NCBI GenBank assembly: GCA_000701625.1
Contig: JNJK01000005.1
Span: 62,001 to 126,000, forward strand
Direction: 5' to 3'
Origin: Lachnospiraceae bacterium MC2017
GTDB taxonomy: Bacteria > Bacillota > Clostridia > Lachnospirales > Lachnospiraceae
Length of the DNA stretch: 64,000 nucleotides
The notes under the pieces are model-generated. The model made no database searches and was not told the DNA's origin. It worked only from the letters and a program-made list of their open reading frames with translations. This document shows, one piece after another, positions 1 to 64,000 of this stretch (position 1 is its first letter; each line of letters opens with the position of its first letter). The translations under genes and the position numbers were made by a program.

Positions 1-296
1 TGTTTCATCTTGACAGAGCTTGTAATCGCCTTGATGCTTTCCTGAAGATTCTCATACTCATCCTGATTTAATATCTCATCGGATTTCATATAGTCAGGAT
101 ATTTTTCTACCACCAGACTGGATATATATGACGCTATCCCTTCCTGAAATCCGAGACTTTGATAGATTGCCGCTCCGCGAAAGATCTTAAACCCCGAATC
201 TACAGAAACCAGCAGAAGTCCCACTGAGAATAAGAAAAACAATGCAAAAAGTTTAAGGCTGAGTCTTCCTATTCTTTTTTTCATTTTCTTTTGCAT
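1..296 (-). CDS. membrane protein, N-terminal part only (cut by window edge)
   Basis: This is the 5' end of a gene that leaves the window at position 1; about 98 codons are visible. The product begins with a basic stretch (MQKKMKKRIGRLSLK) followed by one hydrophobic segment at about residues 14-29, which looks like an uncleaved signal anchor, and then a soluble region that starts SVDSGFKIFRG. It lies 53 bases downstream of the low-complexity gene at 350-2215 on the same strand, so it is probably the next gene of the injection-system operon. The start could also be the ATG at 284. The layout (short cytoplasmic tail, one membrane helix, extracytoplasmic part) resembles sensor proteins such as the one at 10201-12735, but too little is present to name a family. 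Confidence 0.6.
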   Translation of the reverse strand, partial: MQKKMKKRIGRLSLKLFALFFLFSVGLLLVSVDSGFKIFRGAAIYQSLGFQEGIASYISSLVVEKYPDYMKSDEILNQDEYENLQESIKAITSSVKMK

Positions 297-349
297 ATTT
301 TTTCACATCCATCATTGCGCGTTATTCATCATGCTTATTAAAGAACTTC

Positions 350-2215
350 TCAATTAGAACTTGATCTCTTTTGTAATTTGTCTACCTCGGCCTCCATTGA
401 TCGGGCTTGTGCCAACAATCGATCCAACCAGGCTGATACGTCTTCCTCTGCAGGCTGTTCTTCTCCTGACCCACTTCCAGAGTTCACTGATGTTTCTGCA
501 TGTGCTTCAGGCTGCGTTTCCCGGCTCTCTAATTTGTCTACCTCGGCCTCCATTGATCGGGCTTGTGCCAACAATCGATCCAACCTGGCTGATATGTCTT
601 CCTCTGCAGGCTGTTCTTCTCCTGACCCACTTCCAGAGTTCACTGATGTTTCTGCGTGTGCTTCAGGCTGCGTTTCCGAGGCTTCGTTAGGTGCATTCAC
701 AGGTTCTGTTTTTTCAGGTTCGCTTGCAGGTGCTGTTTTTTCAGGATCGGCAGGTGCTATTTTTTCAGGATCGGCAGGTGCTATTTTTTCAGGATCGGCA
801 GGTGCTATTTTTTCAGGATCGGCAGGTGCTATTTTTTCAGATGCCTCAGGTTTTGCTTCGCTTTCCGGGTTAAAGGCCTTTTTACTTGGCTTCTTTTTCT
901 TAACGACAGGAATGTCATTAACACCGCCTTCATTAGGGGCTTTTGCTCCCTCTTTACGCGCTTTAGCCTCTTCCGGACTTATTCCGAATAAATTCTTAAA
1001 TGTCTTAGGATCTACTTCACCATTATTTCCTTTTCCTGCATCTTCCGGCTGCTTTTGTTCTCCTTCAGCGTTGGCATCGACAGGTTTTCCATTTTTCTTT
1101 GCCTCTCTTGCGGCCTTCCTTGCAGCTCTCCTTTCTTCTCTTCCCTTTGCTCTTTCGGCTCGTTTCCGTTCTCTTTCAGCTTCTCTCTCGCCCTTCCTTT
1201 CTTTCTTCTCAGCCTCTTTCTCTTCCTTTTCTTCTGTTTCTATTTCCTTTGCTTCCTGCATTTCATCCCATTTATCTTCACCGTAGATCTTCTCACCGAT
1301 CGAGTTGTAAACTGCACTTGCGCCTTTCTTGATGCCGCTTCCTATTGCCATTGCACCCTTTTTGATGCCGCTTCCTACTGCTTTTACGCCCTTCCATGCG
1401 TATTGTCCGGCTGTCTTTAATGCACCGCCAACCTTTTTAGCATCCGCTTTGAGCTTGTCCGGATCCTTCATGTATTCATCTACTTTCTTCGATGCCATAT
1501 CCATGAGTTTCGGACCGACCTTAGCCAGGCCTCCGGTCACTGCATCACCGATCTTGCCCCAGAAGCTCTTCTTTTCATCCTTTTCTTCCTTTTTCTCTTC
1601 TCCCTCATCTTTTTCTGCAGCATCTTCTTCTGCCTTCTTGTCTTCTTCACTCTTTGTATTGCCTCCGCCATTAAAGAGTGATGCCAGTCCCTCGAAACTG
1701 AACTTATTAGAAAAGACCTGGATCAGTGGCTTTGCTTTCTCTTCGCTCTTAGGTTTTGCATCCTTGTCTTCACCGGATGCTTCTTTAGCGGCTTCCTCCT
1801 TTGATTCCTTTATCTCTTTCTCAAGAACATCCGAAGCTTTCATTACATCTTCAGGCGGCTTCGCTTTCTCAGCCTCCTCTGTAGTCTCTTCGGTCTTTGT
1901 ACCTGTAGCTTCTGCTATAGTGGATGTTTCTGTAGCTTCTGTTGTAGTGGGTGTTTCCGTCTGCGTTTCTGCAGATTCTGTTGCAGTGGGTGTTTCCGTC
2001 TGTGTTTCTGTAGATTCTGTTGCAGTGGGTGTTTCCGTCTGCGTTCCTGTTGATTCTGTTGCAGTGGGTGTTTCCGTCTGTGTTCCGCCCTCACTTTTTG
2101 CAGAATTAGGTACACTCACTTCTTCTTTTTTACCGTCCGCAACATCCAATATATCTTCAAGCTGCTTTTCCGCAAGCTGTTTCGGAATTTTCTTTTCATT
2201 AGTTTTTGCGCCCAT
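350..2215 (-). CDS. low-complexity repeat protein, possible injection-system cargo
   Basis: No family recognised. The 621-residue product is very rich in Glu, Lys, Ala and Thr and is probably largely disordered. In order it has four or five copies of a ten-residue TQTETPTATES repeat (about residues 44-95), an acidic/basic charged stretch, a glycine-rich amphipathic segment of about 90 residues containing GSGIKKGAMAIGSGIKKGA (about residues 225-310), a second charged region with RAERAKGREERR, about five copies of PEKIAPAD, and two tandem 52-residue units each ending in LDRLLAQARSMEAEVDKL. The start ATG directly abuts the stop of the GNAT gene and has a GGAG site inside it. Its place at the end of a contractile-injection operon suggests a cargo or particle-associated protein; the amphipathic segment could insert into a membrane. 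Function is inference only. Confidence 0.75.
   Translation of the reverse strand: MGAKTNEKKIPKQLAEKQLEDILDVADGKKEEVSVPNSAKSEGGTQTETPTATESTGTQTETPTATESTETQTETPTATESAETQTETPTTTEATETSTIAEATGTKTEETTEEAEKAKPPEDVMKASDVLEKEIKESKEEAAKEASGEDKDAKPKSEEKAKPLIQVFSNKFSFEGLASLFNGGGNTKSEEDKKAEEDAAEKDEGEEKKEEKDEKKSFWGKIGDAVTGGLAKVGPKLMDMASKKVDEYMKDPDKLKADAKKVGGALKTAGQYAWKGVKAVGSGIKKGAMAIGSGIKKGASAVYNSIGEKIYGEDKWDEMQEAKEIETEEKEEKEAEKKERKGEREAERERKRAERAKGREERRAARKAAREAKKNGKPVDANAEGEQKQPEDAGKGNNGEVDPKTFKNLFGISPEEAKARKEGAKAPNEGGVNDIPVVKKKKPSKKAFNPESEAKPEASEKIAPADPEKIAPADPEKIAPADPEKIAPADPEKTAPASEPEKTEPVNAPNEASETQPEAHAETSVNSGSGSGEEQPAEEDISARLDRLLAQARSMEAEVDKLESRETQPEAHAETSVNSGSGSGEEQPAEEDVSAWLDRLLAQARSMEAEVDKLQKRSSSN
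375..686 (-). repeat. tandem 156-bp direct repeat encoding two 52-residue units
   Basis: Two nearly identical blocks, 375-530 and 531-686, encode the last two 52-residue modules of the protein at 350-2215. They differ at few positions (for example DISARLDR against DVSAWLDR). Confidence 0.85.
720..842 (-). repeat. 24-bp tandem repeats encoding PEKIAPAD
   Basis: About five in-frame 24-base units inside the gene at 350-2215. Each encodes eight residues (PEKIAPAD, the outermost ones degenerate). The near identity of the middle units points to recent slippage or recombination. Confidence 0.8.
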
Positions 2216-3079
2216 CTATAAAAACTCCTTCACTTTTTTATAACACTTACATACTGCACACATTTCTGTATCTTTTGAAATCAAGGAATTCCTCGGCAAT
2301 AATTTCTCACATAGCCTGATGGCTCCTTTAGAGATCGCATCTATAGTAAGCAGTGTCTCCTTAGGGTACTGCTTCTGTGCTTCTGTAAGGGCGAGACTAA
2401 GTAGTTTTATCGACGGTCCCTTTCCACGGTATTCAGGTGGTGAATAGAGGCCGGCCAGTCTAAGCCCTGACGCATTTTCTTCTCCGATGAGTACCCCTGC
2501 GATCTTTTTTCCATCCGCAATGAGAAACGAGATGTCCTTAAGCGGATTTCTGACATTTAATACATTTACATACCCCGGAAGTTCATTTCTCCTGCACATA
2601 TTTCTGTACGTATCCAATAGTTCCTCCGGTGCATTTTCAAGGGTGTAATCCTTGTATGGGATGTCCGGATCCGGGATTGCCGGTATCTCACCTACTGCAA
2701 TGGTAAATCCGTCCGCCGAAGCCTTCGGTTTTTCAAACCCTGATCTTGTGAGTATGCTTTCGTGTTTGCTCAGAGTTTTCCTGGTGTAATGCGCGTAGAC
2801 TTCCGTCACACCTTCTTCACGGGCAGTTGCTATGAGACCTTTCAGTATATAGACCGCCAGGCCTATATTCCGATAAGCCGAATCCACATAGATACTGCGG
2901 AGTTCTACCGCATCTCCTATCCTCTCAGCTATAGCTGTACCACAGATCGTCTGTCGCCATACTGCGGATACAGCAACAGTACTTGTATCATGCAGGAGAT
3001 ATATTAAGTTTTCCGGGATGTAGGAATAGTAATTTACCAGTCCTTCCCTCACCCTTACCAGGTGGAGTGCATCTCCCAT
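2216..3079 (-). CDS. GNAT-family acetyltransferase-like protein (two GNAT folds)
   Basis: Predicted acyl-CoA-dependent N-acetyltransferase of the GNAT superfamily, about 287 residues. Two GNAT-like halves are visible. The N-terminal half has ELRSIYVDSAYRNIGLAVYIL, with the R-x-x-G-x-A coenzyme A loop. The C-terminal half has LAGLYSPPEYRGKGPSIKLL, with R-G-K-G-P-S. An upstream in-frame ATG at 3094 exists, but GGGGAGA lies just in front of the second ATG (3079), so the shorter form is preferred. It sits between the AAA+ ATPase and the low-complexity protein and abuts the latter, so it is likely translated with them. Substrate unknown; modification of a particle protein or of a cargo is possible but not shown. 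Confidence 0.8.
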   Translation of the reverse strand: MGDALHLVRVREGLVNYYSYIPENLIYLLHDTSTVAVSAVWRQTICGTAIAERIGDAVELRSIYVDSAYRNIGLAVYILKGLIATAREEGVTEVYAHYTRKTLSKHESILTRSGFEKPKASADGFTIAVGEIPAIPDPDIPYKDYTLENAPEELLDTYRNMCRRNELPGYVNVLNVRNPLKDISFLIADGKKIAGVLIGEENASGLRLAGLYSPPEYRGKGPSIKLLSLALTEAQKQYPKETLLTIDAISKGAIRLCEKLLPRNSLISKDTEMCAVCKCYKKVKEFL

Positions 3080-3133
3080 ACCGTTTCTCCCCATTTTTTA
3101 TCAATAGTTAAGCTGCTCATATACGTTTACGTG

Positions 3134-5287
3134 CTACCGTCTCTGTTCGTCGAGGAGATCCGCATATTCTGCAAGAGTCTCACGGACCACGACGATCCCG
3201 TTCTTTCGCATCTCGTCAACGGCTGCATTTACCATGTGGCGCATAGACACGATGGTGTCTTCCTCTGCCGCGAGAAATGACGCGGAAAGAACGATATTTT
3301 TGATATAACCACCGGAAAGTTCAAATTTTCCGGAGATAAACTTCCAGTCAATGTCATCAGAAAGAGGCATATCCTTTGGAAATGTCCTCTTAAAGATCTC
3401 TTCTCTTGATCCTGCATCAGGAAACGGGAAGTGAACGACAAAAGTAATCCTACGTAAGAAAGCTTCATCTATATTCTGCAAAAGATTCGTTGCAAGGATA
3501 CAGACACCGTCATATTCTTCGATCTGCTGTAAGAGATACGCTGTCTCTACGTTTGCATTCCTGTCATTTGAATCCTTTACTTCCGAGCTTCTCTTTCCGA
3601 AAAGAGAGTCACACTCGTCAAAAAACAGGATACAATTGGAATTTCTCGCTTCCGTAAATACAGCCTGCAGGTTTTTCTCCGTCTCACCTATATACTTACT
3701 GACGATCTGGGACAGATTTACCTTGTACATCTCCATACTAAGCTCACGGGCGATTATCTGGGCACACATAGTCTTACCTGTGCCGGGAACTCCGGCAAAG
3801 AGTATGGATACTCCGGTGCCGTAGGTAAGCTTCTTTCCAAATCCCCACTCACTGTAGATTTTGTGATGGTACTTCACATGAGCGATCGCCTGTTTTACGA
3901 GTCTCTTTATCTCATGAGGAATGACAATATCATCCCAGGTATACTTTCCCTTAACACGGCGTGCCAGCTGATCAAGCTTCGTCACAACCTCGCCGTAGCA
4001 GCATTCACTTACGGTATCTTCAGAAAGAGGACTCCTGTCGACCTTGTAGATTCCCTCTGCCCTTCTGCTCGCATCTCTTATCTGCATAGGCGTGAAGTGA
4101 AACTTTACAGCAACTTCATCTATCGCCACACCTTCAGACAGTTCCACATTTTTAAAGCCATCCTTAAAAAGCTCTATTCTTTCATCTACCGTCGTATCTT
4201 CGAGCTCTATACTTATGGCAGACAGTTTTAGATGCAGATGCAGCATTCTTTCCGACAATAAAAATAAAGGTGATACGGCAGGCTGTAGTTTTTCCAGTTC
4301 TGCTTTTAATTCATTGTCTGATAAAACAGGCAGCCCATCATCATCTTCTTCCATCCCTTTTACTATGAGAACAGCGTCAAAGAGCCTGCTGAGCATATCG
4401 GCTTCTTTAAGTGCCTCTGTTTTTTTATCTGCAAATTCAAGGTCAGCTACGAGCGAATGATGTCCGTTCCTCGATGCTGCACTGACAGCCTGATATTCTC
4501 TGCCTATACCTTTACGACCGGATATCATCACCGCACTGCGTTCGATACCAAATACCGCATCCAGACGTTTTCCCACGTCCTTGCGGATGAGAAGCGGCAT
4601 TTCCTCACCTGCCCTGTATAGATGAAATCCGCTTGGCAGTACTTCACTTCCATATAAAAAGGCCAGCACTTCGCTTCTAAGTGACAAAAGACTCTTTTTT
4701 AATTCTCCCGTACAAAAAAGTGAAAGAAACGGAGACGGCTCGATAAATTTCCGCTTCATCTCAGGGATCGGTATTTCATCACCGAAAAGATCGGATACAA
4801 AAGAGATCTCAGGGTGCTTTCTTGCAACATCATCCTGCAGATAAGCATCTATCTTTCTGTATTTATCGGCATTTATCGAAAAAAAGCTTAAAAGTACTGT
4901 ACATTTTTCTGCATATGAAAGGTTGAATCTATAGAAAAGTCTGGCAAAAGGAAAATTATCAGCCTTCGTCTTTTTCAGACGGCTCTCAAGTAATTCCCTG
5001 TCTGCCGTAAGTTCAGCCTTTTCCGATCCATCGCATTTATCCAGGAGACGAACTTCCGCAGCCTTTGACAGATTGTGCTCAAACTCATGACGGGTCACCA
5101 CGAGTCCCAGCATATTTTTCATGTCATTTTCAGGTCCTACCCACTGATGATACTTGTAATACAGATAAAGCCTGTGATCCAGCATAGCTGCCGCATCATG
5201 CAAAAAATCGTCCTGTGTTTCGTATGGCTCATTTATGAGATCCATACGGATATCTTCATCTTCTATTTCCAGTTCAAGGAGATCCAT
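3134..5287 (-). CDS. AAA+ ATPase of the contractile injection system (Afp15/Pvc15-like)
   Basis: The 717-residue protein has a long N-terminal region of unclear fold and a C-terminal AAA+ module. The Walker A motif GVPGTGKT is at about 499-506, Walker B ILFFDECD at about 553-560, the sensor-1 motif ATN at about 599-601 and paired arginines at about 612-613. AAA+ ATPases of this kind are a constant part of eCIS loci, where the Afp15/Pvc15 protein is needed for assembly of the mature particle. Here the gene follows the PAAR-like tip gene by 3 bases and precedes the GNAT gene. All ATPase motifs look intact. The exact role (assembly against recycling) cannot be read from the sequence; unlike ClpV it has only one AAA+ domain, which argues against a type VI secretion system. 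Confidence 0.92.
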   Translation of the reverse strand: MDLLELEIEDEDIRMDLINEPYETQDDFLHDAAAMLDHRLYLYYKYHQWVGPENDMKNMLGLVVTRHEFEHNLSKAAEVRLLDKCDGSEKAELTADRELLESRLKKTKADNFPFARLFYRFNLSYAEKCTVLLSFFSINADKYRKIDAYLQDDVARKHPEISFVSDLFGDEIPIPEMKRKFIEPSPFLSLFCTGELKKSLLSLRSEVLAFLYGSEVLPSGFHLYRAGEEMPLLIRKDVGKRLDAVFGIERSAVMISGRKGIGREYQAVSAASRNGHHSLVADLEFADKKTEALKEADMLSRLFDAVLIVKGMEEDDDGLPVLSDNELKAELEKLQPAVSPLFLLSERMLHLHLKLSAISIELEDTTVDERIELFKDGFKNVELSEGVAIDEVAVKFHFTPMQIRDASRRAEGIYKVDRSPLSEDTVSECCYGEVVTKLDQLARRVKGKYTWDDIVIPHEIKRLVKQAIAHVKYHHKIYSEWGFGKKLTYGTGVSILFAGVPGTGKTMCAQIIARELSMEMYKVNLSQIVSKYIGETEKNLQAVFTEARNSNCILFFDECDSLFGKRSSEVKDSNDRNANVETAYLLQQIEEYDGVCILATNLLQNIDEAFLRRITFVVHFPFPDAGSREEIFKRTFPKDMPLSDDIDWKFISGKFELSGGYIKNIVLSASFLAAEEDTIVSMRHMVNAAVDEMRKNGIVVVRETLAEYADLLDEQRR

Positions 5288-5290
5288 AAC

Positions 5291-5653
5291 TCACCCTATC
5301 TTTACGTTCATCGCCGGTGCCATATTTACTGATATCACTCCGCCCATATTGCACATGAGCTTTGCGTCTTTATTTACCGCCGGTTTTCCGCCTATCTTTA
5401 CTGTGAGTGATGCCGGTGTCCAGGGTGCACTTATCTGAGCTGCAGCGAGACACGGTCCCGGTACTCCCGTAGCCATGGATGGCTGCATAGGACTTATACA
5501 CGTGCCAAACATAAAAGGCTTATTATCGGTAAGTACCGCCGCCTGCATAAAACAAAACTTTACGTTTGGAACCGATGTCGTTGCTATCGGAAACGGAACT
5601 GAACCAAAAGAACATTGACATACACATCCTTGTGTTACCGGATTAGAACCCAT
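5291..5653 (-). CDS. PAAR-like tip protein, DUF4280 family
   Basis: About 120 residues, cysteine- and glycine-rich, with the DUF4280 pattern: GCVCQCSFGSVPFPI near the start, DNKPFMFGTCISPMQP in the middle, PGPCLAAAQISAPW and a final CNMGGVISV block. DUF4280 proteins are PAAR-like caps that sharpen the spike in eCIS particles. The open frame extends up to a TTG at 5671, but GGGAGGG sits six bases before the ATG at 5653, which is therefore chosen. The spike it should sit on is encoded at 21939-22727. The gene lies between the carboxypeptidase-regulatory-like gene and the AAA+ gene. Family assignment is fairly firm. Confidence 0.88.
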   Translation of the reverse strand: MGSNPVTQGCVCQCSFGSVPFPIATTSVPNVKFCFMQAAVLTDNKPFMFGTCISPMQPSMATGVPGPCLAAAQISAPWTPASLTVKIGGKPAVNKDAKLMCNMGGVISVNMAPAMNVKIG

Positions 5654-5680
5654 GTGATACCCTCCCATCAATTAATGTAA

Positions 5681-6373
5681 CTATTCTGGATCGTTACTGT
5701 TTGTATACTCTACAGGCTTCTCCCCGTCTTTACTAAAAACCTGTATCTTATCCACGTCTCTAAGAACCGCGCATACGCTTCCATTTGACACATGAAAGTT
5801 TTGAGCCGGTAATAAACGAACGCCTCTTTTATGATTGTTTTTTAATGGCGTAGTAAAAGTCGCCACTCCGTCATCAACAGTTTCTACACAGATTATTTCC
5901 GAGTTTTTTCCGTCATAAATCAAAAAATTGTCAGGATAGCTGTGTTTAGCAAATGCTGCCGATGCAAAGACCGAAGCTTCTGTTTTTCCTTTTTCTGCCT
6001 TATCCTCTGCGACTTTTAATCCCATTCCGTCTGTATCACCCGCTGCCCAGACATTGTCTGTATAAGCTTGTATCTCATAATGCCTTGCATCCGAGCCGTA
6101 ACGGTAATACTTACCGGGTTTAAGAGTCACTACCTGCACGGCAGGTTTTCCCATTACATCTACAGTAACTTCTTCGTCCTGATACACTGCACTGCTTATC
6201 CGTATCTTATGCTCTCCGCCTTCCAGATTCAGAAATACAAAGTATCCTTCACCTTTTGACAGCGGTATTACAGGACGATCATCGATTTCTGAGCGGAAAG
6301 TCCCCATAGGTACCGGATTTCCCGTAAAGCCGTCTGTTATTCTCAGTACTGCTCCTACCTTGAAACTAATCAT
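5681..6373 (-). CDS. eCIS-associated protein with N-terminal Ig-like (carboxypeptidase-regulatory-like) fold
   Basis: Not confidently assigned. The 230-residue protein begins FKVGAVLRITDGFTGNPV, and residues 1-80 read like a small beta-sandwich of the carboxypeptidase regulatory/transthyretin-like kind (repeated short strands, GEGYFVFLNLEGGEHKI). Residues 130-215 form a second beta-rich part (FLIYDGKNSEIICVETVDDG, then RGVRLLPAQNFHVSNGSV). There is no signal peptide and no membrane helix. Its start codon overlaps the stop of the DUF4255 gene in an ATGA arrangement, which means tight translational coupling. Position between the cap and the PAAR-like tip suggests a particle accessory protein. 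Function unknown. Confidence 0.7.
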   Translation of the reverse strand: MISFKVGAVLRITDGFTGNPVPMGTFRSEIDDRPVIPLSKGEGYFVFLNLEGGEHKIRISSAVYQDEEVTVDVMGKPAVQVVTLKPGKYYRYGSDARHYEIQAYTDNVWAAGDTDGMGLKVAEDKAEKGKTEASVFASAAFAKHSYPDNFLIYDGKNSEIICVETVDDGVATFTTPLKNNHKRGVRLLPAQNFHVSNGSVCAVLRDVDKIQVFSKDGEKPVEYTNSNDPE

Positions 6374-6957
6374 CTGATCCCCTGCGCTTTCTGCTCCACC
6401 GTAAGTTCTGCATCCATTACACGGCTGATCTTCTTTGTACGCTTAGAGCTGATCTCTACTCCCGTAGCCTTCACGACTATAGATGCTTTATATGGAGACT
6501 GTGTATTGTTCCAGATCTTCATCATCTTTTCGAAATCATTATTTTCTATTTCGAGATGTATATTTGCCTGCTCTGACGCCAGAGAACCGTTTAAATACTT
6601 CTTTCCTATGGTCGGCATATCGGATATTGCCTGCACAGCCGCCCCGAGTATCCTGTACATATCTGCTTCTCTTATCTGGAGTGGTGCCTGTGAATGAGCC
6701 GTCACGAGATAATATGCATTTATGATCGTCGGTGACATCTCCATTTTATATGGTCCTGCCGGACGAAATGACGGAGATTCAAACTGCGTGTCTTTTTCCA
6801 CATGATACAGGTGGACTGTGAGCTGATTGTTGTCAGGTTCATAGGGTGAACACATGGCTATCATCTCTCTCTTGCTCACAGGCTCCGGTGTCATGGCATC
6901 CCGCAGTATTTCCACAATTGCATTTCCTGTTTCATAAATCGCCGTGTAATCTGCCAT
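6370..6957 (-). CDS. DUF4255 tail terminator/cap protein (Afp16/Pvc16-like)
   Basis: The 195-residue protein starts MADYTAIYETGNAIVEILRD and contains NNQLTVHLYHVEKDTQFESP, PTIINAYYLVTAHSQ and YRILGAAVQAISDMPTIG. This is the DUF4255 pattern: short helix, L-x-L-Y-x-V strand, Y-Y-L-V/L-T, then a helix leading to the next strand. In Afp and PVC particles the homologue caps the distal end of tube and sheath and ends polymerisation. It is coupled (4-base overlap) to the gene at 5681-6373. Length is near that of the family domain alone. Confidence 0.88.
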   Translation of the reverse strand: MADYTAIYETGNAIVEILRDAMTPEPVSKREMIAMCSPYEPDNNQLTVHLYHVEKDTQFESPSFRPAGPYKMEMSPTIINAYYLVTAHSQAPLQIREADMYRILGAAVQAISDMPTIGKKYLNGSLASEQANIHLEIENNDFEKMMKIWNNTQSPYKASIVVKATGVEISSKRTKKISRVMDAELTVEQKAQGIR

Positions 6958-7018
6958 ACTTTCTCCTAAGTATTTCTGCTTTTACGGTGACGCTGTGTAA
7001 CCACCTGACTTCATATGA

Positions 7019-10000
7019 CTATTGAGCCACGGCGGTTTCCGCAGCTGCAGCTGCGGCAGCTGCTTCCTCCTGCGCCAGAGCCGCCAGCGTCTCTTCATCC
7101 GGGAAGCAATCCGCATGCCAATTAAAGGTTCTGGAAATATAACCGTCTGTCATCTCATTTAGATCAGCCGCCACTTCCGCAAAGGAAATAATGTTGTTAT
7201 TAAGTGCTGTAACCGTATTTACGACATCTACCTTTGCGTCCGTTACATCCTTTTCCTCTGCATCACCAAGTGAATACTTCTTCTCGACGCGATCTGCGTG
7301 TTTCTTTGCATCCTTATAATCATCGATAGCGTCCTGAATATTTAATCCGGCAAGCTGCAGCTGTATAAGTTCATCCTGGAGAAGCCGGTAAAGTCCGTGT
7401 TCATCAATTTCTCCGGGTACAGGCTGTCCCTGTTCCTGCATTGTCTTCATCGACTGGATGAGCATATACAGCAATCGGTCTGACTGTTCCTCGGCAAATC
7501 CCAGTGCGTCGTCGCTGTATGCCCATTGTGTGTCATCTTCGCCATCTGAGACTTCTGTATCGTCGTCATCATCATCATCGTATCCATCACTTATATCATC
7601 AAAGATGTGATAACCCTTTTCCTCTGCGAGTTTCTTAAAATTCTCTATTGTTTCCTGGGCATTTTTTTGATATCGTTCCATATCTGCGGCATGCTGCTCC
7701 GCAGTCTTTTTAAGCGCTGCATCCAGACCTGCTTTCGCCAGTTCTTCCTTATCGATACCAGATGCATCAAAATATACTGCCAGAGAGCTCAGATCTGCTC
7801 CGGATGCGTTTCCACCATACGTCAGACCGTTAATCTCATTAAAAATCTGCGACATATCCGTTTCTTCTTTGACTGTATTGAGTTTAAGCTTACGCTCGGT
7901 CTTTTTTAGTTCTCTTATGCGGTCGTAGCTATCGTCACCCATAGAATTATCAGATATGGCTTTTTCAAGTGATTTCTGTACTGCTTCTGTCTGTTCTGCA
8001 TTTGCAGAAGCATGTTCTGCTGCTTTGTAGTATGTAATGAGCTTTTTTAAGACCTTATGTCGGTCTTTTGGTGTTGCCTTACTTATAAGGTCGTCAACTT
8101 TTGCTGTACCATAATATGGATTCTGGGGAACACTTGCCTTTGCTGCAGCCGCTGCCTTTGCTCCACCTGTGGCTGCTCCACCGGCTGCGGTTCCTGCGTT
8201 CGCTCCGCCTGCTGCGGCTCCTGCATCCGCTCCGCCTGCTGCGGCTCCTGCATCTGCTCCGCCTGCTGCGGCTCCTGCGTTCGCTCCGCCTGCTACCGCT
8301 CCTGCGTCCGCTCCGTCTGCTGCCGCTCCGCCGGCATCTGCGTCACCTGCCGCAGCACCGGCTCCTGCATCTCCGCTTCCTGGATCATCATCAGAAATAT
8401 CGAGACCGATTTTTGCGAGAACTGCTTTCACACGTTCTTCCGCGCCATTCCCTTCGTCTTTTTCATCATCCAGTAACGAATCTCCGGAATATGAAGTCCA
8501 CTGATAAAAAACCACCTCATTCGTGGTGTCTTCATACCAAAATCGAAGAATGCTGTCATCTGACACAAAAGGCACATAATAATCCGCCGAACTGTATTTT
8601 GCGGGTATTTCTTTTATAGAAAGCGCATCCTGCTTGACCTTTACCTTGCGTACTGTTATTCCCTCCGCGATCTCGTCACTTACTGCTTCCGCATAATCTT
8701 CCGGGGTTTTCCATTCCATGAGATCCAGATCCGTAACTGACTGCGGATCATATATAAATACGTCCGTAACCATGGGATCCTCATCATCAGTTGCGAGCGA
8801 AAACACTACCGTAGTGCCAAGCTTTGGAATCTGCAGCGCAAAGGAGTTTTCATAAAGATATCTCCTGCCGCTATTCTGAAATGCGCTCTGTATATCCTCA
8901 TAGCTCAGACCTAAGAGAGCTGCGCCGTCAACCGTACCGCCGTTTACCGGACCCTCATACACGAGGTTTCCGTTGCTGTATAATTTTCCGTTTCCGTCAG
9001 GAATATTACCATCGAGACTGCCTTCATAAAATAACTTGTCATCCTTAAAGCACTTTGCATCACCGATGATCTTTCCGGCTTCAAATTCACCCTTTATGAC
9101 TTCACCGTTTTTCAGAGTCAGGGAACCGGAACCGGAATACAGACCGTCCACAAATCCTCCTTTATAGACGAGTATTCCATTATCATTGTACGCAACACCT
9201 GTTCCGTTATAGGTATCTTCCTCAAAGTCCCCTTTATAGATCATGTGCTTTTTTTTGTATGCGACACCTCTTCCTGACTTTACCCCTGCTGAGAAAGATC
9301 CGTCATATACCACTTCCCCATTCTCGTAGAGTTTTCCAAAACCATCGTACTCACCTGCGGAAAAAGATCCCGAATAGACAAGTATCTTATCTTTATACAG
9401 CTTTCCTTTTCCTTCATAGAGCCCCTTGGACAATTCTCCTTCATATACCAGGTCGTTCATTTCATAAACCTTACCGGTGCCCTCGTATTCTCCATTTGAA
9501 AAGGTTCCCTCATACTTTAGGAAGCCGTTCGCATCCTTCTGAATTCCCTCACCTTCGTATTTACCGTTTGCGAAATTTCCCTTGTAGACCAGGGTTCCGT
9601 CGACCGATTCTTCTCCATAACCACTGTAAACATTGTCTTCATAGTGGCCCTGAAAAACTACACGATCATTCTTATCGTATTCTGTTCCTTCTTTGATCTT
9701 TTTACCGTCCTTAAGGCGTCCTTTAAACTCCGGCATTTTCTTTTTTTCATCATAGTAAAGGATGACCTTACCGGAATAGCTTTTTACTTTCGGATCCTCA
9801 TTCCACATATGCTTTGTCAAAAAGGTACTTACTATAAAAGGCCATCCGATAGTGATCATAAAGATCGTTCCGATGATTATCACCAGTAATACCGTTATGA
9901 TCAACGACTTGGATATAAGAAGGCTGCCGGTTTCGATATAGTCTTCCTTTTTCGCAGGTTTCTTTCCTGTAGAGGCTGCCGCATCGAGTACCTTGGGACC

Positions 10001-10144
10001 TATCTGTGAAGCATACCTCGTAACACTGGTCATACTTCTGATCCTGGCCCCGATACTTGTCAGAAATCTCATGAAGAATGCGCGCATCGTACGGAATACT
10101 ACCCCGAAACTCTGTATCAATTGTCTGAAAAAACTCTCAAACAT
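7019..10144 (-). CDS. membrane-anchored MORN-repeat protein
   Basis: A 1,041-residue protein. Residues 1-70 are basic and amphipathic with several Phe/Arg-rich helices, and residues 79-103 (LIITVLLVIIIGTIFMITIGW) form one clear membrane helix. About eleven MORN repeats of 22-23 residues follow from roughly 155 to 400 (LVYKGNF..GKYEGEG pattern). Then come a globular part, an Ala/Gly-rich repeat region (about 590-670), an Asp run, and a long helical C-terminus ending in an Ala-rich stretch. MORN repeats form elongated beta-hairpin ladders that often bind lipid or protein. It lies between the DUF4255 cap and the cyclase-like sensor inside the injection operon. It may anchor or receive the particle at the envelope; that is inference. 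Confidence 0.85.
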   Translation of the reverse strand: MFESFFRQLIQSFGVVFRTMRAFFMRFLTSIGARIRSMTSVTRYASQIGPKVLDAAASTGKKPAKKEDYIETGSLLISKSLIITVLLVIIIGTIFMITIGWPFIVSTFLTKHMWNEDPKVKSYSGKVILYYDEKKKMPEFKGRLKDGKKIKEGTEYDKNDRVVFQGHYEDNVYSGYGEESVDGTLVYKGNFANGKYEGEGIQKDANGFLKYEGTFSNGEYEGTGKVYEMNDLVYEGELSKGLYEGKGKLYKDKILVYSGSFSAGEYDGFGKLYENGEVVYDGSFSAGVKSGRGVAYKKKHMIYKGDFEEDTYNGTGVAYNDNGILVYKGGFVDGLYSGSGSLTLKNGEVIKGEFEAGKIIGDAKCFKDDKLFYEGSLDGNIPDGNGKLYSNGNLVYEGPVNGGTVDGAALLGLSYEDIQSAFQNSGRRYLYENSFALQIPKLGTTVVFSLATDDEDPMVTDVFIYDPQSVTDLDLMEWKTPEDYAEAVSDEIAEGITVRKVKVKQDALSIKEIPAKYSSADYYVPFVSDDSILRFWYEDTTNEVVFYQWTSYSGDSLLDDEKDEGNGAEERVKAVLAKIGLDISDDDPGSGDAGAGAAAGDADAGGAAADGADAGAVAGGANAGAAAGGADAGAAAGGADAGAAAGGANAGTAAGGAATGGAKAAAAAKASVPQNPYYGTAKVDDLISKATPKDRHKVLKKLITYYKAAEHASANAEQTEAVQKSLEKAISDNSMGDDSYDRIRELKKTERKLKLNTVKEETDMSQIFNEINGLTYGGNASGADLSSLAVYFDASGIDKEELAKAGLDAALKKTAEQHAADMERYQKNAQETIENFKKLAEEKGYHIFDDISDGYDDDDDDDTEVSDGEDDTQWAYSDDALGFAEEQSDRLLYMLIQSMKTMQEQGQPVPGEIDEHGLYRLLQDELIQLQLAGLNIQDAIDDYKDAKKHADRVEKKYSLGDAEEKDVTDAKVDVVNTVTALNNNIISFAEVAADLNEMTDGYISRTFNWHADCFPDEETLAALAQEEAAAAAAAAETAVAQ
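8160..8375 (-). repeat. 27-bp tandem repeats encoding GGADAGAAA
   Basis: Within the MORN-repeat gene, about seven in-frame nine-residue units of the type GGADAGAAA / GGANAGAAA follow one another. The repeat is GC-rich compared with its surroundings and forms a flexible Ala/Gly linker between the globular part and the helical C-terminus. Confidence 0.8.
9010..9700 (-). repeat. MORN-repeat coding block
   Basis: About eleven consecutive 66-72 base units encode the MORN motifs of the membrane protein at 7019-10144. Each has the core Y-x-G-x-F/L-x-x-G-x-Y-x-G-x-G. The units are diverged in sequence, unlike the recent repeats elsewhere in this operon. Confidence 0.75.
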
Positions 10145-10200
10145 AAAGTCGTTCCCCCACCGATCCTTTTTTACTGCCAGACAGGATCAACTCTTTGACC

Positions 10201-12735
10201 TTAAAGCAAGTTCAGATAAAACTCCTTTGGCGGATCTTTTGCCTCTGCATACTTGTCTGCCATATACAGATAGAATTTTGCCGGACCGTCATAAGCATCT
10301 TCACGTACAACTTCAAGAAAATCTGCTCTTGCAGTCCTGTAATCTCCGATGTAGAAAGCATAAATTCCTTCCGCAAAAGTTTTTTCAAATTCTTTTTTCT
10401 TTCTGCTGATATCAGGCATATCTCCCTCATAGATCTCATAAATCCTGATCTCTTCATCCTGGATCTTGAGTTTGCCTATATATCTGGAATCATAATTCCT
10501 TACTAATTCTGCCGCATTTTCCGTGCAGAGGATACCGGCTTCGAAACGATCAAAAAGTTTCAGCATATCTCCGGTGATAGAGAAACTCGGAGAGATCGAT
10601 ATAGGTTGATATTTCTCAACCGTACCGACGATTCCTGTCATAACGAGACTCGTATCTATAGTGATATGAACCGTTATCTCCTTTTCCATCTGGAATTCCT
10701 GACTGATCTCTATCGCAGCTCTTATGGCATCATAATTCTTATTATTGAAAAGAGCGGTAAAACCATCGTGTCGGTAATCCAGAACCATGCCCTTATATGT
10801 ATTGAGAATTTCTCCTGTTCTCTCTATTACATGATTCAGACGATCATAAATAACCTTTTGAGACTCATCATAGCTGAATGAAGCAAATCTAAATGATACA
10901 GTCATCATAATAAGCCGCTCTTCTGCACATGTTTCGCGTGAAAGATCGTAAACTGTCTGAACCTTTAAGAGCTTCAGCATATTATCAGGCAGGAAACGTT
11001 CATAAGCAGCATTATGTTCATCCACTTCTCTGATCTTTGCACGTAGTTCAAGAGAAGCCGTATCCAACGCATCGTTCAAGGCACTTATTTCATCTCCTAC
11101 CCGATCCCGTACCGGCTTTGTTTCATTTATGAGATTATGGATCCTGCGCGAAGTTTTATTGATCCTTGATCTAAATGAAAGCAGCAGGATCATTATGATG
11201 AACCACAAAATTATGAACATAAATCTGACCGTTATCAGCTGCAGCATCAGGTGTGTATACGCTTCAGACTCATCTTCTCTCCTATGCACACTTAATACAC
11301 GGACGCTCTTATCATCAATTTTTATAGCTGAAACATAATAATACTTTCCGCATATCGTATAGAACGTTGAATGTGTGTCTCCAATTTCATCACAGTTTAA
11401 CGCTTCTTCAACAGCTTCTTTAAATTTTGAACTATAGTACAGGCTATCAATGATCCTGTTCCGCCCGTTTTTTTCATAGTAAATCTTTCCGTCACTTTTC
11501 TTTGTCATTATTAAACGAGTGGCATCGGATCTGATAAGTTTCATCTTTTCAAAATCTTCAATCTTTTCACTGCCGACATTTATCGCATTTACAAGCGTGT
11601 TCATCTGCTCATTCTGCTGCGCGAAAACATCTATATAGAAAAATCCGTCCAGCAACGAACTTATCAAATAGAAATAGATAGCAAGCAATACCGCCCATCT
11701 GATCGTAAAAGAGATGTGCATCTTGAGAACCTGCGATGGAAAATACCATATAAGCAGTGCAAAAAACATCATAAAAAACTCAAAGATGACCAGAATTATT
11801 ATAGAAAAATATATCGGTCTTCTTTTGGCGTCACTAATGTCATGGAGCGATCCGTTTCTGAGATATAGAATTTTGTCCGCATCGTCTATCATCCATATCT
11901 CGCCATCCATATCTATATATAGATCTGTCAGACCCTTAGTCCAGCTATCAATGGCAAAAATATTGGTCATGCTCTTTGTTTCAAAGTTCACACTATATAT
12001 TATGCCGCTGCCATAGTCATAGATATAAGCATTTTCTCCAACTTTGAATACATCTCCGACTATAGTTTCTTTCTTCAGACGTATTTTTTGCTGACCATAA
12101 AAGAGCATGTTTCCTTTGACATAGATCCTCCTGCCATCTGAAAGCACATGAAATAACCGGTCATCCGAAGCATAGCCGGAAATATCGATCTCTTCTATCT
12201 TTTCCGAACTCTTCTTGTCTTCATTAAAATAATAGACACTTACACTTTTACCCGACTTTACCAAAAAGGTGGTTTTCTTTTTGTCCTCTATCAATCCGTA
12301 GATTTCTGCATCTTCTCCCTCTGCTGTAGAGTAACAGCATACTGCCCTGTTTGACTTTGCCCCAAGGAAATACAACTGATGCAGGCCATCCACATTTTCT
12401 ATAATAATATACAGATCGCCATCACCTGTTGTATATGCCTCGTCAAAATTTCTTATCCCGTCTATTCCAAACTGCCTTATATTTGTTGAAGCCTTATACT
12501 TGCCGGTGTTATCGATTCTGACCAGCAAATATACGTCATTTTCGTATGTTTGTATTTTAGATTCAACGAGATACGTGTAATTTCCGCCATGAGTTATGAG
12601 CATGGGATCCGGCGCTTCATTAAAGACTGCACTTTCGAACGTATCATCGATAAAACCATAATACACTTTACTTCCAATAACATTCAGGATCAAAAGGATT
12701 GTCAAATATAGACCGAATTTTGCAAGTCGTCTCAT
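10201..12735 (-). CDS. membrane sensor with degenerate class III nucleotide cyclase domain
   Basis: About 844 residues. An N-terminal membrane helix is followed by an extracytoplasmic region of about 280 residues with blade-like repeats (DGDLYIIIENVDG, DGEIWMIDDADKI). Then come two membrane helices, a second extracytoplasmic part, another helix (FMFIILWFIIMILLLSF), a HAMP-like linker and a cyclase homology domain. That domain keeps KGMVLDYRHDGFTALF and the GIVGT strand, but the first metal-binding Asp of the usual F-x-D-I block is missing (MMTVSFRFASFS). A TPR-like end follows (FAEGIYAFYIGDYRTARADF). Catalysis is therefore doubtful. The ATG at 12735 has GGAGGAG in front and overlaps the previous stop by four bases, so it is preferred over 12750. 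Confidence 0.8.
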   Translation of the reverse strand: MRRLAKFGLYLTILLILNVIGSKVYYGFIDDTFESAVFNEAPDPMLITHGGNYTYLVESKIQTYENDVYLLVRIDNTGKYKASTNIRQFGIDGIRNFDEAYTTGDGDLYIIIENVDGLHQLYFLGAKSNRAVCCYSTAEGEDAEIYGLIEDKKKTTFLVKSGKSVSVYYFNEDKKSSEKIEEIDISGYASDDRLFHVLSDGRRIYVKGNMLFYGQQKIRLKKETIVGDVFKVGENAYIYDYGSGIIYSVNFETKSMTNIFAIDSWTKGLTDLYIDMDGEIWMIDDADKILYLRNGSLHDISDAKRRPIYFSIIILVIFEFFMMFFALLIWYFPSQVLKMHISFTIRWAVLLAIYFYLISSLLDGFFYIDVFAQQNEQMNTLVNAINVGSEKIEDFEKMKLIRSDATRLIMTKKSDGKIYYEKNGRNRIIDSLYYSSKFKEAVEEALNCDEIGDTHSTFYTICGKYYYVSAIKIDDKSVRVLSVHRREDESEAYTHLMLQLITVRFMFIILWFIIMILLLSFRSRINKTSRRIHNLINETKPVRDRVGDEISALNDALDTASLELRAKIREVDEHNAAYERFLPDNMLKLLKVQTVYDLSRETCAEERLIMMTVSFRFASFSYDESQKVIYDRLNHVIERTGEILNTYKGMVLDYRHDGFTALFNNKNYDAIRAAIEISQEFQMEKEITVHITIDTSLVMTGIVGTVEKYQPISISPSFSITGDMLKLFDRFEAGILCTENAAELVRNYDSRYIGKLKIQDEEIRIYEIYEGDMPDISRKKKEFEKTFAEGIYAFYIGDYRTARADFLEVVREDAYDGPAKFYLYMADKYAEAKDPPKEFYLNLL

Positions 12736-13526
12736 CTTTTTCTCCTCCATTTCCTGAAATAGTACTTAAAGAACCATTTGATGTTCATGAATATGATTTC
12801 AAAGAACCTCTCTATGCTTCCGCGTTTCATAGATTTTTTCCATGCATCAGCTATCGGTTCTTTATACTCTCTCCACCGCTCAAATAATTCTTTTCCGTCT
12901 TCCGGAGGTTTTTCTTCGAGACTCAAAAAGAATTCTCTCTGAACTATAGGTACGGTGAAACCTCTTGGAAATACAGTCCTGACCTTACTTTCTATGACTT
13001 TGGCTACTGATACATGCTTTTTATCTGGACTGATAAGGAAGTTCAGTACGATCTCCTCCGATGCCTGTTTCACCCTGAAATTATCATCACAAAGTACACT
13101 CCGGCGTATTTCTTCCGGATATGAGTCAACGAGCAGACCTATATGAAAGAGCTGATCCCCGGATTTCATCCGGTATTCTATACTTAAGTCCGCCTTTTTC
13201 TTAAAGATCTGAGAAAAATTTTCTCCCGTATTCCACTTAAAAATTGACGCAATCTTACCATCGTAAAGGAACATTCCCTTATAATCCCCGCAATTACCCA
13301 GGTCATGAAAGACTTTTACAAATTCCTTTACGTACTGTCCGCTGTAAACATTAAGGATCACGGATTTTTTCTCTCTGTCCTCAATATCTACTGCCCGGTA
13401 AGCCACATAATCTTCAGACTCCCTAAGCGTACATTCAATTTTATACTTGCCCTGAATCAGCTCTGCTCCACTCATATCCTCTATCCCCTGTCTCTTCCCT
13501 GAAAACAGGTTTACCCTTTTTATCAC
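12732..13526 (-). CDS. kinase N-lobe-like protein with basic C-terminus
   Basis: Unrecognised 264-residue protein. Residues about 22-75 read like a protein kinase N-lobe: LIQGKYKIECTLRESEDYVAYRAVD, then SVILNVYSGQYVKEFVKVF. No HRD or DFG motif follows, and the canonical lysine is not obvious, so if related it is a pseudokinase fragment. The last 40 residues are hydrophobic/aromatic and strongly basic (IIFMNIKWFFKYYFRKWRRKR), which could lie on a membrane surface. The start overlaps the stop of the baseplate-associated gene upstream (ATGA), and the end overlaps the cyclase-like sensor (ATGA), so all three are translationally coupled. A scaffold or signal adaptor for the membrane sensor is a reasonable guess, no more. 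Confidence 0.65.
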   Translation of the reverse strand: MIKRVNLFSGKRQGIEDMSGAELIQGKYKIECTLRESEDYVAYRAVDIEDREKKSVILNVYSGQYVKEFVKVFHDLGNCGDYKGMFLYDGKIASIFKWNTGENFSQIFKKKADLSIEYRMKSGDQLFHIGLLVDSYPEEIRRSVLCDDNFRVKQASEEIVLNFLISPDKKHVSVAKVIESKVRTVFPRGFTVPIVQREFFLSLEEKPPEDGKELFERWREYKEPIADAWKKSMKRGSIERFFEIIFMNIKWFFKYYFRKWRRKR

Positions 13527-15286
13527 TCAATAATTACGAATGCAGATGCTCTTACATCCGGATCTGCAATAGACTTTGCCATAACTTCATATGTACCCGG
13601 TTTCTCGGGAGCCTTGTAAACACCGTTCTGATCGATAATGCCGCCGTTTTCATCAACAACCGAGAACTCAACTGTCTTATCATCTGTTCCCTCGACAATT
13701 GCTCTGAAGTGAAGTCTGTCTCCGGCAGAGATCCTGGTTACTTCCGGTAATATCCTGATCTCAGGTCTTGAACGATTAAGTATTCTGTCTGTATCACGTT
13801 CCGGTTTCTGTGCGAAGTAGTGGATCTTTATCCTGTTGCCGCTAACTGTATCATGAAGCCATACACCGATCTTCATTGTTCCGCGTTCCGGATAAACGAT
13901 CACGCTTGTTTCTACCCATGGCGGCTCTATGCCGGAATTTTTCGACTTAAATACTTCACGGTTACCAATAAGCAGTGCTTTATCTCCATTATCATCAAAT
14001 TCCACTGAAAGTCTTACATCCACTGCGCCGGGACCGAGTCCATGCGGTATCTCCTCTGAGAAAAATCTGGCATTTACCTTGATTCCGCCGGGCATCTCCA
14101 TATCAACCACGCCATGACTTATCGCATAGTCATACTGCTCAGGTGACGGGATACCGAAGTCCAGATTAAGTCTCCCGCTTCCGGGATTAAATGAAGCTCT
14201 TACATCCGGTTTCTGCCAGTAATCCAGCTGACGCACATTTGTCTTTACTTCTATCTGCTGACCGGTTGAACCACTCTTTCTCGTTTCCTTTCTGATCTTC
14301 TGATCAAAAGGCAGATCCGTCAGAGTGTTTATAAAGATATTTCCGGTAGAATGAATAAGTTCTATCTTTGAAAGATAGATAGGAATATCTTTTTCACGGA
14401 TATGTTCCGCAAGATTGTCCCTGTGTCTCCTTATTTCTTCCAGCTCACGTGCTGTGTTTGTGACCATGAGAAGAGCCGGTATCTCTATGTAATTCTTATA
14501 GTGTCTCGTGCCTATCTCCAGATTAAGTTCTACATTTCCGCTGAAAAGATTATCTGACAGTGTTGTAACACCTCTGACAGCTATGGGCAGGGACGTCATT
14601 AAGCACTGTCTCTTCTCAGAGGAATCCTGAGAATACTCAAGTGTTATCTTTCCATCATCCGTAAATTCACTTTCACCGGAAAGAGTAAAGTGAACCGGCG
14701 GTGTATTGTAATCTTTTATGATCAGGAAATGCGCAGAGATCTCATCTCCTGCAACTGCCAGATCGTCCACCGCAAAAAGGATAGTCAGATGCTTTTCGTC
14801 GTAGATAGTCGTGACATTTCGATATCCTTCAGACTTAAGGATTTCTTTGTAATCCGGTGCCTCAGCTGTAAGATACAGCTTATAAGTTTCCCTCGTCATA
14901 TTGTACTGGCTGTTTTCCTGATTACCGGAATTTACCGCATTGACAGGTTTTGTCTCTTTCTCCGCATAGGCCAGACACAGCCACGCATCATCAGAATCCT
15001 TTAGATTGTCAGATCCATCTATCATCGCGATCTTTCTGATGATAGAGCTTTCAACCACGATCTCACGACCATTTCCGTCAAGCGCCAGACCGCTCTCTAT
15101 AAGTAGTGTCGAATCATCGCTTGCACTAACACCCAGACCAAATACGATTCCGGATCCGTTCATTGCCAGATTCATCAGACGATGTTTGTTTCTCGTATAG
15201 TCCTGTTCCGCCTCAAAATCACGGACAGTCAGAAGCTTGCCATAAAAATATCTGTTTCTCTCAATTGGAAAAAAATCATTAGCCAT
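13523..15286 (-). CDS. eCIS baseplate-associated protein with C-terminal Ig-like domain
   Basis: The 587-residue protein starts FFPIERNRYFYGKLLTVRDFEAEQDY and continues RLMNLAMNGSGIVFGLGV. This opening is familiar from proteins next to baseplate genes in other eCIS loci (R-x-Y-F-x-G-K-L-L-T-x-x-D-F...E-Q-x-Y). The middle is beta-rich and may be fibre- or collar-like. Residues about 505-587 (RPEIRILPEVTRISAGDRLHF to the end) form one bacterial Ig-like domain, as found in surface-binding proteins. It could be a fibre-attachment or host-contact component; no separate tail fibre was recognised in the operon. It overlaps the upstream gene by eight bases. Confidence 0.75.
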   Translation of the reverse strand: MANDFFPIERNRYFYGKLLTVRDFEAEQDYTRNKHRLMNLAMNGSGIVFGLGVSASDDSTLLIESGLALDGNGREIVVESSIIRKIAMIDGSDNLKDSDDAWLCLAYAEKETKPVNAVNSGNQENSQYNMTRETYKLYLTAEAPDYKEILKSEGYRNVTTIYDEKHLTILFAVDDLAVAGDEISAHFLIIKDYNTPPVHFTLSGESEFTDDGKITLEYSQDSSEKRQCLMTSLPIAVRGVTTLSDNLFSGNVELNLEIGTRHYKNYIEIPALLMVTNTARELEEIRRHRDNLAEHIREKDIPIYLSKIELIHSTGNIFINTLTDLPFDQKIRKETRKSGSTGQQIEVKTNVRQLDYWQKPDVRASFNPGSGRLNLDFGIPSPEQYDYAISHGVVDMEMPGGIKVNARFFSEEIPHGLGPGAVDVRLSVEFDDNGDKALLIGNREVFKSKNSGIEPPWVETSVIVYPERGTMKIGVWLHDTVSGNRIKIHYFAQKPERDTDRILNRSRPEIRILPEVTRISAGDRLHFRAIVEGTDDKTVEFSVVDENGGIIDQNGVYKAPEKPGTYEVMAKSIADPDVRASAFVIIE

Positions 15287-16379
15287 CGCTGCCGTCTCCT
15301 CCGATCACCGTATCAAGCTGAAGTGCCGTACTTTCATCAATCTTAACCGTTGTGTAATCACCGACTATGGAATTAACACCGAGATATGAATGCCATCCAA
15401 GCTGCAGACCATTTTTCAGGACGATCAATTCCATCTTTCTGCCTGCAGGAGTTAGAGTTTTCATATTACGGATAAAAAACTCCTTGTCATCCCGGCTCTT
15501 AAAGGTATCCTCCGGGAGCAGTATAAAAAATGTGTAAGGATCATTTCCGTAAAGTGATTCATATACTTCAGAGTCCGGACAATCCGGATTCTGCGGATCA
15601 ACCTCAAAAAACTCTATTATCAGCGCATCCTTTCCTGTGAGACGCTTTACGGATCGTAGTATTCCTTCGCGGGTGAACATTGTTTCATAATTTACAAAAG
15701 CATTTCTTATCCATTCTCTGATCCGATCATCAGCATATCTGTTTCCCACGATCGATAGCCACTCGGCTAACATCATGAGGTTATCCATGCCTTCCGTATC
15801 TATATCAAAAAGCGAAGGCAGCGAACTAATCTTTTTCTCCAGATCAAGGAACATGCTGTTATACACCGATAAAAAACGACGGGTAAATTCATCTTTCTGA
15901 TAGATCGCCGGCAGATAGTCCACCATATGATCACCATCTGTACTGATCGCGATCTCCTCAAGGACAGGTGCATCCGTTCCGCCTGCGGAAAACTCAAGAC
16001 CCAGCCGTATATATCTGCCGCTCCGGTTTAACAGGCAGTCATTTGCCCTTGGCACCGGCAACCCTGCCATTACATAGAGTTTTCTCCGGATCTGCTCGTC
16101 CGTTTCACTCATATCAAATTCCGGTGCTTCACCTGTACCGTCCCAGGCATATGCATAAGCACTTACAGCAGTATTCTCCGTAAAAAAACCTTTTATGGTC
16201 ATCCGGTCCCATTCAAATCCTGTTTCACCGCTGTCTATAACGGGAAGGATCAGAAATGCCGATCGTGTATTACGGATATCCAGCTTCAAAGAGTCCCCGT
16301 CTTTCAGAAACCCTTTCTGATCACAGCATTTCCAGTCTTCCGATCTGCAGAAATGCAATTGTTTCTGTTGTCCGCCCAT
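15279..16379 (-). CDS. phage tail protein I-like baseplate protein
   Basis: A 366-residue protein. Residues about 154-265 carry the tail protein I (P2 gpI-like) pattern: DYLPAIYQKDEFTRRFLSVY, then SLFDIDTEGMDNLMMLAEWL and EGILRSVKRLTGKDALII. The N-terminal 140 residues form a beta-rich extension (LKLDIRNTRSAFLILPVIDSG), possibly a jelly-roll. In contractile tails this protein sits at the baseplate periphery next to the J proteins, matching the gene order here. It follows the baseplate J gene by seven bases and overlaps the next gene. Assignment to the family is good; the exact Afp/Pvc equivalent is uncertain. Confidence 0.83.
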   Translation of the reverse strand: MGGQQKQLHFCRSEDWKCCDQKGFLKDGDSLKLDIRNTRSAFLILPVIDSGETGFEWDRMTIKGFFTENTAVSAYAYAWDGTGEAPEFDMSETDEQIRRKLYVMAGLPVPRANDCLLNRSGRYIRLGLEFSAGGTDAPVLEEIAISTDGDHMVDYLPAIYQKDEFTRRFLSVYNSMFLDLEKKISSLPSLFDIDTEGMDNLMMLAEWLSIVGNRYADDRIREWIRNAFVNYETMFTREGILRSVKRLTGKDALIIEFFEVDPQNPDCPDSEVYESLYGNDPYTFFILLPEDTFKSRDDKEFFIRNMKTLTPAGRKMELIVLKNGLQLGWHSYLGVNSIVGDYTTVKIDESTALQLDTVIGGDGSDG

Positions 16380-16386
16380 TTACCAT

Positions 16387-18417
16387 TTATCTCCCTGATA
16401 CTCTCAATTTCCTTAGATATGCTATTGCATCCTTTGGTATCACAAGATCTCCATATGCATTTCTTGCACATTCCGGCGATGACGTAGAGATATTTATACG
16501 GCTTACGCTCAATACTCCCCGTATCTCGGCAACTGCCGTTTCAATATCCATAAGCGCTATCGCATCTCCGATCTTTCGACGCCTTCCTATCTGGAAGCTT
16601 TCTGATATACGCTTTCTGATCTCCTCGGATGAAATATCTTCATCTGCCATGATCTCCAGACTCACATCCACCGGGATATAAACCGGCCCCGTCACTCTGA
16701 CCATTGTTCCCACTGTTCTGCGAGCCTCGATGTTCTTTGATACCGCCCTTATAAATCTTTCATCAGGAACAGGATTTATCTCATCAGAATCCGGGACAAC
16801 CACTACTGTAACCACAGGACAACGGGCTTTCCGTGTAGGTTCTCTGCGGTCAAATCCGGCTATGGCCCTGGCTTCCAGCACTCTAAAACCCGGCGTTTCC
16901 TTTGCCGCCCGCTCAAAATCAGCCTGTGTCACGCATTTCCTCGTATGTGTCAGGCGATATCTAAACCGCATCATCGCATCACTTACTGTTTCACGGTTCC
17001 TTCCGCCTGATGCTTCATCATTTTCTATCTGCTGCAAGTTTTCACTGAAATACAGCCCTGCATTTTGAGGAATATTTCCTCCTGCACACTCTGACAGTGC
17101 CATTTCTGCTACAAATATCGCATTCTTTCCGGCAGGAACTATCGCTCCTTTTTTTCCATCTCCAAAAATGATGCATTCTCTCTCACTGTCATACATAAAA
17201 ACTCTCGAGCGACTGTCACAGGAATAAAAATCATTTACTTCATGCCATTCTTCCTGTGCTATCGTTCCGTCCGGTTCTCTTGTATCGCAGATAAGAGTGA
17301 AATAATCATGAACCGGCATTTTTCCGTTTAGTTCCAGCTGTATTTCCTGTCCCGGCATACCGGTCGAATCAAAAAACATATCATAAAAATGAATAGGATC
17401 CGTCATGCAGACCTTCAGGTTTTCCTGTCCGTCCTGCAGAGCTTCCTCAGTGTTGACTGAAAACGTCCTGAGGTTCTCACCCTCATCCTCTTTCTTTACT
17501 TCTGCCTGTGTCCAGCCTACTGCTTTTCGGACAAAGGCTGTAGGCTCTCCAACAAATCCGAGTGCGTCGTCAAAGGACAGCTTATATTCCGGTACACTCT
17601 CCGCCGTGAATTTTCTGATGTCCGAAATAGTCTGCTTTTGGATAGCTCTGAAATGACCAACCTCAATATTCTTTATGATCACTTCCTCTTCACATCCAGG
17701 ATCAACAAGTGTTCCTATAATGTGTTTGCCATCCAGCTTAAAAGTGATCCGTCCGCTATGTGAAAGTGAATTGGTTTCATCTGTTACTACCGGATCATCT
17801 GACAGTGTCTCAGAAAACCATTCTATTATCCTCGGGGCTTCCGTTCCCTCCTCAACCGGATTTCGTTTTGTCCTGCTGTGCTCAGATATTTCAAACCACA
17901 CGGATATTTCCGTATCCTCGGTATCAAATTCCAGAACAATCTCTGTCTGCCTCTCGCCTTCAAAGTTAAAGGGGCTGAAACCTGCACCTTCCCTTAAAAG
18001 TGGTCTCACATCAACGGCTCTTCGCCCATCGATAATATGAACTCCTGTGAGCTGCGGCAGAGTATCCGGTATTTTTTCCGCAAGCTCAAAGACAATGCCT
18101 TCTTTTGTTTCGAGCCTTGTGAGAACAGGATAGTCCCGCTCAGGGTCTTCATATATCTTCAGCATACATTCTGCTGCTTTTTCGTGTAAAAGATGTGTTC
18201 CTGTAAGAGCCAGAAGCCTTTCCGCGATCTCATCACTAAAATAGTTCAGCTGGTACTGCTGCATTTCTTTGTACCATGCAAACAGATCCACGAGCGTTAT
18301 TCCGGGATCGGACAAGTTGAAATTTGTCCAGTTTCCGGAAAGTCCGGGGATTCGTGATACGGAGTGTGCCGTAATCTCTTCAAATGTCTGATTGTCCAGG
18401 TTTTTTGACTGAATCAT
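16387..18417 (-). CDS. baseplate J-like assembly protein (second copy)
   Basis: The 676-residue product belongs to the putative baseplate assembly (J/gp6-like) family. The N-terminus has TNFNLSDPGITLVDLFAWYK, the conserved D-P-G-x-T-L-x-E/D-L-F-A-W signature, and EIAERLLALTGTHLL. The C-terminal half holds CIIFGDGKKGAIVPAGKN, the usual F-G-D-G-x-x-G-x-x-P block, followed by helices such as VTQADFERAAKETPGF. Such proteins form the wedge that triggers sheath contraction. It follows the larger J-like gene (18442-21366) by 24 bases; two J-like genes in tandem are typical of eCIS (Pvc11/Pvc12-like). Confidence 0.9.
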   Translation of the reverse strand: MIQSKNLDNQTFEEITAHSVSRIPGLSGNWTNFNLSDPGITLVDLFAWYKEMQQYQLNYFSDEIAERLLALTGTHLLHEKAAECMLKIYEDPERDYPVLTRLETKEGIVFELAEKIPDTLPQLTGVHIIDGRRAVDVRPLLREGAGFSPFNFEGERQTEIVLEFDTEDTEISVWFEISEHSRTKRNPVEEGTEAPRIIEWFSETLSDDPVVTDETNSLSHSGRITFKLDGKHIIGTLVDPGCEEEVIIKNIEVGHFRAIQKQTISDIRKFTAESVPEYKLSFDDALGFVGEPTAFVRKAVGWTQAEVKKEDEGENLRTFSVNTEEALQDGQENLKVCMTDPIHFYDMFFDSTGMPGQEIQLELNGKMPVHDYFTLICDTREPDGTIAQEEWHEVNDFYSCDSRSRVFMYDSERECIIFGDGKKGAIVPAGKNAIFVAEMALSECAGGNIPQNAGLYFSENLQQIENDEASGGRNRETVSDAMMRFRYRLTHTRKCVTQADFERAAKETPGFRVLEARAIAGFDRREPTRKARCPVVTVVVVPDSDEINPVPDERFIRAVSKNIEARRTVGTMVRVTGPVYIPVDVSLEIMADEDISSEEIRKRISESFQIGRRRKIGDAIALMDIETAVAEIRGVLSVSRINISTSSPECARNAYGDLVIPKDAIAYLRKLRVSGR

Positions 18418-18441
18418 GACTTTTCCTTACATTAAAGATCC

Positions 18442-21366
18442 TTACAGATCAATGACGATCCTGTGTTCTCCGCTCTTTACCGTGACGAACGGAAGATTCG
18501 AATCGGATTCTATAGGTACCAGTATCTTCTTTCCGTTTTCGTACATAACACCTTCGAGGATAACTTTTCGGACTGAACGGATCTCATGAATGTTTTTGAG
18601 AACCGTGTAGACTTCGCTTATCCTTATCTGATCACCTATGTCTCTTTCTGCCCATCGCACATTTATGAGGTTTTCCAGCGCATCCTGGATTTCCTGCTGT
18701 ACGGCTGCCGCATTATCCGGCGATGTGATAAACACCTCGATATCTGCCGTGACCTCCATCTCTATAGAAGTCAGGACCGATAAAAATCCAGAAGAAATAA
18801 GTGTACAGTCACATCTCTCTTCCAGGAAGGATTTAACATGTGCACAAAGTTCCTGATTAGTCCGCTCATTTCCGCCTGACATACCGGTTATAACTACAGT
18901 GATATGTCCCGGCATTTTTTTTCCAAATTCATCAATACCGTCAAAGCTCTTTACATGGGCCACATTACCAAAGTTCTCATATATCAGTTGATCAAAGTCC
19001 GTTATTCCTATCGCCCTGTCCTGATGACGTATCCTAAATTTTCCGTATTTTTCTATCCGTTCTCTTCCGATCTTTCCTGTACCGCCATTCATGGCAATTA
19101 CATTTCTAACTCCCGAGATACGTGGGATAGGTATCAGAAAATCCTGAAGCTCGCCTGCCTCTGCGTTTCCTTCTGCCCCTCCGCCGTAAGTATAAGAAAC
19201 CCGGATATTTTCAAAACCTTCCGGAATTATCTTTCCGTATCTGCCATCACCAAATGTGATCACTCCTGTGTACGGATCCAGTCGGTATATCCTGTCTTCG
19301 CTTTCCGCCGTATCACACTCTCTGATCCGCTTCCAGCGTATCCAGTAGTTAATCTCACCATCCTCGTTTTCCATCTTACGGATATCTTCCGGATAATCCC
19401 TTTCAAGCATATTTATGGTTTCGGATTTTATTCCCCTGGTCTCATTTACCCATACTTCTGTCTTTATCACAGGTACATTTAAGAGCTGTATACGTCTGTT
19501 TTCCTCATACGAGTCTGCTGAAAACAGTTCATCCTCAGCATGCTGTCTCTGAACTGCCTTTGTCACATTAAAGTCGATGAATGAAACTAACGGCGCTGAG
19601 ATATTTTCGCGGATCGGATTGTAACCTGCCGTTATACGCAGCCAATATCCATCCATGCCAAAAAATCTGCCTATTTCGGACGTCCTGTTGAAATAGAGAA
19701 ATACCGGTCCTGAGTGTACAAAGTTTCCTGTATCATCCACTATGTGAACCGGATCAAATCTTTTTCCTGTCCACAGTTCAAACTTTAATTTTCCACTTAT
19801 ACCTGAGTGATTGCTTATAACAAACATCATGGACAACGGCATCCCGGATAAAGGTCTGTCAAACCTCATATAGATTGCCGGGATTTCGTCCTGCATGTCT
19901 TTATAGACCGTAAATGCAAGCTGGCTTACGCCATCCCATTCCTTTGCTTCTTCCTGCTCTGCATTATTCAAAGCCTCAAGTCTTTCTGCTGGTCTTTCTG
20001 TTGCATATGCCCATTCCAGATCGACGCGCTTTACAAACGGAAGCAGCCATCTGGGTCTGATGCTGTAAGCATTTTCTACACTTACTACACGAGCTCTTAT
20101 AAAATAGCCGTTAACCGCATTTACTTCTGTTTCCTGAATATCCTCCGGAACAGTAAATGTCAGCACCAGTGATTCATCTGACTGACCCGAGAAAGGATTT
20201 ACCGATCCGGATACATTTAATACATGCCATCCGAGTCCGTTGTAGTACTCCCATATGACTTCATTCACATATACATCATCCGGTTCCTGTACTACAGCCG
20301 CTTTTTTATCGATGACCAGCTCACCGTAATTATATTGCGGGCCGCTGTGATCGAAGGCTTCGTAAGTGATGATCGACATATCGAAGCTCACTGCTACCTG
20401 CGCTCCGCGCTTTGTCAGTACATCGTCAGAACGGATGAAAAACTCCTCATAAGGTGCAGGAATACGTCCGAAACAGTACCCGCCTTCCTTATCCGAGAGC
20501 CGGAACTCACCGAAGTATAATCCGTCTGAGCGGATCCTTTCCGCTGATCTGCCGCTGAGACAGCAGCCTCTGATCCTCAGTTCAGTATCATGTTCAAAAA
20601 ATTCACATTCTACATATCTGTTTCCTTCTTCGTCCGGCATCAGTTCTCCCTTATCCTTATGAAGAACGATCTTACCGGCTTCTATAGTTATATTCTTAAA
20701 TTCCTGCTTTCCGTCTTCTGAATTCCAGCTCCAATGTACATTCTCTTTATTACTTAAACGGGTCAGTATATCATTTCTTAGAAACTCCGATTCTGCCAGA
20801 GGATCGATCTCTATATCTGCTTTTCCTCTTAAATGCAGGATATTGTTTTCCGAGATCCTGAAAATATGCTTTTGCAGGTTTTCATGGTTTCCGCAGGCAA
20901 AAAAACTCTCGGTTTTTTCAAAATCAAACTTTTCGATGCGTTTCTCTTCCGGATCTACCAGAAATACATCCTTTATATCGTTAGAGGTCGCGTCTATCGG
21001 CTGCTCTGTCTCATATACGATATTCTGCTCATTTCTGGAAATATATAAAAGTGAGTTTTCCGGAACACGGACGGGATCCGTGATCGAATTGTCCACTGTA
21101 AATCTCACTAGTCCTTCTGCTGCAGCAGGTTCTGCTTCCTCTACTCCAAGGATATTTAAGAACTCATCATAAAATCTCTCCGGTGTTTCGTTTAAGCGGT
21201 CTATGATACCTGCATACATTTCCGCAAATATCTCTGTAAGTGCCGCTGCCGGATCGTCCGGGTCACCTTCCTCATATCTCCACTCCGGTACATATGAAGC
21301 CGCGAGATCCTTGACCTGCTTCAGGACATCTTCTTTTTTTCTATCATCCACAAGTACATGCTTCAT
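18442..21366 (-). CDS. baseplate J-like assembly protein (large copy)
   Basis: The 974-residue baseplate wedge protein begins with WRYEEGDPDDPAAALTEIFAEM, the D-P-x-x-A-L-x-E-x-F-A signature of J/gp6-like proteins. Near residue 700 it has YTGVITFGDGRYGKIIPEGF, and it ends with ITDFDQLIYENFGNVAHVKS and a conserved terminal domain. Residues of roughly 130-680 form a long insertion with many beta-strands, making it bigger than the usual Pvc11 class. Its start overlaps the gp25 stop by four bases (ATGA), so the two are made in step, as in other contractile tails where gp25 and J pair in the wedge. Confidence 0.9.
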   Translation of the reverse strand: MKHVLVDDRKKEDVLKQVKDLAASYVPEWRYEEGDPDDPAAALTEIFAEMYAGIIDRLNETPERFYDEFLNILGVEEAEPAAAEGLVRFTVDNSITDPVRVPENSLLYISRNEQNIVYETEQPIDATSNDIKDVFLVDPEEKRIEKFDFEKTESFFACGNHENLQKHIFRISENNILHLRGKADIEIDPLAESEFLRNDILTRLSNKENVHWSWNSEDGKQEFKNITIEAGKIVLHKDKGELMPDEEGNRYVECEFFEHDTELRIRGCCLSGRSAERIRSDGLYFGEFRLSDKEGGYCFGRIPAPYEEFFIRSDDVLTKRGAQVAVSFDMSIITYEAFDHSGPQYNYGELVIDKKAAVVQEPDDVYVNEVIWEYYNGLGWHVLNVSGSVNPFSGQSDESLVLTFTVPEDIQETEVNAVNGYFIRARVVSVENAYSIRPRWLLPFVKRVDLEWAYATERPAERLEALNNAEQEEAKEWDGVSQLAFTVYKDMQDEIPAIYMRFDRPLSGMPLSMMFVISNHSGISGKLKFELWTGKRFDPVHIVDDTGNFVHSGPVFLYFNRTSEIGRFFGMDGYWLRITAGYNPIRENISAPLVSFIDFNVTKAVQRQHAEDELFSADSYEENRRIQLLNVPVIKTEVWVNETRGIKSETINMLERDYPEDIRKMENEDGEINYWIRWKRIRECDTAESEDRIYRLDPYTGVITFGDGRYGKIIPEGFENIRVSYTYGGGAEGNAEAGELQDFLIPIPRISGVRNVIAMNGGTGKIGRERIEKYGKFRIRHQDRAIGITDFDQLIYENFGNVAHVKSFDGIDEFGKKMPGHITVVITGMSGGNERTNQELCAHVKSFLEERCDCTLISSGFLSVLTSIEMEVTADIEVFITSPDNAAAVQQEIQDALENLINVRWAERDIGDQIRISEVYTVLKNIHEIRSVRKVILEGVMYENGKKILVPIESDSNLPFVTVKSGEHRIVIDL

Positions 21367-21764
21367 GTCATTTCCTCATCGAGATAAAACGGGTAGACCT
21401 GATTGTATCTGTTATTGGTGCTCCTTATGGTGTAGTCCACGATTATCTTCAGGGCACCTTCTATACCGGTTTCTTCACATTTCACGTTCACATCTGTAAT
21501 TCTTGGCTCGTCCAGGATCAACTGACGTGACAGTTCATATGAAATAGTTTCTTTTTCTGTATAACTAGTCGGTGCAAATGCAAAGTCTGCTGTATTTGCG
21601 CCAAATTCCGGGCGCATCACACGTTCTCCCCTGTACGTAGAAAGGATTATGCCGATCGATTCTCTTATATTGTCTTCCATATCCGACACTGCCATCTTTC
21701 CCGTTCTCGGGTCTATCTGTAGCGGAAATTTCCATCCGCTTCCTAAAAAATCCCGTGCGCCCAT
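21363..21764 (-). CDS. gp25/GPW-like baseplate wedge protein
   Basis: The 133-residue protein matches the GPW/gp25 family in length and pattern: MGARDFLGSGWKFPLQIDPRTG, then DNIRESIGIILSTYRGERVMRPEFG and SRQLILDEPRITDVNV. The family's E-R-x-M-R-P-E-F-G motif is intact (residues about 47-55). gp25 is a conserved wedge protein with lysozyme-like origins but no catalytic role. An AAGGAG site lies eight bases before the ATG. It is coupled to the large J gene through an ATGA overlap. It is preceded by a 174-base spacer with a nested hairpin. Confidence 0.93.
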   Translation of the reverse strand: MGARDFLGSGWKFPLQIDPRTGKMAVSDMEDNIRESIGIILSTYRGERVMRPEFGANTADFAFAPTSYTEKETISYELSRQLILDEPRITDVNVKCEETGIEGALKIIVDYTIRSTNNRYNQVYPFYLDEEMT

Positions 21765-21827
21765 GTTTACTCCTTATTTCACGTTGCTCGTATTTATCAT
21801 TCCAACGAGGGACGCTTTCGCTGAAAG

Positions 21828-21884
21828 ATAAAACGCAGCGGTACTAGCACCGCAAAATACGCGGTGCAAGGACCGACGTTTTAT
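21828..21884. repeat. nested inverted repeat between spike and gp25 genes
   Basis: An outer eight-base stem ATAAAACG/CGTTTTAT (21828-21835 with 21877-21884) encloses a perfect seven-base stem GCACCGC/GCGGTGC (21847-21853 with 21861-21867). It lies in the 174-base spacer 21765-21938, the longest gap between particle genes. On the minus-strand transcript it is the 5' leader of the gp25 gene or the tail of the spike message. There is no T-tract on that strand, so a plain terminator is unlikely; RNA processing, stability control or a dispersed element are options. Confidence 0.65.
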
Positions 21885-21938
21885 ATTCCCCTCTTATGGA
21901 ATTGTTAAACACTCACAACTGATTATCGATAATAACCA

Positions 21939-22727
21939 TCAGTTTATGTTTACTCCAGTCGGACCCTTAAGATCAGCGCTCGCACCTTTTAGAGTGAGCT
22001 TACCGGTGGCGTTGACCGTGGCTGAAGAGCCTTTTAGTTCCATGGCACCTGTTGCGGTGCCTTTTATGCTGGCACCTTTCAGGGTTACATCTCCTTTGGC
22101 ATCCAGTGTTGCCTTACCGTCGGAGGTCAACTCAAGTTTTGTATTTCCTGCCGCCATAGTCAGCTTTTTGTCGGCTTTTATTTCTATTTCACCATCTTTT
22201 AACTTAAGTGTTATGGTGTTTTTCTTATTTTTGTCTTCAACAGTGACTGTTTCTTTTTCGTCATCAATAACAAGCTGCGTGCCCTTTGGAGTTTTTACTT
22301 CGATCTTTTGTTTGTCTTTTTCCTCATGGATATGTATCTCGGTTCCGGTGGGTGTCTTAAAACTGTACTCAGTATTTTTTCCATCCTGAATGGTATAGGG
22401 AGCAGTGCTTGTCTGATCCCAGACACCGCCGATCACGTACGGACAATGAGGATCTCCGTCAAGATAACCTATGAGAACCAGATCATCCACACAGGGAAAT
22501 ATAAAAGTTCCCGCATTTTTACCGGAAAGCGGCTGTATCACATCACACCACTCCGTTTCCAACACGTCCTTTTCACTATCAGTTGTTACCGGTTTGCAAA
22601 GAACCCTGTTTTTGTTCTCAGGATCTTTAATATTTGTCACATGAGCGAGAGTCAGTCCTGTTTTCAGCGACCGCCTCTGTATGTCATCAAACTGACTTAA
22701 TTCACCGTCGTAAAAATCAAATGCCAC
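21939..22727 (-). CDS. gpV-like baseplate spike protein
   Basis: The 262-residue spike starts with an OB-fold (gp5/gpV type) at residues about 20-115: TGLTLAHVTNIKDPENKNRV, then WCDVIQPLSGKNAGTFIFPC and DLVLIGYLDGDPHCPYVIGG. It continues as a repetitive, strand-rich needle with six- to eight-residue periodicity (TGAMELKGSSATVNATGKL). This is the C-terminal half of VgrG as a separate gene; the gpD-like half is the gene directly upstream, four bases away. Three copies should form the triangular needle capped by the DUF4280 protein at 5291-5653. No lysozyme domain is present. Confidence 0.9.
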   Translation of the reverse strand: MAFDFYDGELSQFDDIQRRSLKTGLTLAHVTNIKDPENKNRVLCKPVTTDSEKDVLETEWCDVIQPLSGKNAGTFIFPCVDDLVLIGYLDGDPHCPYVIGGVWDQTSTAPYTIQDGKNTEYSFKTPTGTEIHIHEEKDKQKIEVKTPKGTQLVIDDEKETVTVEDKNKKNTITLKLKDGEIEIKADKKLTMAAGNTKLELTSDGKATLDAKGDVTLKGASIKGTATGAMELKGSSATVNATGKLTLKGASADLKGPTGVNIN

Positions 22728-22731
22728 GTCT

Positions 22732-23853
22732 TTATCCCCTTAATCCGCACACCTCAAACTCTGTATAAAAACCATCTTCTGTTAAAGACTGTGTAACTTC
22801 GCTTACAAAATAGCTTCCGTTTGATTTCTTATCTACACCCTTGATCTTTATAAATCTGCCGGGGATCAGATCCGGAAGCCCCATACATCTGCCTCCACCT
22901 CCGGCAAAACCGAAATTCATATAATCAAGCACATTTTGTGCCATATCCTTACATTCTTTTTCTGACTGAAGGAAGTTCATTCGGAGAACTCTCGTGGTCT
23001 TGTCGAGCCCCTTTACTTTCTCCGCTGCGGTTTCACCCTTTCCGCCAAATTTTCCCGGAGCGTTTGCCTCGCCCCGAACTTCCTTTTTGTCCTTTGTACC
23101 ATTACTTATGACTACTACCTTGCCAACGGAATTTCTGTTCATTCCGGATGCCCGTGTAAATTCGAGAAGGCACTGCCCAAGCGTAAGTTCTATGAGAGCT
23201 GACGTATTTTTCATAAGATTTGAAAAAAGCATTTCTCCATTTATCACGCAAAAATTTACGAAGCACATTTCTGCCATCTGACTTAAAAAGTCATAATTAC
23301 TGCAATTGGTATCTTTTCGTATCTGCGTAGTAAATTTCGGAAGCGTATCTATCGTCACGGAATTTACAAGTCCTGCGCTTTTACACTCTTTTGTAAGCTC
23401 CGTTACCACTTCATTAGTGGTCTTCTTTCCAAAATCTTTTCTTTCTCCGCCGCTCATTAAGAGCCCCATGCCGTCCATTGCCGTCACGGTGATACTGGGC
23501 TGATGTCCGCCGCTGTAAGTCACTTCAAAGGAATCCACATATCCGAAAAAAACCTGCTTTTTGGATTTCATGTATCCCATTTTTATAGTGACCTTTGCAC
23601 CAACATCTATGTCATCGAGAAGGCTTTCAAGCCACTTCCCCTTCTCATAGTCATACATACCCGAAACCTGAAACTCTGCCGTTCCGGCTCTGTTTCTCAC
23701 AGTCTGCTGGACTTTTAAGTATGTTATGGGGATCTTCATCCCGTCGATATTTGTAGATCCGACTTTTATCTCTGCTGTGGGAGACATGAAAGAGTCATAT
23801 TTTTTTTCGAGACTTTCGACGTCATAGTTCCCGCTTTTATCAAATCCGCCCAT
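22732..23853 (-). CDS. gpD/gp27-like baseplate hub protein
   Basis: The 373-residue protein has the phage late-control gene D pattern: a short lead, PITYLKVQQTVRNRAGTAEFQV, then VFFGYVDSFEVTYSGGHQPSITV, a central domain with NYDFLSQMAEMCFVNFCVIN (the family's Y-D-F-L...A...G motif), and a C-terminal barrel with LIPGRFIKIKGVDKKSNGSYFV. In particles this trimer forms the hub ring on which the spike sits and to which the first tube ring binds. It lies eight bases after the LysM adaptor and four before the spike. The hub and spike are split rather than fused as in VgrG. Confidence 0.9.
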   Translation of the reverse strand: MGGFDKSGNYDVESLEKKYDSFMSPTAEIKVGSTNIDGMKIPITYLKVQQTVRNRAGTAEFQVSGMYDYEKGKWLESLLDDIDVGAKVTIKMGYMKSKKQVFFGYVDSFEVTYSGGHQPSITVTAMDGMGLLMSGGERKDFGKKTTNEVVTELTKECKSAGLVNSVTIDTLPKFTTQIRKDTNCSNYDFLSQMAEMCFVNFCVINGEMLFSNLMKNTSALIELTLGQCLLEFTRASGMNRNSVGKVVVISNGTKDKKEVRGEANAPGKFGGKGETAAEKVKGLDKTTRVLRMNFLQSEKECKDMAQNVLDYMNFGFAGGGGRCMGLPDLIPGRFIKIKGVDKKSNGSYFVSEVTQSLTEDGFYTEFEVCGLRG

Positions 23854-23861
23854 ATGCTTTC

Positions 23862-24590
23862 CTATTCGATCGCAGGCACTCTTATCACTTTACCGCTTCT
23901 AAGTATCCTCGGATTGCTGATATTATTTGCTTCTGCGATAGCTCTCCACTGTCCGGGATCACCGTACTCGGAGGATGCGTATGACCATAGTGACTGTCCC
24001 TGTTCAATAGTTCTGAACTTGGCAGTATCCGGTGAGCCGAAAGGATTCATCTTTACCTTTGCGCCCATTTTCGTGAATCTGAAGAATACACAATCCATGG
24101 TCGCTCTAACCGGTATACCCATATCTGAAAACTTAATAAGGTTAACATTACAGCTTTTTAAGAATCCTTCAAATTGCAAGCTCGACCATTCGACCTTTAC
24201 AAGCGGTGGAATATGCGCCTTTGGTTCTATCTGCATGAGGCCGTAAACCTTATCTGTCATCTCCCGCACATCAAAAAATTTTGACAAACTGTTTACTACC
24301 TGTGACCCCTTAAGTTTCAATCCATCCGCTACTGACGGTGCATTTTTTGCACCTGTAGAAAAACTGTCAAAGAACAGCTGCATTGACAAGGTTTCAACTG
24401 TACCATAAGTGAACTGAACTGCCGGAGAATCAGAATCAAAAGCAGGATCCATACCGAACTCTGCATTCTTTGAAAGCTGATAGGTCGTAGGATTGTATTC
24501 CACGTAAAAATTTTTCTTCGTGATCATGTTGGTGATCTTCATTTTCCTGACCGGCGTATCCATATTCAAATTTCCGGATCCTGCATACAA
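23862..24590 (-). CDS. LysM-domain baseplate hub adaptor (Afp7/Pvc7-like)
   Basis: The 242-residue protein has an N-terminal beta-rich part (VRKMKITNMITKKNFYVEYN, PTTYQLSKNAEFG) of the kind seen in gp53/gp48-like hub adaptors. A C-terminal LysM domain follows at about residues 190-240 (EQGQSLWSYASSEYGDPGQW, NNISNPRILRSGKVIRVP). LysM-bearing proteins of this type link hub and wedge in contractile tails; the LysM here is not evidence for cell-wall binding. The start is a TTG at 24590: no ATG fits, and AAGGAGGG stands seven bases in front of it. It is followed closely by the gpD-like hub gene. Confidence 0.88.
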   Translation of the reverse strand: MYAGSGNLNMDTPVRKMKITNMITKKNFYVEYNPTTYQLSKNAEFGMDPAFDSDSPAVQFTYGTVETLSMQLFFDSFSTGAKNAPSVADGLKLKGSQVVNSLSKFFDVREMTDKVYGLMQIEPKAHIPPLVKVEWSSLQFEGFLKSCNVNLIKFSDMGIPVRATMDCVFFRFTKMGAKVKMNPFGSPDTAKFRTIEQGQSLWSYASSEYGDPGQWRAIAEANNISNPRILRSGKVIRVPAIE

Positions 24591-24620
24591 TGTAAATCCC
24601 TCCTTATCACGTTAACTACG

Positions 24621-27600
24621 CTAAATGCGTCCTATCCTTCGACGTTCCTTACGGATACGTTCTTCGACCATTTTGAAAACCCGATCGGCCGTACGCCTGA
24701 TTTCTGCTTCGCTGATCCTGGCTTCTCTTTTTTGCTGTTTCTTTACTTGATCGTCTCCAACATTTCCGTTGTTTTTGAAAGTAAGACTCTCCGGTGTACC
24801 ATATCCTGCAAATGCCGGATTCACCCAATTTACTGTGTTTTCCATCGACTGCCTTACGGCTTCATCCGCACGGAGCGTATTCATACCACGATTTGCAAGC
24901 GTAGTGATGCCCTTGCCTGCCGTGTTTGTCATAGGATTATTCCAGTTTGTCATCGCAGGCGTATCATCAACAGTAACCTCCTCGAACTCGCCCCTTAGGA
25001 ACTTATCTGCGGAGGTGCTTGAGGTTCTGTTCTGTACGATATCTCTCATGGGTCTTAATGCTCCGGTCTCTATCTCTTTGTCTATCATATTTTTTAAGAG
25101 ATCCGGATATGAAGTTCCGTAATCCATCGATATCGGTACATATTGCACCTGTGTATCTCCATTGATCTTTTCCTGTATCGCCTGTGCTTCCATGGGACGG
25201 AGAAGCTTTACCGTCATGCCGCCAGACATTCCGATCCTGTCTACATTTTTTTGAACATTATGTCCGATACTTCCATTTTTTAGGAGAATTACTCCGGATA
25301 TATCTTTTGATGATGATATTTTCTTTAAGATTTCATTACCGATAGAAGAACTTTGAGCACTTGATCTTTTTCTATTATCTCTACCTTCCGATCGTTTTGT
25401 AGGCTTTGATGATCCTGCTTTTTCAGATGTCTCTGCCGAAATATTTCTATTCTTAGCATCTTTTGAACTGTATTCTCTTTTGTTGCTATCGTTAAGCGAA
25501 ATATCCGAACTCTTTCTAATATGATTGCTTGTCAATGAAGGATCATTTTTTTCATCATGCTCTAAAACAAGATTACTTAACTCTGTCGGCCCATATTCTC
25601 CTGCTTCTGCAAAAAACTTTTGCGGTAACTTATCTTTCAGCAGTTCATACTGCTTCTGAGCTTCACGTATGGTGATATCACGGACAGATGTTTCTATTTT
25701 CTCTTTCAGGTTTACTTTTTCCGAGATTTTATCTTTATTTACTTCTGCTTTTTCCTTTTCAAGCCCATTCAGAAGTTCTGTGATATTTGAAAAGTTTGCC
25801 CTGACTGTTCCACTCGTTCTATCTAAATTTTTTCCGTTTGCGGAAATCCCCGATGTGTTTACGTTTTGCTTTCCATCTGATCGTGTCTCACCATTTAATT
25901 CAACTTCATCCCTCGATAAATCCGACATCTCGAGATTTATAAGTTCTTCCGGTGCGTACGCTGCAAGCATCTCAGGAGAAAGTTCTGTCAGATCGGTTAC
26001 GTTTTTCATCTCATGTAATAATTCAGGCGAATGTGTAGCCATCCTCGTTTCATGAGAAATGTCTGAATCAGATAATTTATTACCGGTAATATCTCTCACA
26101 ATTGATGTCAGTTCATTTCCGGTAATATCTCTTACTGTTGATGTCAGTTCATTTCCGGTATTGTCTCTATCTGTTGGTATCAGTTTATTTCCGGCATTTT
26201 CGCTTGCCTTTGATACCAGTTTATTTCCGGTAATATCACTTAACTTTGATGCCGGTTCATTTCCGGTAATGTTTCTATCTTTTGATACCGATCCATTTCC
26301 GGGAATGTCTCTATCTTTTGATACCGGTTCATTTCCGGTATTCTTTTTTACTTTTGATGACAGTTCGCTTCTTGATGAAATATTGTTTCTTTCATCTGAG
26401 ATTCTTCCATCATCTGCATTTTTTTGTTCATGATCAGTTGAATTTCGAATTATTCTCTCAGAATTAACCGGTCTTTTTGATTCCTCTGAAGTTCTGTTTT
26501 TTCCTCCAGTATTCGGTTTATGAAAATATTCTGGATTTACAAAACTCCCTGAAACATCTGAAGTTTTTCCATGTACCGATTTTTCCTGAGTGTTTCCTCT
26601 ACTATTTCTATCTATGACACCATTTCTATCTATGACACCATTTCTATATGTGATACGTTTATCACTCAGTCCGGCATCATCATGAGATAGCTCCGGCATC
26701 TCAAGATTTATAAGTTCTTCCGGCGAATACGCTGCGAGCATCTCAGGCGGGAAATCTGACAGTTCTGACAGAATAGTTCCGTTTTTCATTTCATGTAAAC
26801 TGTCTGGATCAGAGATTTTATTCCCTGTAATATCTCTTACTGCCGATGTCAGTTTATTCCCGAGAATATCTCTTACTGTCGATGTAACTTCTTTTCCGGT
26901 AATATCTCTTACTGTCGGTGTCAGTTCATTTCCGGTAATTACACTTGCTTTTGACGCCGATTTATTTCCGATAATTTCACTTAACTTTGATGCCGGTTCA
27001 TTTCCGGTAATGTCTCTATCTTTTGATACCGGTTCATTTCCGGTAATGTCTCTATCTTTTGATACCGATCCATTTCCGGTAATATCTCTATCTTTTGATA
27101 CCGATCCATTTCCGGTAATGTCTCTATCTTTTGATACCGATCCATTTCCGGTAATGTCTCTATCTTTTGATACCGGTTCATTTCCGGTAACTACACTTAC
27201 CTTTGATACCGGTTCATTTCCGGTATTCTTTTTAACTTTTGATGACAGTTCGCTTCTTGATGAAATATTGTTTCTTTCATCTGAGGTTCTTCCATCATCT
27301 GCATTTTTTTGTTCATGATCAGTTGAATTTCGATTTATTCTCTCAGAATTAACCGGTCTTTTTGATTCCTCTGAAGTTCTGTTTTTTTCATGGATATGCG
27401 TTTTATGTATATATTCCGGATTTACAAAATTCCCTGAAACATCCGAAGCTTTTCCACGGACCGATTTTCCCTGAGAGTTTCCGCTACTATTTCTATCTAT
27501 GACACCATTTCTATCTGTGACACGTTTATCACTCTGTCCGGCATCATCATGAGATAGATCCGGCATCTCAAGATTTATAAGTTCTTCCGGAGAATACGCT

Positions 27601-29495
27601 GCGAGCATCTCAGGCGGGAGATCTGACAGTTCTGACAGAATAGTTCCGTTTTTCATTTCATGTGAACTGTCTGGATCAGAGATTTTATTCCCTGTAATAT
27701 CTCTTACTGTTGACGTCAGTTTATTCCCGAGAATATCTCTTACTGTAGATGCCACTTCATTTCCGGTAATGTCTCTATCTTCTAATACCGATCCATTTCC
27801 GGTAATGTCTCTATCTTTTGATACCGATCCATTTCCGGGAATGTCTCTATCTTTTGATACCGGTTCATTTCCGGTATTTTCTCTTACTGCTGATGTCAGT
27901 TCATTTCCGGTATTCTTTTTAACTTTTGATGACAGTTCACTTCTTGATGAAATATTATTTCTTTCATCTGAGGTTCTTCCATCATCTGCATTTTTTTGTT
28001 CATGTTCAGTTGAATTTCGATTTATTCTCTCAGAATTAACCGGTCTTTTTGATTCCTCTGAAGTTCTGTTTTTTTCACCAATATGCGGTTTATGAAAATA
28101 TTCCGGATTTACAAAATTCCCTGAAACATCCGAAGCTTTTCCACGGACCGATTTTCCCTGAGAGTTTCCGCTACTATTTCTATCTATGACACCATTTCTA
28201 TCTGTGATACGTTTATCACTCAGTCCGGCATCATCATGAGATAGATCCGGCATCTCAAGATTTATAAGTTCTTCCGGAGAATACGCTGCGAGCATCTCAG
28301 GCGGGAGATCTGACAGTTCTGACAGAATAGTTCCGTTTTTCATTTCATGTGAACTGTCTGGATCAGAGATTTTATTCCCTGTAATATCTCTTACTGTTGA
28401 CGTCAGTTTATTCCCGAGAATATCTCTTACTGTCGATGTGACTTCTTTTCCGGTAATATCACTTACTTTTGACGACGATTTATTTCCGATAATTTCACTT
28501 AACTTTGATGCCGGTTCATTTCCGGTAATGTCTCTATCTTCTAATACCGATCCATTTCCGGTAATGTCTCTATCTTTTGATACCGATCCATTTCCGGGAA
28601 TGTCTCTATCTTTTGATACCGGTTCATTTCCGGTATTTTCTCTTACTGCTGATGTCAGTTCATTTCCGGTATTCTTTTTAACTTTTGATGACAGTTCGCT
28701 TCTTGATGAAATATTGTTTCTTTCATCTGAGGTTCTTCCGTCATCTACATTTTTTTGTTCATGATCAGATAAATTTCTATTTATTCTCCCAGAATTAACC
28801 GGTCTTTTTGATTCCTCTGAAGTTCTGTTTTTTTCGTAGATATTCGTTTTATGTATATATTCCGGATTTACAAAATTTCCTGAAACATTCGGATTATTTC
28901 CCTGTAAATCAAGATTTACGTTTCTTCTTTCATTCGCATTTTTGTATTCAAGTATTCTTTTTACTGAAGGTGAAACACTGTATCTTGAATTATTCTCAAG
29001 ATTTGTCCGGCTCCGTTCCAATATCCGTTTTTCTGTTTCTATGACTTTCTGTCTCTCATGGATCAGCTGGAGCCGTTCTTTCGATACTTCATTAAGCCGT
29101 TCGACATACTCTGTCTTTTCTTTTTCACGTTCAGTTATGCTTTTTTTCTCTGTTTCACGTATGACCGCATCTGCTCTGTCGAGAATTTCCCGCGCTTCGC
29201 GGCTGAGCTTTCCTGCTTCATTTTCAAGCGCATGGAGATGAGCTTCGACCAGTTCAAAAGTCAGATCGTAGCTCAGATTAATTTCTGTACCAGCTTCACT
29301 TTTATTTTCTTCATCCTGAGACTCTTCTAAAAACTCGAGTTCTTCATAAGGAAAGAAATTATGATTTCCCTTAACTCTGTCGAGTATCTGCTGCGTAAAG
29401 CTCTCCACAAGCAACGCCTCAGGACTAATGAGACGATTCCGGTCTACTACTGACATATTTAATTTTGTCATTGCAATAGATCCGTCTTCTCTCAA
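24621..29495 (-). CDS. giant repetitive protein (1,624 residues), possible spacer or tape-measure role
   Basis: Unrecognised. Residues 1-200 include coiled-coil helices (EKEKTEYVERLNEVSKERL). Residues about 220-1,170 are four large repeat blocks. Each has a VNPEYxHK segment, a SEESKRPVNS segment, a run of 12-residue units of consensus I-T-G-N-x-x-x-S-x-x-R-D (about 9, 7, 12 and 8 copies), and a PPEMLAAYSPEELINLEM segment. The C-terminus (about 1,230-1,624) has more normal composition and ends ISEAEIRRTADRVFKMVEER plus a basic tail, a helix seen at the end of other eCIS proteins. The start is TTG at 29495, with GGAGG six bases upstream, overlapping the previous stop. A particle-attached disordered spacer, adhesin or ruler are all possible. 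Confidence 0.75.
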   Translation of the reverse strand: MREDGSIAMTKLNMSVVDRNRLISPEALLVESFTQQILDRVKGNHNFFPYEELEFLEESQDEENKSEAGTEINLSYDLTFELVEAHLHALENEAGKLSREAREILDRADAVIRETEKKSITEREKEKTEYVERLNEVSKERLQLIHERQKVIETEKRILERSRTNLENNSRYSVSPSVKRILEYKNANERRNVNLDLQGNNPNVSGNFVNPEYIHKTNIYEKNRTSEESKRPVNSGRINRNLSDHEQKNVDDGRTSDERNNISSRSELSSKVKKNTGNELTSAVRENTGNEPVSKDRDIPGNGSVSKDRDITGNGSVLEDRDITGNEPASKLSEIIGNKSSSKVSDITGKEVTSTVRDILGNKLTSTVRDITGNKISDPDSSHEMKNGTILSELSDLPPEMLAAYSPEELINLEMPDLSHDDAGLSDKRITDRNGVIDRNSSGNSQGKSVRGKASDVSGNFVNPEYFHKPHIGEKNRTSEESKRPVNSERINRNSTEHEQKNADDGRTSDERNNISSRSELSSKVKKNTGNELTSAVRENTGNEPVSKDRDIPGNGSVSKDRDITGNGSVLEDRDITGNEVASTVRDILGNKLTSTVRDITGNKISDPDSSHEMKNGTILSELSDLPPEMLAAYSPEELINLEMPDLSHDDAGQSDKRVTDRNGVIDRNSSGNSQGKSVRGKASDVSGNFVNPEYIHKTHIHEKNRTSEESKRPVNSERINRNSTDHEQKNADDGRTSDERNNISSRSELSSKVKKNTGNEPVSKVSVVTGNEPVSKDRDITGNGSVSKDRDITGNGSVSKDRDITGNGSVSKDRDITGNEPVSKDRDITGNEPASKLSEIIGNKSASKASVITGNELTPTVRDITGKEVTSTVRDILGNKLTSAVRDITGNKISDPDSLHEMKNGTILSELSDFPPEMLAAYSPEELINLEMPELSHDDAGLSDKRITYRNGVIDRNGVIDRNSRGNTQEKSVHGKTSDVSGSFVNPEYFHKPNTGGKNRTSEESKRPVNSERIIRNSTDHEQKNADDGRISDERNNISSRSELSSKVKKNTGNEPVSKDRDIPGNGSVSKDRNITGNEPASKLSDITGNKLVSKASENAGNKLIPTDRDNTGNELTSTVRDITGNELTSIVRDITGNKLSDSDISHETRMATHSPELLHEMKNVTDLTELSPEMLAAYAPEELINLEMSDLSRDEVELNGETRSDGKQNVNTSGISANGKNLDRTSGTVRANFSNITELLNGLEKEKAEVNKDKISEKVNLKEKIETSVRDITIREAQKQYELLKDKLPQKFFAEAGEYGPTELSNLVLEHDEKNDPSLTSNHIRKSSDISLNDSNKREYSSKDAKNRNISAETSEKAGSSKPTKRSEGRDNRKRSSAQSSSIGNEILKKISSSKDISGVILLKNGSIGHNVQKNVDRIGMSGGMTVKLLRPMEAQAIQEKINGDTQVQYVPISMDYGTSYPDLLKNMIDKEIETGALRPMRDIVQNRTSSTSADKFLRGEFEEVTVDDTPAMTNWNNPMTNTAGKGITTLANRGMNTLRADEAVRQSMENTVNWVNPAFAGYGTPESLTFKNNGNVGDDQVKKQQKREARISEAEIRRTADRVFKMVEERIRKERRRIGRI
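26055..28710 (-). repeat. 36-bp tandem repeats in four superblocks
   Basis: About 36 in-frame units of 36 bases encode 12-residue repeats in the giant protein. They are grouped at roughly 28380-28700, 27680-27930, 26820-27235 and 26060-26350, separated by long conserved segments of about 330-440 bases. The third block (about 27003-27185) has neighbouring units that are identical over most bases, which implies recent expansion. Distances between equivalent points of the blocks differ (687 and 867 bases between landmarks at 28321, 27634 and 26767), because the number of short units differs. Confidence 0.85.
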
Positions 29496-29950
29496 GTGCA
29501 GCCTCCATACATAAATTCTATTCTACTTATAGCTAAAGATGGTGAGTTACTGTTAAGTACCGGTCCGCTGTAGCTTACAAGAACCGCGCTGTTAATACTC
29601 CAGGATCTGACCTTTCTGCCTGCTGCATCCTTTAGGACTATTTCTCCATCCATTGAAATACTCATTCCGGAATTTACGAGTTTTATCCACGTGGCAAACG
29701 AGTCCGTATCTGTTACAGTTCCCTGTTCCAGTACGAGCCTCTGCGGTACACCCTTATCCAATAGAAAAGTCGGTGCCATAGATCCGCCTTCGTAATAGGT
29801 CTGATAACTAACTTCCATTCCCAGACCACTTACCGATGTAAATCTGCCGCTGAGTCCGGACAATGCTCCGACCAGGCCTCCAATGACTCCAAACGAAACT
29901 TCAAAATAGGCACCGGAAACATATTTTTCAGTTACTTTCTGTTCCTGCAT
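29492..29950 (-). CDS. tail tube-fold protein (third copy)
   Basis: The 152-residue protein resembles the gp19-like tube family: SGAYFEVSFGVIGGLVGAL, then FTSVSGLGMEVSYQTYYEGG, LVLEQGTVTDTDSFATWIKL and a final SPSLAISRIEFMYGG. The V-S-G-L-G-M-E-V block followed by Y-Y-E-G-G is the family's signature. In eCIS particles, extra tube-fold proteins (Pvc5/Pvc6-like) join the tube to the hub. The gene ends with the codons that carry the GGAGG site for the giant protein's TTG start, so the two are coupled. Confidence 0.82.
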   Translation of the reverse strand: MQEQKVTEKYVSGAYFEVSFGVIGGLVGALSGLSGRFTSVSGLGMEVSYQTYYEGGSMAPTFLLDKGVPQRLVLEQGTVTDTDSFATWIKLVNSGMSISMDGEIVLKDAAGRKVRSWSINSAVLVSYSGPVLNSNSPSLAISRIEFMYGGCT

Positions 29951-30048
29951 ATCTTATCCTCATCTTTAAGCGCAGATTCTTATCTAACTAATACCGGTCT
30001 GTTTCCATTATCGTTTCCCATGCTTCGCATTCTTGGACGGTACCAGGA

Positions 30049-30576
30049 TCAAGCCTTATTAGCTATTTTTTTCTTTAATTCCTCTTCCCCCGGAGCGCGT
30101 CGTTCAAAACCCGAATATGCAAATTCGATAGACTCCATAAGTACTCCGCTATTTAATGAACTCATATTTCCCAAGGAATAAGAAACCGGATAAGCGCCGT
30201 AAAGATCCCAGGCAACTCCCTCTTTACCTTCTTCAGTAAGGACAACTATATGTATCGTCTTCCTGACTGCCTTTTTCTCATTTGCGCCTCCCTCAAAAGT
30301 TGGAAAACAGCTAAATACCCAGTCAAGGAAACGGTTGCCGAATGTAACTCCGCGAGTCAGCGTCAGATTACTGTACTCAACCGTAGCCGGGACTACTCCC
30401 TGTGCTCCGCGTTCGTCAGCTCCGCTCCGCATACGGAGAACATGATTCACAACCCTTATACCGGAACATTCAGAAAAAGCGGCGTCTTCCGGCTCGCTTT
30501 CACCATCCTTTGTATACCCTTCTCCGCTAAGCGTCACTCTAAATCTAAAGGAACGCAAAAGTTCTGCATCTGGCAT
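30049..30576 (-). CDS. tail tube initiator-like protein (second tube copy)
   Basis: The 175-residue protein belongs to the gp19-like tube family: LRSFRFRVTLSGEG, AAFSECSGIRVVNHVLRM, LTLTRGVTFGNRFLDWVF and MSSLNSGVLMESIEFAYSGF. It has a longer charged tail (EEELKKKIANKA) than the main tube protein at 31234-31719. By analogy to Pvc5 it is likely to form the first tube ring on the hub. An AAGGG site precedes the ATG. After its TGA stop the same frame stays open for 22 codons (down to 29980). Confidence 0.83.
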   Translation of the reverse strand: MPDAELLRSFRFRVTLSGEGYTKDGESEPEDAAFSECSGIRVVNHVLRMRSGADERGAQGVVPATVEYSNLTLTRGVTFGNRFLDWVFSCFPTFEGGANEKKAVRKTIHIVVLTEEGKEGVAWDLYGAYPVSYSLGNMSSLNSGVLMESIEFAYSGFERRAPGEEELKKKIANKA

Positions 30577-30586
30577 ATTTTAACCC

Positions 30587-30781
30587 TTACTTAAATTCAA
30601 TCCTGTTTTTATCTTCTCCACTTAGTTTCCTGTTGATAAGTGAAATCTCTCTGCACCATCTGCGTCTTTCCCTATGATCCATATTCATGAGATCATCCTG
30701 ATTCCAATGCAGATAATATGCGAGAAATGCCATCTCTTCATAGAGCCTGTCAGGTGGATAGCTTACAAGCCCTGATTCAAT
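30587..30781 (-). CDS. DUF6760-like -1 frame extension of the tail-assembly gene (no start codon of its own)
   Basis: A 64-codon open frame in the -1 frame relative to the upstream gene. It encodes IESGLVSYPPDRLYEEMAFL followed by AYYLHWNQDD, MDHRERRRWCREI and a basic end. The Y-P-x-D-R-L-Y-E-E-x-A-F-x-A-Y-x-x-H-W and H-x-E-R-R-R-W blocks recall the short DUF6760 proteins that follow this gene in eCIS loci. No ATG, GTG or TTG exists in this frame before the conserved motif; the frame opens only after a TGA inside the upstream gene. A T-TTT-TTA heptamer at 30781-30787 would put ribosomes into it, giving a product of about 181 residues. The coding character is convincing; expression by frameshift is inference. 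Confidence 0.72.
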   Translation of the reverse strand: MESGLVSYPPDRLYEEMAFLAYYLHWNQDDLMNMDHRERRRWCREISLINRKLSGEDKNRIEFK

Positions 30782-30787
30782 AAAAAA
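30750..30787 (-). promoter_or_regulatory. candidate -1 ribosomal frameshift signal
   Basis: The heptamer T-TTT-TTA (30781-30787, zero frame GAT TTT TTA) is a canonical X-XXY-YYZ slip site. Five bases after it a five-base stem TCAGG/CCTGA can form (30771-30775 with 30750-30754), enclosing the zero-frame TAA stop. The zero frame ends five codons after the slip. Confidence 0.65.
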
Positions 30788-31131
30788 TCCAGCGGAACCT
30801 CAAACTCTTTTCCGCACTCAGGACAGGTTACTTTATATGAAGGCATCTCCTTCATGTTTATCCTCTGATAAAAGTCCTGCAGATACGCGAGATCCATCGT
30901 AAACAGATTCTCGATTATCTGATTTGACACCTTCGGAAGTGTTCCGAGCTGTGTGATAACTCTCGACAATAATATGATCGTTAAATATGAAGAATTTGCC
31001 TGTACTCTCGGATCTCTTAGCGGCAGGATCTCGTCTGCTGCCGTTGCAAGTCTCATCTTCCCTGTTTTATGCACTTCTCCCGCCGGATCGACATATCCTT
31101 TCGGAAGTTCAAATTCAAATTCAGTCTGCAT
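30763..31131 (-). CDS. tail assembly protein with C-x-x-C motif
   Basis: The 122-residue protein starts TEFEFELPKGYVDPAGEVHK and has VITQLGTLPKVSNQIIENLF and LAYLQDFYQRINM. It ends VTCPECGKEFEVPLDFLLNQ, one C-x-x-C knuckle of zinc-ribbon type; only two cysteines are present, so metal binding might need pairing. Proteins like this stand between the tube genes in eCIS clusters and resemble phage tail assembly chaperones in size and position. GGGGAG lies nine bases before the ATG. The last codons contain the slip site that leads into the 30587-30781 frame, so a short and a long form are expected, as for lambda G and GT. Confidence 0.83.
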   Translation of the reverse strand: MQTEFEFELPKGYVDPAGEVHKTGKMRLATAADEILPLRDPRVQANSSYLTIILLSRVITQLGTLPKVSNQIIENLFTMDLAYLQDFYQRINMKEMPSYKVTCPECGKEFEVPLDFLLNQGL

Positions 31132-31185
31132 TTGTACTCTCTCCCCAAATGTTGTGACCCCGTCATCAGAATAAATGTCAGAACA

Positions 31186-31206
31186 GGGCGCAGTTTAACT
31201 GCGCCC
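31186..31206. terminator. hairpin between tube gene and tail-assembly gene
   Basis: Perfect eight-base stem GGGCGCAG/CTGCGCCC (31186-31193 with 31199-31206) with a five-base loop, 27 bases after the main tube gene. On the operon strand the bases after the stem are TGTTCTG, not a T-run, so it is at best a partial terminator; it more likely stabilises the abundant sheath-tube message. On the plus strand it does have a T-run (CTCTTTTTTT), but no plus-strand gene precedes it. Confidence 0.6.
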
Positions 31207-31233
31207 CTCTTTTTTTCGTTCAGCGCATTATCG

Positions 31234-31719
31234 TCAGATCGGTGAAGGTGTTCCGGCAGCAGCGCCTGCAGTTGTTTTCCAGATACCCTCGTGGCAGATT
31301 TCAAGTGACTCGATAGCCACTTCATTACCAAGACCGGAAAGATCCGGAATGTTGTAGCCTACCGGCCATGCATTGATAAGAGTCCAAACCGGACCATTTG
31401 CGCCTCCGGCATCATCAAACAGTGTGATCACAATATCATGACGAACCAGACCTACCGGTCCTGCTTCATTATTCGGAGCTACCGAATGAACCCAGTCCAG
31501 GAAGTCTACGTCAGTCGTAGTACCCCAACGAAGTGTAATATTGCCGAAAGTTGTAAGTCCCGGCAGTTTACGTGGTGTATTCCTTAAGTCGTCGCCTTCA
31601 CGGTATTCAACGACTGCAGTTGCGAGATTCATTCCGGATACCTCGGAGAAACTTGCACGAGCAATGCCATCGATTTCTACCTGGTACCGAAAGACTCTAT
31701 ACGGATAATTAATAGCCAT
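31234..31719 (-). CDS. main tail tube protein (Afp1/Pvc1-like)
   Basis: The 161-residue protein of the T4 gp19-like tube family begins MAINYPYRVFRYQVEIDG and has FSEVSGMNLATAVVEYREGD, LPGLTTFGNITLRWGTTTD and LSGLGNEVAIESLEICHEG. These are the strands that build the stacked hexameric tube. It follows the sheath gene by 29 bases, matching the usual sheath-tube pair, and is the copy closest to Pvc1/Afp1. A stable hairpin lies just after it. Of three tube-fold genes in the operon this is the likely bulk tube subunit. Confidence 0.92.
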   Translation of the reverse strand: MAINYPYRVFRYQVEIDGIARASFSEVSGMNLATAVVEYREGDDLRNTPRKLPGLTTFGNITLRWGTTTDVDFLDWVHSVAPNNEAGPVGLVRHDIVITLFDDAGGANGPVWTLINAWPVGYNIPDLSGLGNEVAIESLEICHEGIWKTTAGAAAGTPSPI

Positions 31720-31748
31720 CGTTTAATCCCTCATTTCCTTTCCTATTT

Positions 31749-33539
31749 TTATTCCGAAGCTGTCTTCTGAGTAATGCGGAAGATTACAAATTCAGCAGGT
31801 TTAACAGGTGCGATTCCGATATTGCAGATAAGTCTGCCGTTATCAATATCATCCTGTGTCATTGTCGTAGGTCCGCACTCTACGAAGTAAGCCTGCTCAG
31901 GTGCTGTTCCGGCAAGTGCTCCATCTCTCCAGCACGTTGCCAGGAAGGACTGGATCGTCCTTGTAACCCTGGACCAGAGAACCTCGGAATTTGGCTCAAA
32001 TACAACCCAGTTTGTATTGTTCTTGATGGACTGCTCTACATAAATGAAGAGACGTCTTACGTTTATGTACTTCCAGAGTCCATTGGAGCTCAGTGTTCTT
32101 GCGCCCCATACACGGATTCCACGTCCCGTGAATGCACGGATAAGGTTTACACCGATAGGGTTCAGGATATCCTGTTCAGCATCATTGTAGTTGCAGGAAA
32201 GACCTGTGCATCCGGATACAGTTTCATTTGCAGGAGCCTTATGAACACCTCTGTCAGTGTCAACTCTTGCATAAATACCTGCCATAGCGCCGGACGGAGG
32301 GAAATAAGCTGTGCGCTTAAGCAGCGGATCGAGCATCTCAAGCCAAGGATGATAAATAGCAGCATAGGTGCTGTCATACATATCACGGAAAGCAGAGATC
32401 TCATCAACCTTCTTCTTGTCGATAGGAATATCCAGAATAGCAAAGCAGCTGGTCTTATTCTCACAGAAAGCGATCAGTGTTGACTGAACTGTAGGATCTG
32501 TGACACCAGGAATTGCCATGATGGATACATTATTATTCTCGATAAATGCCTGCAAACCGGTACGTTTGCCCGGACCATTATCAGCACCTACATATACATC
32601 AGGAGTGATCTTTCCAGTTGAACCGTCAGATCCGCCTGACAGAGTGACAGAAACAGCCGCGTCATTACCGCCAAGCTGTGCAATAGGTGAAGGATTAGCA
32701 CCACCGGAAGCCGGAGCGGGTGCAGGCTTGCTGTCCTTGCCATCCTTTCCGTCCTTACCCTTATCAGGTGCAGGTGCCGGAGCTGGTGCTGGTGCTCCTG
32801 CTGCCTTTACACTAAAGCTAACGATTTCAGACTTCTCAGCACGGATTCCGATGTAGTTAGCTGCGAAAGGATTCAGGGAAACATCTGCAAATGTTTCTTC
32901 TGTGTCATCAATCTTTACGGTTACCGTTACTTCGCAGGTACGGATATACTTCTGGGTAACGATCGACTTGTCTGCTACATCAACAGTCGGAGCTGCTTCC
33001 AAAGTAACAGTCTTGTCCATAACTGACTTAACTGTTGCATAAGCCTTCTTGCTTCCGTCAAAGAGCTCTACTACATCACCTGCATTGAATCCGTCAGGAT
33101 TCTTTACGGTGAGGTCTGCACCTGTAGCAGAGAAAACTTGTGTCTTTGCCTTTGACGACGGAACAGCAGTGATCTTGATGCGGTTACCCCACTCACCGGG
33201 GTTAGCTGCCTCAGCATGAAGCACGCCGAGATCTCCGGCAGATGCCTTTGCATCATCAGGAGCTACTCTCATGATGTATGCTCTGGAACCACCATTCAGG
33301 AAAAACTGCTCTACAGCGTATGGAAGAAATCTTGCGTCGCCATATCTGGCATCACTTAAATATCCTCCATAAATCCTCTTGTAATCAGCAAAGCTGGTCA
33401 CAAACTGCGGAGCTCCAACCACTGTACCGCGTTCTGCAAGTCCGATAAACCCTGCTGTGCTTGTGCTGACGCCTTGCATCGGCACTGCGCCGGAGTCGTA
33501 TTCTTCCGTATATACGCCCGGATGTAAATACTCTGCCAT
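31749..33539 (-). CDS. contractile sheath protein
   Basis: The 596-residue sheath subunit has the typical N-terminus (YLHPGVYTEEYDSGAVPMQG, VSTSTAGFIGLAERGTVVG) and C-terminus (NNTNWVVFEPNSEVLWSRVT, FLATCWRDGALAGTAPEQAY, IGIAPVKPAEFVIFRITQKT). These end domains interlock to form the sheath mesh. The middle is a surface domain that contains an unusual linker at about residues 247-285 made of Ala-Pro and Gly-Lys-Asp repeats. Only one sheath gene is present, whereas Afp and PVC carry several. It is long for the family (many eCIS sheaths have 350-500 residues). Confidence 0.95.
   Translation of the reverse strand: MAEYLHPGVYTEEYDSGAVPMQGVSTSTAGFIGLAERGTVVGAPQFVTSFADYKRIYGGYLSDARYGDARFLPYAVEQFFLNGGSRAYIMRVAPDDAKASAGDLGVLHAEAANPGEWGNRIKITAVPSSKAKTQVFSATGADLTVKNPDGFNAGDVVELFDGSKKAYATVKSVMDKTVTLEAAPTVDVADKSIVTQKYIRTCEVTVTVKIDDTEETFADVSLNPFAANYIGIRAEKSEIVSFSVKAAGAPAPAPAPAPDKGKDGKDGKDSKPAPAPASGGANPSPIAQLGGNDAAVSVTLSGGSDGSTGKITPDVYVGADNGPGKRTGLQAFIENNNVSIMAIPGVTDPTVQSTLIAFCENKTSCFAILDIPIDKKKVDEISAFRDMYDSTYAAIYHPWLEMLDPLLKRTAYFPPSGAMAGIYARVDTDRGVHKAPANETVSGCTGLSCNYNDAEQDILNPIGVNLIRAFTGRGIRVWGARTLSSNGLWKYINVRRLFIYVEQSIKNNTNWVVFEPNSEVLWSRVTRTIQSFLATCWRDGALAGTAPEQAYFVECGPTTMTQDDIDNGRLICNIGIAPVKPAEFVIFRITQKTASE
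32685..32801 (-). repeat. Pro-Ala / Gly-Lys-Asp linker coding block in sheath gene
   Basis: About 39 codons of low complexity inside the sheath gene (PAPAPAPAPDKGKDGKDGKD then PAPAPASGG). The position is in the outward-facing middle domain of sheath proteins, so it is likely to be a flexible surface loop. Confidence 0.75.
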
Positions 33540-33598
33540 TCTCTTTCTGCTCCCTTAGCGTTTAAGGGAACAATCCTCCTTCCCAATGGGTAACATGT

Positions 33599-34033
33599 TT
33601 ATCTGCATTTTGAGGCTTCCGACGCCCTGTTCCAAAAATGAACCATCACACTCGCGTTATACTCGATCGCGCGCGCCAGGCTCTCAGTAGAACTAAAAGC
33701 ATCAAAAAGATCTGCAGAAGTGCGATATGTCAAATGAGCTTTATACAACACAAAAGCCCCCATGACCGATTGTAAATTTACGGAATTACAAAATTCATTT
33801 CCGTAACTCTGATCCATACACCTGAATGGATAAATCCCCCAAATCATAACTCTGTCATTTATCACTTCAAATTCCGTAGTCCAAACATGTCCTCTGTCAC
33901 GGAACTGCAGGCTGTAATGCCCATTTTCTCCCATATAAGTGTATGAATTATAATCAAATAGATATTTCAGTTCTTTATCTGCATCACTACTCTGCCAATT
34001 CGACGAGTTCAGGTGCTTCAGTTGAAATATCAT
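33599..34033 (-). CDS. YbjN-like small protein, possible chaperone
   Basis: The 144-residue protein is not firmly assigned. The pattern EFEVINDRVMIWGIYPFRC, then FCNSVNLQSVMGAFVLYKAH and LTYRTSADLFDAFSS followed by a helix, resembles the YbjN/secretion-chaperone-like alpha-beta fold (strand, N-x-x-N/helix, strand with L-x-Y-R, helix). The start overlaps the previous gene by 47 bases; GAGGAG stands ten bases before the ATG, which supports it. It is transcribed just ahead of the sheath. A chaperone for one of the preceding proteins is a testable idea. Confidence 0.6.
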   Translation of the reverse strand: MIFQLKHLNSSNWQSSDADKELKYLFDYNSYTYMGENGHYSLQFRDRGHVWTTEFEVINDRVMIWGIYPFRCMDQSYGNEFCNSVNLQSVMGAFVLYKAHLTYRTSADLFDAFSSTESLARAIEYNASVMVHFWNRASEASKCR

Positions 34034-34328
34034 TTACATTATTCTCCTCATGTTCTGTAGAAAAATCCCAGGATATAAGCTCTGTATTTCCTCCGCCGCA
34101 AAGTATTTCCTGGAGTCTTTGATTTCCAATTGATTCAGAAAGAAACTCCAACGTATCGGCAGGAAGGTATCTTATGAGCCACGGTGAAGCACTTAATTCA
34201 GAAAGCAATTCCTGCAAATTGAACTGCGAAGCACGTTGTTCCTGATTTTGTTGTTTTGATGCCTTTCCATTATCAGCATATGAACGACCCTTTTCGGCTT
34301 TACTGCTGCTTTCGGAATCAGTCTTCAT
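33987..34328 (-). CDS. small eCIS-leader protein of unknown function
   Basis: Unrecognised 113-residue acidic protein. The first 35 residues are polar and probably disordered (KTDSESSSKAEKGRSYADNG). The core FNLQELLSELSASPWLIRYL followed by PADTLEFLSESIGNQRLQEI looks like a short helical domain, and the tail is acidic. It overlaps both neighbours: its ATG overlaps the stop of the 34325 gene (ATGA), and its 3' end covers the start of the YbjN-like gene. Tight overlaps suggest that the three products act together, for instance as an adaptor with its chaperone. Confidence 0.6.
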   Translation of the reverse strand: MKTDSESSSKAEKGRSYADNGKASKQQNQEQRASQFNLQELLSELSASPWLIRYLPADTLEFLSESIGNQRLQEILCGGGNTELISWDFSTEHEENNVNDISTEAPELVELAE

Positions 34329-35281
34329 TCTTCTGTCTCTTTTCCGAAGTCAATATCATTTATACTGTTATCAGAATTTTCATCCGTCGCATCATTGTTA
34401 TCCGGCGGAACATCCTCTGTTGACATTTTTTCACTTTCATTTTGCAGTTCTGACAGAAAATCCTCTGACATAAACATTTTTTCTGCTTTTCTCGCATTAT
34501 CCTGAAGATTCCTAAGGCGCTCCAGAAACTGCTTTTTCATCTGGGCTTTCTTCTCAATTACATGTTCAAGCTTCATAATCCCTGCATTTAGTGCATTTTT
34601 TTGCTCATCAGACGAAGTCTTTCCTATCTGGTTCTTGTACTTTTGCAGAAGATCTTTTTCTCTTTCGTCAGTTAGGAATGGGTACTGTTTCCTCATGGTT
34701 TCCATACCATCCGGTCCCATTTTTCCATTTGCGATGTCTTCCATGTGCTTCATGGTATAGCGGGCATCGCGTATGCTGTCCACTACTACACCTACTGCAC
34801 TCTGTTCGAAGCCTGGATTAGTAATAACCTTTGCTCTGGTCGTACCCGGTATGTTTCGATGTTTTGAGCTTTGCTGAAAGAGTTTACGCTCCCTGTTCAT
34901 CTTTACATCCGGAGTCTCCACCGACCTGTTCAGACACGAAAAGAACATGGCTTTACTTGTCCCGTTCATGATCGCAGACGAAAGCCCGCCTCTTTGAAAC
35001 GCCATATCCGAAAATTTTTTCAGATGCGTCTCCTCTTCTCCACCTTTACGTGGTACATATTCATTTGAAAAATCTGTTTTTTGCTGATTTGAATTACCGG
35101 AATCGGTTCTAAGATCTGATTCCCCCTTATAAGCATCTTCTTTACCCTGAGTTTTATCCTGTGCTTTTCCCTTCTCTAGTTCTTCGGTTCTTTCTCGTCC
35201 CGAAAGCTCAAAACTCTGTCTGAAACTTTCTTCAAGTCTCCACACAGGATCGCGATCTGAAAACTCCCCAATCTCCGTCAC
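34325..35281 (-). CDS. first gene of injection-system operon, unknown function
   Basis: Unrecognised 318-residue protein as counted from a GTG at 35281. The N-terminal 100 residues are charged; the middle has VGVVVDSIRDARYTMKHMED and MRKQYPFLTDEREKDLLQKY; residues about 220-270 form a coiled coil (HVIEKKAQMKKQFLERLRNL); the end is acidic. The GTG has no ribosome binding site, and the frame is open for 32 more codons with protein-like sequence (DDIKQQIARVTEIGEFSDRD). GAGGTG stands seven bases before an in-frame ATA at 35371, so the real start may be that non-standard codon. It is the promoter-proximal gene of the operon. Confidence 0.6.
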   Translation of the reverse strand: MTEIGEFSDRDPVWRLEESFRQSFELSGRERTEELEKGKAQDKTQGKEDAYKGESDLRTDSGNSNQQKTDFSNEYVPRKGGEEETHLKKFSDMAFQRGGLSSAIMNGTSKAMFFSCLNRSVETPDVKMNRERKLFQQSSKHRNIPGTTRAKVITNPGFEQSAVGVVVDSIRDARYTMKHMEDIANGKMGPDGMETMRKQYPFLTDEREKDLLQKYKNQIGKTSSDEQKNALNAGIMKLEHVIEKKAQMKKQFLERLRNLQDNARKAEKMFMSEDFLSELQNESEKMSTEDVPPDNNDATDENSDNSINDIDFGKETEE

Positions 35282-35628
35282 GCGCGCAATCTGCTGCTTT
35301 ATGTCGTCCGCGTTCCGCGGTTCACATCCGACAGCTTTGTCTTTTTTCTCCTTTAACAGTCTGCTTTTTATCTTGAATCACCTCAGTTATAAACACATAT
35401 TAGAATGTAAGTCCGCTACTGATGCAGCTCATGAGATTCTCTTATGACTGTCCAAACAATAAATATTGTACAAACTTTAGTGAAAACTCAATACAAGTTT
35501 TATAGCTATTTGCACAACCTCAAAAAAACTTTAAACGATTTTATCCGTCTTTTCAACAAAATCATTTAAAGTATACAGCATTTAATCAGATACAAAAAAT
35601 TGTCACTCCAACGGATTTTTCTATAAGT
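35282..35628 (-). promoter_or_regulatory. leader/promoter region of the injection-system operon
   Basis: About 350 bases without an accepted gene, apart from a possible N-terminal extension of the 34325 gene up to 35371. A candidate promoter on the minus strand is TTGAAA (35551-35556), a 17-base spacer and TAAAGT (35528-35533). The sequence ATATTGTACAAA at 35463-35474 is also found upstream of the first subtilase (56132-56143). The region is AT-rich. No hairpin with a T-tract was seen between the candidate promoter and the first gene. Confidence 0.4.
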
Positions 35629-35668
35629 CAAAAAAGCAGCGAAGTGTCTATTTACTACACTTCGCTGC
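35629..35668 (-). terminator. rho-independent terminator after the Cache-HAMP gene
   Basis: Perfect 12-base stem GCAGCGAAGTGT/ACACTTCGCTGC (35636-35647 with 35657-35668), nine-base loop, followed on the minus strand by six T. It lies 24 bases after the stop at 35692 and separates that gene from the injection-system operon. Confidence 0.92.
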
Positions 35669-35691
35669 TAATGCATATCCTGCAATTCTTC

Positions 35692-37161
35692 TTAATCATT
35701 TCTTACTGCAAATTTGGCAACTTCATAATCAAGTTCAAAAACCATATCCTCAGTATCTTTAAATGCTTTTTCGAGATCTTCTATTTTTTTTCTGATTGCC
35801 AGAATACTAGCTTCTATACTCTCTACACCTATAGCGCCCTGTCCGCTTACATCACTGATCTGACCTATGGATGACATTAACGATTCCATATCCTCATTTA
35901 ATTCCGCGGACATCATCTCAAGTTCTGAAAGAACAGAATCTACGTAATTTTCATAGTCTTCGCTCTCATGCAGATATTCCTGCCGGTCTCTCGACGCTTT
36001 TCTATCATTTACGAGATCAACCATGCCATTCTTGAAAACTGCCGTTCGGTCATCTGCAATTTTTTTATGAAGTTTCAATATCTTCTCTGTAGCACTTTTC
36101 ATTTCTTCAGAAAGTTCTTCTGTACACTTTCCGACAGTTATGGCAAATTCAGTAAACTGATCCATTGATGCAGCCGTTTCTGTAAATACCGATGACAGAT
36201 TTTCGATATTTTCGCATATTTCATCCAGATCAGACTTAACCTTTTCAAATCCGGAATCAACTACATCATTTTTTTCCTCAACCGTTGATGCCATTGATTT
36301 CACATCTCTAATAACTTTTCCAACTGCAACCTTCAAAAATTCAAGCTTTTCCGCAAGCATTCCGAAGTCATCTCTCCGCTCAAGCATTTCTTCGGATATC
36401 TCTGTGGTAAAATCTCCTCCTGCCATTTTTTCTATATATGAAAAACTCGTTCCTAATGCCATGATGATAGATTTGGATATTCCCCGTGCAACCAGGAATG
36501 TGAAAACAACCATAAAAATTGAAGAAGCCAAAAGGATCATAGCTACAAACCTGATTCTTTTGTTCATTGCGGTAACCTGATCTTCAATAAATGCATCAAT
36601 ATCATCTACATAATTTCCTGTTCCGATAACCCATCCTGTTTTTTCATTTACCATGCTGTATGCACGCTTTGGAAGCGGTACTGATCCACCCTCCTTTGCA
36701 AACTTGTAATCAACGTACCCTCCGCCTCTCTGCGCAGCTTTTATGATCGCCGATACAAATTCAAAACCATCAGCATCCTTGGCATGAAGTCTCATGGTCC
36801 CCTCGGTTTCCGTACCAAGAAGAACTACATTTTTTCCATCAATCTTATCTGCCCAGAAGTAGCCATCTTCACCATATCGGATCCCTCGCAGAGCCCTGGC
36901 TGCAAAATACAACGCTTCGTCCTTGGTTGCATCACCATTCTCAGCCATCGTCATTACTCCATCCACCATAGATGAAGCGTTCTCAACCTGCTCTTTTATA
37001 CGCTGGTCATAATCTGCCCGTATGGCCTCACTGAGTCTGCTGGTCGAGATCTTATCCAGTTCCATTATGGAAAAGAGCGCCATAAATATGATGAGCAACA
37101 TACCAAACGCAGAAATTCCTGCCATTATGATCATTTTCAATCTGACATTAATATTCCTCAT
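35692..37161 (-). CDS. Cache-HAMP transmembrane receptor lacking a chemotaxis signalling tip
   Basis: The 489-residue protein has an N-terminal membrane helix (about 10-32) and an extracytoplasmic single-Cache domain (about 35-190, with YGEDGYFWADKIDGKNVVLL and AYSMVNEKTGWVIGTGNYVD). A second helix (MILLASSIFMVVFTFLVARG), a HAMP-like segment and about 240 residues of coiled coil follow. The coiled coil resembles methyl-accepting chemotaxis proteins, but the conserved hairpin tip (E-I-x-x-I-x-x-I-A-x-Q-T-N-L-L-A-L-N) is absent, so CheA/CheW coupling is doubtful. GAGG lies eight bases before the ATG. The gene has its own terminator. Its ligand is probably a small carboxylate or amino acid, judging by the family only. 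Confidence 0.82.
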   Translation of the reverse strand: MRNINVRLKMIIMAGISAFGMLLIIFMALFSIMELDKISTSRLSEAIRADYDQRIKEQVENASSMVDGVMTMAENGDATKDEALYFAARALRGIRYGEDGYFWADKIDGKNVVLLGTETEGTMRLHAKDADGFEFVSAIIKAAQRGGGYVDYKFAKEGGSVPLPKRAYSMVNEKTGWVIGTGNYVDDIDAFIEDQVTAMNKRIRFVAMILLASSIFMVVFTFLVARGISKSIIMALGTSFSYIEKMAGGDFTTEISEEMLERRDDFGMLAEKLEFLKVAVGKVIRDVKSMASTVEEKNDVVDSGFEKVKSDLDEICENIENLSSVFTETAASMDQFTEFAITVGKCTEELSEEMKSATEKILKLHKKIADDRTAVFKNGMVDLVNDRKASRDRQEYLHESEDYENYVDSVLSELEMMSAELNEDMESLMSSIGQISDVSGQGAIGVESIEASILAIRKKIEDLEKAFKDTEDMVFELDYEVAKFAVRND

Positions 37162-37229
37162 AGACGATACCTCTATATAATATATTTGTCCCCCCTGACA
37201 ACTTATATATCGGACACGTCGGAGAAAAA

Positions 37230-39245
37230 TTATAATTTTTCGATCATTTTTAGAAGTTCTTCTTCTGTAATAACCGGTATTCCCAGTGCCTGGGCTTTAT
37301 CAAGCTTGCTTCCGGCAGCTTCTCCCGCAACCAGATAGCTTGTTTTCTTCGAAACGCTGCCTGTACATTTACCACCGTTCTTCTCAATAAGTTCAGCAGC
37401 TTCTTTTCGTCCAAGAGTCGGAAGTGTTCCGGTAACAACGATAGTTAATCCGCTAAGTGCAGTTCCATTTTCTTCCTGTTCAGGATTTTCCATTGTAAGT
37501 CCTGCCTCACGGAACTCCTCGATCACTTTTTTATTCGCCTCATTTGCAAAAAAGTGAACAATATCGTTTGCAGTTGTTGCACCTACATCCGGGATTTCCT
37601 GCAACTGTTCTTCAGATGCAGCCATGAGTTCATCAATACTCTTAAAGTGCTGCATGATAGTCTTTGCCGTTCTCTGACCAACATTTCTGATGCCGAGGGC
37701 AGTTAAAAGACGCGCAGGCTCATTATTTTTAGAATTTTCAATATTGGCAAGGAGCTTATCAGTGTTCTTTTCTTTTCCGATAGTTCCTTTCTCTATAAGC
37801 TCATCTCTGTAATCCTTAAGATGATAGATATCAGCATAATTTTTGAGATAACCTTCAGTAATGAGTGCCTCTACCAGCTGATCACCAAGTCCCATAATGT
37901 TCATACAATTAAGGCTTGTAAAATATGCAATGGTACGTGTAAGCTGTGCCGGACAGGAAGGATTTATACATCTGATATCTGCTGTATCTTCTTCCCGTTC
38001 AAGTAATTCTCCACAAACAGGGCAAACATCCGGTGCTTTGAAAACTGTTTCCGGTTCTTCCACGCATCCATTAAGCTTCGGGATGATCTCTCCACTCTTA
38101 AAAAGCTTATAGCGACCGCCTATACCGATCTTCATCTCATTTATATAGTCCTGATTATGAAGAGTCGCGCGAGATACATTAGTACCGCAGAGACGAGCCG
38201 GTTTTCCGGTTTCACTGTCATGGAAAATGCCTGTAAAAGTGAGTTTTCCGGTTCTTCCTACGTCCACCAGGATCTCATCCATTGTGATAACACGTTCTTC
38301 CGGCGGATACTTGTATGCTATATGACCACTGGAATACTTGCTGCCTGATGGGAAATCATTTCTGTATGCGACCTGGTCGATCTTAACTACCGCGCCATCT
38401 ATATCAAAGGGCAGTTCAGAACGCATTTCGCCGATTTTGTTAATGACATTTATTACCTCGTCGGCATTATGACATCTTTCATGAAAAACAACCGGAACGC
38501 CTGCATTTTTGACGATTTCCATTCCGCTCACATGGCCGGACAGTATCGAAGCGGGGCCATCCTGGACATTAAAAATAAACATTCTAAGTCCGCGTTCTTT
38601 TGTGACTGCACTGTCCAGCTGTCTAAGAGTACCTGCTGCGAGATTTCTAGGATTAGCTGCTTCTTTTTTTCCATCACGTATCTGAAGCTCATTGAACCGT
38701 TCGAAGTCTTCATGAGTCATATAAACTTCACCACGAAGTTCCAGGTAATCAGCATCGATATCCAGAGTTTTCTTTACATCAGGAATCACAAGCGCATTTA
38801 CTGTGACATCTTCACCAATGATACCGTCACCACGTGTCTCGGCAAGTTCCAGTTCCATGCCTTTTCCGTCAGCTTTTCTCCTGTAACGGAGACTCATGCT
38901 GAGTCCATCGATTTTTTGCTCTACCGAAAATGCTGCATCAGGATGCATATCCTGCACTTTTTTTACCCATGCCCGAACATCCTCTGTATCAAAAACATCC
39001 TCAATAGAAAGCATAGGAACGTTATGTGTGACCTTTACGCCGGCTTCTCTTTTTGCTGTTCCGCCGATTTTTTGAGTCGGAGAATCAGGTGTCACCCACT
39101 CAGGATTTTCTTTTTCTGCTTTCTTAAGTTCCTGCATCAGCTGATCGTACTCAAAATCAGATATTTCCGGAGAATCCTGATCATAGTAAAGATCCATATG
39201 ATGATCGATCTTCTTTTTTAATTCGTTATATTCTTCAAAAGTCAT
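37230..39245 (-). CDS. ligA: NAD-dependent DNA ligase
   Basis: Joins nicked DNA with NAD+ as cofactor in replication and repair. The 671-residue length is usual for LigA. The adenylation lysine is in SVEQKIDGLS (K111). The N-terminal Ia domain (YDQDSPEISDFEYDQLMQEL), an OB-fold, a four-cysteine zinc finger (CPVCGELLE with CINPSC, about 400-423), helix-hairpin-helix repeats (LTALGIRNVGQRTAKTIM, LQEIPDVGATTANDIV) and a C-terminal BRCT domain (GLTIVVTGTLPTLGRKEAAE) are all present. The upstream gene on the same strand is the pseudouridine synthase, 38 bases away. Confidence 0.97.
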   Translation of the reverse strand: MTFEEYNELKKKIDHHMDLYYDQDSPEISDFEYDQLMQELKKAEKENPEWVTPDSPTQKIGGTAKREAGVKVTHNVPMLSIEDVFDTEDVRAWVKKVQDMHPDAAFSVEQKIDGLSMSLRYRRKADGKGMELELAETRGDGIIGEDVTVNALVIPDVKKTLDIDADYLELRGEVYMTHEDFERFNELQIRDGKKEAANPRNLAAGTLRQLDSAVTKERGLRMFIFNVQDGPASILSGHVSGMEIVKNAGVPVVFHERCHNADEVINVINKIGEMRSELPFDIDGAVVKIDQVAYRNDFPSGSKYSSGHIAYKYPPEERVITMDEILVDVGRTGKLTFTGIFHDSETGKPARLCGTNVSRATLHNQDYINEMKIGIGGRYKLFKSGEIIPKLNGCVEEPETVFKAPDVCPVCGELLEREEDTADIRCINPSCPAQLTRTIAYFTSLNCMNIMGLGDQLVEALITEGYLKNYADIYHLKDYRDELIEKGTIGKEKNTDKLLANIENSKNNEPARLLTALGIRNVGQRTAKTIMQHFKSIDELMAASEEQLQEIPDVGATTANDIVHFFANEANKKVIEEFREAGLTMENPEQEENGTALSGLTIVVTGTLPTLGRKEAAELIEKNGGKCTGSVSKKTSYLVAGEAAGSKLDKAQALGIPVITEEELLKMIEKL

Positions 39246-39283
39246 TGTTTATCATCCTTAAAATAGTATGTATCTATTATTTC

Positions 39284-40015
39284 TTAATCTTGAAATCCGG
39301 CAAGATCCCGCAGTTCTTTTACTTCTTCATCTGACAAGATCCTGTACTTTCCGGGTTTCAGACCATCCAATGTGATCGTCATAAACCGGATACGTTTAAG
39401 TTTTATAACGGTATATCCAAAATATTCTGCCATTCGGCGGATTTCGCGATTCATACCTTCTGTAAGTATGCAACTATAGGTATTGCTTCCTGTCCGTCTG
39501 ATTCTGCATGGAAGTGACTGTCTGTCAGGCAGGAGCTGTAAGCCGCCCTTCATCATCTTTTCCAAAACATCATCCGGAATCGGTTTATCTACCGTAACTT
39601 CATATTCTTTTTCATGACCATATCTGGCGCGTAAGAGTCCGTTTACCATACTGCCGTCATTTGTAAGCAGTATCAGCCCCTCCGAATCTTTGTCCAAACG
39701 TCCGATAGGATATACTCTTTCAGGATATCCTACGGCATCGACTATATTGTTATGTGCTTTTCCCTGATCTACAGTAGAAGTCACTGTACCGGTTTCTTTA
39801 TAAAAAGCAAGGATTACCAGCTTAACACTATCCGGTGTAGATTTTATCTCATTACCATCAAGACAAATTTTTTCACATCCGGTCACCTTATCCCCGGGAG
39901 ACGCGATTTTTCCATCAACAGTAATCCTGCCTGCAGAAAGATACCTGTCCGCCTCGCGTCTTGAACAAACTCCTGAAGCTGACAGGTATTTATTGATTCG
40001 TATAGATTCTTCCAT
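39284..40015 (-). CDS. rluF: RluF-like 23S rRNA pseudouridine synthase
   Basis: RsuA/RluB/E/F family enzyme of 243 residues that converts uridine to pseudouridine in rRNA. An S4 RNA-binding domain opens the protein (IRINKYLSASGVCSRREADR). The catalytic block is YPIGRLDKDSEGLILLTNDG, with the key Asp in RLDKDS. TEGMNREIRRMAEYFGYTV forms the typical final motif. The sequence is closer to the RluF type (SRREADRY, HEKEYEVTVDKP) than to RsuA, though the E. coli protein has a longer basic tail that is missing here. Expected target is the U2604 region of 23S rRNA, by family knowledge. Confidence 0.88.
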   Translation of the reverse strand: MEESIRINKYLSASGVCSRREADRYLSAGRITVDGKIASPGDKVTGCEKICLDGNEIKSTPDSVKLVILAFYKETGTVTSTVDQGKAHNNIVDAVGYPERVYPIGRLDKDSEGLILLTNDGSMVNGLLRARYGHEKEYEVTVDKPIPDDVLEKMMKGGLQLLPDRQSLPCRIRRTGSNTYSCILTEGMNREIRRMAEYFGYTVIKLKRIRFMTITLDGLKPGKYRILSDEEVKELRDLAGFQD

Positions 40016-40035
40016 AAAAAATCCCTTTTAATAAA

Positions 40036-40071
40036 CAGAGACCGGCATCAGGTAACTGTGCCGGTCCTCTG
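40036..40071 (-). terminator. hairpin after response regulator gene
   Basis: A stem of GACCGGCA/TGCCGGTC plus CAGA/TCTG (40036-40047 with 40059-40071, one bulge), followed on the minus strand by TTTATT. It lies between the response regulator and the pseudouridine synthase gene. The T-tract is short, so termination may be partial. Confidence 0.55.
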
Positions 40072-40098
40072 GTAAACAACGAAGCTAAAATTAACTAA

Positions 40099-40500
40099 TC
40101 AAAGATCAAATTTCCAACCGATCTCAGCAAGTTTCAGGTGCATGTCAACCTTGCGGAAAACATTCATCGGTATGAATGGCTTCTGAATGGAATCAGCTGC
40201 GCCGTGATCATAAGCTCTGGCCTTTGTAATAACCGATACATCATTCATCGTAATGATGATAGGAAGATCTTCATATCCGTCCATTGCATGAATCGCTTCC
40301 ATACAGCTGATACCGTTCATCTCTGGCATATGCATATCCATGAGAACGATCTCCGGATTGAAGTTTTTGACCTTTTCGATTGCCTCTGCTCCGGACGAAG
40401 CGGTGAAAAGATCATACCGATCTGACATAACATCCTTAGCTTCCTGCAGGATGGACGGCATATCATCGACAACAAGAACCCTCTTTCCCGTTTTGCTCAT
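40099..40500 (-). CDS. stand-alone response regulator receiver protein
   Basis: A 133-residue CheY-like receiver domain without an output domain. The acidic pair is D12-D13 (VLVVDDMPS), the phospho-accepting Asp is D55 (IVLMDMHMPEMNG), the conserved Thr is T84 and the Lys is K107 (SIQKPF), so it should be phosphorylated normally. The frame is open up to 40548, but GGAGG ten bases before the ATG at 40500 identifies the start. No histidine kinase lies next to it. Such single-domain regulators act through protein contacts; the partner is unknown. Confidence 0.9.
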   Translation of the reverse strand: MSKTGKRVLVVDDMPSILQEAKDVMSDRYDLFTASSGAEAIEKVKNFNPEIVLMDMHMPEMNGISCMEAIHAMDGYEDLPIIITMNDVSVITKARAYDHGAADSIQKPFIPMNVFRKVDMHLKLAEIGWKFDL

Positions 40501-40621
40501 TTGATTTATACCTCCGTTTGCCGAACAGCTCCTCTGTCCGTTTTTCAAAATACTCTCTCCGGATCCCCCTCACTCCGTACGCCGGAGATTGACGCAAATC
40601 CTAACTTTATGTTACGATATT

Positions 40622-40650
40622 TTGCAAATTAAAGCAAGTATTTGTGTATC
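40622..40650 (+). promoter_or_regulatory. candidate promoter of metF
   Basis: TTGCAA (40622-40627), a 17-base spacer and TGTATC (40645-40650) stand 30 bases before the metF ATG. The -10 box is weak, so this is a tentative call. Confidence 0.35.
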
Positions 40651-40679
40651 GCTGTGTATACAACAGAGGAGAAAAAAAA

Positions 40680-41549
40680 ATGATCAGAGACGAACTTGAC
40701 AGCCGTGAGTGCATGCTTTCATGCGAAGTATTTCCGCCAAAGAAAGAAGATGCTTTCACAAAAGTCTTTAATGTTTTAGATTCTATCGCTGAGTGCGACC
40801 CTGCATTTATCAGCGTCACTTATGGAGCCGGTGGTTCAAATGCCGGTAAGCATCTCGAAATATCTTCTTATATTCAGAATAAATTGAATATCGAGACTAT
40901 CGCGCATGTGACAAGTGTTGGATTTAATCGTAAGGATCTTAACGATGAGCTGGATCTTTTAGAAAAAGAAGGTGTTTTCAACATCCTTGCACTTCGTGGC
41001 GACCGTCCGCAGGATATGACAGACGAGAAATATAATTCTCGCGAATTTGAGCATGCATCAGATATGGTTAAGTATATTCGTGAATCTGATCGTTCATTCT
41101 GCATTGCAGGTGCCTGCTATCCGGAAAAACATTTCGAAGCTCCTGACAAGCTCACTGATATCTTTCACTTAAAGCAGAAAGTTGATGCAGGATGTGATTT
41201 TCTGATAAGCCAGCTTTTCTTTGATAACACTTTCTTCTACAGATTTTTAGAGCTTGCAGCAAGAAACGATATCAATGTACCGATACATGCAGGTATCATG
41301 CCCATCACTTCAGCTACTCAGTTGGGCCACACTGTATCTCTTTCCGGTACAAGCGTTCCCAAAAAACTTGCTGATATCATTGCAAGGTACGGTGATGATC
41401 CGGAGGATATGAAAAAAGCCGGTATCGAATTTGCAGTAGATCAGGCTCTCGACCTTGCCAAAGCCGGTGTACACGGTATCCATGTATATGCTATGAATAA
41501 ACCCGAGCTCTGCAGAGAAATCTTCACCGCTGTACGTGAGAATTTCTAA
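40680..41549 (+). CDS. metF: methylenetetrahydrofolate reductase
   Basis: Reduces 5,10-methylene- to 5-methyl-tetrahydrofolate with a flavin, feeding methionine synthesis. The 289-residue TIM-barrel protein shows the family motifs: SCEVFPPKKEDA near the start, FISVTYGAGGSNAGKHLEIS, ETIAHVTSVGFNRKDL, NILALRGDRPQDM and CDFLISQLFFDNTFFYRFLE, with GIMPITSATQL further on. An AGAGGAG site stands nine bases before the ATG at 40680; the longer frame from 40644 lacks one. It is one of only two plus-strand genes in the window and has its own terminator. Confidence 0.95.
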   Translation: MIRDELDSRECMLSCEVFPPKKEDAFTKVFNVLDSIAECDPAFISVTYGAGGSNAGKHLEISSYIQNKLNIETIAHVTSVGFNRKDLNDELDLLEKEGVFNILALRGDRPQDMTDEKYNSREFEHASDMVKYIRESDRSFCIAGACYPEKHFEAPDKLTDIFHLKQKVDAGCDFLISQLFFDNTFFYRFLELAARNDINVPIHAGIMPITSATQLGHTVSLSGTSVPKKLADIIARYGDDPEDMKKAGIEFAVDQALDLAKAGVHGIHVYAMNKPELCREIFTAVRENF

Positions 41550-41570
41550 ATAAATTTCTTAAATCGACAA

Positions 41571-41612
41571 ACGGAGAATCCGGATAAAGCCGGATCCTCC
41601 GTTTTTTTTTTT
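41571..41612 (+). terminator. terminator of metF
   Basis: A stem CGGAG-A-ATCCGG/CCGGAT-C-CTCCG with a six-base loop, followed by eleven T, 22 bases after metF. It may work weakly in the other direction for the convergent gpsA gene. Confidence 0.9.
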
Positions 41613-41670
41613 GCTTATGAAATATTTCGTTGAAATTCCTATCCGATAAAGTCGGATTCTTTGTTCAGTC

Positions 41671-42666
41671 TTATTCCCACTCCTGCTTTCTGTCTCGAAG
41701 CATGAGGTCACGAATTCCGTCCTTGGGATCTTTTCCGTGGAAGAGAACGTCATTTACTTCATGAATGATCGGAATCTCCACGTTATACTTTTCTGCGAGC
41801 TGCATTGCTGCCTTTGCGCAGAAAACTCCCTCAACGACCTGATGAACTTCTTTCATTGCCTCATCTGCAGTCTTTCCCTGTCCTATAAGGATACCTGCTC
41901 TTCTATTTCTGGAATGCATAGATGCGCAGGTAACGATCAGATCTCCAATACCGGTTAGACCGGAGAAAGTACGCTCTTTTCCGCCTGCAGCGATTCCGAG
42001 ACGAGTGATCTCAGCAATACCCCGGGTAATAAGTGCTGCCTTTGTATTGTCTCCATACTTAAGACCGTCTGCAATACCTGCCGCAAGAGCAATGACATTC
42101 TTACATGCTGCACTGATCTGCATTCCAAACGGATCATCCGATGTATAAACACGGAAAACTTCGCTCATAAATACATCTGCTACATAATCCGCATCTTCAA
42201 TATTCTTACTTCCGGCAACGATAAGGGTCGGCATGCCGCTTCCCACTTCCTCTGCATGAGTCGGTCCACAGAGAACAACTGTCCTGGACTGAGGAATTTC
42301 CTGTTCGATAATATCTGTAAGAGTCATAAGAGTATCTTCTTCAAGGCCCTTAGCAACACTCACGATAACCTGGCCATCCTTAACAAAAGGAGCCATAGCC
42401 TTTGCCGTACTTCTGGTAAAAGAAGAAGGAACCGCAAGTACAAGCACATCCTTATCTTCGCATGCTTCCTTTATATCTGTTGTATAAGTTGTGCTATCAG
42501 AAAGCTTCGCACCAGGAAGTTTTTCTGTCTGTTCATGATTTTCTTTTAAGAGATTTATCTCCTGCTCGATTGCTGACCACATGGTCACTTCATGTCCATT
42601 ATTTCCAAGAAGCCATGTAAGGGCAGTTCCCCAGCTTCCCGCTCCGATCATTCCGATTTTTTTCAT
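41671..42666 (-). CDS. gpsA: NAD(P)-dependent glycerol-3-phosphate dehydrogenase
   Basis: Makes sn-glycerol 3-phosphate from dihydroxyacetone phosphate for phospholipid synthesis. The 331-residue protein has the Rossmann motif GAGSWGTALTWLLGNNGHEV (from residue 7), the GCGP-like segment VLCGPTHAEEVG, and the catalytic region SAACKNVIALAAGIADGLKY with the key lysine, followed by NTKAALITRGIAEI. The C-terminal part has TFSGLTGIGDLIVTC. It lies downstream of plsY, the acyltransferase that uses its product, separated by a 204-base hairpin-rich spacer. Confidence 0.96.
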   Translation of the reverse strand: MKKIGMIGAGSWGTALTWLLGNNGHEVTMWSAIEQEINLLKENHEQTEKLPGAKLSDSTTYTTDIKEACEDKDVLVLAVPSSFTRSTAKAMAPFVKDGQVIVSVAKGLEEDTLMTLTDIIEQEIPQSRTVVLCGPTHAEEVGSGMPTLIVAGSKNIEDADYVADVFMSEVFRVYTSDDPFGMQISAACKNVIALAAGIADGLKYGDNTKAALITRGIAEITRLGIAAGGKERTFSGLTGIGDLIVTCASMHSRNRRAGILIGQGKTADEAMKEVHQVVEGVFCAKAAMQLAEKYNVEIPIIHEVNDVLFHGKDPKDGIRDLMLRDRKQEWE

Positions 42667-42694
42667 AACTTAATTCCTCCTCTTTATGAAATGT

Positions 42695-42875
42695 TAAGAG
42701 CTGCGGGGTAAAGCCGCAGCTCTTATTTACTATAGCAAACGTCAAAAGTCTTTTCATTTTGACGTTTGCTGCGCCGGATTTTGGCTGCTGAAAGCAGCAT
42801 ATTTCCATATAAAATCCGGTCGCATCCTCGCGGAGCGTTAAAGTAAACGAAATTATTTATTTCGTTTACTTTAAC
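42695..42875. repeat. four consecutive inverted repeats between plsY and gpsA
   Basis: Four stems fill this spacer: 42695-42706 with 42714-42725 (12 bp); 42734-42747 with 42757-42770 (14 bp); 42774-42782 with 42811-42819 (9 bp), which encloses GCTGCT/AGCAGC at 42784-42789 and 42793-42798; and 42837-42852 with 42860-42875 (16 bp), which covers the plsY stop codon. None is followed by a proper T-tract on the minus strand. The density suggests a structured element rather than a single terminator. Confidence 0.75.
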
Positions 42876-43575
42876 TATTTAACTTTTTGAAGCGCTCTGC
42901 CTCTTCCTGATTCTTGTCATGATTCAGATAAGTATGACGCTCTTTTCCGGCAAGAAGTCTCTGGATATTTGTTCTATGCTGCCAGAAAGCCAATGCTCCG
43001 AGCAGGAACATAACGATATACATTTCTATAAGATGCGGCTGATCCATCACTGCAAACTCTCTCCAACCGGTCTGTCCCATTACTACAAACTCGATAAACA
43101 GTCCAACCCATACCATAAGTGAGCCAAGAGATACGTAATGAGTAGTAAAGAAAATACCAAAGAAAGTAACAAACCCAAGGACAAAAAGTAACGGATCAAA
43201 AAATCCTATAACAAGACCTGCAGTTGCTGCGATACCCTTTCCACCCTTAAAATGCATAAAGAACGGAAAATCATGTCCGAGGATAGCACCTGCTGCAGCA
43301 TAAACCTTAAGAAGCGGAACAAGCTCCGGATTGCGGCTTCCAAAAAGAAATACCGCGATCTGGATAGCAACAATAGTCTTCAATGCATCACAAAGAAGCG
43401 TGATAACTCCTGCTTTTACTCCAAAAGTCCTAAGCATATTTGTAGTACCGGCATTACCACTTCCCACTGAACGGATATCCATTCCTTTGATCTTTCCGTA
43501 CAAATATCCGGTCTGAACAAGACCACAGCAATAACCGATCAATATACAGATGATTCTCTCCACCATCGTAACCAT
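42871..43575 (-). CDS. plsY: acyl-phosphate:glycerol-3-phosphate acyltransferase
   Basis: Integral membrane enzyme that adds the first acyl chain to glycerol 3-phosphate, using acyl phosphate. About 234 residues with five or more hydrophobic helices. The PlsY motifs are GKIKGMDIRSVGSGNAGTTN (with S-G-N-x-G-x-T-N), HDFPFFMHFKGGKGIAATAG (with F-K-G-G-K-G-x-A) and a C-terminal RHRTNIQRLLAGKE (normally R-H-x-x-N-I-x-R). The start is unclear: TTG at 43581, ATG at 43575 and ATG at 43566 are all possible, and the nearest good ribosome site (GAGGAGG) lies too far upstream. The tail after AGKE is a little long. Confidence 0.94.
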   Translation of the reverse strand: MVTMVERIICILIGYCCGLVQTGYLYGKIKGMDIRSVGSGNAGTTNMLRTFGVKAGVITLLCDALKTIVAIQIAVFLFGSRNPELVPLLKVYAAAGAILGHDFPFFMHFKGGKGIAATAGLVIGFFDPLLFVLGFVTFFGIFFTTHYVSLGSLMVWVGLFIEFVVMGQTGWREFAVMDQPHLIEMYIVMFLLGALAFWQHRTNIQRLLAGKERHTYLNHDKNQEEAERFKKLNS

Positions 43576-43645
43576 AAGCAATACAAATTTTGTACTGCTC
43601 TACCTCCTCTATAATCGCCAGATCTTATCTGACAAATTGTAATTT

Positions 43646-44983
43646 TTATGAAAGTCCTGATTCTTTTTCGCTACGTCCACGAATGATAAATCGAAGCGGA
43701 GTACCGATAAATCCAAATGCTTCACGGATCTTATTCTCAATATAACGAGTATATGAGAAATGCATAAGTTCCACATCATTTACAAAAATAACGAATGTAG
43801 GCGGCTTGATACCTGTCTGTGTAATGTAGAAGAGACGCAGTCTCTTACCCTTATCCGTCGGCGGCTGCTGAAGTGCTACTGCCTCGGTCATGATCTCATT
43901 CAGCACACCTGTCTGGATTCTAAGACTGTGACTCTGAATGACACGGTCGATCTCTTCAAAGAGCTTCGGAAGTCTCTGTCCTGTTTCTGCAGAAATAAAG
44001 ATCATATCTGCATAAGGCATAAATGAAAGCGTATCTGCAATCTTTCGCTTAAACTCATTCATGGTCTTATCATTCTTTTCGATAAGATCCCACTTATTTA
44101 CAGCAATGATACAGCCCTTACCTCTGTCGTGAGCGATACCTGCGATCTTTGCATCCTGCTCGGTAACGCCTTCTGTAGCATCGATCACGATAACAACGAC
44201 ATCCGCTCTCTCTACCGCACCTACAGTCCTGACGATCATATAGTGCTCAAGAGCTTCCTTTATCTTATTCTTTCTGCGGAGTCCTGCCGTATCTATAAAT
44301 ACATATTCCTTACCGTCATGAACAACCGGTGTATCTACCGCATCTCTCGTCGTGCCGGCGATATCCGATACGATAACTCTCTTCTTTCCGATAAGCTTAT
44401 TGATAATTGATGACTTACCTACATTCGGCTTTCCTACGATCGCGATCTTCGGTCTGTCATCCTCTTCCTCATTTTCCTCGCGGTCAGGGAAGAATTTCAC
44501 AACTTCATCCAGAAGATCACCTATACCTGTCATCTGACCCGCAGATATCGCCACAGGATCGCCCATTCCGAGATTATAGAACTCGTAAACATCAAGCTGC
44601 ATCTTCTGGTAATTATCTACCTTATTTACAGCAAGTACCACAGGCTTTCCTGAACGACGAAGCATATCTGCAACCTTATCATCCGCATCTGAAAGTCCCA
44701 TCTGGATATCCGTAATAAAAATGATAACGTCTGCAGTGTTTATAGCGATCTCCGCCTGCTCTCTCATCTGCGAAAGGATTATGTCCTTTGAATCAGGCTC
44801 AATACCACCTGTATCGATAAGTGTAAAATTTCTTCCATTCCAATCTACATCAGCATAAATACGGTCTCTTGTAACACCCGGTTTATCCTGAACAATAGAA
44901 ATACGTTCGCCGGCAAGGACATTGAAAAGGGTTGATTTTCCAACATTTGGCCGTCCCACCAGTGCAACGATCGGTCTACTCAT
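43646..44983 (-). CDS. der: ribosome biogenesis GTPase Der (EngA)
   Basis: Double-GTPase of 445 residues needed for 50S subunit maturation. The first G domain has GRPNVGKSTLFN, DTGGIE and NKVD; the second has GKPNVGKSSIIN, DTAGLRRKNKI and NKWDLIEK. A C-terminal KH-like domain follows (LYYITQTGIKPPTFVIF-like segment), ending in a short basic tail. All G1-G5 motifs look intact. It stands between the DUF512 gene (15 bases) and plsY, an order seen often in Lachnospiraceae and other Clostridia. Confidence 0.97.
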   Translation of the reverse strand: MSRPIVALVGRPNVGKSTLFNVLAGERISIVQDKPGVTRDRIYADVDWNGRNFTLIDTGGIEPDSKDIILSQMREQAEIAINTADVIIFITDIQMGLSDADDKVADMLRRSGKPVVLAVNKVDNYQKMQLDVYEFYNLGMGDPVAISAGQMTGIGDLLDEVVKFFPDREENEEEDDRPKIAIVGKPNVGKSSIINKLIGKKRVIVSDIAGTTRDAVDTPVVHDGKEYVFIDTAGLRRKNKIKEALEHYMIVRTVGAVERADVVVIVIDATEGVTEQDAKIAGIAHDRGKGCIIAVNKWDLIEKNDKTMNEFKRKIADTLSFMPYADMIFISAETGQRLPKLFEEIDRVIQSHSLRIQTGVLNEIMTEAVALQQPPTDKGKRLRLFYITQTGIKPPTFVIFVNDVELMHFSYTRYIENKIREAFGFIGTPLRFIIRGRSEKESGLS

Positions 44984-44998
44984 ATTTATCTAACCTTT

Positions 44999-46330
44999 TT
45001 ACCTTTCCTGCCCTAAAAGGGCACGGATAAAATCATTTCCATCCGATTTTATAATATCAACCTGTACTTGTAAAGCATGCGAAATATCAGTAAGTGTCAT
45101 ATCATCAAGCAAAACTTCTGTATTTGCACGCAAAACATTCTGTGGGAGATAAAGTACTTCACCCAAAGGTTTTCCCTTAAGCTGTGCAACAATATCCTGT
45201 CCCGTGATAAGCCCGCTGACTGTGATCATCGGACCAAAGAAATCATTCCTTATAGGATAATTATGAACCGTAAGTCCCGGATATAACTCCCTGAGCCGCT
45301 CGATCATCACGACTTTTTCTCTGTTCATGAGCATTCCGCCCGCAACCGAAATCTCTCTCCTAAAGTCCGGATCCGGAGTAAGCGAAGCCAGCCCCTCGTC
45401 AAATTCATCCATAAATGAACGGATCATTCCCACACCATTTTCATATTGAATATATCCGTCATAGTTATCCGCTGAAGGAATCGGTTCTTCTGCAAGAATA
45501 TAAAACTCATCACCTGCATGGATAAAATGCGTATGATGTTCTGCGTAGATCTTTTCCTGCCAGCTGTGGATGAGCTTAAGCGTTTCTACAGCATCCTCTT
45601 TTGTAAAAGGCTCCAGAGGATATAGTCCATCACGATACTTACTGAGTCCAACAGGTACGACCGACACACTTTCCAGATACGGTATATACTTTGTAAGGTC
45701 ACGGATCGAGCGATCAAGTTCCGCACCATCATTTATACCCTTGCAAAGAACGATCTGTCCATTCATACGGATGCCGGCCTCTGCAAGCCTGTCAACTTTT
45801 TTAAGGGCTTCACCCGCAAAGCGATTATGCAGCATCTTGCAGCGAAGTTCAGGATTCGTCGTCTGAAACGATACATTGATCGGATCAAGATGATAATGAA
45901 TGATTCTCTCTATGTCGTGATCTGACATATTTGTGAGTGTCACATAATTTCCCTGAAGGAACGATAATCTGGAATCATCATCCTTGAAATAAAGAGTATC
46001 CCTCATTCCCTTCGGCATCTGATCGATAAAGCAGAAAATGCAGTTATTGTGGCAGGATCGATAATCATCCATGAGTCCGTTCTCAAATTCAATCCCGAGA
46101 TCTTCATCTTCGTCTTTATCAATTTCCAGTTCCCACTCTTCCCCGTCAGGCTTTTTTACGACAACGGTTATGAATGTATCTTCTATTAGAAACTGGTAAT
46201 CGAAAATATCCTCTATAGGTTTTTCGTTTATAGAAATCAGTTCATCCCCCGGCGTGATTTCCATTTCTTCCGCAATACTCCCCGGCAGGACACTTTTTAC
46301 AATATGTCTGTTTTTCTTTTCTTCACTCAT
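44999..46330 (-). CDS. DUF512 family protein: PDZ plus radical SAM-like
   Basis: About 443 residues. The N-terminus is PDZ-like (IVKSVLPGSIAEEMEITPGD, ELISINEKPIEDI). Then come a cysteine cluster CHNNCIFCFIDQMPKGMRDT, similar to a radical SAM C-x3-C-x2-C iron-sulfur site, and a TIM-barrel-like region (NVSFQTTNPELRCKMLHNRF). The DUF512 domain closes the protein. The biochemical role is not established; it usually neighbours der in Firmicutes, as here. The open frame runs up to 46570 and overlaps prs, but GGAGG nine bases before the ATG at 46330 identifies the start. Confidence 0.9.
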   Translation of the reverse strand: MSEEKKNRHIVKSVLPGSIAEEMEITPGDELISINEKPIEDIFDYQFLIEDTFITVVVKKPDGEEWELEIDKDEDEDLGIEFENGLMDDYRSCHNNCIFCFIDQMPKGMRDTLYFKDDDSRLSFLQGNYVTLTNMSDHDIERIIHYHLDPINVSFQTTNPELRCKMLHNRFAGEALKKVDRLAEAGIRMNGQIVLCKGINDGAELDRSIRDLTKYIPYLESVSVVPVGLSKYRDGLYPLEPFTKEDAVETLKLIHSWQEKIYAEHHTHFIHAGDEFYILAEEPIPSADNYDGYIQYENGVGMIRSFMDEFDEGLASLTPDPDFRREISVAGGMLMNREKVVMIERLRELYPGLTVHNYPIRNDFFGPMITVSGLITGQDIVAQLKGKPLGEVLYLPQNVLRANTEVLLDDMTLTDISHALQVQVDIIKSDGNDFIRALLGQER

Positions 46331-46484
46331 ATCTCTATATTCCTCCGGGTCAAAAATTTTTGTGAGCCTAACCATTATATAGGCTTGCCTTATAACTGTC
46401 AAAATGATACGATAACTTTGTTTGTCAATCGGATGAATTGTCGTCCGATAATAATCATTCATATATGGAAGAATGTGAGGCTTT

Positions 46485-47672
46485 ATGATCAACAAGTATC
46501 TAGAGAACACTATGCCGGCAGCTCCCCTCAAAATTATTGTACTGCCCAGCATCAGTGGATTCGGCAACAAAGTAAATGATTATCTTGTAGAGTTCAGAAA
46601 GGCTGTAAACCAGCCCTACCACGACAGCCCGGCTTTCGAAGGCTATCGCATGGATAACTACATGATCAACTTTGATGTACCACGTTTTGGTTCAGGTGAA
46701 GGAAAAGCAATCCTCAATGAGACTATTCGTGGTAAGGACGTTTATATCATGACCGACGTCCTGAATTACTCTCTTACTTATAAAATGCACAACTTTCAGA
46801 ACCATTATTCCCCCGACGATCATTATCAGGATCTGAAGCGTGTGATCGCATCTATCGCAGGTAAGGCTCATCGTATTACAGTTATTATGCCTTTCATGTA
46901 TGAGAGCCGTCAGCATAAGAGAAGCGGACGTGAGTCCCTTGACTGCGCTCTGATGCTTGAAGAGCTTGCAAACATGGGCATTTCCCGTCTCATCACTTTT
47001 GATGCACACGATCCGTCCATCGCAAATGCTGCACCACTTTGCGGTTTTGATAATTTCACACCTTTTTATCAGTTCATGCAGGCTCTCCTTCATAATGTAG
47101 GCGATATGAAGATTGATCGCGATCATATGCTCATCATCAGCCCGGATGAGGGAGCTCTTCACCGCGCCGTTTATTTCGCAAACGTTATGGGCGTTGACAC
47201 AGGTATGTTCTATAAGAGAAGAGATTATACCAAAGTTGTTGACGGAAAGAACCCTATCGTTGCTCATGAATTCCTTGGTGACAATGTCGAAGGCAAGGAT
47301 GTTATCGTTGTAGATGATATGATCTCTTCCGGCGGAAGTATGATCGATACTGCACGCCAGCTTAAGAAGATGAAAGCTAAGCGCGTATTTGTATGCTGTA
47401 CTTTCGGTATCTTCACAGACGGTGTTGAATCATTTGACGAAGCATACAAAAACGGCATCATTGATAAGGTTGTTACAACAAACCTTTCTTACCGCCGTCC
47501 AGAGCTTCTTACCCGTCCTTGGTATCTGGAAGCTGATATGACAAAGTTCATGGCTTCCATCATCGATTTCTCAAATCATGATGTAACCATGGGTCATGTT
47601 ATCACACCTACAGAAAAGATTAAAAAGATCCTTTCCACCTACAATAATACAGAAGGGGTTCTTAAGGATTGA
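46485..47672 (+). CDS. prs: ribose-phosphate pyrophosphokinase, long form
   Basis: Makes PRPP from ribose 5-phosphate and ATP for nucleotide, histidine and tryptophan synthesis. At 395 residues it is clearly longer than the usual 310-320. The family parts are VIMPFMYESRQHKRSGRESL (flexible loop region), LITFDAHDPSIANA, a central RxYxK-like catalytic segment MFYKRRDYTKVV, and the PRPP-binding loop DVIVVDDMISSGGSMIDTA, in place of the common D-D-x-I-D-T-A-G-T. Insertions lie near residues 50-110. TGAGG precedes the ATG. It is divergent from the DUF512 gene and has a strong terminator. Confidence 0.9.
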   Translation: MINKYLENTMPAAPLKIIVLPSISGFGNKVNDYLVEFRKAVNQPYHDSPAFEGYRMDNYMINFDVPRFGSGEGKAILNETIRGKDVYIMTDVLNYSLTYKMHNFQNHYSPDDHYQDLKRVIASIAGKAHRITVIMPFMYESRQHKRSGRESLDCALMLEELANMGISRLITFDAHDPSIANAAPLCGFDNFTPFYQFMQALLHNVGDMKIDRDHMLIISPDEGALHRAVYFANVMGVDTGMFYKRRDYTKVVDGKNPIVAHEFLGDNVEGKDVIVVDDMISSGGSMIDTARQLKKMKAKRVFVCCTFGIFTDGVESFDEAYKNGIIDKVVTTNLSYRRPELLTRPWYLEADMTKFMASIIDFSNHDVTMGHVITPTEKIKKILSTYNNTEGVLKD

Positions 47673-47680
47673 TCATTCAG

Positions 47681-47716
47681 GAGATGAGGCACTTTTTGTG
47701 TCTCATCTCTTTTTTA
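47681..47716 (+). terminator. terminator of prs
   Basis: GAGATGAG-G-CAC/GTG-T-CTCATCTC stem around a TTTTT loop followed by six T, ten bases after the prs stop. Confidence 0.92.
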
Positions 47717-47760
47717 ACTTATAGGAAATTCCGTTGGAATTCCGATGGAATCAGGATTTA

Positions 47761-48186
47761 TCATTTCCCGGGTACATATGAAAAGGCATTACGTATCCAT
47801 CGAACTTTCTCTCCTATTTCCTGTGATTCTGAAACTGCCAGTACATCAAATCTGTATGCCAATTCTTCCGATAAGCCGTTCCTTGCCCGGAAGTGATCCG
47901 AAACCCGGCTTATTATCCGCTGTTTATTTTTATTAACAGCCTGCTCCGGCAGTCCGTGATCCTCACTCTTCCTGTATTTCACTTCGCAAAATATTACCGA
48001 TGCTGACTCCTTTACGTTATAATCCCTGCTATCTCCCTTTGGATCAATAGCAATAATATCTATTTCTCCTGATCTCACTCTGAAATTACGCGCAATAATG
48101 CGGCATCCCTGTTTTTCAAGAAATGCCGCAGCATCATTTTCTCCACATGTTCCAACTTTTCTGTTATTTTGTTCTCTATGACTCAG
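47761..48186 (-). CDS. yraN: YraN/UPF0102 family nuclease-like protein, non-standard CTG start
   Basis: UPF0102 proteins have an endonuclease-like (Holliday junction resolvase) fold; the precise role is not known. Conserved parts are RSGEIDIIAIDPKG, VIFCEVKYRKSEDHG (E-V-K-x-R) and QAVNKNKQRIISR. With standard starts only a GTG at 48078 is available, which would lose the N-terminal helix; but the frame above it reads VGTCGENDAAAFLEKQGCRI and IARNFRV, the family's G-x-x-x-E-x-x-A-x-x-x-L motif. Just before this, GGAGG stands nine bases ahead of a CTG at 48186, right after the previous stop. I take that CTG as the start, giving 141 residues. Confidence 0.85.
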   Translation of the reverse strand: MSHREQNNRKVGTCGENDAAAFLEKQGCRIIARNFRVRSGEIDIIAIDPKGDSRDYNVKESASVIFCEVKYRKSEDHGLPEQAVNKNKQRIISRVSDHFRARNGLSEELAYRFDVLAVSESQEIGEKVRWIRNAFSYVPGK

Positions 48187-48192
48187 TTTAAT

Positions 48193-48528
48193 TTACCTCC
48201 GCTTCGGCTTTACATTTTTTTGGCTTTGGTTATACAGATCCATTTTCTGCTTGAGTTTATCCATACGCTCCACAAATACAAGTACTTCTGCTACCACTTC
48301 ATATAATTCGGGAGGAATTGCATCACCGATGTCAAGAGACGCCAGTGTATCTGCCAGTTTGCTATCTTCATGAACCGGCACATCGCTTTCCTTCGCCTTT
48401 TCTATGATCTTCTCTGCAACCCGACCCTTACCTGACGCAACAACTGTAGGAGCAACAGTAGCCGGATCATATGCGAGAGCAACCGCCGTCTTTATTCTGT
48501 TTCTTCTCTCTTTTTCCTGTTCCGTCAT
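48193..48528 (-). CDS. FlhB C-terminal-like protein
   Basis: A 111-residue soluble protein similar to the cytoplasmic domain of flagellar export switch FlhB: AVALAYDPATVAPTVVASGK, then IIEKAKESDVPVHEDSKLAD and IGDAIPPELYEVVAEVLVFV. The N-P-T-H autocleavage motif of FlhB is absent. Such FhlB-like proteins can replace the FlhB C-terminal fragment in export-specificity switching. It stands directly before yraN and after the FliK-like gene, so the two may be a flagellar export accessory pair set among housekeeping genes. Confidence 0.85.
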   Translation of the reverse strand: MTEQEKERRNRIKTAVALAYDPATVAPTVVASGKGRVAEKIIEKAKESDVPVHEDSKLADTLASLDIGDAIPPELYEVVAEVLVFVERMDKLKQKMDLYNQSQKNVKPKRR

Positions 48529-48554
48529 AGTCAGCTCCTCTAAACCCTGTCTTT

Positions 48555-50423
48555 TCAGGCTCTTACATCAAATCCTGTCACCTGTAATAGTTTCTGATTT
48601 ACACTTCGGTTAAACATTATATCCGGTACGCTTTTTGCATCTTTATTCAGAGATACGTCAGAATGCACCTTGTATCCACGCTTTTGAAGCGCTTTATCAA
48701 GTTCAGGGAGATGCTCTCCTATGAAATCAAGCAGAGATTCTTCCTGCAATATAAAGTGTGTTTGAACTTTTTCAGCCTGATCCATCGATACATGGATATC
48801 CATCTGTCCAAGGTGCTCCATATCCAGGTGAAGTAATGCCGAAATATTGCCATTTTTCTTTGCAAGATTGCGTTTATTGGTATAGACATACAGATCACCG
48901 TGTGCCTTTGACTTATTCATCTTTAGTGGTAATTGGACATAGGTCATGACCTGATTCATTTGCTCTATAAAATCAAGATTAGAACTAAGACTCTTCATTC
49001 CCTGTGCAAGTTCAGTGTCGCCTTTTCCAGTATTATTGAGCATCTGTAAAGCCTGCTCAGCTTCATTTGCAATTTTAGAAAAATACTGACGGACATTTTC
49101 TTTATTGGATACTTCCTCCGGTTTTAGAAGAAACTGATCCATAATACCGTTTTTTAAAAGAAACTGATAAGGTTTGCTCTTTATCAGTTCTTTTGCAGCT
49201 TCCTGCATTTCTTCGCCATATTTTCCATTTATGACCGCACTAACCATCGCACGTGTGAGTCTCAGAGTTTCTCCTGTCGTAAACTCTCCCTGCAGTATTT
49301 TCTCTGCAAGTTCCGGCGGTGTACCTATTTTTAAAAGCGAATCGGCCAGTTCCTGCGTACCTTCTTTTCCTAACAATTCATGAACATTATTTGTTACATG
49401 TCCCGTAATATCATGAGTCGTTTCGACACCTGTTCTATTTACAGAAGGATTTGATACCAGATTAGGTGCAGGTCTGTCAGTATGATCATCCGCCATCCCA
49501 TTTCTGTCGGTAAGTAAGTTATTTGACTGAAGATCATCCTTATCTTTTCCTGACGAATCCGATGATTCGGTTTCGCCTCCCTCAGCAGAATCCGGTCTCA
49601 CCGATGAGTCTATAGCCTGAACCGGCTGATTAACTTCTGTTAATTGTATATTCGCCGTGTCCAACCCAAATGCAGCAAGTAAAGCAGTCGGATCACCCTG
49701 AACCGCCTGAGCGGCAGCTGACATAACTAAAACATTCTGCTCTCCGAAAAACAGTTTCGTCACATCATTATTTGTAGTCGCCGATTCACCGGCAAGTTCT
49801 GCAAAACCCTTGGATAATCCATCGACACTATCTGCAATCTGATACTGATTTGATTTATACATTTCAAATTCAGCTATATTTTCTTCTGTGAGCGGAATCC
49901 CTATCTCTGTCATCTGCACTATTGTCGTAGCCGATGCAGAAGGATGTGCCGCCACCAGATCTGCCATACTGTTTAGAGCCGGAGCATTAATAGGCAGTCC
50001 TCTTTCCATCATTGAGCCTACCATTTCTCCGTTTCTCTCATTTATAGGAAGTCCCGCCTGCATAAGAGCCCGACCAATCTCACTGTTTCCGTCAAGATTT
50101 GCATACAGCGGTGTAATTGTTATTTTTGAACTGGAAGCACCGCTAACCTGAAAGGAAAGGGTCTGGCCCATAGAAAGAGCCATATTTTGATTCAGCTTTG
50201 CGCTGATAGTTGCATTGTTTGCAAGAAGAAGCTGAACAGTACCGTCTTTATTCATTCCGACGATCTGCCCCGAAAAAATATCTCCGCTTTTTACATAAAT
50301 CGCTTTGCCTGCGTCGACCACGTCGGCCGGCGCATTTTGTGTAACATCACCGACATTAACACTGCGATTTACATTTGAACCGGTATCATAAAGACCTGTA
50401 TTGGGATTTATCTGAATATTCAT
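48555..50423 (-). CDS. FliK-like/DUF6240-type protein
   Basis: A 622-residue protein with a beta-rich N-terminus (YVKSGDIFSGQIVGMNKDGT, VQLLLANNATISAKL), a long polar and helical middle, and a C-terminal part resembling the hook-length control protein FliK. That end has ALLHLDMEHLGQMDIHVSMD (the L-x-P-x-x-L-G-x-v-x-v pattern) and EHLPELDKALQKRGYKVHSD. Proteins of this layout are common in Lachnospiraceae next to the FlhB-like gene. A role as a secreted ruler or specificity factor of the flagellar export system is probable. There is no signal peptide. Confidence 0.72.
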   Translation of the reverse strand: MNIQINPNTGLYDTGSNVNRSVNVGDVTQNAPADVVDAGKAIYVKSGDIFSGQIVGMNKDGTVQLLLANNATISAKLNQNMALSMGQTLSFQVSGASSSKITITPLYANLDGNSEIGRALMQAGLPINERNGEMVGSMMERGLPINAPALNSMADLVAAHPSASATTIVQMTEIGIPLTEENIAEFEMYKSNQYQIADSVDGLSKGFAELAGESATTNNDVTKLFFGEQNVLVMSAAAQAVQGDPTALLAAFGLDTANIQLTEVNQPVQAIDSSVRPDSAEGGETESSDSSGKDKDDLQSNNLLTDRNGMADDHTDRPAPNLVSNPSVNRTGVETTHDITGHVTNNVHELLGKEGTQELADSLLKIGTPPELAEKILQGEFTTGETLRLTRAMVSAVINGKYGEEMQEAAKELIKSKPYQFLLKNGIMDQFLLKPEEVSNKENVRQYFSKIANEAEQALQMLNNTGKGDTELAQGMKSLSSNLDFIEQMNQVMTYVQLPLKMNKSKAHGDLYVYTNKRNLAKKNGNISALLHLDMEHLGQMDIHVSMDQAEKVQTHFILQEESLLDFIGEHLPELDKALQKRGYKVHSDVSLNKDAKSVPDIMFNRSVNQKLLQVTGFDVRA

Positions 50424-50427
50424 AAAT

Positions 50428-51189
50428 TTAACCCACGAAATTTCCTATGAAACTCCTTCTGTGGATAGGACAGGGTCCGATTTCTTTTAAAGCAGCTACG
50501 TGTGAAGCACTGCCATAGCCCTTATTTCCGGCGAAATCATAACCGGGATACTCTTTATCATACTCAACCATTACATGATCCCTCGCAACTTTTGCTATTA
50601 TGCTGGCAGCTGCGATAGATGCGCTTTTTGCATCACCCTTTATGATCTTAACCTGCGGTATGTCCACTTCCGGAATAATAACTGCATCGTTCAATAATAT
50701 ATCGGGTTTTACGGATAGTTTCTTAATAGCCTGACGCATTGCCTCGTAAGTTGCCTGTAATATATTAATCTCATCGATTCTTTCGGGTTCTACACGTCCG
50801 ATTGCCCAGGCAACAGCATTTTCTTTTATTTTTTCTGCGAGGATCTCACGCTTTTCTGCTGACAATTTTTTTGAATCGTTGAGGTACAGAAGGTCACAAT
50901 TCTTCGGAAGGATCACTGCAGCGGTCATCACAGGGCCGGCAAGCGGTCCTCTTCCAACCTCATCAATGCCACAGATAAACTCATGATCACCATATTCCCT
51001 CTCAAAGGAAAACATGTTATACATTCGTTCCTTTTCCTTTTCAAGAGCATCTATCTTCTTCTGCGCATTCCGGATAAGCGTAACAACTCCGCTTCTTTCA
51101 TCAGATATATAAACATCGATCAATGCCTGTAGATCCTCAATGTCCGTATTTTGAAATTTTTCCCGGATATCCTTAATTGTTTCTGCCAT
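50428..51189 (-). CDS. rnhB: ribonuclease HII
   Basis: Cuts RNA in RNA-DNA hybrids, including single ribonucleotides. The 253-residue protein has FICGIDEVGRGPLAGPVMTA (catalytic D-E), LNDSKKLSAEKREIL, and IIKGDAKSASIAAASIIAKV with ARD, holding the further acidic residues. About 70 residues at the N-terminus (KFQNTDIEDLQALIDVYISD and a coiled coil) precede the catalytic domain, as in many Clostridia RNase HII proteins. The gene lies 11 bases after the first signal peptidase gene. Confidence 0.95.
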   Translation of the reverse strand: MAETIKDIREKFQNTDIEDLQALIDVYISDERSGVVTLIRNAQKKIDALEKEKERMYNMFSFEREYGDHEFICGIDEVGRGPLAGPVMTAAVILPKNCDLLYLNDSKKLSAEKREILAEKIKENAVAWAIGRVEPERIDEINILQATYEAMRQAIKKLSVKPDILLNDAVIIPEVDIPQVKIIKGDAKSASIAAASIIAKVARDHVMVEYDKEYPGYDFAGNKGYGSASHVAALKEIGPCPIHRRSFIGNFVG

Positions 51190-51200
51190 TGTCTATGTCT

Positions 51201-51737
51201 TTACCTCACGATACCAAATTTATTCAAGGGGCTGAGTCTGAGCCAGACTCTTCCCAAAATATCACTTTTCTTTATCTTTCCCACTTCCGGAGAACGAGAA
51301 TCCACGCTGTCATTTCTGTTATCTCCCAAAACAAAATACTCATCCGCCCCGAGTAATACTGCATCTGCCGTTATGCCGGCATCTTTTATAAGAGCAACTC
51401 CATAATGATCTCCCTTTAGCTCGGAATCATTAATATAAACTACTCCATCTTTTATCTGAACCGATTCTCCCGGCAGACCTATTATCCTTTTAATATAAAC
51501 AGAATTAGGATCCGTCGGACACGGAAAATCAACTATATCAAACCTTTTCGGTTTACTGAAACGATATGTGATCTTATCTAACAGCACATATTCACCGTTA
51601 GAAAGAGTCTTTTCCATAGAACTTCCGTCAATCTCATTTCTCTGACCGACAAAAGTAATAAATAAAAAAGCTATAACAAGAGCCAGTAAAACAGTAATGC
51701 TTCCCGATAATAGTTTTTCAACCGTCTTTTTCCGCAT
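51201..51737 (-). CDS. lepB: signal peptidase I
   Basis: Membrane-bound serine-lysine protease that removes signal peptides from exported proteins. The 178-residue protein has one N-terminal membrane helix (about 12-31), the nucleophile in IDGSSMEKTL (S40), the general base in SVYIKRIIGLPGE (K83) and the closing box EYFVLGDNRNDSVDSRS. It is one of two paralogues here; the other is at 52613-53197, on the far side of rbgA. Confidence 0.93.
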   Translation of the reverse strand: MRKKTVEKLLSGSITVLLALVIAFLFITFVGQRNEIDGSSMEKTLSNGEYVLLDKITYRFSKPKRFDIVDFPCPTDPNSVYIKRIIGLPGESVQIKDGVVYINDSELKGDHYGVALIKDAGITADAVLLGADEYFVLGDNRNDSVDSRSPEVGKIKKSDILGRVWLRLSPLNKFGIVR

Positions 51738-51753
51738 CTATCATCCTCATTAT

Positions 51754-52599
51754 TTAGGATTTTACATGATCCAGTGTGATTTTTCCTATCTTTCCACTTC
51801 TGAAATCATCAAGTATAAACTGAACAGCCCTGTCTGTGTCAGGAACACCACCTGTTTTCAACGCGTTCCTCTTAAGTGCAGCACTGGTCAGTGCGTCCGC
51901 AAAACCCATATCTCCCGTAATATTATACATTTCCTGTATCATTTCAGGATGCTCAGCGTTCATCTTTTCTATAAATCTCTGCACCAGATCATCACGATTC
52001 AGCGCATCATCATTCATAGAACCAAGTAATGCCAGATGGAATCCTGCCTCATCATCGTCGATCTTTGGCCAAAGAATACCCGGAGTATCCAGCAGTTCCA
52101 GATTCTTTCCCAGGCGTACCCACTGCTTACCCTTTGTCACACCAGGCTTATTACCGGTCTTTGCAACAGTCTTTTTGGCATAAGAATTAATAAACGTAGA
52201 TTTGCCAACATTAGGAATACCAACAACCATTGCACGCATCGGACGGTTAAGAATACCCTTTTTACGGTTTCTCTCTATCTTTTCTTTACAAGCCACCTGA
52301 ACTGCATTATCTATCTTTCTTAGGTTTTTACTATTTCTGGAATCGAGCGCTATTGCAGTTATTCCCTGCGCTTCAAACCATTCGATCCAGGTCTTTGTCA
52401 CGTTTTCTTCTGCAAGATCAGCTTTATTTAATAAAACAAGGCGTCCTTTTCCCTGACCTAATGTATCAATATCCGGATTTCTGGTAGATAAAGGCGCCCT
52501 GGCGTCCAAGAGTTCTATCAGGAGATCGATAAGTTTGATATCCTCCTGCATAGCACGCTTTGCCTTCATCATATGTCCGGGGTACCAGTTATATGCCAT
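51754..52599 (-). CDS. rbgA: ribosome biogenesis GTPase RbgA (YlqF)
   Basis: Circularly permuted GTPase of 281 residues that acts late in 50S assembly. The N-terminus is YNWYPGHMMKAKRAM. The permuted order is visible: NKAD (G4) at about 58-61 and LDSRNSKN (G5) come before GIPNVGKSTFIN (G1) at about 127-138, and then DTPGILWPK (G3). The C-terminal ANTAR-like part is slightly short. The order lepB-rbgA-lepB-rnhB with rplS upstream is typical of Firmicutes. Confidence 0.96.
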   Translation of the reverse strand: MAYNWYPGHMMKAKRAMQEDIKLIDLLIELLDARAPLSTRNPDIDTLGQGKGRLVLLNKADLAEENVTKTWIEWFEAQGITAIALDSRNSKNLRKIDNAVQVACKEKIERNRKKGILNRPMRAMVVGIPNVGKSTFINSYAKKTVAKTGNKPGVTKGKQWVRLGKNLELLDTPGILWPKIDDDEAGFHLALLGSMNDDALNRDDLVQRFIEKMNAEHPEMIQEMYNITGDMGFADALTSAALKRNALKTGGVPDTDRAVQFILDDFRSGKIGKITLDHVKS

Positions 52600-52612
52600 G
52601 TTATTCCCTTTC

Positions 52613-53197
52613 TTATTTTACACGTCCGATTCCATCATCGCCACCAGCCATATGGAACCAGACCTTACCTACGATATATTCTTTCTTTATATTGCCTAGA
52701 TTTACAGACCGGCTATCTTCTGAACTGTTACAGTTATCACCCATAACAAAATATTCATCTTCATCGAGCTTTATAAGGTCCTCGGCCACTCCCGCGTCTG
52801 CTATCTGGTCATCAAACATTTCATCTTGAGGTTCTCCGTTTAAATAAAGTACACCGTTCATAATTTGAACTGTGTCGCCGGGAACAGCTACCACACGCTT
52901 TACAGAGTAATGTGCATTAACATTTCCGTTAGGTCTGAATGCTATAACATCACCTCTGGATGGTTGTAAAATATTATAAACAACACGATTTAGAAATACG
53001 ACCTGTCCATTATGCAGCGAGGTTTCCATCGATGTTCCGATCACGGTCGTTCTCATTCCCAATGTAAAAACCAGAAAGAACGCCAATAAAACCGCTAATG
53101 CAACGATAAATATCCATGATGCCGCTTCTGATATTTTTTCACTTGAAATCAGTTTCTTTCTCTGATAGAAAGAAAGTCCGTTATATCTCCTAGCCAA
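52613..53197 (-). CDS. lepB: signal peptidase I (second copy)
   Basis: A 194-residue S26 family protease with a cytoplasmic N-terminus, one membrane helix (WIFIVALAVLLAFFLVF), the nucleophile in VIGTSMETSL (S56), the base in HYSVKRVVAVPGD (K100) and the motif EYFVMGDNCNSSEDSRS. It is about half identical by eye to the copy at 51201-51737. Two signal peptidases fit a lineage with heavy protein export; the two subtilases upstream are examples of likely substrates. Confidence 0.93.
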   Translation of the reverse strand: MARRYNGLSFYQRKKLISSEKISEAASWIFIVALAVLLAFFLVFTLGMRTTVIGTSMETSLHNGQVVFLNRVVYNILQPSRGDVIAFRPNGNVNAHYSVKRVVAVPGDTVQIMNGVLYLNGEPQDEMFDDQIADAGVAEDLIKLDEDEYFVMGDNCNSSEDSRSVNLGNIKKEYIVGKVWFHMAGGDDGIGRVK

Positions 53198-53232
53198 CCG
53201 AATCTGTCTCCTTAGGATTTATGTGATTGATG

Positions 53233-53266
53233 TTTAAAAAGCCATCGCAGAATACTGCGATGGCTC
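53233..53266 (-). terminator. terminator of rplS
   Basis: Perfect ten-base stem GCCATCGCAG/CTGCGATGGC (53241-53250 with 53255-53264), four-base loop, and TTTTTAAA on the minus strand. It lies 23 bases after rplS, before lepB. Confidence 0.93.
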
Positions 53267-53287
53267 GTCTCGTCATTTAACTGATTA

Positions 53288-53638
53288 TCAGTCAACGATC
53301 TCCTTAAGCTTAGCCTTCTTACCGTTGAGCTTTCTAAGGTAGAACAGCTTAGCTCTTCTAGCCTTACCAGAACGAACGACCTCAACCTTCTCTACATTAG
53401 GGGAGTGGATCGGCCATGTCTTCTCAACACCAACACCGTTGGACTGCTTACGTACAGTGAATGTTGCACGGTTGCTTCCGCCCTGCTTCTTGATGATAGT
53501 TCCCTCAAAGATCTGTACTCTGGACTTATCACCCTCTGTGATACGGTTGTGAACACGTACTGTGTCACCAACTCTGATCTCCGGTGCGTTCTGCTTCAGC
53601 TGCTCAGCTTCGATTTCCTTAATTACTGTGATGTTCAT
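53288..53638 (-). CDS. rplS: 50S ribosomal protein L19
   Basis: L19 sits at the interface of the ribosomal subunits. The 116-residue protein has the expected motifs: [54 protein letters not shown] and [20 protein letters not shown]. Length is normal. GGAGG stands nine bases before the ATG. It has its own promoter, leader and terminator, so it is a single-gene unit although it follows the trmD region. Confidence 0.98.
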
Positions 53639-53715
53639 TTAATTAAACCTCCATTGTACCCTTCTCCGCTTTGTCACAACTGTACTCTACGGGTTCAGGC
53701 AATTTGACGTTCTTA
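53639..53715 (-). ncRNA. candidate L19 leader (5' untranslated region of rplS)
   Basis: About 77 bases between the predicted transcription start and the rplS ATG. Firmicutes often carry an autoregulatory L19 leader at this place. Here the leader has pairing segments such as GTAC (53655-53658) and GTAC (53679-53682), but I could not derive a convincing single fold by eye, so only the position supports the call. Confidence 0.35.
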
Positions 53716-53722
53716 ACACATT

Positions 53723-53751
53723 ATTATAGGCATTTCTATGCCGCGTGTCAG
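53723..53751 (-). promoter_or_regulatory. promoter of rplS
   Basis: CTGACA (53746-53751), a 17-base spacer and a perfect TATAAT (53723-53728) on the minus strand, about 85 bases before the rplS start. Confidence 0.75.
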
Positions 53752-53834
53752 AGGACCATCTCCTAAAGACATGCGCTATGCAAGTCTCACAAGGTAAAAT
53801 AATATCATCAACACGATCTTAAAGCAAGTATTTT

Positions 53835-55973
53835 TTATCTAACAACTAGTTTAAGTGTGAATGTCTTATTAGATCCATCCATAACCTTATACTTAATCGT
53901 GTAAGTTCCGGGTCTTGTGAAACCGACGATTCTGGGATCACCATTACGGTTTGCGGAATTAACTACACAATTCTTTAGCTGCCCCTTCGACATAGAGATC
54001 TGATACTTAAATCCGCCTCCTGCTACATAGTAGTCAGGGACCTCATTTCTCTTTTTATTATATGTAAGGAACACTCTTCCGCCTGTAAGTGTGTAAGGAT
54101 CAGAGATATCATAATATGTATTACGAGCGGCATTTACCTTGTAATTGCTCTTATACATAAATGTATATCCTTTTGCGCTTCTTCTATAACGGATAGGTCC
54201 AAATGCCTGGATCTTATTTGTTACAGTAAATGCATAGCTGACAGTCTCAGTACCAAGAGATGCTGTTACAGTTGCCTTTGTACCGATCTTTGCACCCTTG
54301 TTGCACTTAACAACACCATTCTTTACAGAGAGAGTTGCCGGATCGCTTGTTGTCCATGTTGCACTCTTTGCTGAAGTCTTCTTACCTGAAAGATCACCGA
54401 GGCTAAGCTTTACAGTACCGCCGTTACCGATCTTTCCAGCCATATATACGCCATAATCACCAGACGGATCAATAATAGTGGTGGTTGTGCTTCCTGTGTA
54501 GTTCTTTGCTGCATTTACAGCTGCATCAGCCTGAACAAGACCTACTACTTCATGACCGTCATATGCATAGGACTGATTATTTGTAGTAGCCATAAGCAGT
54601 GATTCTATCGCTCTAGGTGTGTCAATAGTCTTTGTAGAAACAAATCTACTGTTTGCAGCATACATAAGAGCTGCAACTGCTGCTACCTGCGGTGTAGCCT
54701 GAGATGTACCTGCCATACCGCTTCCGCTTGTTGAAGAACCGGGTCCAACAGAATAGATAAACTTTCCACCCGGAGCTGCAATATCAACCCATTCACCGTA
54801 GTTTGAGAAGAATGAAAGTGTATCATCCTTATCAACTGCAGCTACAGAGATAACATTATCATATCCTGCAGGATATGAAATAGTATTTGTTGTTTCGTTA
54901 CCGGCAGCAGCTACCAGCGTGATACCCTTTTCAGCAGCCTGATTACAAACTTCCTGCATAGCAGCGCTGTACTGTGTTCCGCCAAAGCTCATGCTGACAA
55001 CCTGAACACCTTTTTCAATAGCCATCTGAAGACCTTCGATCTCATCATTTGTATAAATTTTGCCCTCTGAGGAAATCTGTACGGAATAAATATCTACATC
55101 CGGTGCAACACCGTATCCCATGTATAAGTTGTCCTTCGCAGCACCAATGATACCGGAGCAGTTTGAACCGTGACCCTGCTCATCAATTCCTCCGTAGTAG
55201 CGCTTATATCTTTCAGTAGCATCTGCTGTTACTCTGCCTGTACCTTCAAACTCAACAGAGCTTGTATTGATACCTGTATCAAGGACAGCTACTGTTACGC
55301 CTTCACCGGTAGCAACTTCATGCGCAGCGAGAGAATTGATCTTTTCATGAAACCACTGATAATAATCACTATCAGAATCAGCCCATGGATCATTAGGCTT
55401 TCCATCATCTGAAAGAACAACAGCATCCTTATCGCCTGCAACGAAATCACCCTTTTCTACAGGTGTAACTGTATTTACAGCAGCCTCGTCAACTGCCTTA
55501 GCGAGATCTTCCTCACTTACTGTTGCGATATGATCAATATAGTTTGGCTCAACAACAGTAGATGTAATCTGCGCATCTGCTGTCTCGACAAGAGCATCTG
55601 CCACATTACGGTTAAAATCAAGAACTGCTACACCGTGTGAATAACTCTGCAGTTCAGCGCCATACTCTTTAGCAACCTTTTCTGCATCTTCTTCACTGTC
55701 TGCAAGGAAAAATCCCTCTTCCTCAGCATAATCAACGCCAGCCTCGAGACTCTTAAGCTCTGCAGCTTCTGCCTTAAGCTCTGAAGCAACCTTTGCAACA
55801 GCTGAAACGGCGTCAGTAGCCTCTAAATCATCTGATGCAGCCTCTGTAGCTGCAATTTCTGTCTCTTCCTTCACATCACTAACTGACTCAGACGCATATG
55901 CAAGGCCTGACATACTTACTGTCATTGATGCTACAAGGAGAAGAGCTGTCAATTTCTTAAATCTTTTCGTCAT
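53835..55973 (-). CDS. secreted subtilisin-like serine protease (S8), copy 1
   Basis: A 712-residue exported protease. The signal peptide is about residues 1-27 (basic start, hydrophobic core, cut after GLAYA). A propeptide follows (about 28-200), then the S8 catalytic domain with D232 (VAVLDTGINTS), H268 (GHGSNCSG), the oxyanion N359 (AAAGNE) and S424 (GMAGTSQATP). The C-terminal 200 residues include an Ig-like (BIG2-like) stretch with TWTTSDPATLSVKNGVVKC and a terminal beta domain. There is no sortase motif or S-layer domain. The upstream region holds a palindrome and a promoter. The second copy, at 56322-58523, has its own terminator before this gene. Confidence 0.93.
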   Translation of the reverse strand: MTKRFKKLTALLLVASMTVSMSGLAYASESVSDVKEETEIAATEAASDDLEATDAVSAVAKVASELKAEAAELKSLEAGVDYAEEEGFFLADSEEDAEKVAKEYGAELQSYSHGVAVLDFNRNVADALVETADAQITSTVVEPNYIDHIATVSEEDLAKAVDEAAVNTVTPVEKGDFVAGDKDAVVLSDDGKPNDPWADSDSDYYQWFHEKINSLAAHEVATGEGVTVAVLDTGINTSSVEFEGTGRVTADATERYKRYYGGIDEQGHGSNCSGIIGAAKDNLYMGYGVAPDVDIYSVQISSEGKIYTNDEIEGLQMAIEKGVQVVSMSFGGTQYSAAMQEVCNQAAEKGITLVAAAGNETTNTISYPAGYDNVISVAAVDKDDTLSFFSNYGEWVDIAAPGGKFIYSVGPGSSTSGSGMAGTSQATPQVAAVAALMYAANSRFVSTKTIDTPRAIESLLMATTNNQSYAYDGHEVVGLVQADAAVNAAKNYTGSTTTTIIDPSGDYGVYMAGKIGNGGTVKLSLGDLSGKKTSAKSATWTTSDPATLSVKNGVVKCNKGAKIGTKATVTASLGTETVSYAFTVTNKIQAFGPIRYRRSAKGYTFMYKSNYKVNAARNTYYDISDPYTLTGGRVFLTYNKKRNEVPDYYVAGGGFKYQISMSKGQLKNCVVNSANRNGDPRIVGFTRPGTYTIKYKVMDGSNKTFTLKLVVR

Positions 55974-56270
55974 GTTTCCTCCAAAATGATAACTCCTTAT
56001 TTTTTCTTTTCTGCTCCCATCCTTGGATAAAACAAAAAAGATCGTCGTGACTTATCGAATAAAAACCGTAAGTCACACAACGGTCATATTTTAACATTGC
56101 ATTTATTTTAGAACAAGGCCTTGAGCATCCCATATTGTACAAAAATTGTATTTTTTGTACAATTCTTAAGTTTTCCTTAATTATCAACGAAAGTTTGAAT
56201 ATTTTCTTAAGTACAAACCACATTCTCTTGCGTTTTTCTTCATCATTTCTTTTAGAATTTCCTCTTAGTC
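55974..56270 (-). promoter_or_regulatory. upstream region of subtilase 1 with promoter and 12-bp palindrome
   Basis: A gene-free stretch. On the minus strand TTGTTC (56111-56116), a 17-base spacer and TAAAAT (56088-56093) form a likely promoter. About 18 bases upstream is a perfect inverted repeat ATTGTACAAAAA/TTTTTGTACAAT (56134-56145 with 56152-56163), well placed for an activator. The 5' untranslated region holds a GTGACTTA/TAAGTCAC stem. The run ATATTGTACAAA (56132-56143) recurs at 35463-35474. Confidence 0.65.
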
Positions 56271-56311
56271 AAAAACTGCTGCCCGGCAAATATATCACCG
56301 AAGCAGCAGTT
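56271..56311 (-). terminator. terminator of subtilase 2
   Basis: Nine-base stem AACTGCTGC/GCAGCAGTT (56274-56282 with 56303-56311), 20-base loop, followed by TTT on the minus strand, 11 bases after the second protease gene. Confidence 0.8.
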
Positions 56312-56321
56312 AAATTACACG

Positions 56322-58523
56322 TTATACTTTTATACCGAGTTTAAATGTTTTATTCGATCCATCCAATACTTTATATTTAATTGTATACTTTCCGGGCGTG
56401 TTTATTTTTATACGAATCGGTTTTCCGTTTTTGCCATATTCTACAGTCATCTTCTTTAACTGTGACTTCGGAATAGTAACATCATATCTGTAAGTTGTTG
56501 CAGCCGGATAATAGTAGTAAGAGCCTGTCTTCTTATTTATGTTAAACATCAGCCGTGCCCGTCCCTGTGTAAGGGAATAAGGATTAGCCAGATTATATAT
56601 ACCTCCAAGGCTGCCCTTTCCAGTCCAATTAGACTTGAATTTATAGCTATACTTGTAACGATGTCCTCTTATCTTGATTTTTGTATAACAAACACCAAAA
56701 GTCTTTGTCTTATATGTAATAGTGAATGAATACGTTAATTTTTCCGTGCCAAGCGTAGCTGTTACAGTAACTTCTGTACCTGCAGGCGCATTTTTATTAC
56801 ACTTGACTCTACCCTTCTTAACTGAAACCAGAGCAGCATTACTACTGGACCATACGGCGGATTTTGCCATCGACTTTGCAGCTTTAACATTACCAGACGA
56901 ATCACCTATTGCAAGTTTAAGAGAACCACCCTGACAGATTCTTCCGGAAAGGCGTTTTCCATACCATCCTCCCGGATCGACCATTGTATAGCCGACACTT
57001 CCTCCACCTGTATAGTTTTTTGCCTTTTCTACCGCAGCATCAGCCTGAACAAGACCTACTACCGAATGTACATTTCCGCTACTGTCCGTGTAAGTATATT
57101 CTTTTTCATCAGTCGTAGATAAAAGAATATCTCTGATCGCGTTTGGTGTATCGATCGAATTCGTTTTAGTAAAAGTAGGATTAATCTCATACAAAAGAGC
57201 AGCAACTGCTGCAACCTGCGGTGTAGCCTGAGATGTACCTGCCATACCGGTGTATTCCCTAGTTGACCCATATGGAGCTTCTGAATAGATATATCGACCA
57301 CCACATGCAACAATATCTACCCAGTCACCGTAATTTGAAAAATCCGATAATGTATCATCTTTTTCAGCAGACGCAACAGAGATTACATCATCATAACCCG
57401 CAGGATAAGAAATCACATCCGTACTCTCATTTCCAGCAGCAGCTATGATCGTGATACCCTCTTCTGCAATCTCTTCACAGACTTTCTCAAATGAATCATT
57501 AGAACCCGGACCACCAAGGCTCATGCTAATAACATTTGCCTTGTTTTTAGCCGCGATTTTCATAGCTTCCATTATATCAGCATCTGTACCGTTGCCTTCA
57601 TCATCCAGACATTTTATAGAATCGATCGTTGCTCCGTTTGCAACTCCAAATCCATGAAAGTTATTATTTTTTTCTGCGCCAATTATACCTGCACAATTTG
57701 AACCATGGCCTTGTCTGTCAACACCACTTGGCATAGATGAAACATAATGTACTTCTGTATCAGTCTTAAAATCCGTACCGCTTGTATTTATTCCTGTATC
57801 AAGAACAGCAACTCTGATTCCATTTCCTGAAGCAGATTTATGAGCATTTAGAGTTTTTATTTTGTCATGATACCACTGATAGCATGTAGAATCTTCGTCA
57901 TACCACGGATCATTCGGCGTATCAGACGCATTTATGGACATTTCAATCCCATTATCTTTTGTAACTAAAACGTCCTGTGAATTCTCTGAATCCTCTGCAC
58001 TTAAAACATTTATGGATTGATCCTGTGTCGATTCATAGTCCGGCTTTACTCCATCAATGTAGCGACGAAAATTTGGTTCAACAACCTTCGTTGCAATCAT
58101 TTTATCCGCAGTCTCATTAAGTGCATCTATTGTGTTTCTTCCAAATTCAATAGTTGCTATGCCTTCTACATAACGTTTAAGCTGTCCACCATACTCTGCG
58201 GCAATCTTTTCAGCTTCTTCTTCCGTTTCGGTTAAAATTACACCTTCACCATCTACATAGTCCACATCGGCACGTAACGAGCTAAGTGCTGCCGCTTTTT
58301 CCTTTATCTTTACAGAGATCTTCATAGCCGCAGTTACTCCGTTTTCTGCTGTGGAATCAGAAGTATCTCCTGCTTCATTATCTTCCGGTATTACATCTTC
58401 GGATATAGACATCTCCGAAATGTCATCCATAGACACTTCCGATGCGTACGCACCTACGGACACCCATAATGTCATCGACAGTGTCAGAAACAGAGCAGTC
58501 AATTTCTTGAACCTTTTCTTCAT
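56322..58523 (-). CDS. secreted subtilisin-like serine protease (S8), copy 2
   Basis: A 733-residue paralogue of the protease at 53835-55973 with the same layout: signal peptide (MKKRFKKLTALFLTLSMTLW, cut near VGAYA), propeptide, S8 domain with D242, H273, N365 and S431 (GMAGTSQATP), an Ig-like segment (AVWSSSNAALVSVKKGRVKC) and a C-terminal beta domain ending in KYTIKYKVLDGSNKTFKLGI. The open frame starts at 58667, but AGGAGGGGG stands just before the ATG at 58523. The two copies differ most in the propeptide and the last domain, which suggests different substrates or control. Confidence 0.92.
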   Translation of the reverse strand: MKKRFKKLTALFLTLSMTLWVSVGAYASEVSMDDISEMSISEDVIPEDNEAGDTSDSTAENGVTAAMKISVKIKEKAAALSSLRADVDYVDGEGVILTETEEEAEKIAAEYGGQLKRYVEGIATIEFGRNTIDALNETADKMIATKVVEPNFRRYIDGVKPDYESTQDQSINVLSAEDSENSQDVLVTKDNGIEMSINASDTPNDPWYDEDSTCYQWYHDKIKTLNAHKSASGNGIRVAVLDTGINTSGTDFKTDTEVHYVSSMPSGVDRQGHGSNCAGIIGAEKNNNFHGFGVANGATIDSIKCLDDEGNGTDADIMEAMKIAAKNKANVISMSLGGPGSNDSFEKVCEEIAEEGITIIAAAGNESTDVISYPAGYDDVISVASAEKDDTLSDFSNYGDWVDIVACGGRYIYSEAPYGSTREYTGMAGTSQATPQVAAVAALLYEINPTFTKTNSIDTPNAIRDILLSTTDEKEYTYTDSSGNVHSVVGLVQADAAVEKAKNYTGGGSVGYTMVDPGGWYGKRLSGRICQGGSLKLAIGDSSGNVKAAKSMAKSAVWSSSNAALVSVKKGRVKCNKNAPAGTEVTVTATLGTEKLTYSFTITYKTKTFGVCYTKIKIRGHRYKYSYKFKSNWTGKGSLGGIYNLANPYSLTQGRARLMFNINKKTGSYYYYPAATTYRYDVTIPKSQLKKMTVEYGKNGKPIRIKINTPGKYTIKYKVLDGSNKTFKLGIKV

Positions 58524-58612
58524 GTTCCCCCTCCTAAAACTTAAATGATGTTGTTTCACCAAAATACTCCGGTTTAGATGTATATCGACACAAAGATAAC
58601 AATTTCTTAAGA

Positions 58613-58664
58613 AAAGAAAAAAAAACTCCCCGATAAATTGGAAATAATTCCAACTTCGGAGAGT
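58613..58664 (-). terminator. terminator of trmD
   Basis: A long stem with ACTC/GAGT and GTTGGAA/TTCCAAT pairings across 58625-58664, followed on the minus strand by nine T. It lies directly after trmD. Confidence 0.88.
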
Positions 58665-58669
58665 CAAAT

Positions 58670-59407
58670 TTAATAAATTCCTCTGTTACTTAACCATTCT
58701 GCATAGAGATCAGGACGTCGCTCAGCCGTTCTATGTATCGACTGCTGCATACGCCAGAGATCTACTTTTTTATGATCGCCGGAAAGTATGATATCCGGAA
58801 CTTTTTTACCCTTCCATTCTGAAGGACGAGTATACTGAGGATACTCCAGGAGACCGTTTCCAAAGGATTCCGTCTCTGCTGATACATCATTATGAAGCAC
58901 CCCCGGAACAAATCTGGAAATGGCATCCATCATTACAAGAGCCGGAAGCTCTCCGCCAGTCAGCACATAGTCACCGATAGAAATCTCATCTGTAACGATC
59001 TCCCTTAAAACACGCTCGTCTATACCTTCATAATGACCACAGAGAAAGACCAGATTGTCCGCAGTGCTCAATTCCTTTGCAAGGTCATTGTTAAAAACCG
59101 TTCCACCGGGAGATGTAAAAATCACACGGGTCTTTTTTTCTGCATCACTCTTTTTTTCGTCAGAGTGAGCATCAATATTCTCCATTGCACGCTGATATGC
59201 CTGCCAGACCGGTTCACATTGGATAAGCATACCTGCACCACCGCCATATGGATAATCATCGACAGAACCATAGCGATTTTGTGAAAATTCTTTTAAATTT
59301 ACCGTATCAAGATCCACCAATCCGGTTCCCACAGCTCGTCCCATGATACTTGTCTGCATGGCATTTCTGATCATATCCGGAAATAAAGTAATTACCTGAA
59401 AATACAT
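58670..59407 (-). CDS. trmD: tRNA (guanine-N1)-methyltransferase
   Basis: Methylates G37 of tRNAs with S-adenosylmethionine, which prevents frameshifting. The 245-residue protein of the SPOUT knot class has YFQVITLFPDMIRNAM, VDDYPYGGGAGMLIQCEPVW, VIFTSPGGTVFNNDLAKEL, LVFLCGHYEGIDERVLREIV and ISIGDYVLTGGELPALVMMD. All cofactor-knot motifs are intact. It lies two bases after rimM, as usual. Confidence 0.98.
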   Translation of the reverse strand: MYFQVITLFPDMIRNAMQTSIMGRAVGTGLVDLDTVNLKEFSQNRYGSVDDYPYGGGAGMLIQCEPVWQAYQRAMENIDAHSDEKKSDAEKKTRVIFTSPGGTVFNNDLAKELSTADNLVFLCGHYEGIDERVLREIVTDEISIGDYVLTGGELPALVMMDAISRFVPGVLHNDVSAETESFGNGLLEYPQYTRPSEWKGKKVPDIILSGDHKKVDLWRMQQSIHRTAERRPDLYAEWLSNRGIY

Positions 59408-59409
59408 AC

Positions 59410-59922
59410 TTATTCCATTCCGTTCAGAAGATGAACTTTCATTACGCCATTTTTAAGATCCACATCGAGAATACACTGCTGAATGGCGGGTATCAGTATC
59501 TCTTTTCCAGACTCTCCCTTAACAGTGTAAACATCATTTGCACCGGTATGAAGAATCTCCGTGATCTTTCCAATCTCTCTGTCATCGTCAGTTACAACTT
59601 TCAGACCGATGATATCTACCTCAAAGTACTGACCTTCCTGAAGATCCGCAGCATCCTCACGAGTTACAAGGATATTCCATCTTCGATACTTCATTACATC
59701 ATTTATATCATCAATACCACGAAACTTTACGATAACCAGATTCTTAAAATACTTTACTTTTTCTATTTCTGCTTCGACTTCCGTTTTTCCATTAGACAGC
59801 AGCACTTTCCCAAAAGACGAAAAGCGGTCAGGGTCATCCACTGTCGGATAAACCTTGACCTCTCCTCTTATGCCGTGGGTGGAAGTAATCGTGCCTGCTG
59901 ACACATATCCATCACTGAACAA
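59410..59922 (-). CDS. rimM: 16S rRNA processing protein RimM
   Basis: 30S maturation factor of 170 residues that binds S19. It has the two-part structure: an N-terminal beta barrel (VSAGTITSTHGIRGEVKVYP) and a PRC-barrel (LQEGQYFEVDIIGLKVVTDD, REIGKITEILHTGANDVYTV, ILIPAIQQCILDVDLKNGVM). The start appears to be the TTG at 59922, overlapping the KH gene by 11 bases; GGTG stands ten bases upstream. A GTG within DGYVSAG is the alternative. Confidence 0.94.
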   Translation of the reverse strand: MFSDGYVSAGTITSTHGIRGEVKVYPTVDDPDRFSSFGKVLLSNGKTEVEAEIEKVKYFKNLVIVKFRGIDDINDVMKYRRWNILVTREDAADLQEGQYFEVDIIGLKVVTDDDREIGKITEILHTGANDVYTVKGESGKEILIPAIQQCILDVDLKNGVMKVHLLNGME

Positions 59923-60142
59923 TTTCTACATTCACCTTTTTGTTTTCTCTTGAAGAAGCGGCCTTGACAACAGAACGAATAGCCTTGGCAATCCTGCCCT
60001 GCTTTCCGATAACCTTCCCCATGTCTCCAGCTGCAACTTTAAGCTCTACTTCGATGGTTCTATCATTCTCAGTTTCGGTAACATGTACCTCTTCCGGATG
60101 ATCTACAAGTGCTTTGGCGATAACCTCTACAACTTCCTTCAT
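59912..60142 (-). CDS. khpA: KH-domain RNA-binding protein KhpA
   Basis: The 76-residue single KH-domain protein has VEVIAKALVDHPEEVHVTET and LKVAAGDMGKVIGKQGRIAK, with the G-K-x-I-G-K-x-G-R signature, then AIRSVVKAAS. KhpA binds RNA together with KhpB in Firmicutes. It stands between rpsP and rimM, the standard place. GGAGGAGG precedes the ATG. Confidence 0.95.
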   Translation of the reverse strand: MKEVVEVIAKALVDHPEEVHVTETENDRTIEVELKVAAGDMGKVIGKQGRIAKAIRSVVKAASSRENKKVNVEIVQ

Positions 60143-60230
60143 CGTATACCTCCTCCATATTGCTGCGACTCACGCGCCTTAGAAAGGATTCCCAAAATTA
60201 AAATTTCGGGTTCCCCTCACGAAGCAGGAA

Positions 60231-60479
60231 TTATGCGAGGATGCCTGCCTTCTTGAAAAGTCTGGCAACAGTCTCTGTAGGCTGAGCACCGTTAGCAAGC
60301 CACTTCTTAGCTGCCTCTTCGTCAACCTTGAATGCTGCAGGCTCCTGAAGGGGATCATATGTACCGATCTCGTCAACTGCCTTTGCGCAGCTTACGGATA
60401 CACGTGAATCTGCTACTACTACTCTGTAGAACGGAGCCTTCTTCTTACCAATTCTCTTTAATCTGATCTTAACTGCCAT
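60231..60479 (-). CDS. rpsP: 30S ribosomal protein S16
   Basis: An 82-residue protein with the S16 pattern: [60 protein letters not shown] and [15 protein letters not shown]. Length is normal. An AAGGAG site precedes the ATG. A 114-base AT-rich spacer separates it from ffh and may contain a promoter. Confidence 0.98.
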
Positions 60480-60593
60480 TGTTGTTTCTCCTTAACTTAA
60501 TTAAAATTAATTATTAGCTTTTATATATTTCAAATGCATTATTGCATACTGAAATCTGTTACTTGATCGAGCAATATGCGAGTGAATAATAAC

Positions 60594-61961
60594 TCAACGC
60601 ATTCCTCTCATAAGGTTTGAAAGATTTCCGAGTCCGCCAAAGCCGCCTCTTTTTCTGCCCTTCATCATACCGGGCATTTTTTTCATCATTTTCTGCATTT
60701 CCTTAAACTGTTTTACCAGTCGGTTTACATACATGATGTCTACACCGGAGCCCTTGGCTATTCTCAGCTTTCTCTGTGGTGTCAGGATATCGGGATTAGC
60801 TCTCTCTGCCTTTGTCATTGAATGGATGATCGCTTCATTACGGTTCAACGCTGTTTCATCAACCATGCCACTTATATCCTTACCGCCTGTAAGTCCCGGC
60901 AGCATTCCAAGGATAGAAGTGAGTCCACCCATCTTTCTCATCTGATCCATACTGGTCAGATAATCATCAAAGTCAAACTTTCCTTTTTTTACTTTATCCT
61001 GCATGCCCTTTGCTGCCTCGACATCAACCGTCTCAGCGGCTTTTTCGATAAGCGAGAGCACATCACCCATACCAAGGATCCTGGATGCCATTCGATCGGG
61101 ATAAAACTGCTCCAGATCCGAAAGTTTTTCACCCATACCTACAAACAGAATGGGTTTTCCTGTTACAGAGCGGATTGAAAGGGCTGCACCGCCTCGAGCA
61201 TCACCATCCATCTTGGAAAGGATGACGCCGTCGATTCCGACCTTTTCATCAAATCCACGGGCAACATCAACTGCTGCCTGACCTGTACTCGCATCTGCAA
61301 CAAGGAGTGTATCAAGTATTTCCACATGCTCCTTGATACGTTTCAGCTCATCCATCAGCTCTTCGTCTATCTGCTGACGACCGGCAGTATCGAGTATAAC
61401 GACCGTATGGCCGTTCTTCTTAGCATATTCAACTGCAGCTTCCGCGATAGCAACGGGATCTTTTGAATCCTCCATCGCAAAAACTTCAACTCCCTGCTTT
61501 TCACCATTTATCTGCAACTGCTTGACAGCAGCAGGTCGATAAACGTCGCAGGCAACAAGCAGGCTCTTCTTTCCTCTTGTCTTAAGCTTTCCTGCAAGTT
61601 TTGCGGTAGTAGTTGTCTTACCGGCACCGTTCAGACCGCACATCATTATGACTGTAACACTCTTACCGGGCGCAAAAGTCAGCTCTGTGGTATCAGATCC
61701 GAGAAGACTTATCATCTCTTCGTTAACGATCTTGATAACTGTCTGTCCGGGGTTTAATCCGTTAAGGACTTCTTCTCCGACAGCTCTCTCCTCAACCGAC
61801 TTAACGAACTGTTTTACTACCTTGAAGTTTACATCTGCTTCCAAAAGAGCCATCTTTACTTCCTTCATGGAAGCCTGGACATCTTTTTCAGTCAGTTTTC
61901 CTTTGGATCTGAGACCCTTGAAAACATTTTGTAGTTTTTCTGTAAGGCTTTCAAATGCCAC
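60594..61961 (-). CDS. ffh: signal recognition particle protein Ffh
   Basis: SRP GTPase of 455 residues that targets ribosomes with nascent membrane proteins. The N domain is followed by the G domain, with GLNGAGKTTTTAKLAGKL, the DTAGR box (VVILDTAGRQQ) and TKMDGDARGGAA-like SKMDGDARGGAALS. The methionine-rich M domain ends the protein (KEMQKMMKKMPGMMKGRKRG). The start is a GTG that shares one base with the ylxM stop, so the two are coupled. The SRP RNA gene is not in this window. Confidence 0.98.
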   Translation of the reverse strand: MAFESLTEKLQNVFKGLRSKGKLTEKDVQASMKEVKMALLEADVNFKVVKQFVKSVEERAVGEEVLNGLNPGQTVIKIVNEEMISLLGSDTTELTFAPGKSVTVIMMCGLNGAGKTTTTAKLAGKLKTRGKKSLLVACDVYRPAAVKQLQINGEKQGVEVFAMEDSKDPVAIAEAAVEYAKKNGHTVVILDTAGRQQIDEELMDELKRIKEHVEILDTLLVADASTGQAAVDVARGFDEKVGIDGVILSKMDGDARGGAALSIRSVTGKPILFVGMGEKLSDLEQFYPDRMASRILGMGDVLSLIEKAAETVDVEAAKGMQDKVKKGKFDFDDYLTSMDQMRKMGGLTSILGMLPGLTGGKDISGMVDETALNRNEAIIHSMTKAERANPDILTPQRKLRIAKGSGVDIMYVNRLVKQFKEMQKMMKKMPGMMKGRKRGGFGGLGNLSNLMRGMR

Positions 61962-62293
61962 TATAAATCACCCAATATCCTGTCTGCCAGATCCTGTATT
62001 TTCTCCGCTTCCGGACTTTCAATCTTTTTTGAAAGCTCACGGATCTCGCCGGCAAAGGATTTCATATCTTCAAATTTTTGTACCAGATGCAGTCTTTCTT
62101 CGTAATTTTTCAAAGCTTTTCTGCAACGGGCTATCATGGTCGATACAGCCTGTCGGCTTATACCATACTGCTCTGCAATCTCCGCCAATGACAGATCTTC
62201 CATTGTGTAAGCATCGTATACTTCACGTTGACGGTCATTCAGAAGTTCTCCGTAAAAATCATAGAGCAGTGCTTCTTTTGCAAACTCTTCCAT
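61961..62293 (-). CDS. ylxM: YlxM, putative SRP-associated helix-turn-helix protein
   Basis: The 110-residue protein has the YlxM pattern: LLYDFYGELLNDRQREVYDA, then MEDLSLAEIAEQYGISRQAV, a sigma-like helix-turn-helix, and MIARCRKALKNYEERL. YlxM modulates SRP function in some Firmicutes. A longer frame reaches 62350, but GGAGG stands eight bases before the ATG at 62293. It overlaps the ffh start by one base. Confidence 0.93.
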   Translation of the reverse strand: MEEFAKEALLYDFYGELLNDRQREVYDAYTMEDLSLAEIAEQYGISRQAVSTMIARCRKALKNYEERLHLVQKFEDMKSFAGEIRELSKKIESPEAEKIQDLADRILGDL

Positions 62294-62334
62294 CGCAGAG
62301 ACCTCCACAACATACGGAATGATAACACAGAGAA

Positions 62335-62369
62335 TGCCGAGTGTCAACACTAAATATTAACACCCGGCA
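62335..62369. terminator. hairpin between ilvA and ylxM
   Basis: Stem TGCCGAGTGT/ACACCCGGCA (62335-62344 with 62360-62369, one mismatch). It lies 22 bases after the ilvA stop on the minus strand, where no clear T-tract follows. It may be a weak terminator or part of the ylxM-ffh leader. Confidence 0.45.
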
Positions 62370-62390
62370 CCTATTCTTTTTAAAGTCTTT

Positions 62391-63620
62391 TTAAAGCGTT
62401 GCTCTTACCTGCTTGGGTCGGAAGCCCTGTTTATCGAGAGCTGCGAGGATACGCTCTTTATGATCTGTTCCAAACGCCTCCATTGTGATACGGAGTTCAA
62501 CTGCAGCTGAACGGTTTATTGTAATGAACTGATTATGTTCAAGCTTTATTACATTTCCGTTCTGCTTTGCGATAACACCTGCCACACGCTCCAGTTCACC
62601 CGGCTTATCCGGAAGAAGTACTGAAACCGTAAAGATCCTGTCTCTTAAGATAAGTCCCTGCTGTACAACTGATGACATGGTGATGACATCCATGTTTCCG
62701 CCGGAAAGGATCGAAACAACTTTCTTACCCTTGCAGGTCAGCTGCTTCAGTGCTGCTACGGTCAGAAGACCTGAATTTTCAACAACCATCTTATGGTTTT
62801 CTACCATATCCAGGAAAGCCATAACGAGATCAGAATCAGGAACTGTGATCACATCATCAAGATTTTTCTGAAGATACGGAAAAATATTTGCTCCCGGAGT
62901 TTTTACCGCTGTTCCATCAGCGATAGTAGATGCTGACGGAAGTGTTGTGACCTTGCTGTTTCTGAAAGATTCGCTAAGACATGCAGCACCTTCCGGCTCG
63001 ACACCGATCACTTTAACCTTTGGATGCATGAGCTTTGCAAGTGTGGAAACACCTGTCGCCAGTCCGCCTCCTCCTACAGGAACGAGAATGTAATCCACAA
63101 GAGGAAGTTCCTTAAAGATCTCCATTGCGATGGATCCCTGTCCGGTTGCTACTCCCAGATCGTCAAAAGGATGAACGAAAGTATATCCGTTTTCTTTTGC
63201 GAGTCGAAGTGCTTCCTCTGCCGCATCATCATACACATCTCCATGAAGGACTACCTCAGCTCCGAGAGCCTTCGTACGGTTAACCTTGATTAGAGGTGTT
63301 GTTGTCGGCATTACAATGACTGCCTTGCACCCAAATACCTGTGCTGCATACGCAACACCCTGTGCATGATTTCCTGCTGATGCAGTGATTACGCCCTTTG
63401 CACGCTCAGCGTCGCTCAATTTGCTGATCCTGTAATATGCGCCCCGGATCTTATATGCACCGGTTCTCTGCATATTTTCCGGTTTAAGGTAGACATTATT
63501 TCCGCAGCTTTTTGAGAAAAAGTCACTCTGAATGAGTTTTGTCTCAAGGGTTACTTCCTTAACCTTTTCAGAGGCTTCCTCAAATGCCGGCAGTGTCAGA
63601 AACTTTGTGTTGTCGCTCAT
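62391..63620 (-). CDS. ilvA: threonine ammonia-lyase with C-terminal ACT domain
   Basis: PLP enzyme that turns threonine into 2-oxobutyrate, the first step to isoleucine. The 409-residue protein has the PLP lysine in MQRTGAYKIRGAYYRIS (K57), the SAGNHAQG substrate loop and the phosphate-binding PVGGGGLATG loop near residue 185. The last 75 residues are one ACT domain (FTVSVLLPDKPGELERVAGV), which suggests control by an amino acid. The single ACT and the length fit the short TdcB-like/IlvA class of Firmicutes rather than the longer two-ACT enzyme. It appears to be its own transcription unit. Confidence 0.94.
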   Translation of the reverse strand: MSDNTKFLTLPAFEEASEKVKEVTLETKLIQSDFFSKSCGNNVYLKPENMQRTGAYKIRGAYYRISKLSDAERAKGVITASAGNHAQGVAYAAQVFGCKAVIVMPTTTPLIKVNRTKALGAEVVLHGDVYDDAAEEALRLAKENGYTFVHPFDDLGVATGQGSIAMEIFKELPLVDYILVPVGGGGLATGVSTLAKLMHPKVKVIGVEPEGAACLSESFRNSKVTTLPSASTIADGTAVKTPGANIFPYLQKNLDDVITVPDSDLVMAFLDMVENHKMVVENSGLLTVAALKQLTCKGKKVVSILSGGNMDVITMSSVVQQGLILRDRIFTVSVLLPDKPGELERVAGVIAKQNGNVIKLEHNQFITINRSAAVELRITMEAFGTDHKERILAALDKQGFRPKQVRATL

Positions 63621-63803
63621 ATGATCTCCTTAAATTCATGCCAGTTCTTATTACTAAGAAATATCTGACGTAATGGGACGTCCTTTTTTCCAGCGCATGG
63701 TAGCAGGCATAAACGTTTGTCTGTTATTAAACTGCGTTGTCGTATTAAAGCGTTAATTCCAAAAAGAACTTGAGCAATATAATCTACCTTTTATTCGGAT
63801 TTG

Positions 63804-64000
63804 TCAAATAGTTACATCAAATAAGCCATTAACAAATTTATCCGGATCGAACCTCTCAAGATCCGTCACTTTCTCACCCAGGCCAATATATTTTACGGGT
63901 ATATGAAGTTCATTCTGGATAGCGATAGCTATTCCACCCTTTGCGCTTCCGTCAAGTTTTGTTAAAACGAGTCCGGTCACATCCGTTACTTCCATGAACT
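63804..64000 (-). CDS. ftsY: signal recognition particle receptor FtsY, C-terminal end only
   Basis: The last 65 codons of a gene that enters from the right edge. The visible [40 protein letters not shown] and [12 protein letters not shown] are the closing motifs of the FtsY NG domain (T-K-L-D-G-x-A-K-G-G and G-x-G-E). FtsY is the membrane receptor for the SRP whose protein, Ffh, is encoded at 60594-61961. Confidence 0.93.

Follow-up and report, generated by a model that had tools for sequence, protein, structure and literature searches.

A contractile injection system operon with an overlapping reading frame

The window (the whole 64,000-nt stretch that was analysed, from Lachnospiraceae bacterium MC2017) contains, on its minus strand, a contractile injection system operon. 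Genes matching PF04984, PF06841 (three times, all gp19-like tube proteins), PF19266 and PF04717 (spike) score above their cut-offs, and a hub-like neighbour (PF05954) scores below its own. A contractile sheath gene (31749..33539; PF04984, E = 1.6e-22; PF17482, E = 6e-19) and a tube protein gene (31234..31719; PF06841, E = 1.1e-37) are followed by the pair studied here, a chaperone-like gene and an overlapping DUF6760 frame. Two more tube-like genes come next, a second one directly downstream of DUF6760 (30049..30576; PF06841, E = 1.9e-25) and then a third (29492..29950; PF06841, E = 9.5e-17). The operon also encodes a CIS_tube protein with a LysM-like end (23862..24590; PF19266, E = 5.1e-24; LysM slightly below cut-off). 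A 1624-aa ORF (24621-29495, minus strand), located past the third tube-like gene and ahead of the CIS_tube gene, contains arrays of ~36-nt (12-aa) tandem repeats; its matches in Pfam and PHROG were uninformative, with no tape-measure match among them. In a Nostoc locus (L119), a large protein of different length comes after the second tube-like gene.

The 0-frame gene of the pair (30763..31131, minus strand) encodes a 122-aa tail-assembly-chaperone-like protein with a C-terminal CxxC zinc-ribbon-like motif. Residues 5-96 match PHROG family phrog_508 (tail assembly chaperone) in a profile search (E = 9.1e-9), in line with the original prediction, made from the DNA sequence, that this is a tail-assembly protein. 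In Pfam, TAC families included, nothing scored above a family cut-off. The predicted structure model of the chaperone has a mean pLDDT of 85.3, and a search of solved structures returned nothing for it. The window's genome carries a single copy of the gene, and a 99% identical chaperone is found in Lachnospiraceae bacterium NK4A144 (L028).

The 3' end of the chaperone gene reads CCG CTG GAT TTT TTA TTG AAT CAG GGC TTG TAA. It includes the slip heptamer T TTT TTA (30781..30787, minus strand) in X XXY YYZ phase, with five sense codons between the heptamer and the stop, exactly as had been predicted. On the minus strand, the -1 frame is bounded by a TGA at 30802..30800 and a TAA at 30589..30587, and the extension that begins at the heptamer (30587..30781) spans 64 codons plus the TAA. 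It matches PF20546, DUF6760, with E = 4.9e-14 (52.6 bits against a curated cut-off of 27), and so both the open length of 64 codons and the DUF6760-like character ascribed to this frame hold. A -1 slip on the heptamer would yield a fusion of 117 + 64 = 181 aa. Solved-structure matches of DUF6760 consisted of antibody chains only and were regarded as chance.

Conservation and turnover of the slip site

Relatives were gathered from several sources: the window's family, where 27 of 299 genomes carry the chaperone; genome contigs searched with an 18-row alignment (best 80 loci of 544 relatives); 299 genomes of the window's phylum searched for PF20546 (6 matches); 148 genomes of the family of a Cohnella locus, L106 (25 matches); plasmid records, 35 of which matched DUF6760 with an E-value no higher than 1 (19 of these were fetched); and viral contigs (3 loci via DUF6760, 1 via the chaperone). 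Phyla other than the window's were sampled via plasmid records only, and further phylum scans gave no loci beyond the centre genomes and those already found.

DUF6760 follows the chaperone in 109 of the first 113 loci, and does so in the -1 frame in 109/109. The full set of 161 loci includes 157 with both domains, and in 156 of these (duplicates included) DUF6760 overlaps the chaperone gene in the -1 frame; the four loci without the pair are L025, L026 (contig end), L027 (truncated) and L100. The one exception to the -1 relation is a Kovacikia plasmid (L132) whose chaperone frame is interrupted upstream, where the script paired another frame; read by eye, its junction keeps GGGGGAA. There were no in-frame chaperone-DUF6760 fusions among the 157 pairs. 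Long -1 ORFs at three loci (L231, L234 and L238) were considered as fusions and rejected, as they are -1 frame overlaps. At a group of oscillospiral loci (L032, L036, L043, L052 and similar ones), the -1 frame encodes ~45 extra residues after the slip site and ahead of the DUF6760 core.

For counting slip sites, the 157 pairs were thinned to 135 junctions at 90% identity. A site was defined as an in-phase XXXYYYZ (Y = A or T) or GGGGGA within the last 16 codons, the GGGGGA type having joined the rule only after the plasmid loci had been seen. The original prediction had proposed aligning the junction across Lachnospiraceae loci for conservation of the heptamer. Among the relatives gathered here, a slip sequence is kept in place near the chaperone end in 131 of 135 junctions, against 16.5 expected from synonymous resampling with local codon use. 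A canonical heptamer, without the GGGGGA type, is found in 107 of the 135. Elsewhere in the chaperone genes, 28 slip sites were counted in 14037 codons.

The site itself differs between relatives, with three main classes (A AAT TTT, T TTT TTR and G GGG GAR) that stand in for each other. By type, the 135 junctions carry A AAT TTT alone (51), T TTT TTG (24), T TTT TTA (19), G GGG GAA (16), G GGG GAG (8), C CCT TTT (2), C CCT TTA (1), G GGA AAC (1), a mixture (9) or none (4). Of the 131 junctions that have a site, 46 have T TTT TTR as their first one. The G class departs from a perfect XXXYYYZ. The junctions with no site by the first rule are L047, L120, L123 and L132; L120 and L123 carry G GGG GGA, and 133/135 junctions have a site when the rule also takes G GGG GGN. 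Two junctions combine different kinds, L005 with T TTT TTG and G GGG GAA, and L093 with A AAT TTT, T TTT TTG and G GGG GAA, as expected if slip classes replace each other over time. At least 4 changes are required to place the four classes on a chaperone tree, which is poorly resolved (12/132 inner branches starred).

Within the A AAT TTT class, codon choice at the site is fixed. Asn is encoded by AAT in 56/56 junctions (294/551 in the gene body; Fisher 7e-15), Phe by TTT in 56/56 (270/404; Fisher 2e-9), and the preceding base is A in 56/56 (131/551; Fisher 3e-32), with the caveat that related loci are not independent and these Fisher values are not true probabilities. The class had been picked by its heptamer; in a recount on the basis of the protein, among junctions selected for Asn-Phe in the last 16 codons, 55/56 have A AAT TTT.

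Past the 0-frame stop, variability in the -1 frame peaks at third codon positions (0.167, 0.146 and 0.515 for the three positions in the A class; the T and G classes behave likewise), which indicates that the DUF6760 domain is read as protein. This bears on the reading in which there is no product at all, the -1 ORF being a remnant or the frame break a sequencing error. Expression of the domain is a prediction from sequence, but the third-base pattern marks protein reading and the same arrangement recurs in all but one of the paired loci, across many assemblies; of the explanations considered we regard this as the least probable.

We also looked at chaperone genes that lack DUF6760. None of the eight examined (L025, L100 and L285-L290) has a slip site, which is modest evidence because about 1/8 of such genes would have a site by chance. 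The telling case is L287, from Streptomyces xanthophaeus, in which the LGEA ending is retained and GGC replaces GGG. L100 reads ATA AGC TTT, compared with ATA AAT TTT in its relatives. Loci L285-L291 were added later and lie outside the 135 junctions; plasmid records with the chaperone numbered 41, and those without DUF6760 were sampled in part. The Streptomyces plasmid genes L287 and L288 are orphans: the annotation shows neither sheath nor tube genes in their vicinity. On three Deinococcus plasmids (L285, L289 and L290), DUF6760 is absent and a different small -1 protein (VDLDEVTRRVY...) comes after the chaperone; in L285 and L289 the annotation has it overlapping by 4 nt.

Start codons and stimulatory elements

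We then considered how DUF6760 could be translated. A different account from frameshifting would make it a separate protein produced by coupled re-initiation, from an overlapping start or from a near-cognate codon (ATA, ATT or CTG) past the chaperone stop, with the conserved sequence serving as a ribosome-binding feature. DUF6760 is annotated as its own gene in public records, and pairing of the G run with 16S rRNA is conceivable. The window itself shows no ordinary start of this kind: its -1 frame has no ATG, GTG or TTG ahead of the ATG inside the conserved PPDRLYEEM stretch, and the junction as read has no ATGA or GTGA start-stop overlap. The original prediction that no start precedes the DUF6760 core is thus correct for the window, but it does not extend to the relatives as a whole. 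Among the 131 junctions with a site, the -1 ORF lacks any ATG, GTG or TTG before the core in 66 and has at least one in 65 (GTG or TTG only in 36, ATG in 29).

Homologous loci with a normal start and no slip site had been named as the case that would speak against a frameshift. The first half of that case exists, since GTGA or ATGA overlaps of start and stop occur in some Streptomyces loci, in Rhizobium and in Haloferax, but the second half does not, as G GGG GAA or G GGA AAC is kept there; L291, similarly, has GGGGGAA together with an ATG. Coupling may have joined or replaced frameshifting at these overlap loci. Re-initiation would have to proceed without an ordinary start in about half of the junctions with a site, and it leaves the exact phase of A AAT TTT and T TTT TTR unexplained. 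In a Nostoc and a Pseudanabaena locus, the DUF6760 gene is annotated from ATA (L119:2507-2677) and from ATT (L127:2507-2647), respectively, a sign that an ordinary start codon is missing. On balance, we consider re-initiation an improbable source of DUF6760, although the strongest competitor to a programmed -1 frameshift.

Sequences flanking the heptamer resemble known stimulators of frameshifting. A Shine-Dalgarno-like GAGG (30798..30801, minus strand) stands 10 nt ahead of the window's heptamer, and the same spacing is seen in relatives: GAGG lies exactly 10 nt upstream in 40/46 T-class junctions. The Glu codon at this position is GAG in 40 T-class junctions and GAA in 3, compared with 153:162 in the gene body. 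GAGG is found at 7 nt in 19/55 A-class junctions and at 10 nt in 7/24 G-class junctions. The Shine-Dalgarno spacing in E. coli dnaX is also 10 nt; that gene and its heptamer are different from those here, and its slipped product is the shorter one. The arrangement of upstream Shine-Dalgarno sequence, heptamer and downstream stem is shared with dnaX (PMC5009743).

Downstream, a possible stimulatory stem (30742..30773, minus strand) has its 5' arm at 30773-30765 and its 3' arm at 30750-30742. The predicted fold begins 7 nt after the heptamer, and not five bases after it as had originally been proposed. Taken alone, the window stem is no more stable than shuffled sequences (z +0.30), and the case for it comes from covariation among relatives. 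In 24 clostridial loci of the T class, the stem is paired in 80.7% of cells, shows 10 two-sided changes (1/500 shuffles as high) and has a covariation score above all 500 shuffles; two other measures were ordinary (276/500 and 428/500 shuffles as high). For the A class, the GCCGG/CCGGC stem has 90.5% of its cells paired and varies little. The G-class GGCTACC/GGTAGCC stem is paired in 72.0% of cells and its covariation was matched by 38/500 shuffles, which supports it weakly. The stems were named after the sequences had been inspected, and these counts covered 24/24 G-class, 42/55 A-class and 24/46 T-class junctions. RNAalifold did not recover the named stems: it found nothing for the A and G classes and only an unrelated 5-pair stem in the 24 T-class loci.

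Folding energies were also compared with shuffles in windows beginning 5 nt past the site. Each class was more stable than shuffles at one of the lengths: mean z was -1.58 for the A class at 30 nt (control -0.18), -1.89 for the G class at 45 nt (control -0.16) and -0.87 for the T class at 60 nt (control -0.22). In 30-nt windows, the T and G classes gave no fold signal (0.09 and 0.26).

These elements also bear on whether the ribosome is involved at all, since a fusion could be made by RNA polymerase slipping on a homopolymer run. Many sites do contain T6 or G5 runs. However, A AAT TTT, present in 56/135 junctions, mostly has no run longer than 4, the codon phase of the sites is preserved, and GAGG at 10 nt and a downstream stem are elements known to act on ribosomes (PMC5009743). 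Polymerase slippage therefore seems very unlikely, more so than re-initiation.

Phage counterparts and the proposed two-form chaperone

The layout had been likened to the G/GT tail-assembly chaperone pair of phages, and that likeness extends to homology, through the phrog_508 match and through a profile match to E' of phage P2. As in the window, P2 encodes a short 0-frame protein, E, and a -1 extension, E', with E+E' annotated as a -1 frameshift product; P2 slips on T TTT TTG, which is of the T TTT TTR type, as is the window's heptamer. The P2 gene order of sheath, tube and pair is also that of the window. The P2 E' domain belongs to PF06528 (E = 2.3e-22), whereas a HMMER search of the window domain against Pfam at E up to 10 saw PF20546 only and not PF06528. 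Comparing profiles with hhalign, we found that DUF6760 (126 rows) aligns with P2 E' (23 rows, near-copies for the most part) over 45 columns with a probability of 88% and P = 3.1e-6. The score of 32.1 exceeded those of all 200 column-shuffled profiles (at most 15.9; 0/200 as high). On this comparison, DUF6760 and P2 E' are distantly homologous, with DUF6760 lying outside PF06528. A tblastn search with DUF6760 against phages gave 4 records, the best at E = 3 and P2 GpE at E = 10, and was treated as a lead only.

The two systems differ in other respects. The window pair sits in a contractile injection system operon and not in a phage genome; its chaperone has a zinc-ribbon-like end and gave no match when compared with the P2 E profile; and two tube-like genes follow the pair where P2 has its tape measure gene.

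In phage lambda, the G/GT slip heptamer, G GGA AAG, differs from the window's, and the likeness is one of layout. Lambda makes two tail chaperone forms from one reading-frame arrangement, with the tape measure protein as the binding partner of the G part and the tube protein as that of the T part (PMC5009743). In a tail-chaperone cluster of a phage, frameshifting of 6-7% is reported for two of the genes (PMC3711429). A further likeness is to Mu gp41: the chaperone of a viral relative (L115) with DUF6760 matches PF23746 (Gp41_Mu, E = 2.1e-6) as well as phrog_508, although the PF23746 match is absent in the window chaperone. On this viral contig, the chaperone with its -1 DUF6760 is followed by a 769-aa ORF, and other genes resemble sheath, tube and tape measure genes by eye.

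Taken together, the pair looks like a P2- or lambda-type recoding pair in a bacterial injection system. We put at roughly 85% the probability that a programmed -1 frameshift yields two tail-chaperone forms from this one contractile injection system gene. Most ribosomes would reach the 0-frame stop and release the 122-aa chaperone, and some would slip by -1 on T TTT TTA to make the 181-aa chaperone-DUF6760 fusion, aided by GAGG 10 nt upstream and the stem 7 nt downstream. That a fraction of ribosomes slip we infer from the conservation of the site; a rate of slipping and an effect of the stimulators on it are presumed. Homology with P2 E/E+E' and the analogy to lambda G/GT suggest that a tape-measure-like protein is the partner of the chaperone part, that the DUF6760 part brings in tube subunits, and that the ratio of the two forms thereby tunes tube assembly; these binding partners are proposed from phages.

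A broader reading, to which we give even odds, is that the phage device of a two-form tail chaperone has been retained by contractile injection systems in many bacterial phyla. The slip site would have been replaced repeatedly (G GGG GAR, T TTT TTR and A AAT TTT, and C CCT TTN among viral relatives) without any change in its position or in the -1 relation. G GGG GAR would then be a natural bacterial -1 site with full re-pairing of the P-site tRNA only, and the ratio of forms would set either how the tube is assembled or how tape-measure-like effectors are loaded.

The mechanism is already known from phages. Within the literature searched, its presence in injection systems appears to be new, and so do the turnover of slip classes, the G GGG GAR class and the identification of DUF6760 as slip-made. 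That literature (titles and the starts of abstracts, outside preprints and most subscription journals) held no report of frameshifting in contractile injection systems, and the word DUF6760 occurred in no paper.

DUF6760, a family of unknown function, thereby gains a concrete putative role: it would be the half of a tail chaperone that is made by the slip. Injection systems are tied to P2-like tails through a mechanism and not through parts alone. On this view, annotations of DUF6760 as a gene of its own, for instance with an ATA or ATT start, would mark the wrong product. Rebuilt or transplanted systems are predicted to need the correct ratio of the two chaperone forms, and both tube assembly and the loading of tape-measure-related cargo become testable by one silent change. 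In Streptomyces, effectors related to tape measures are among the cargo of these systems, and the gene for one such effector lies directly upstream of the baseplate genes (PMC11126660 and PMC13277306). The window's 1624-aa repeat protein, encoded in a comparable place, may be linked to such cargo, which is a guess on our part.
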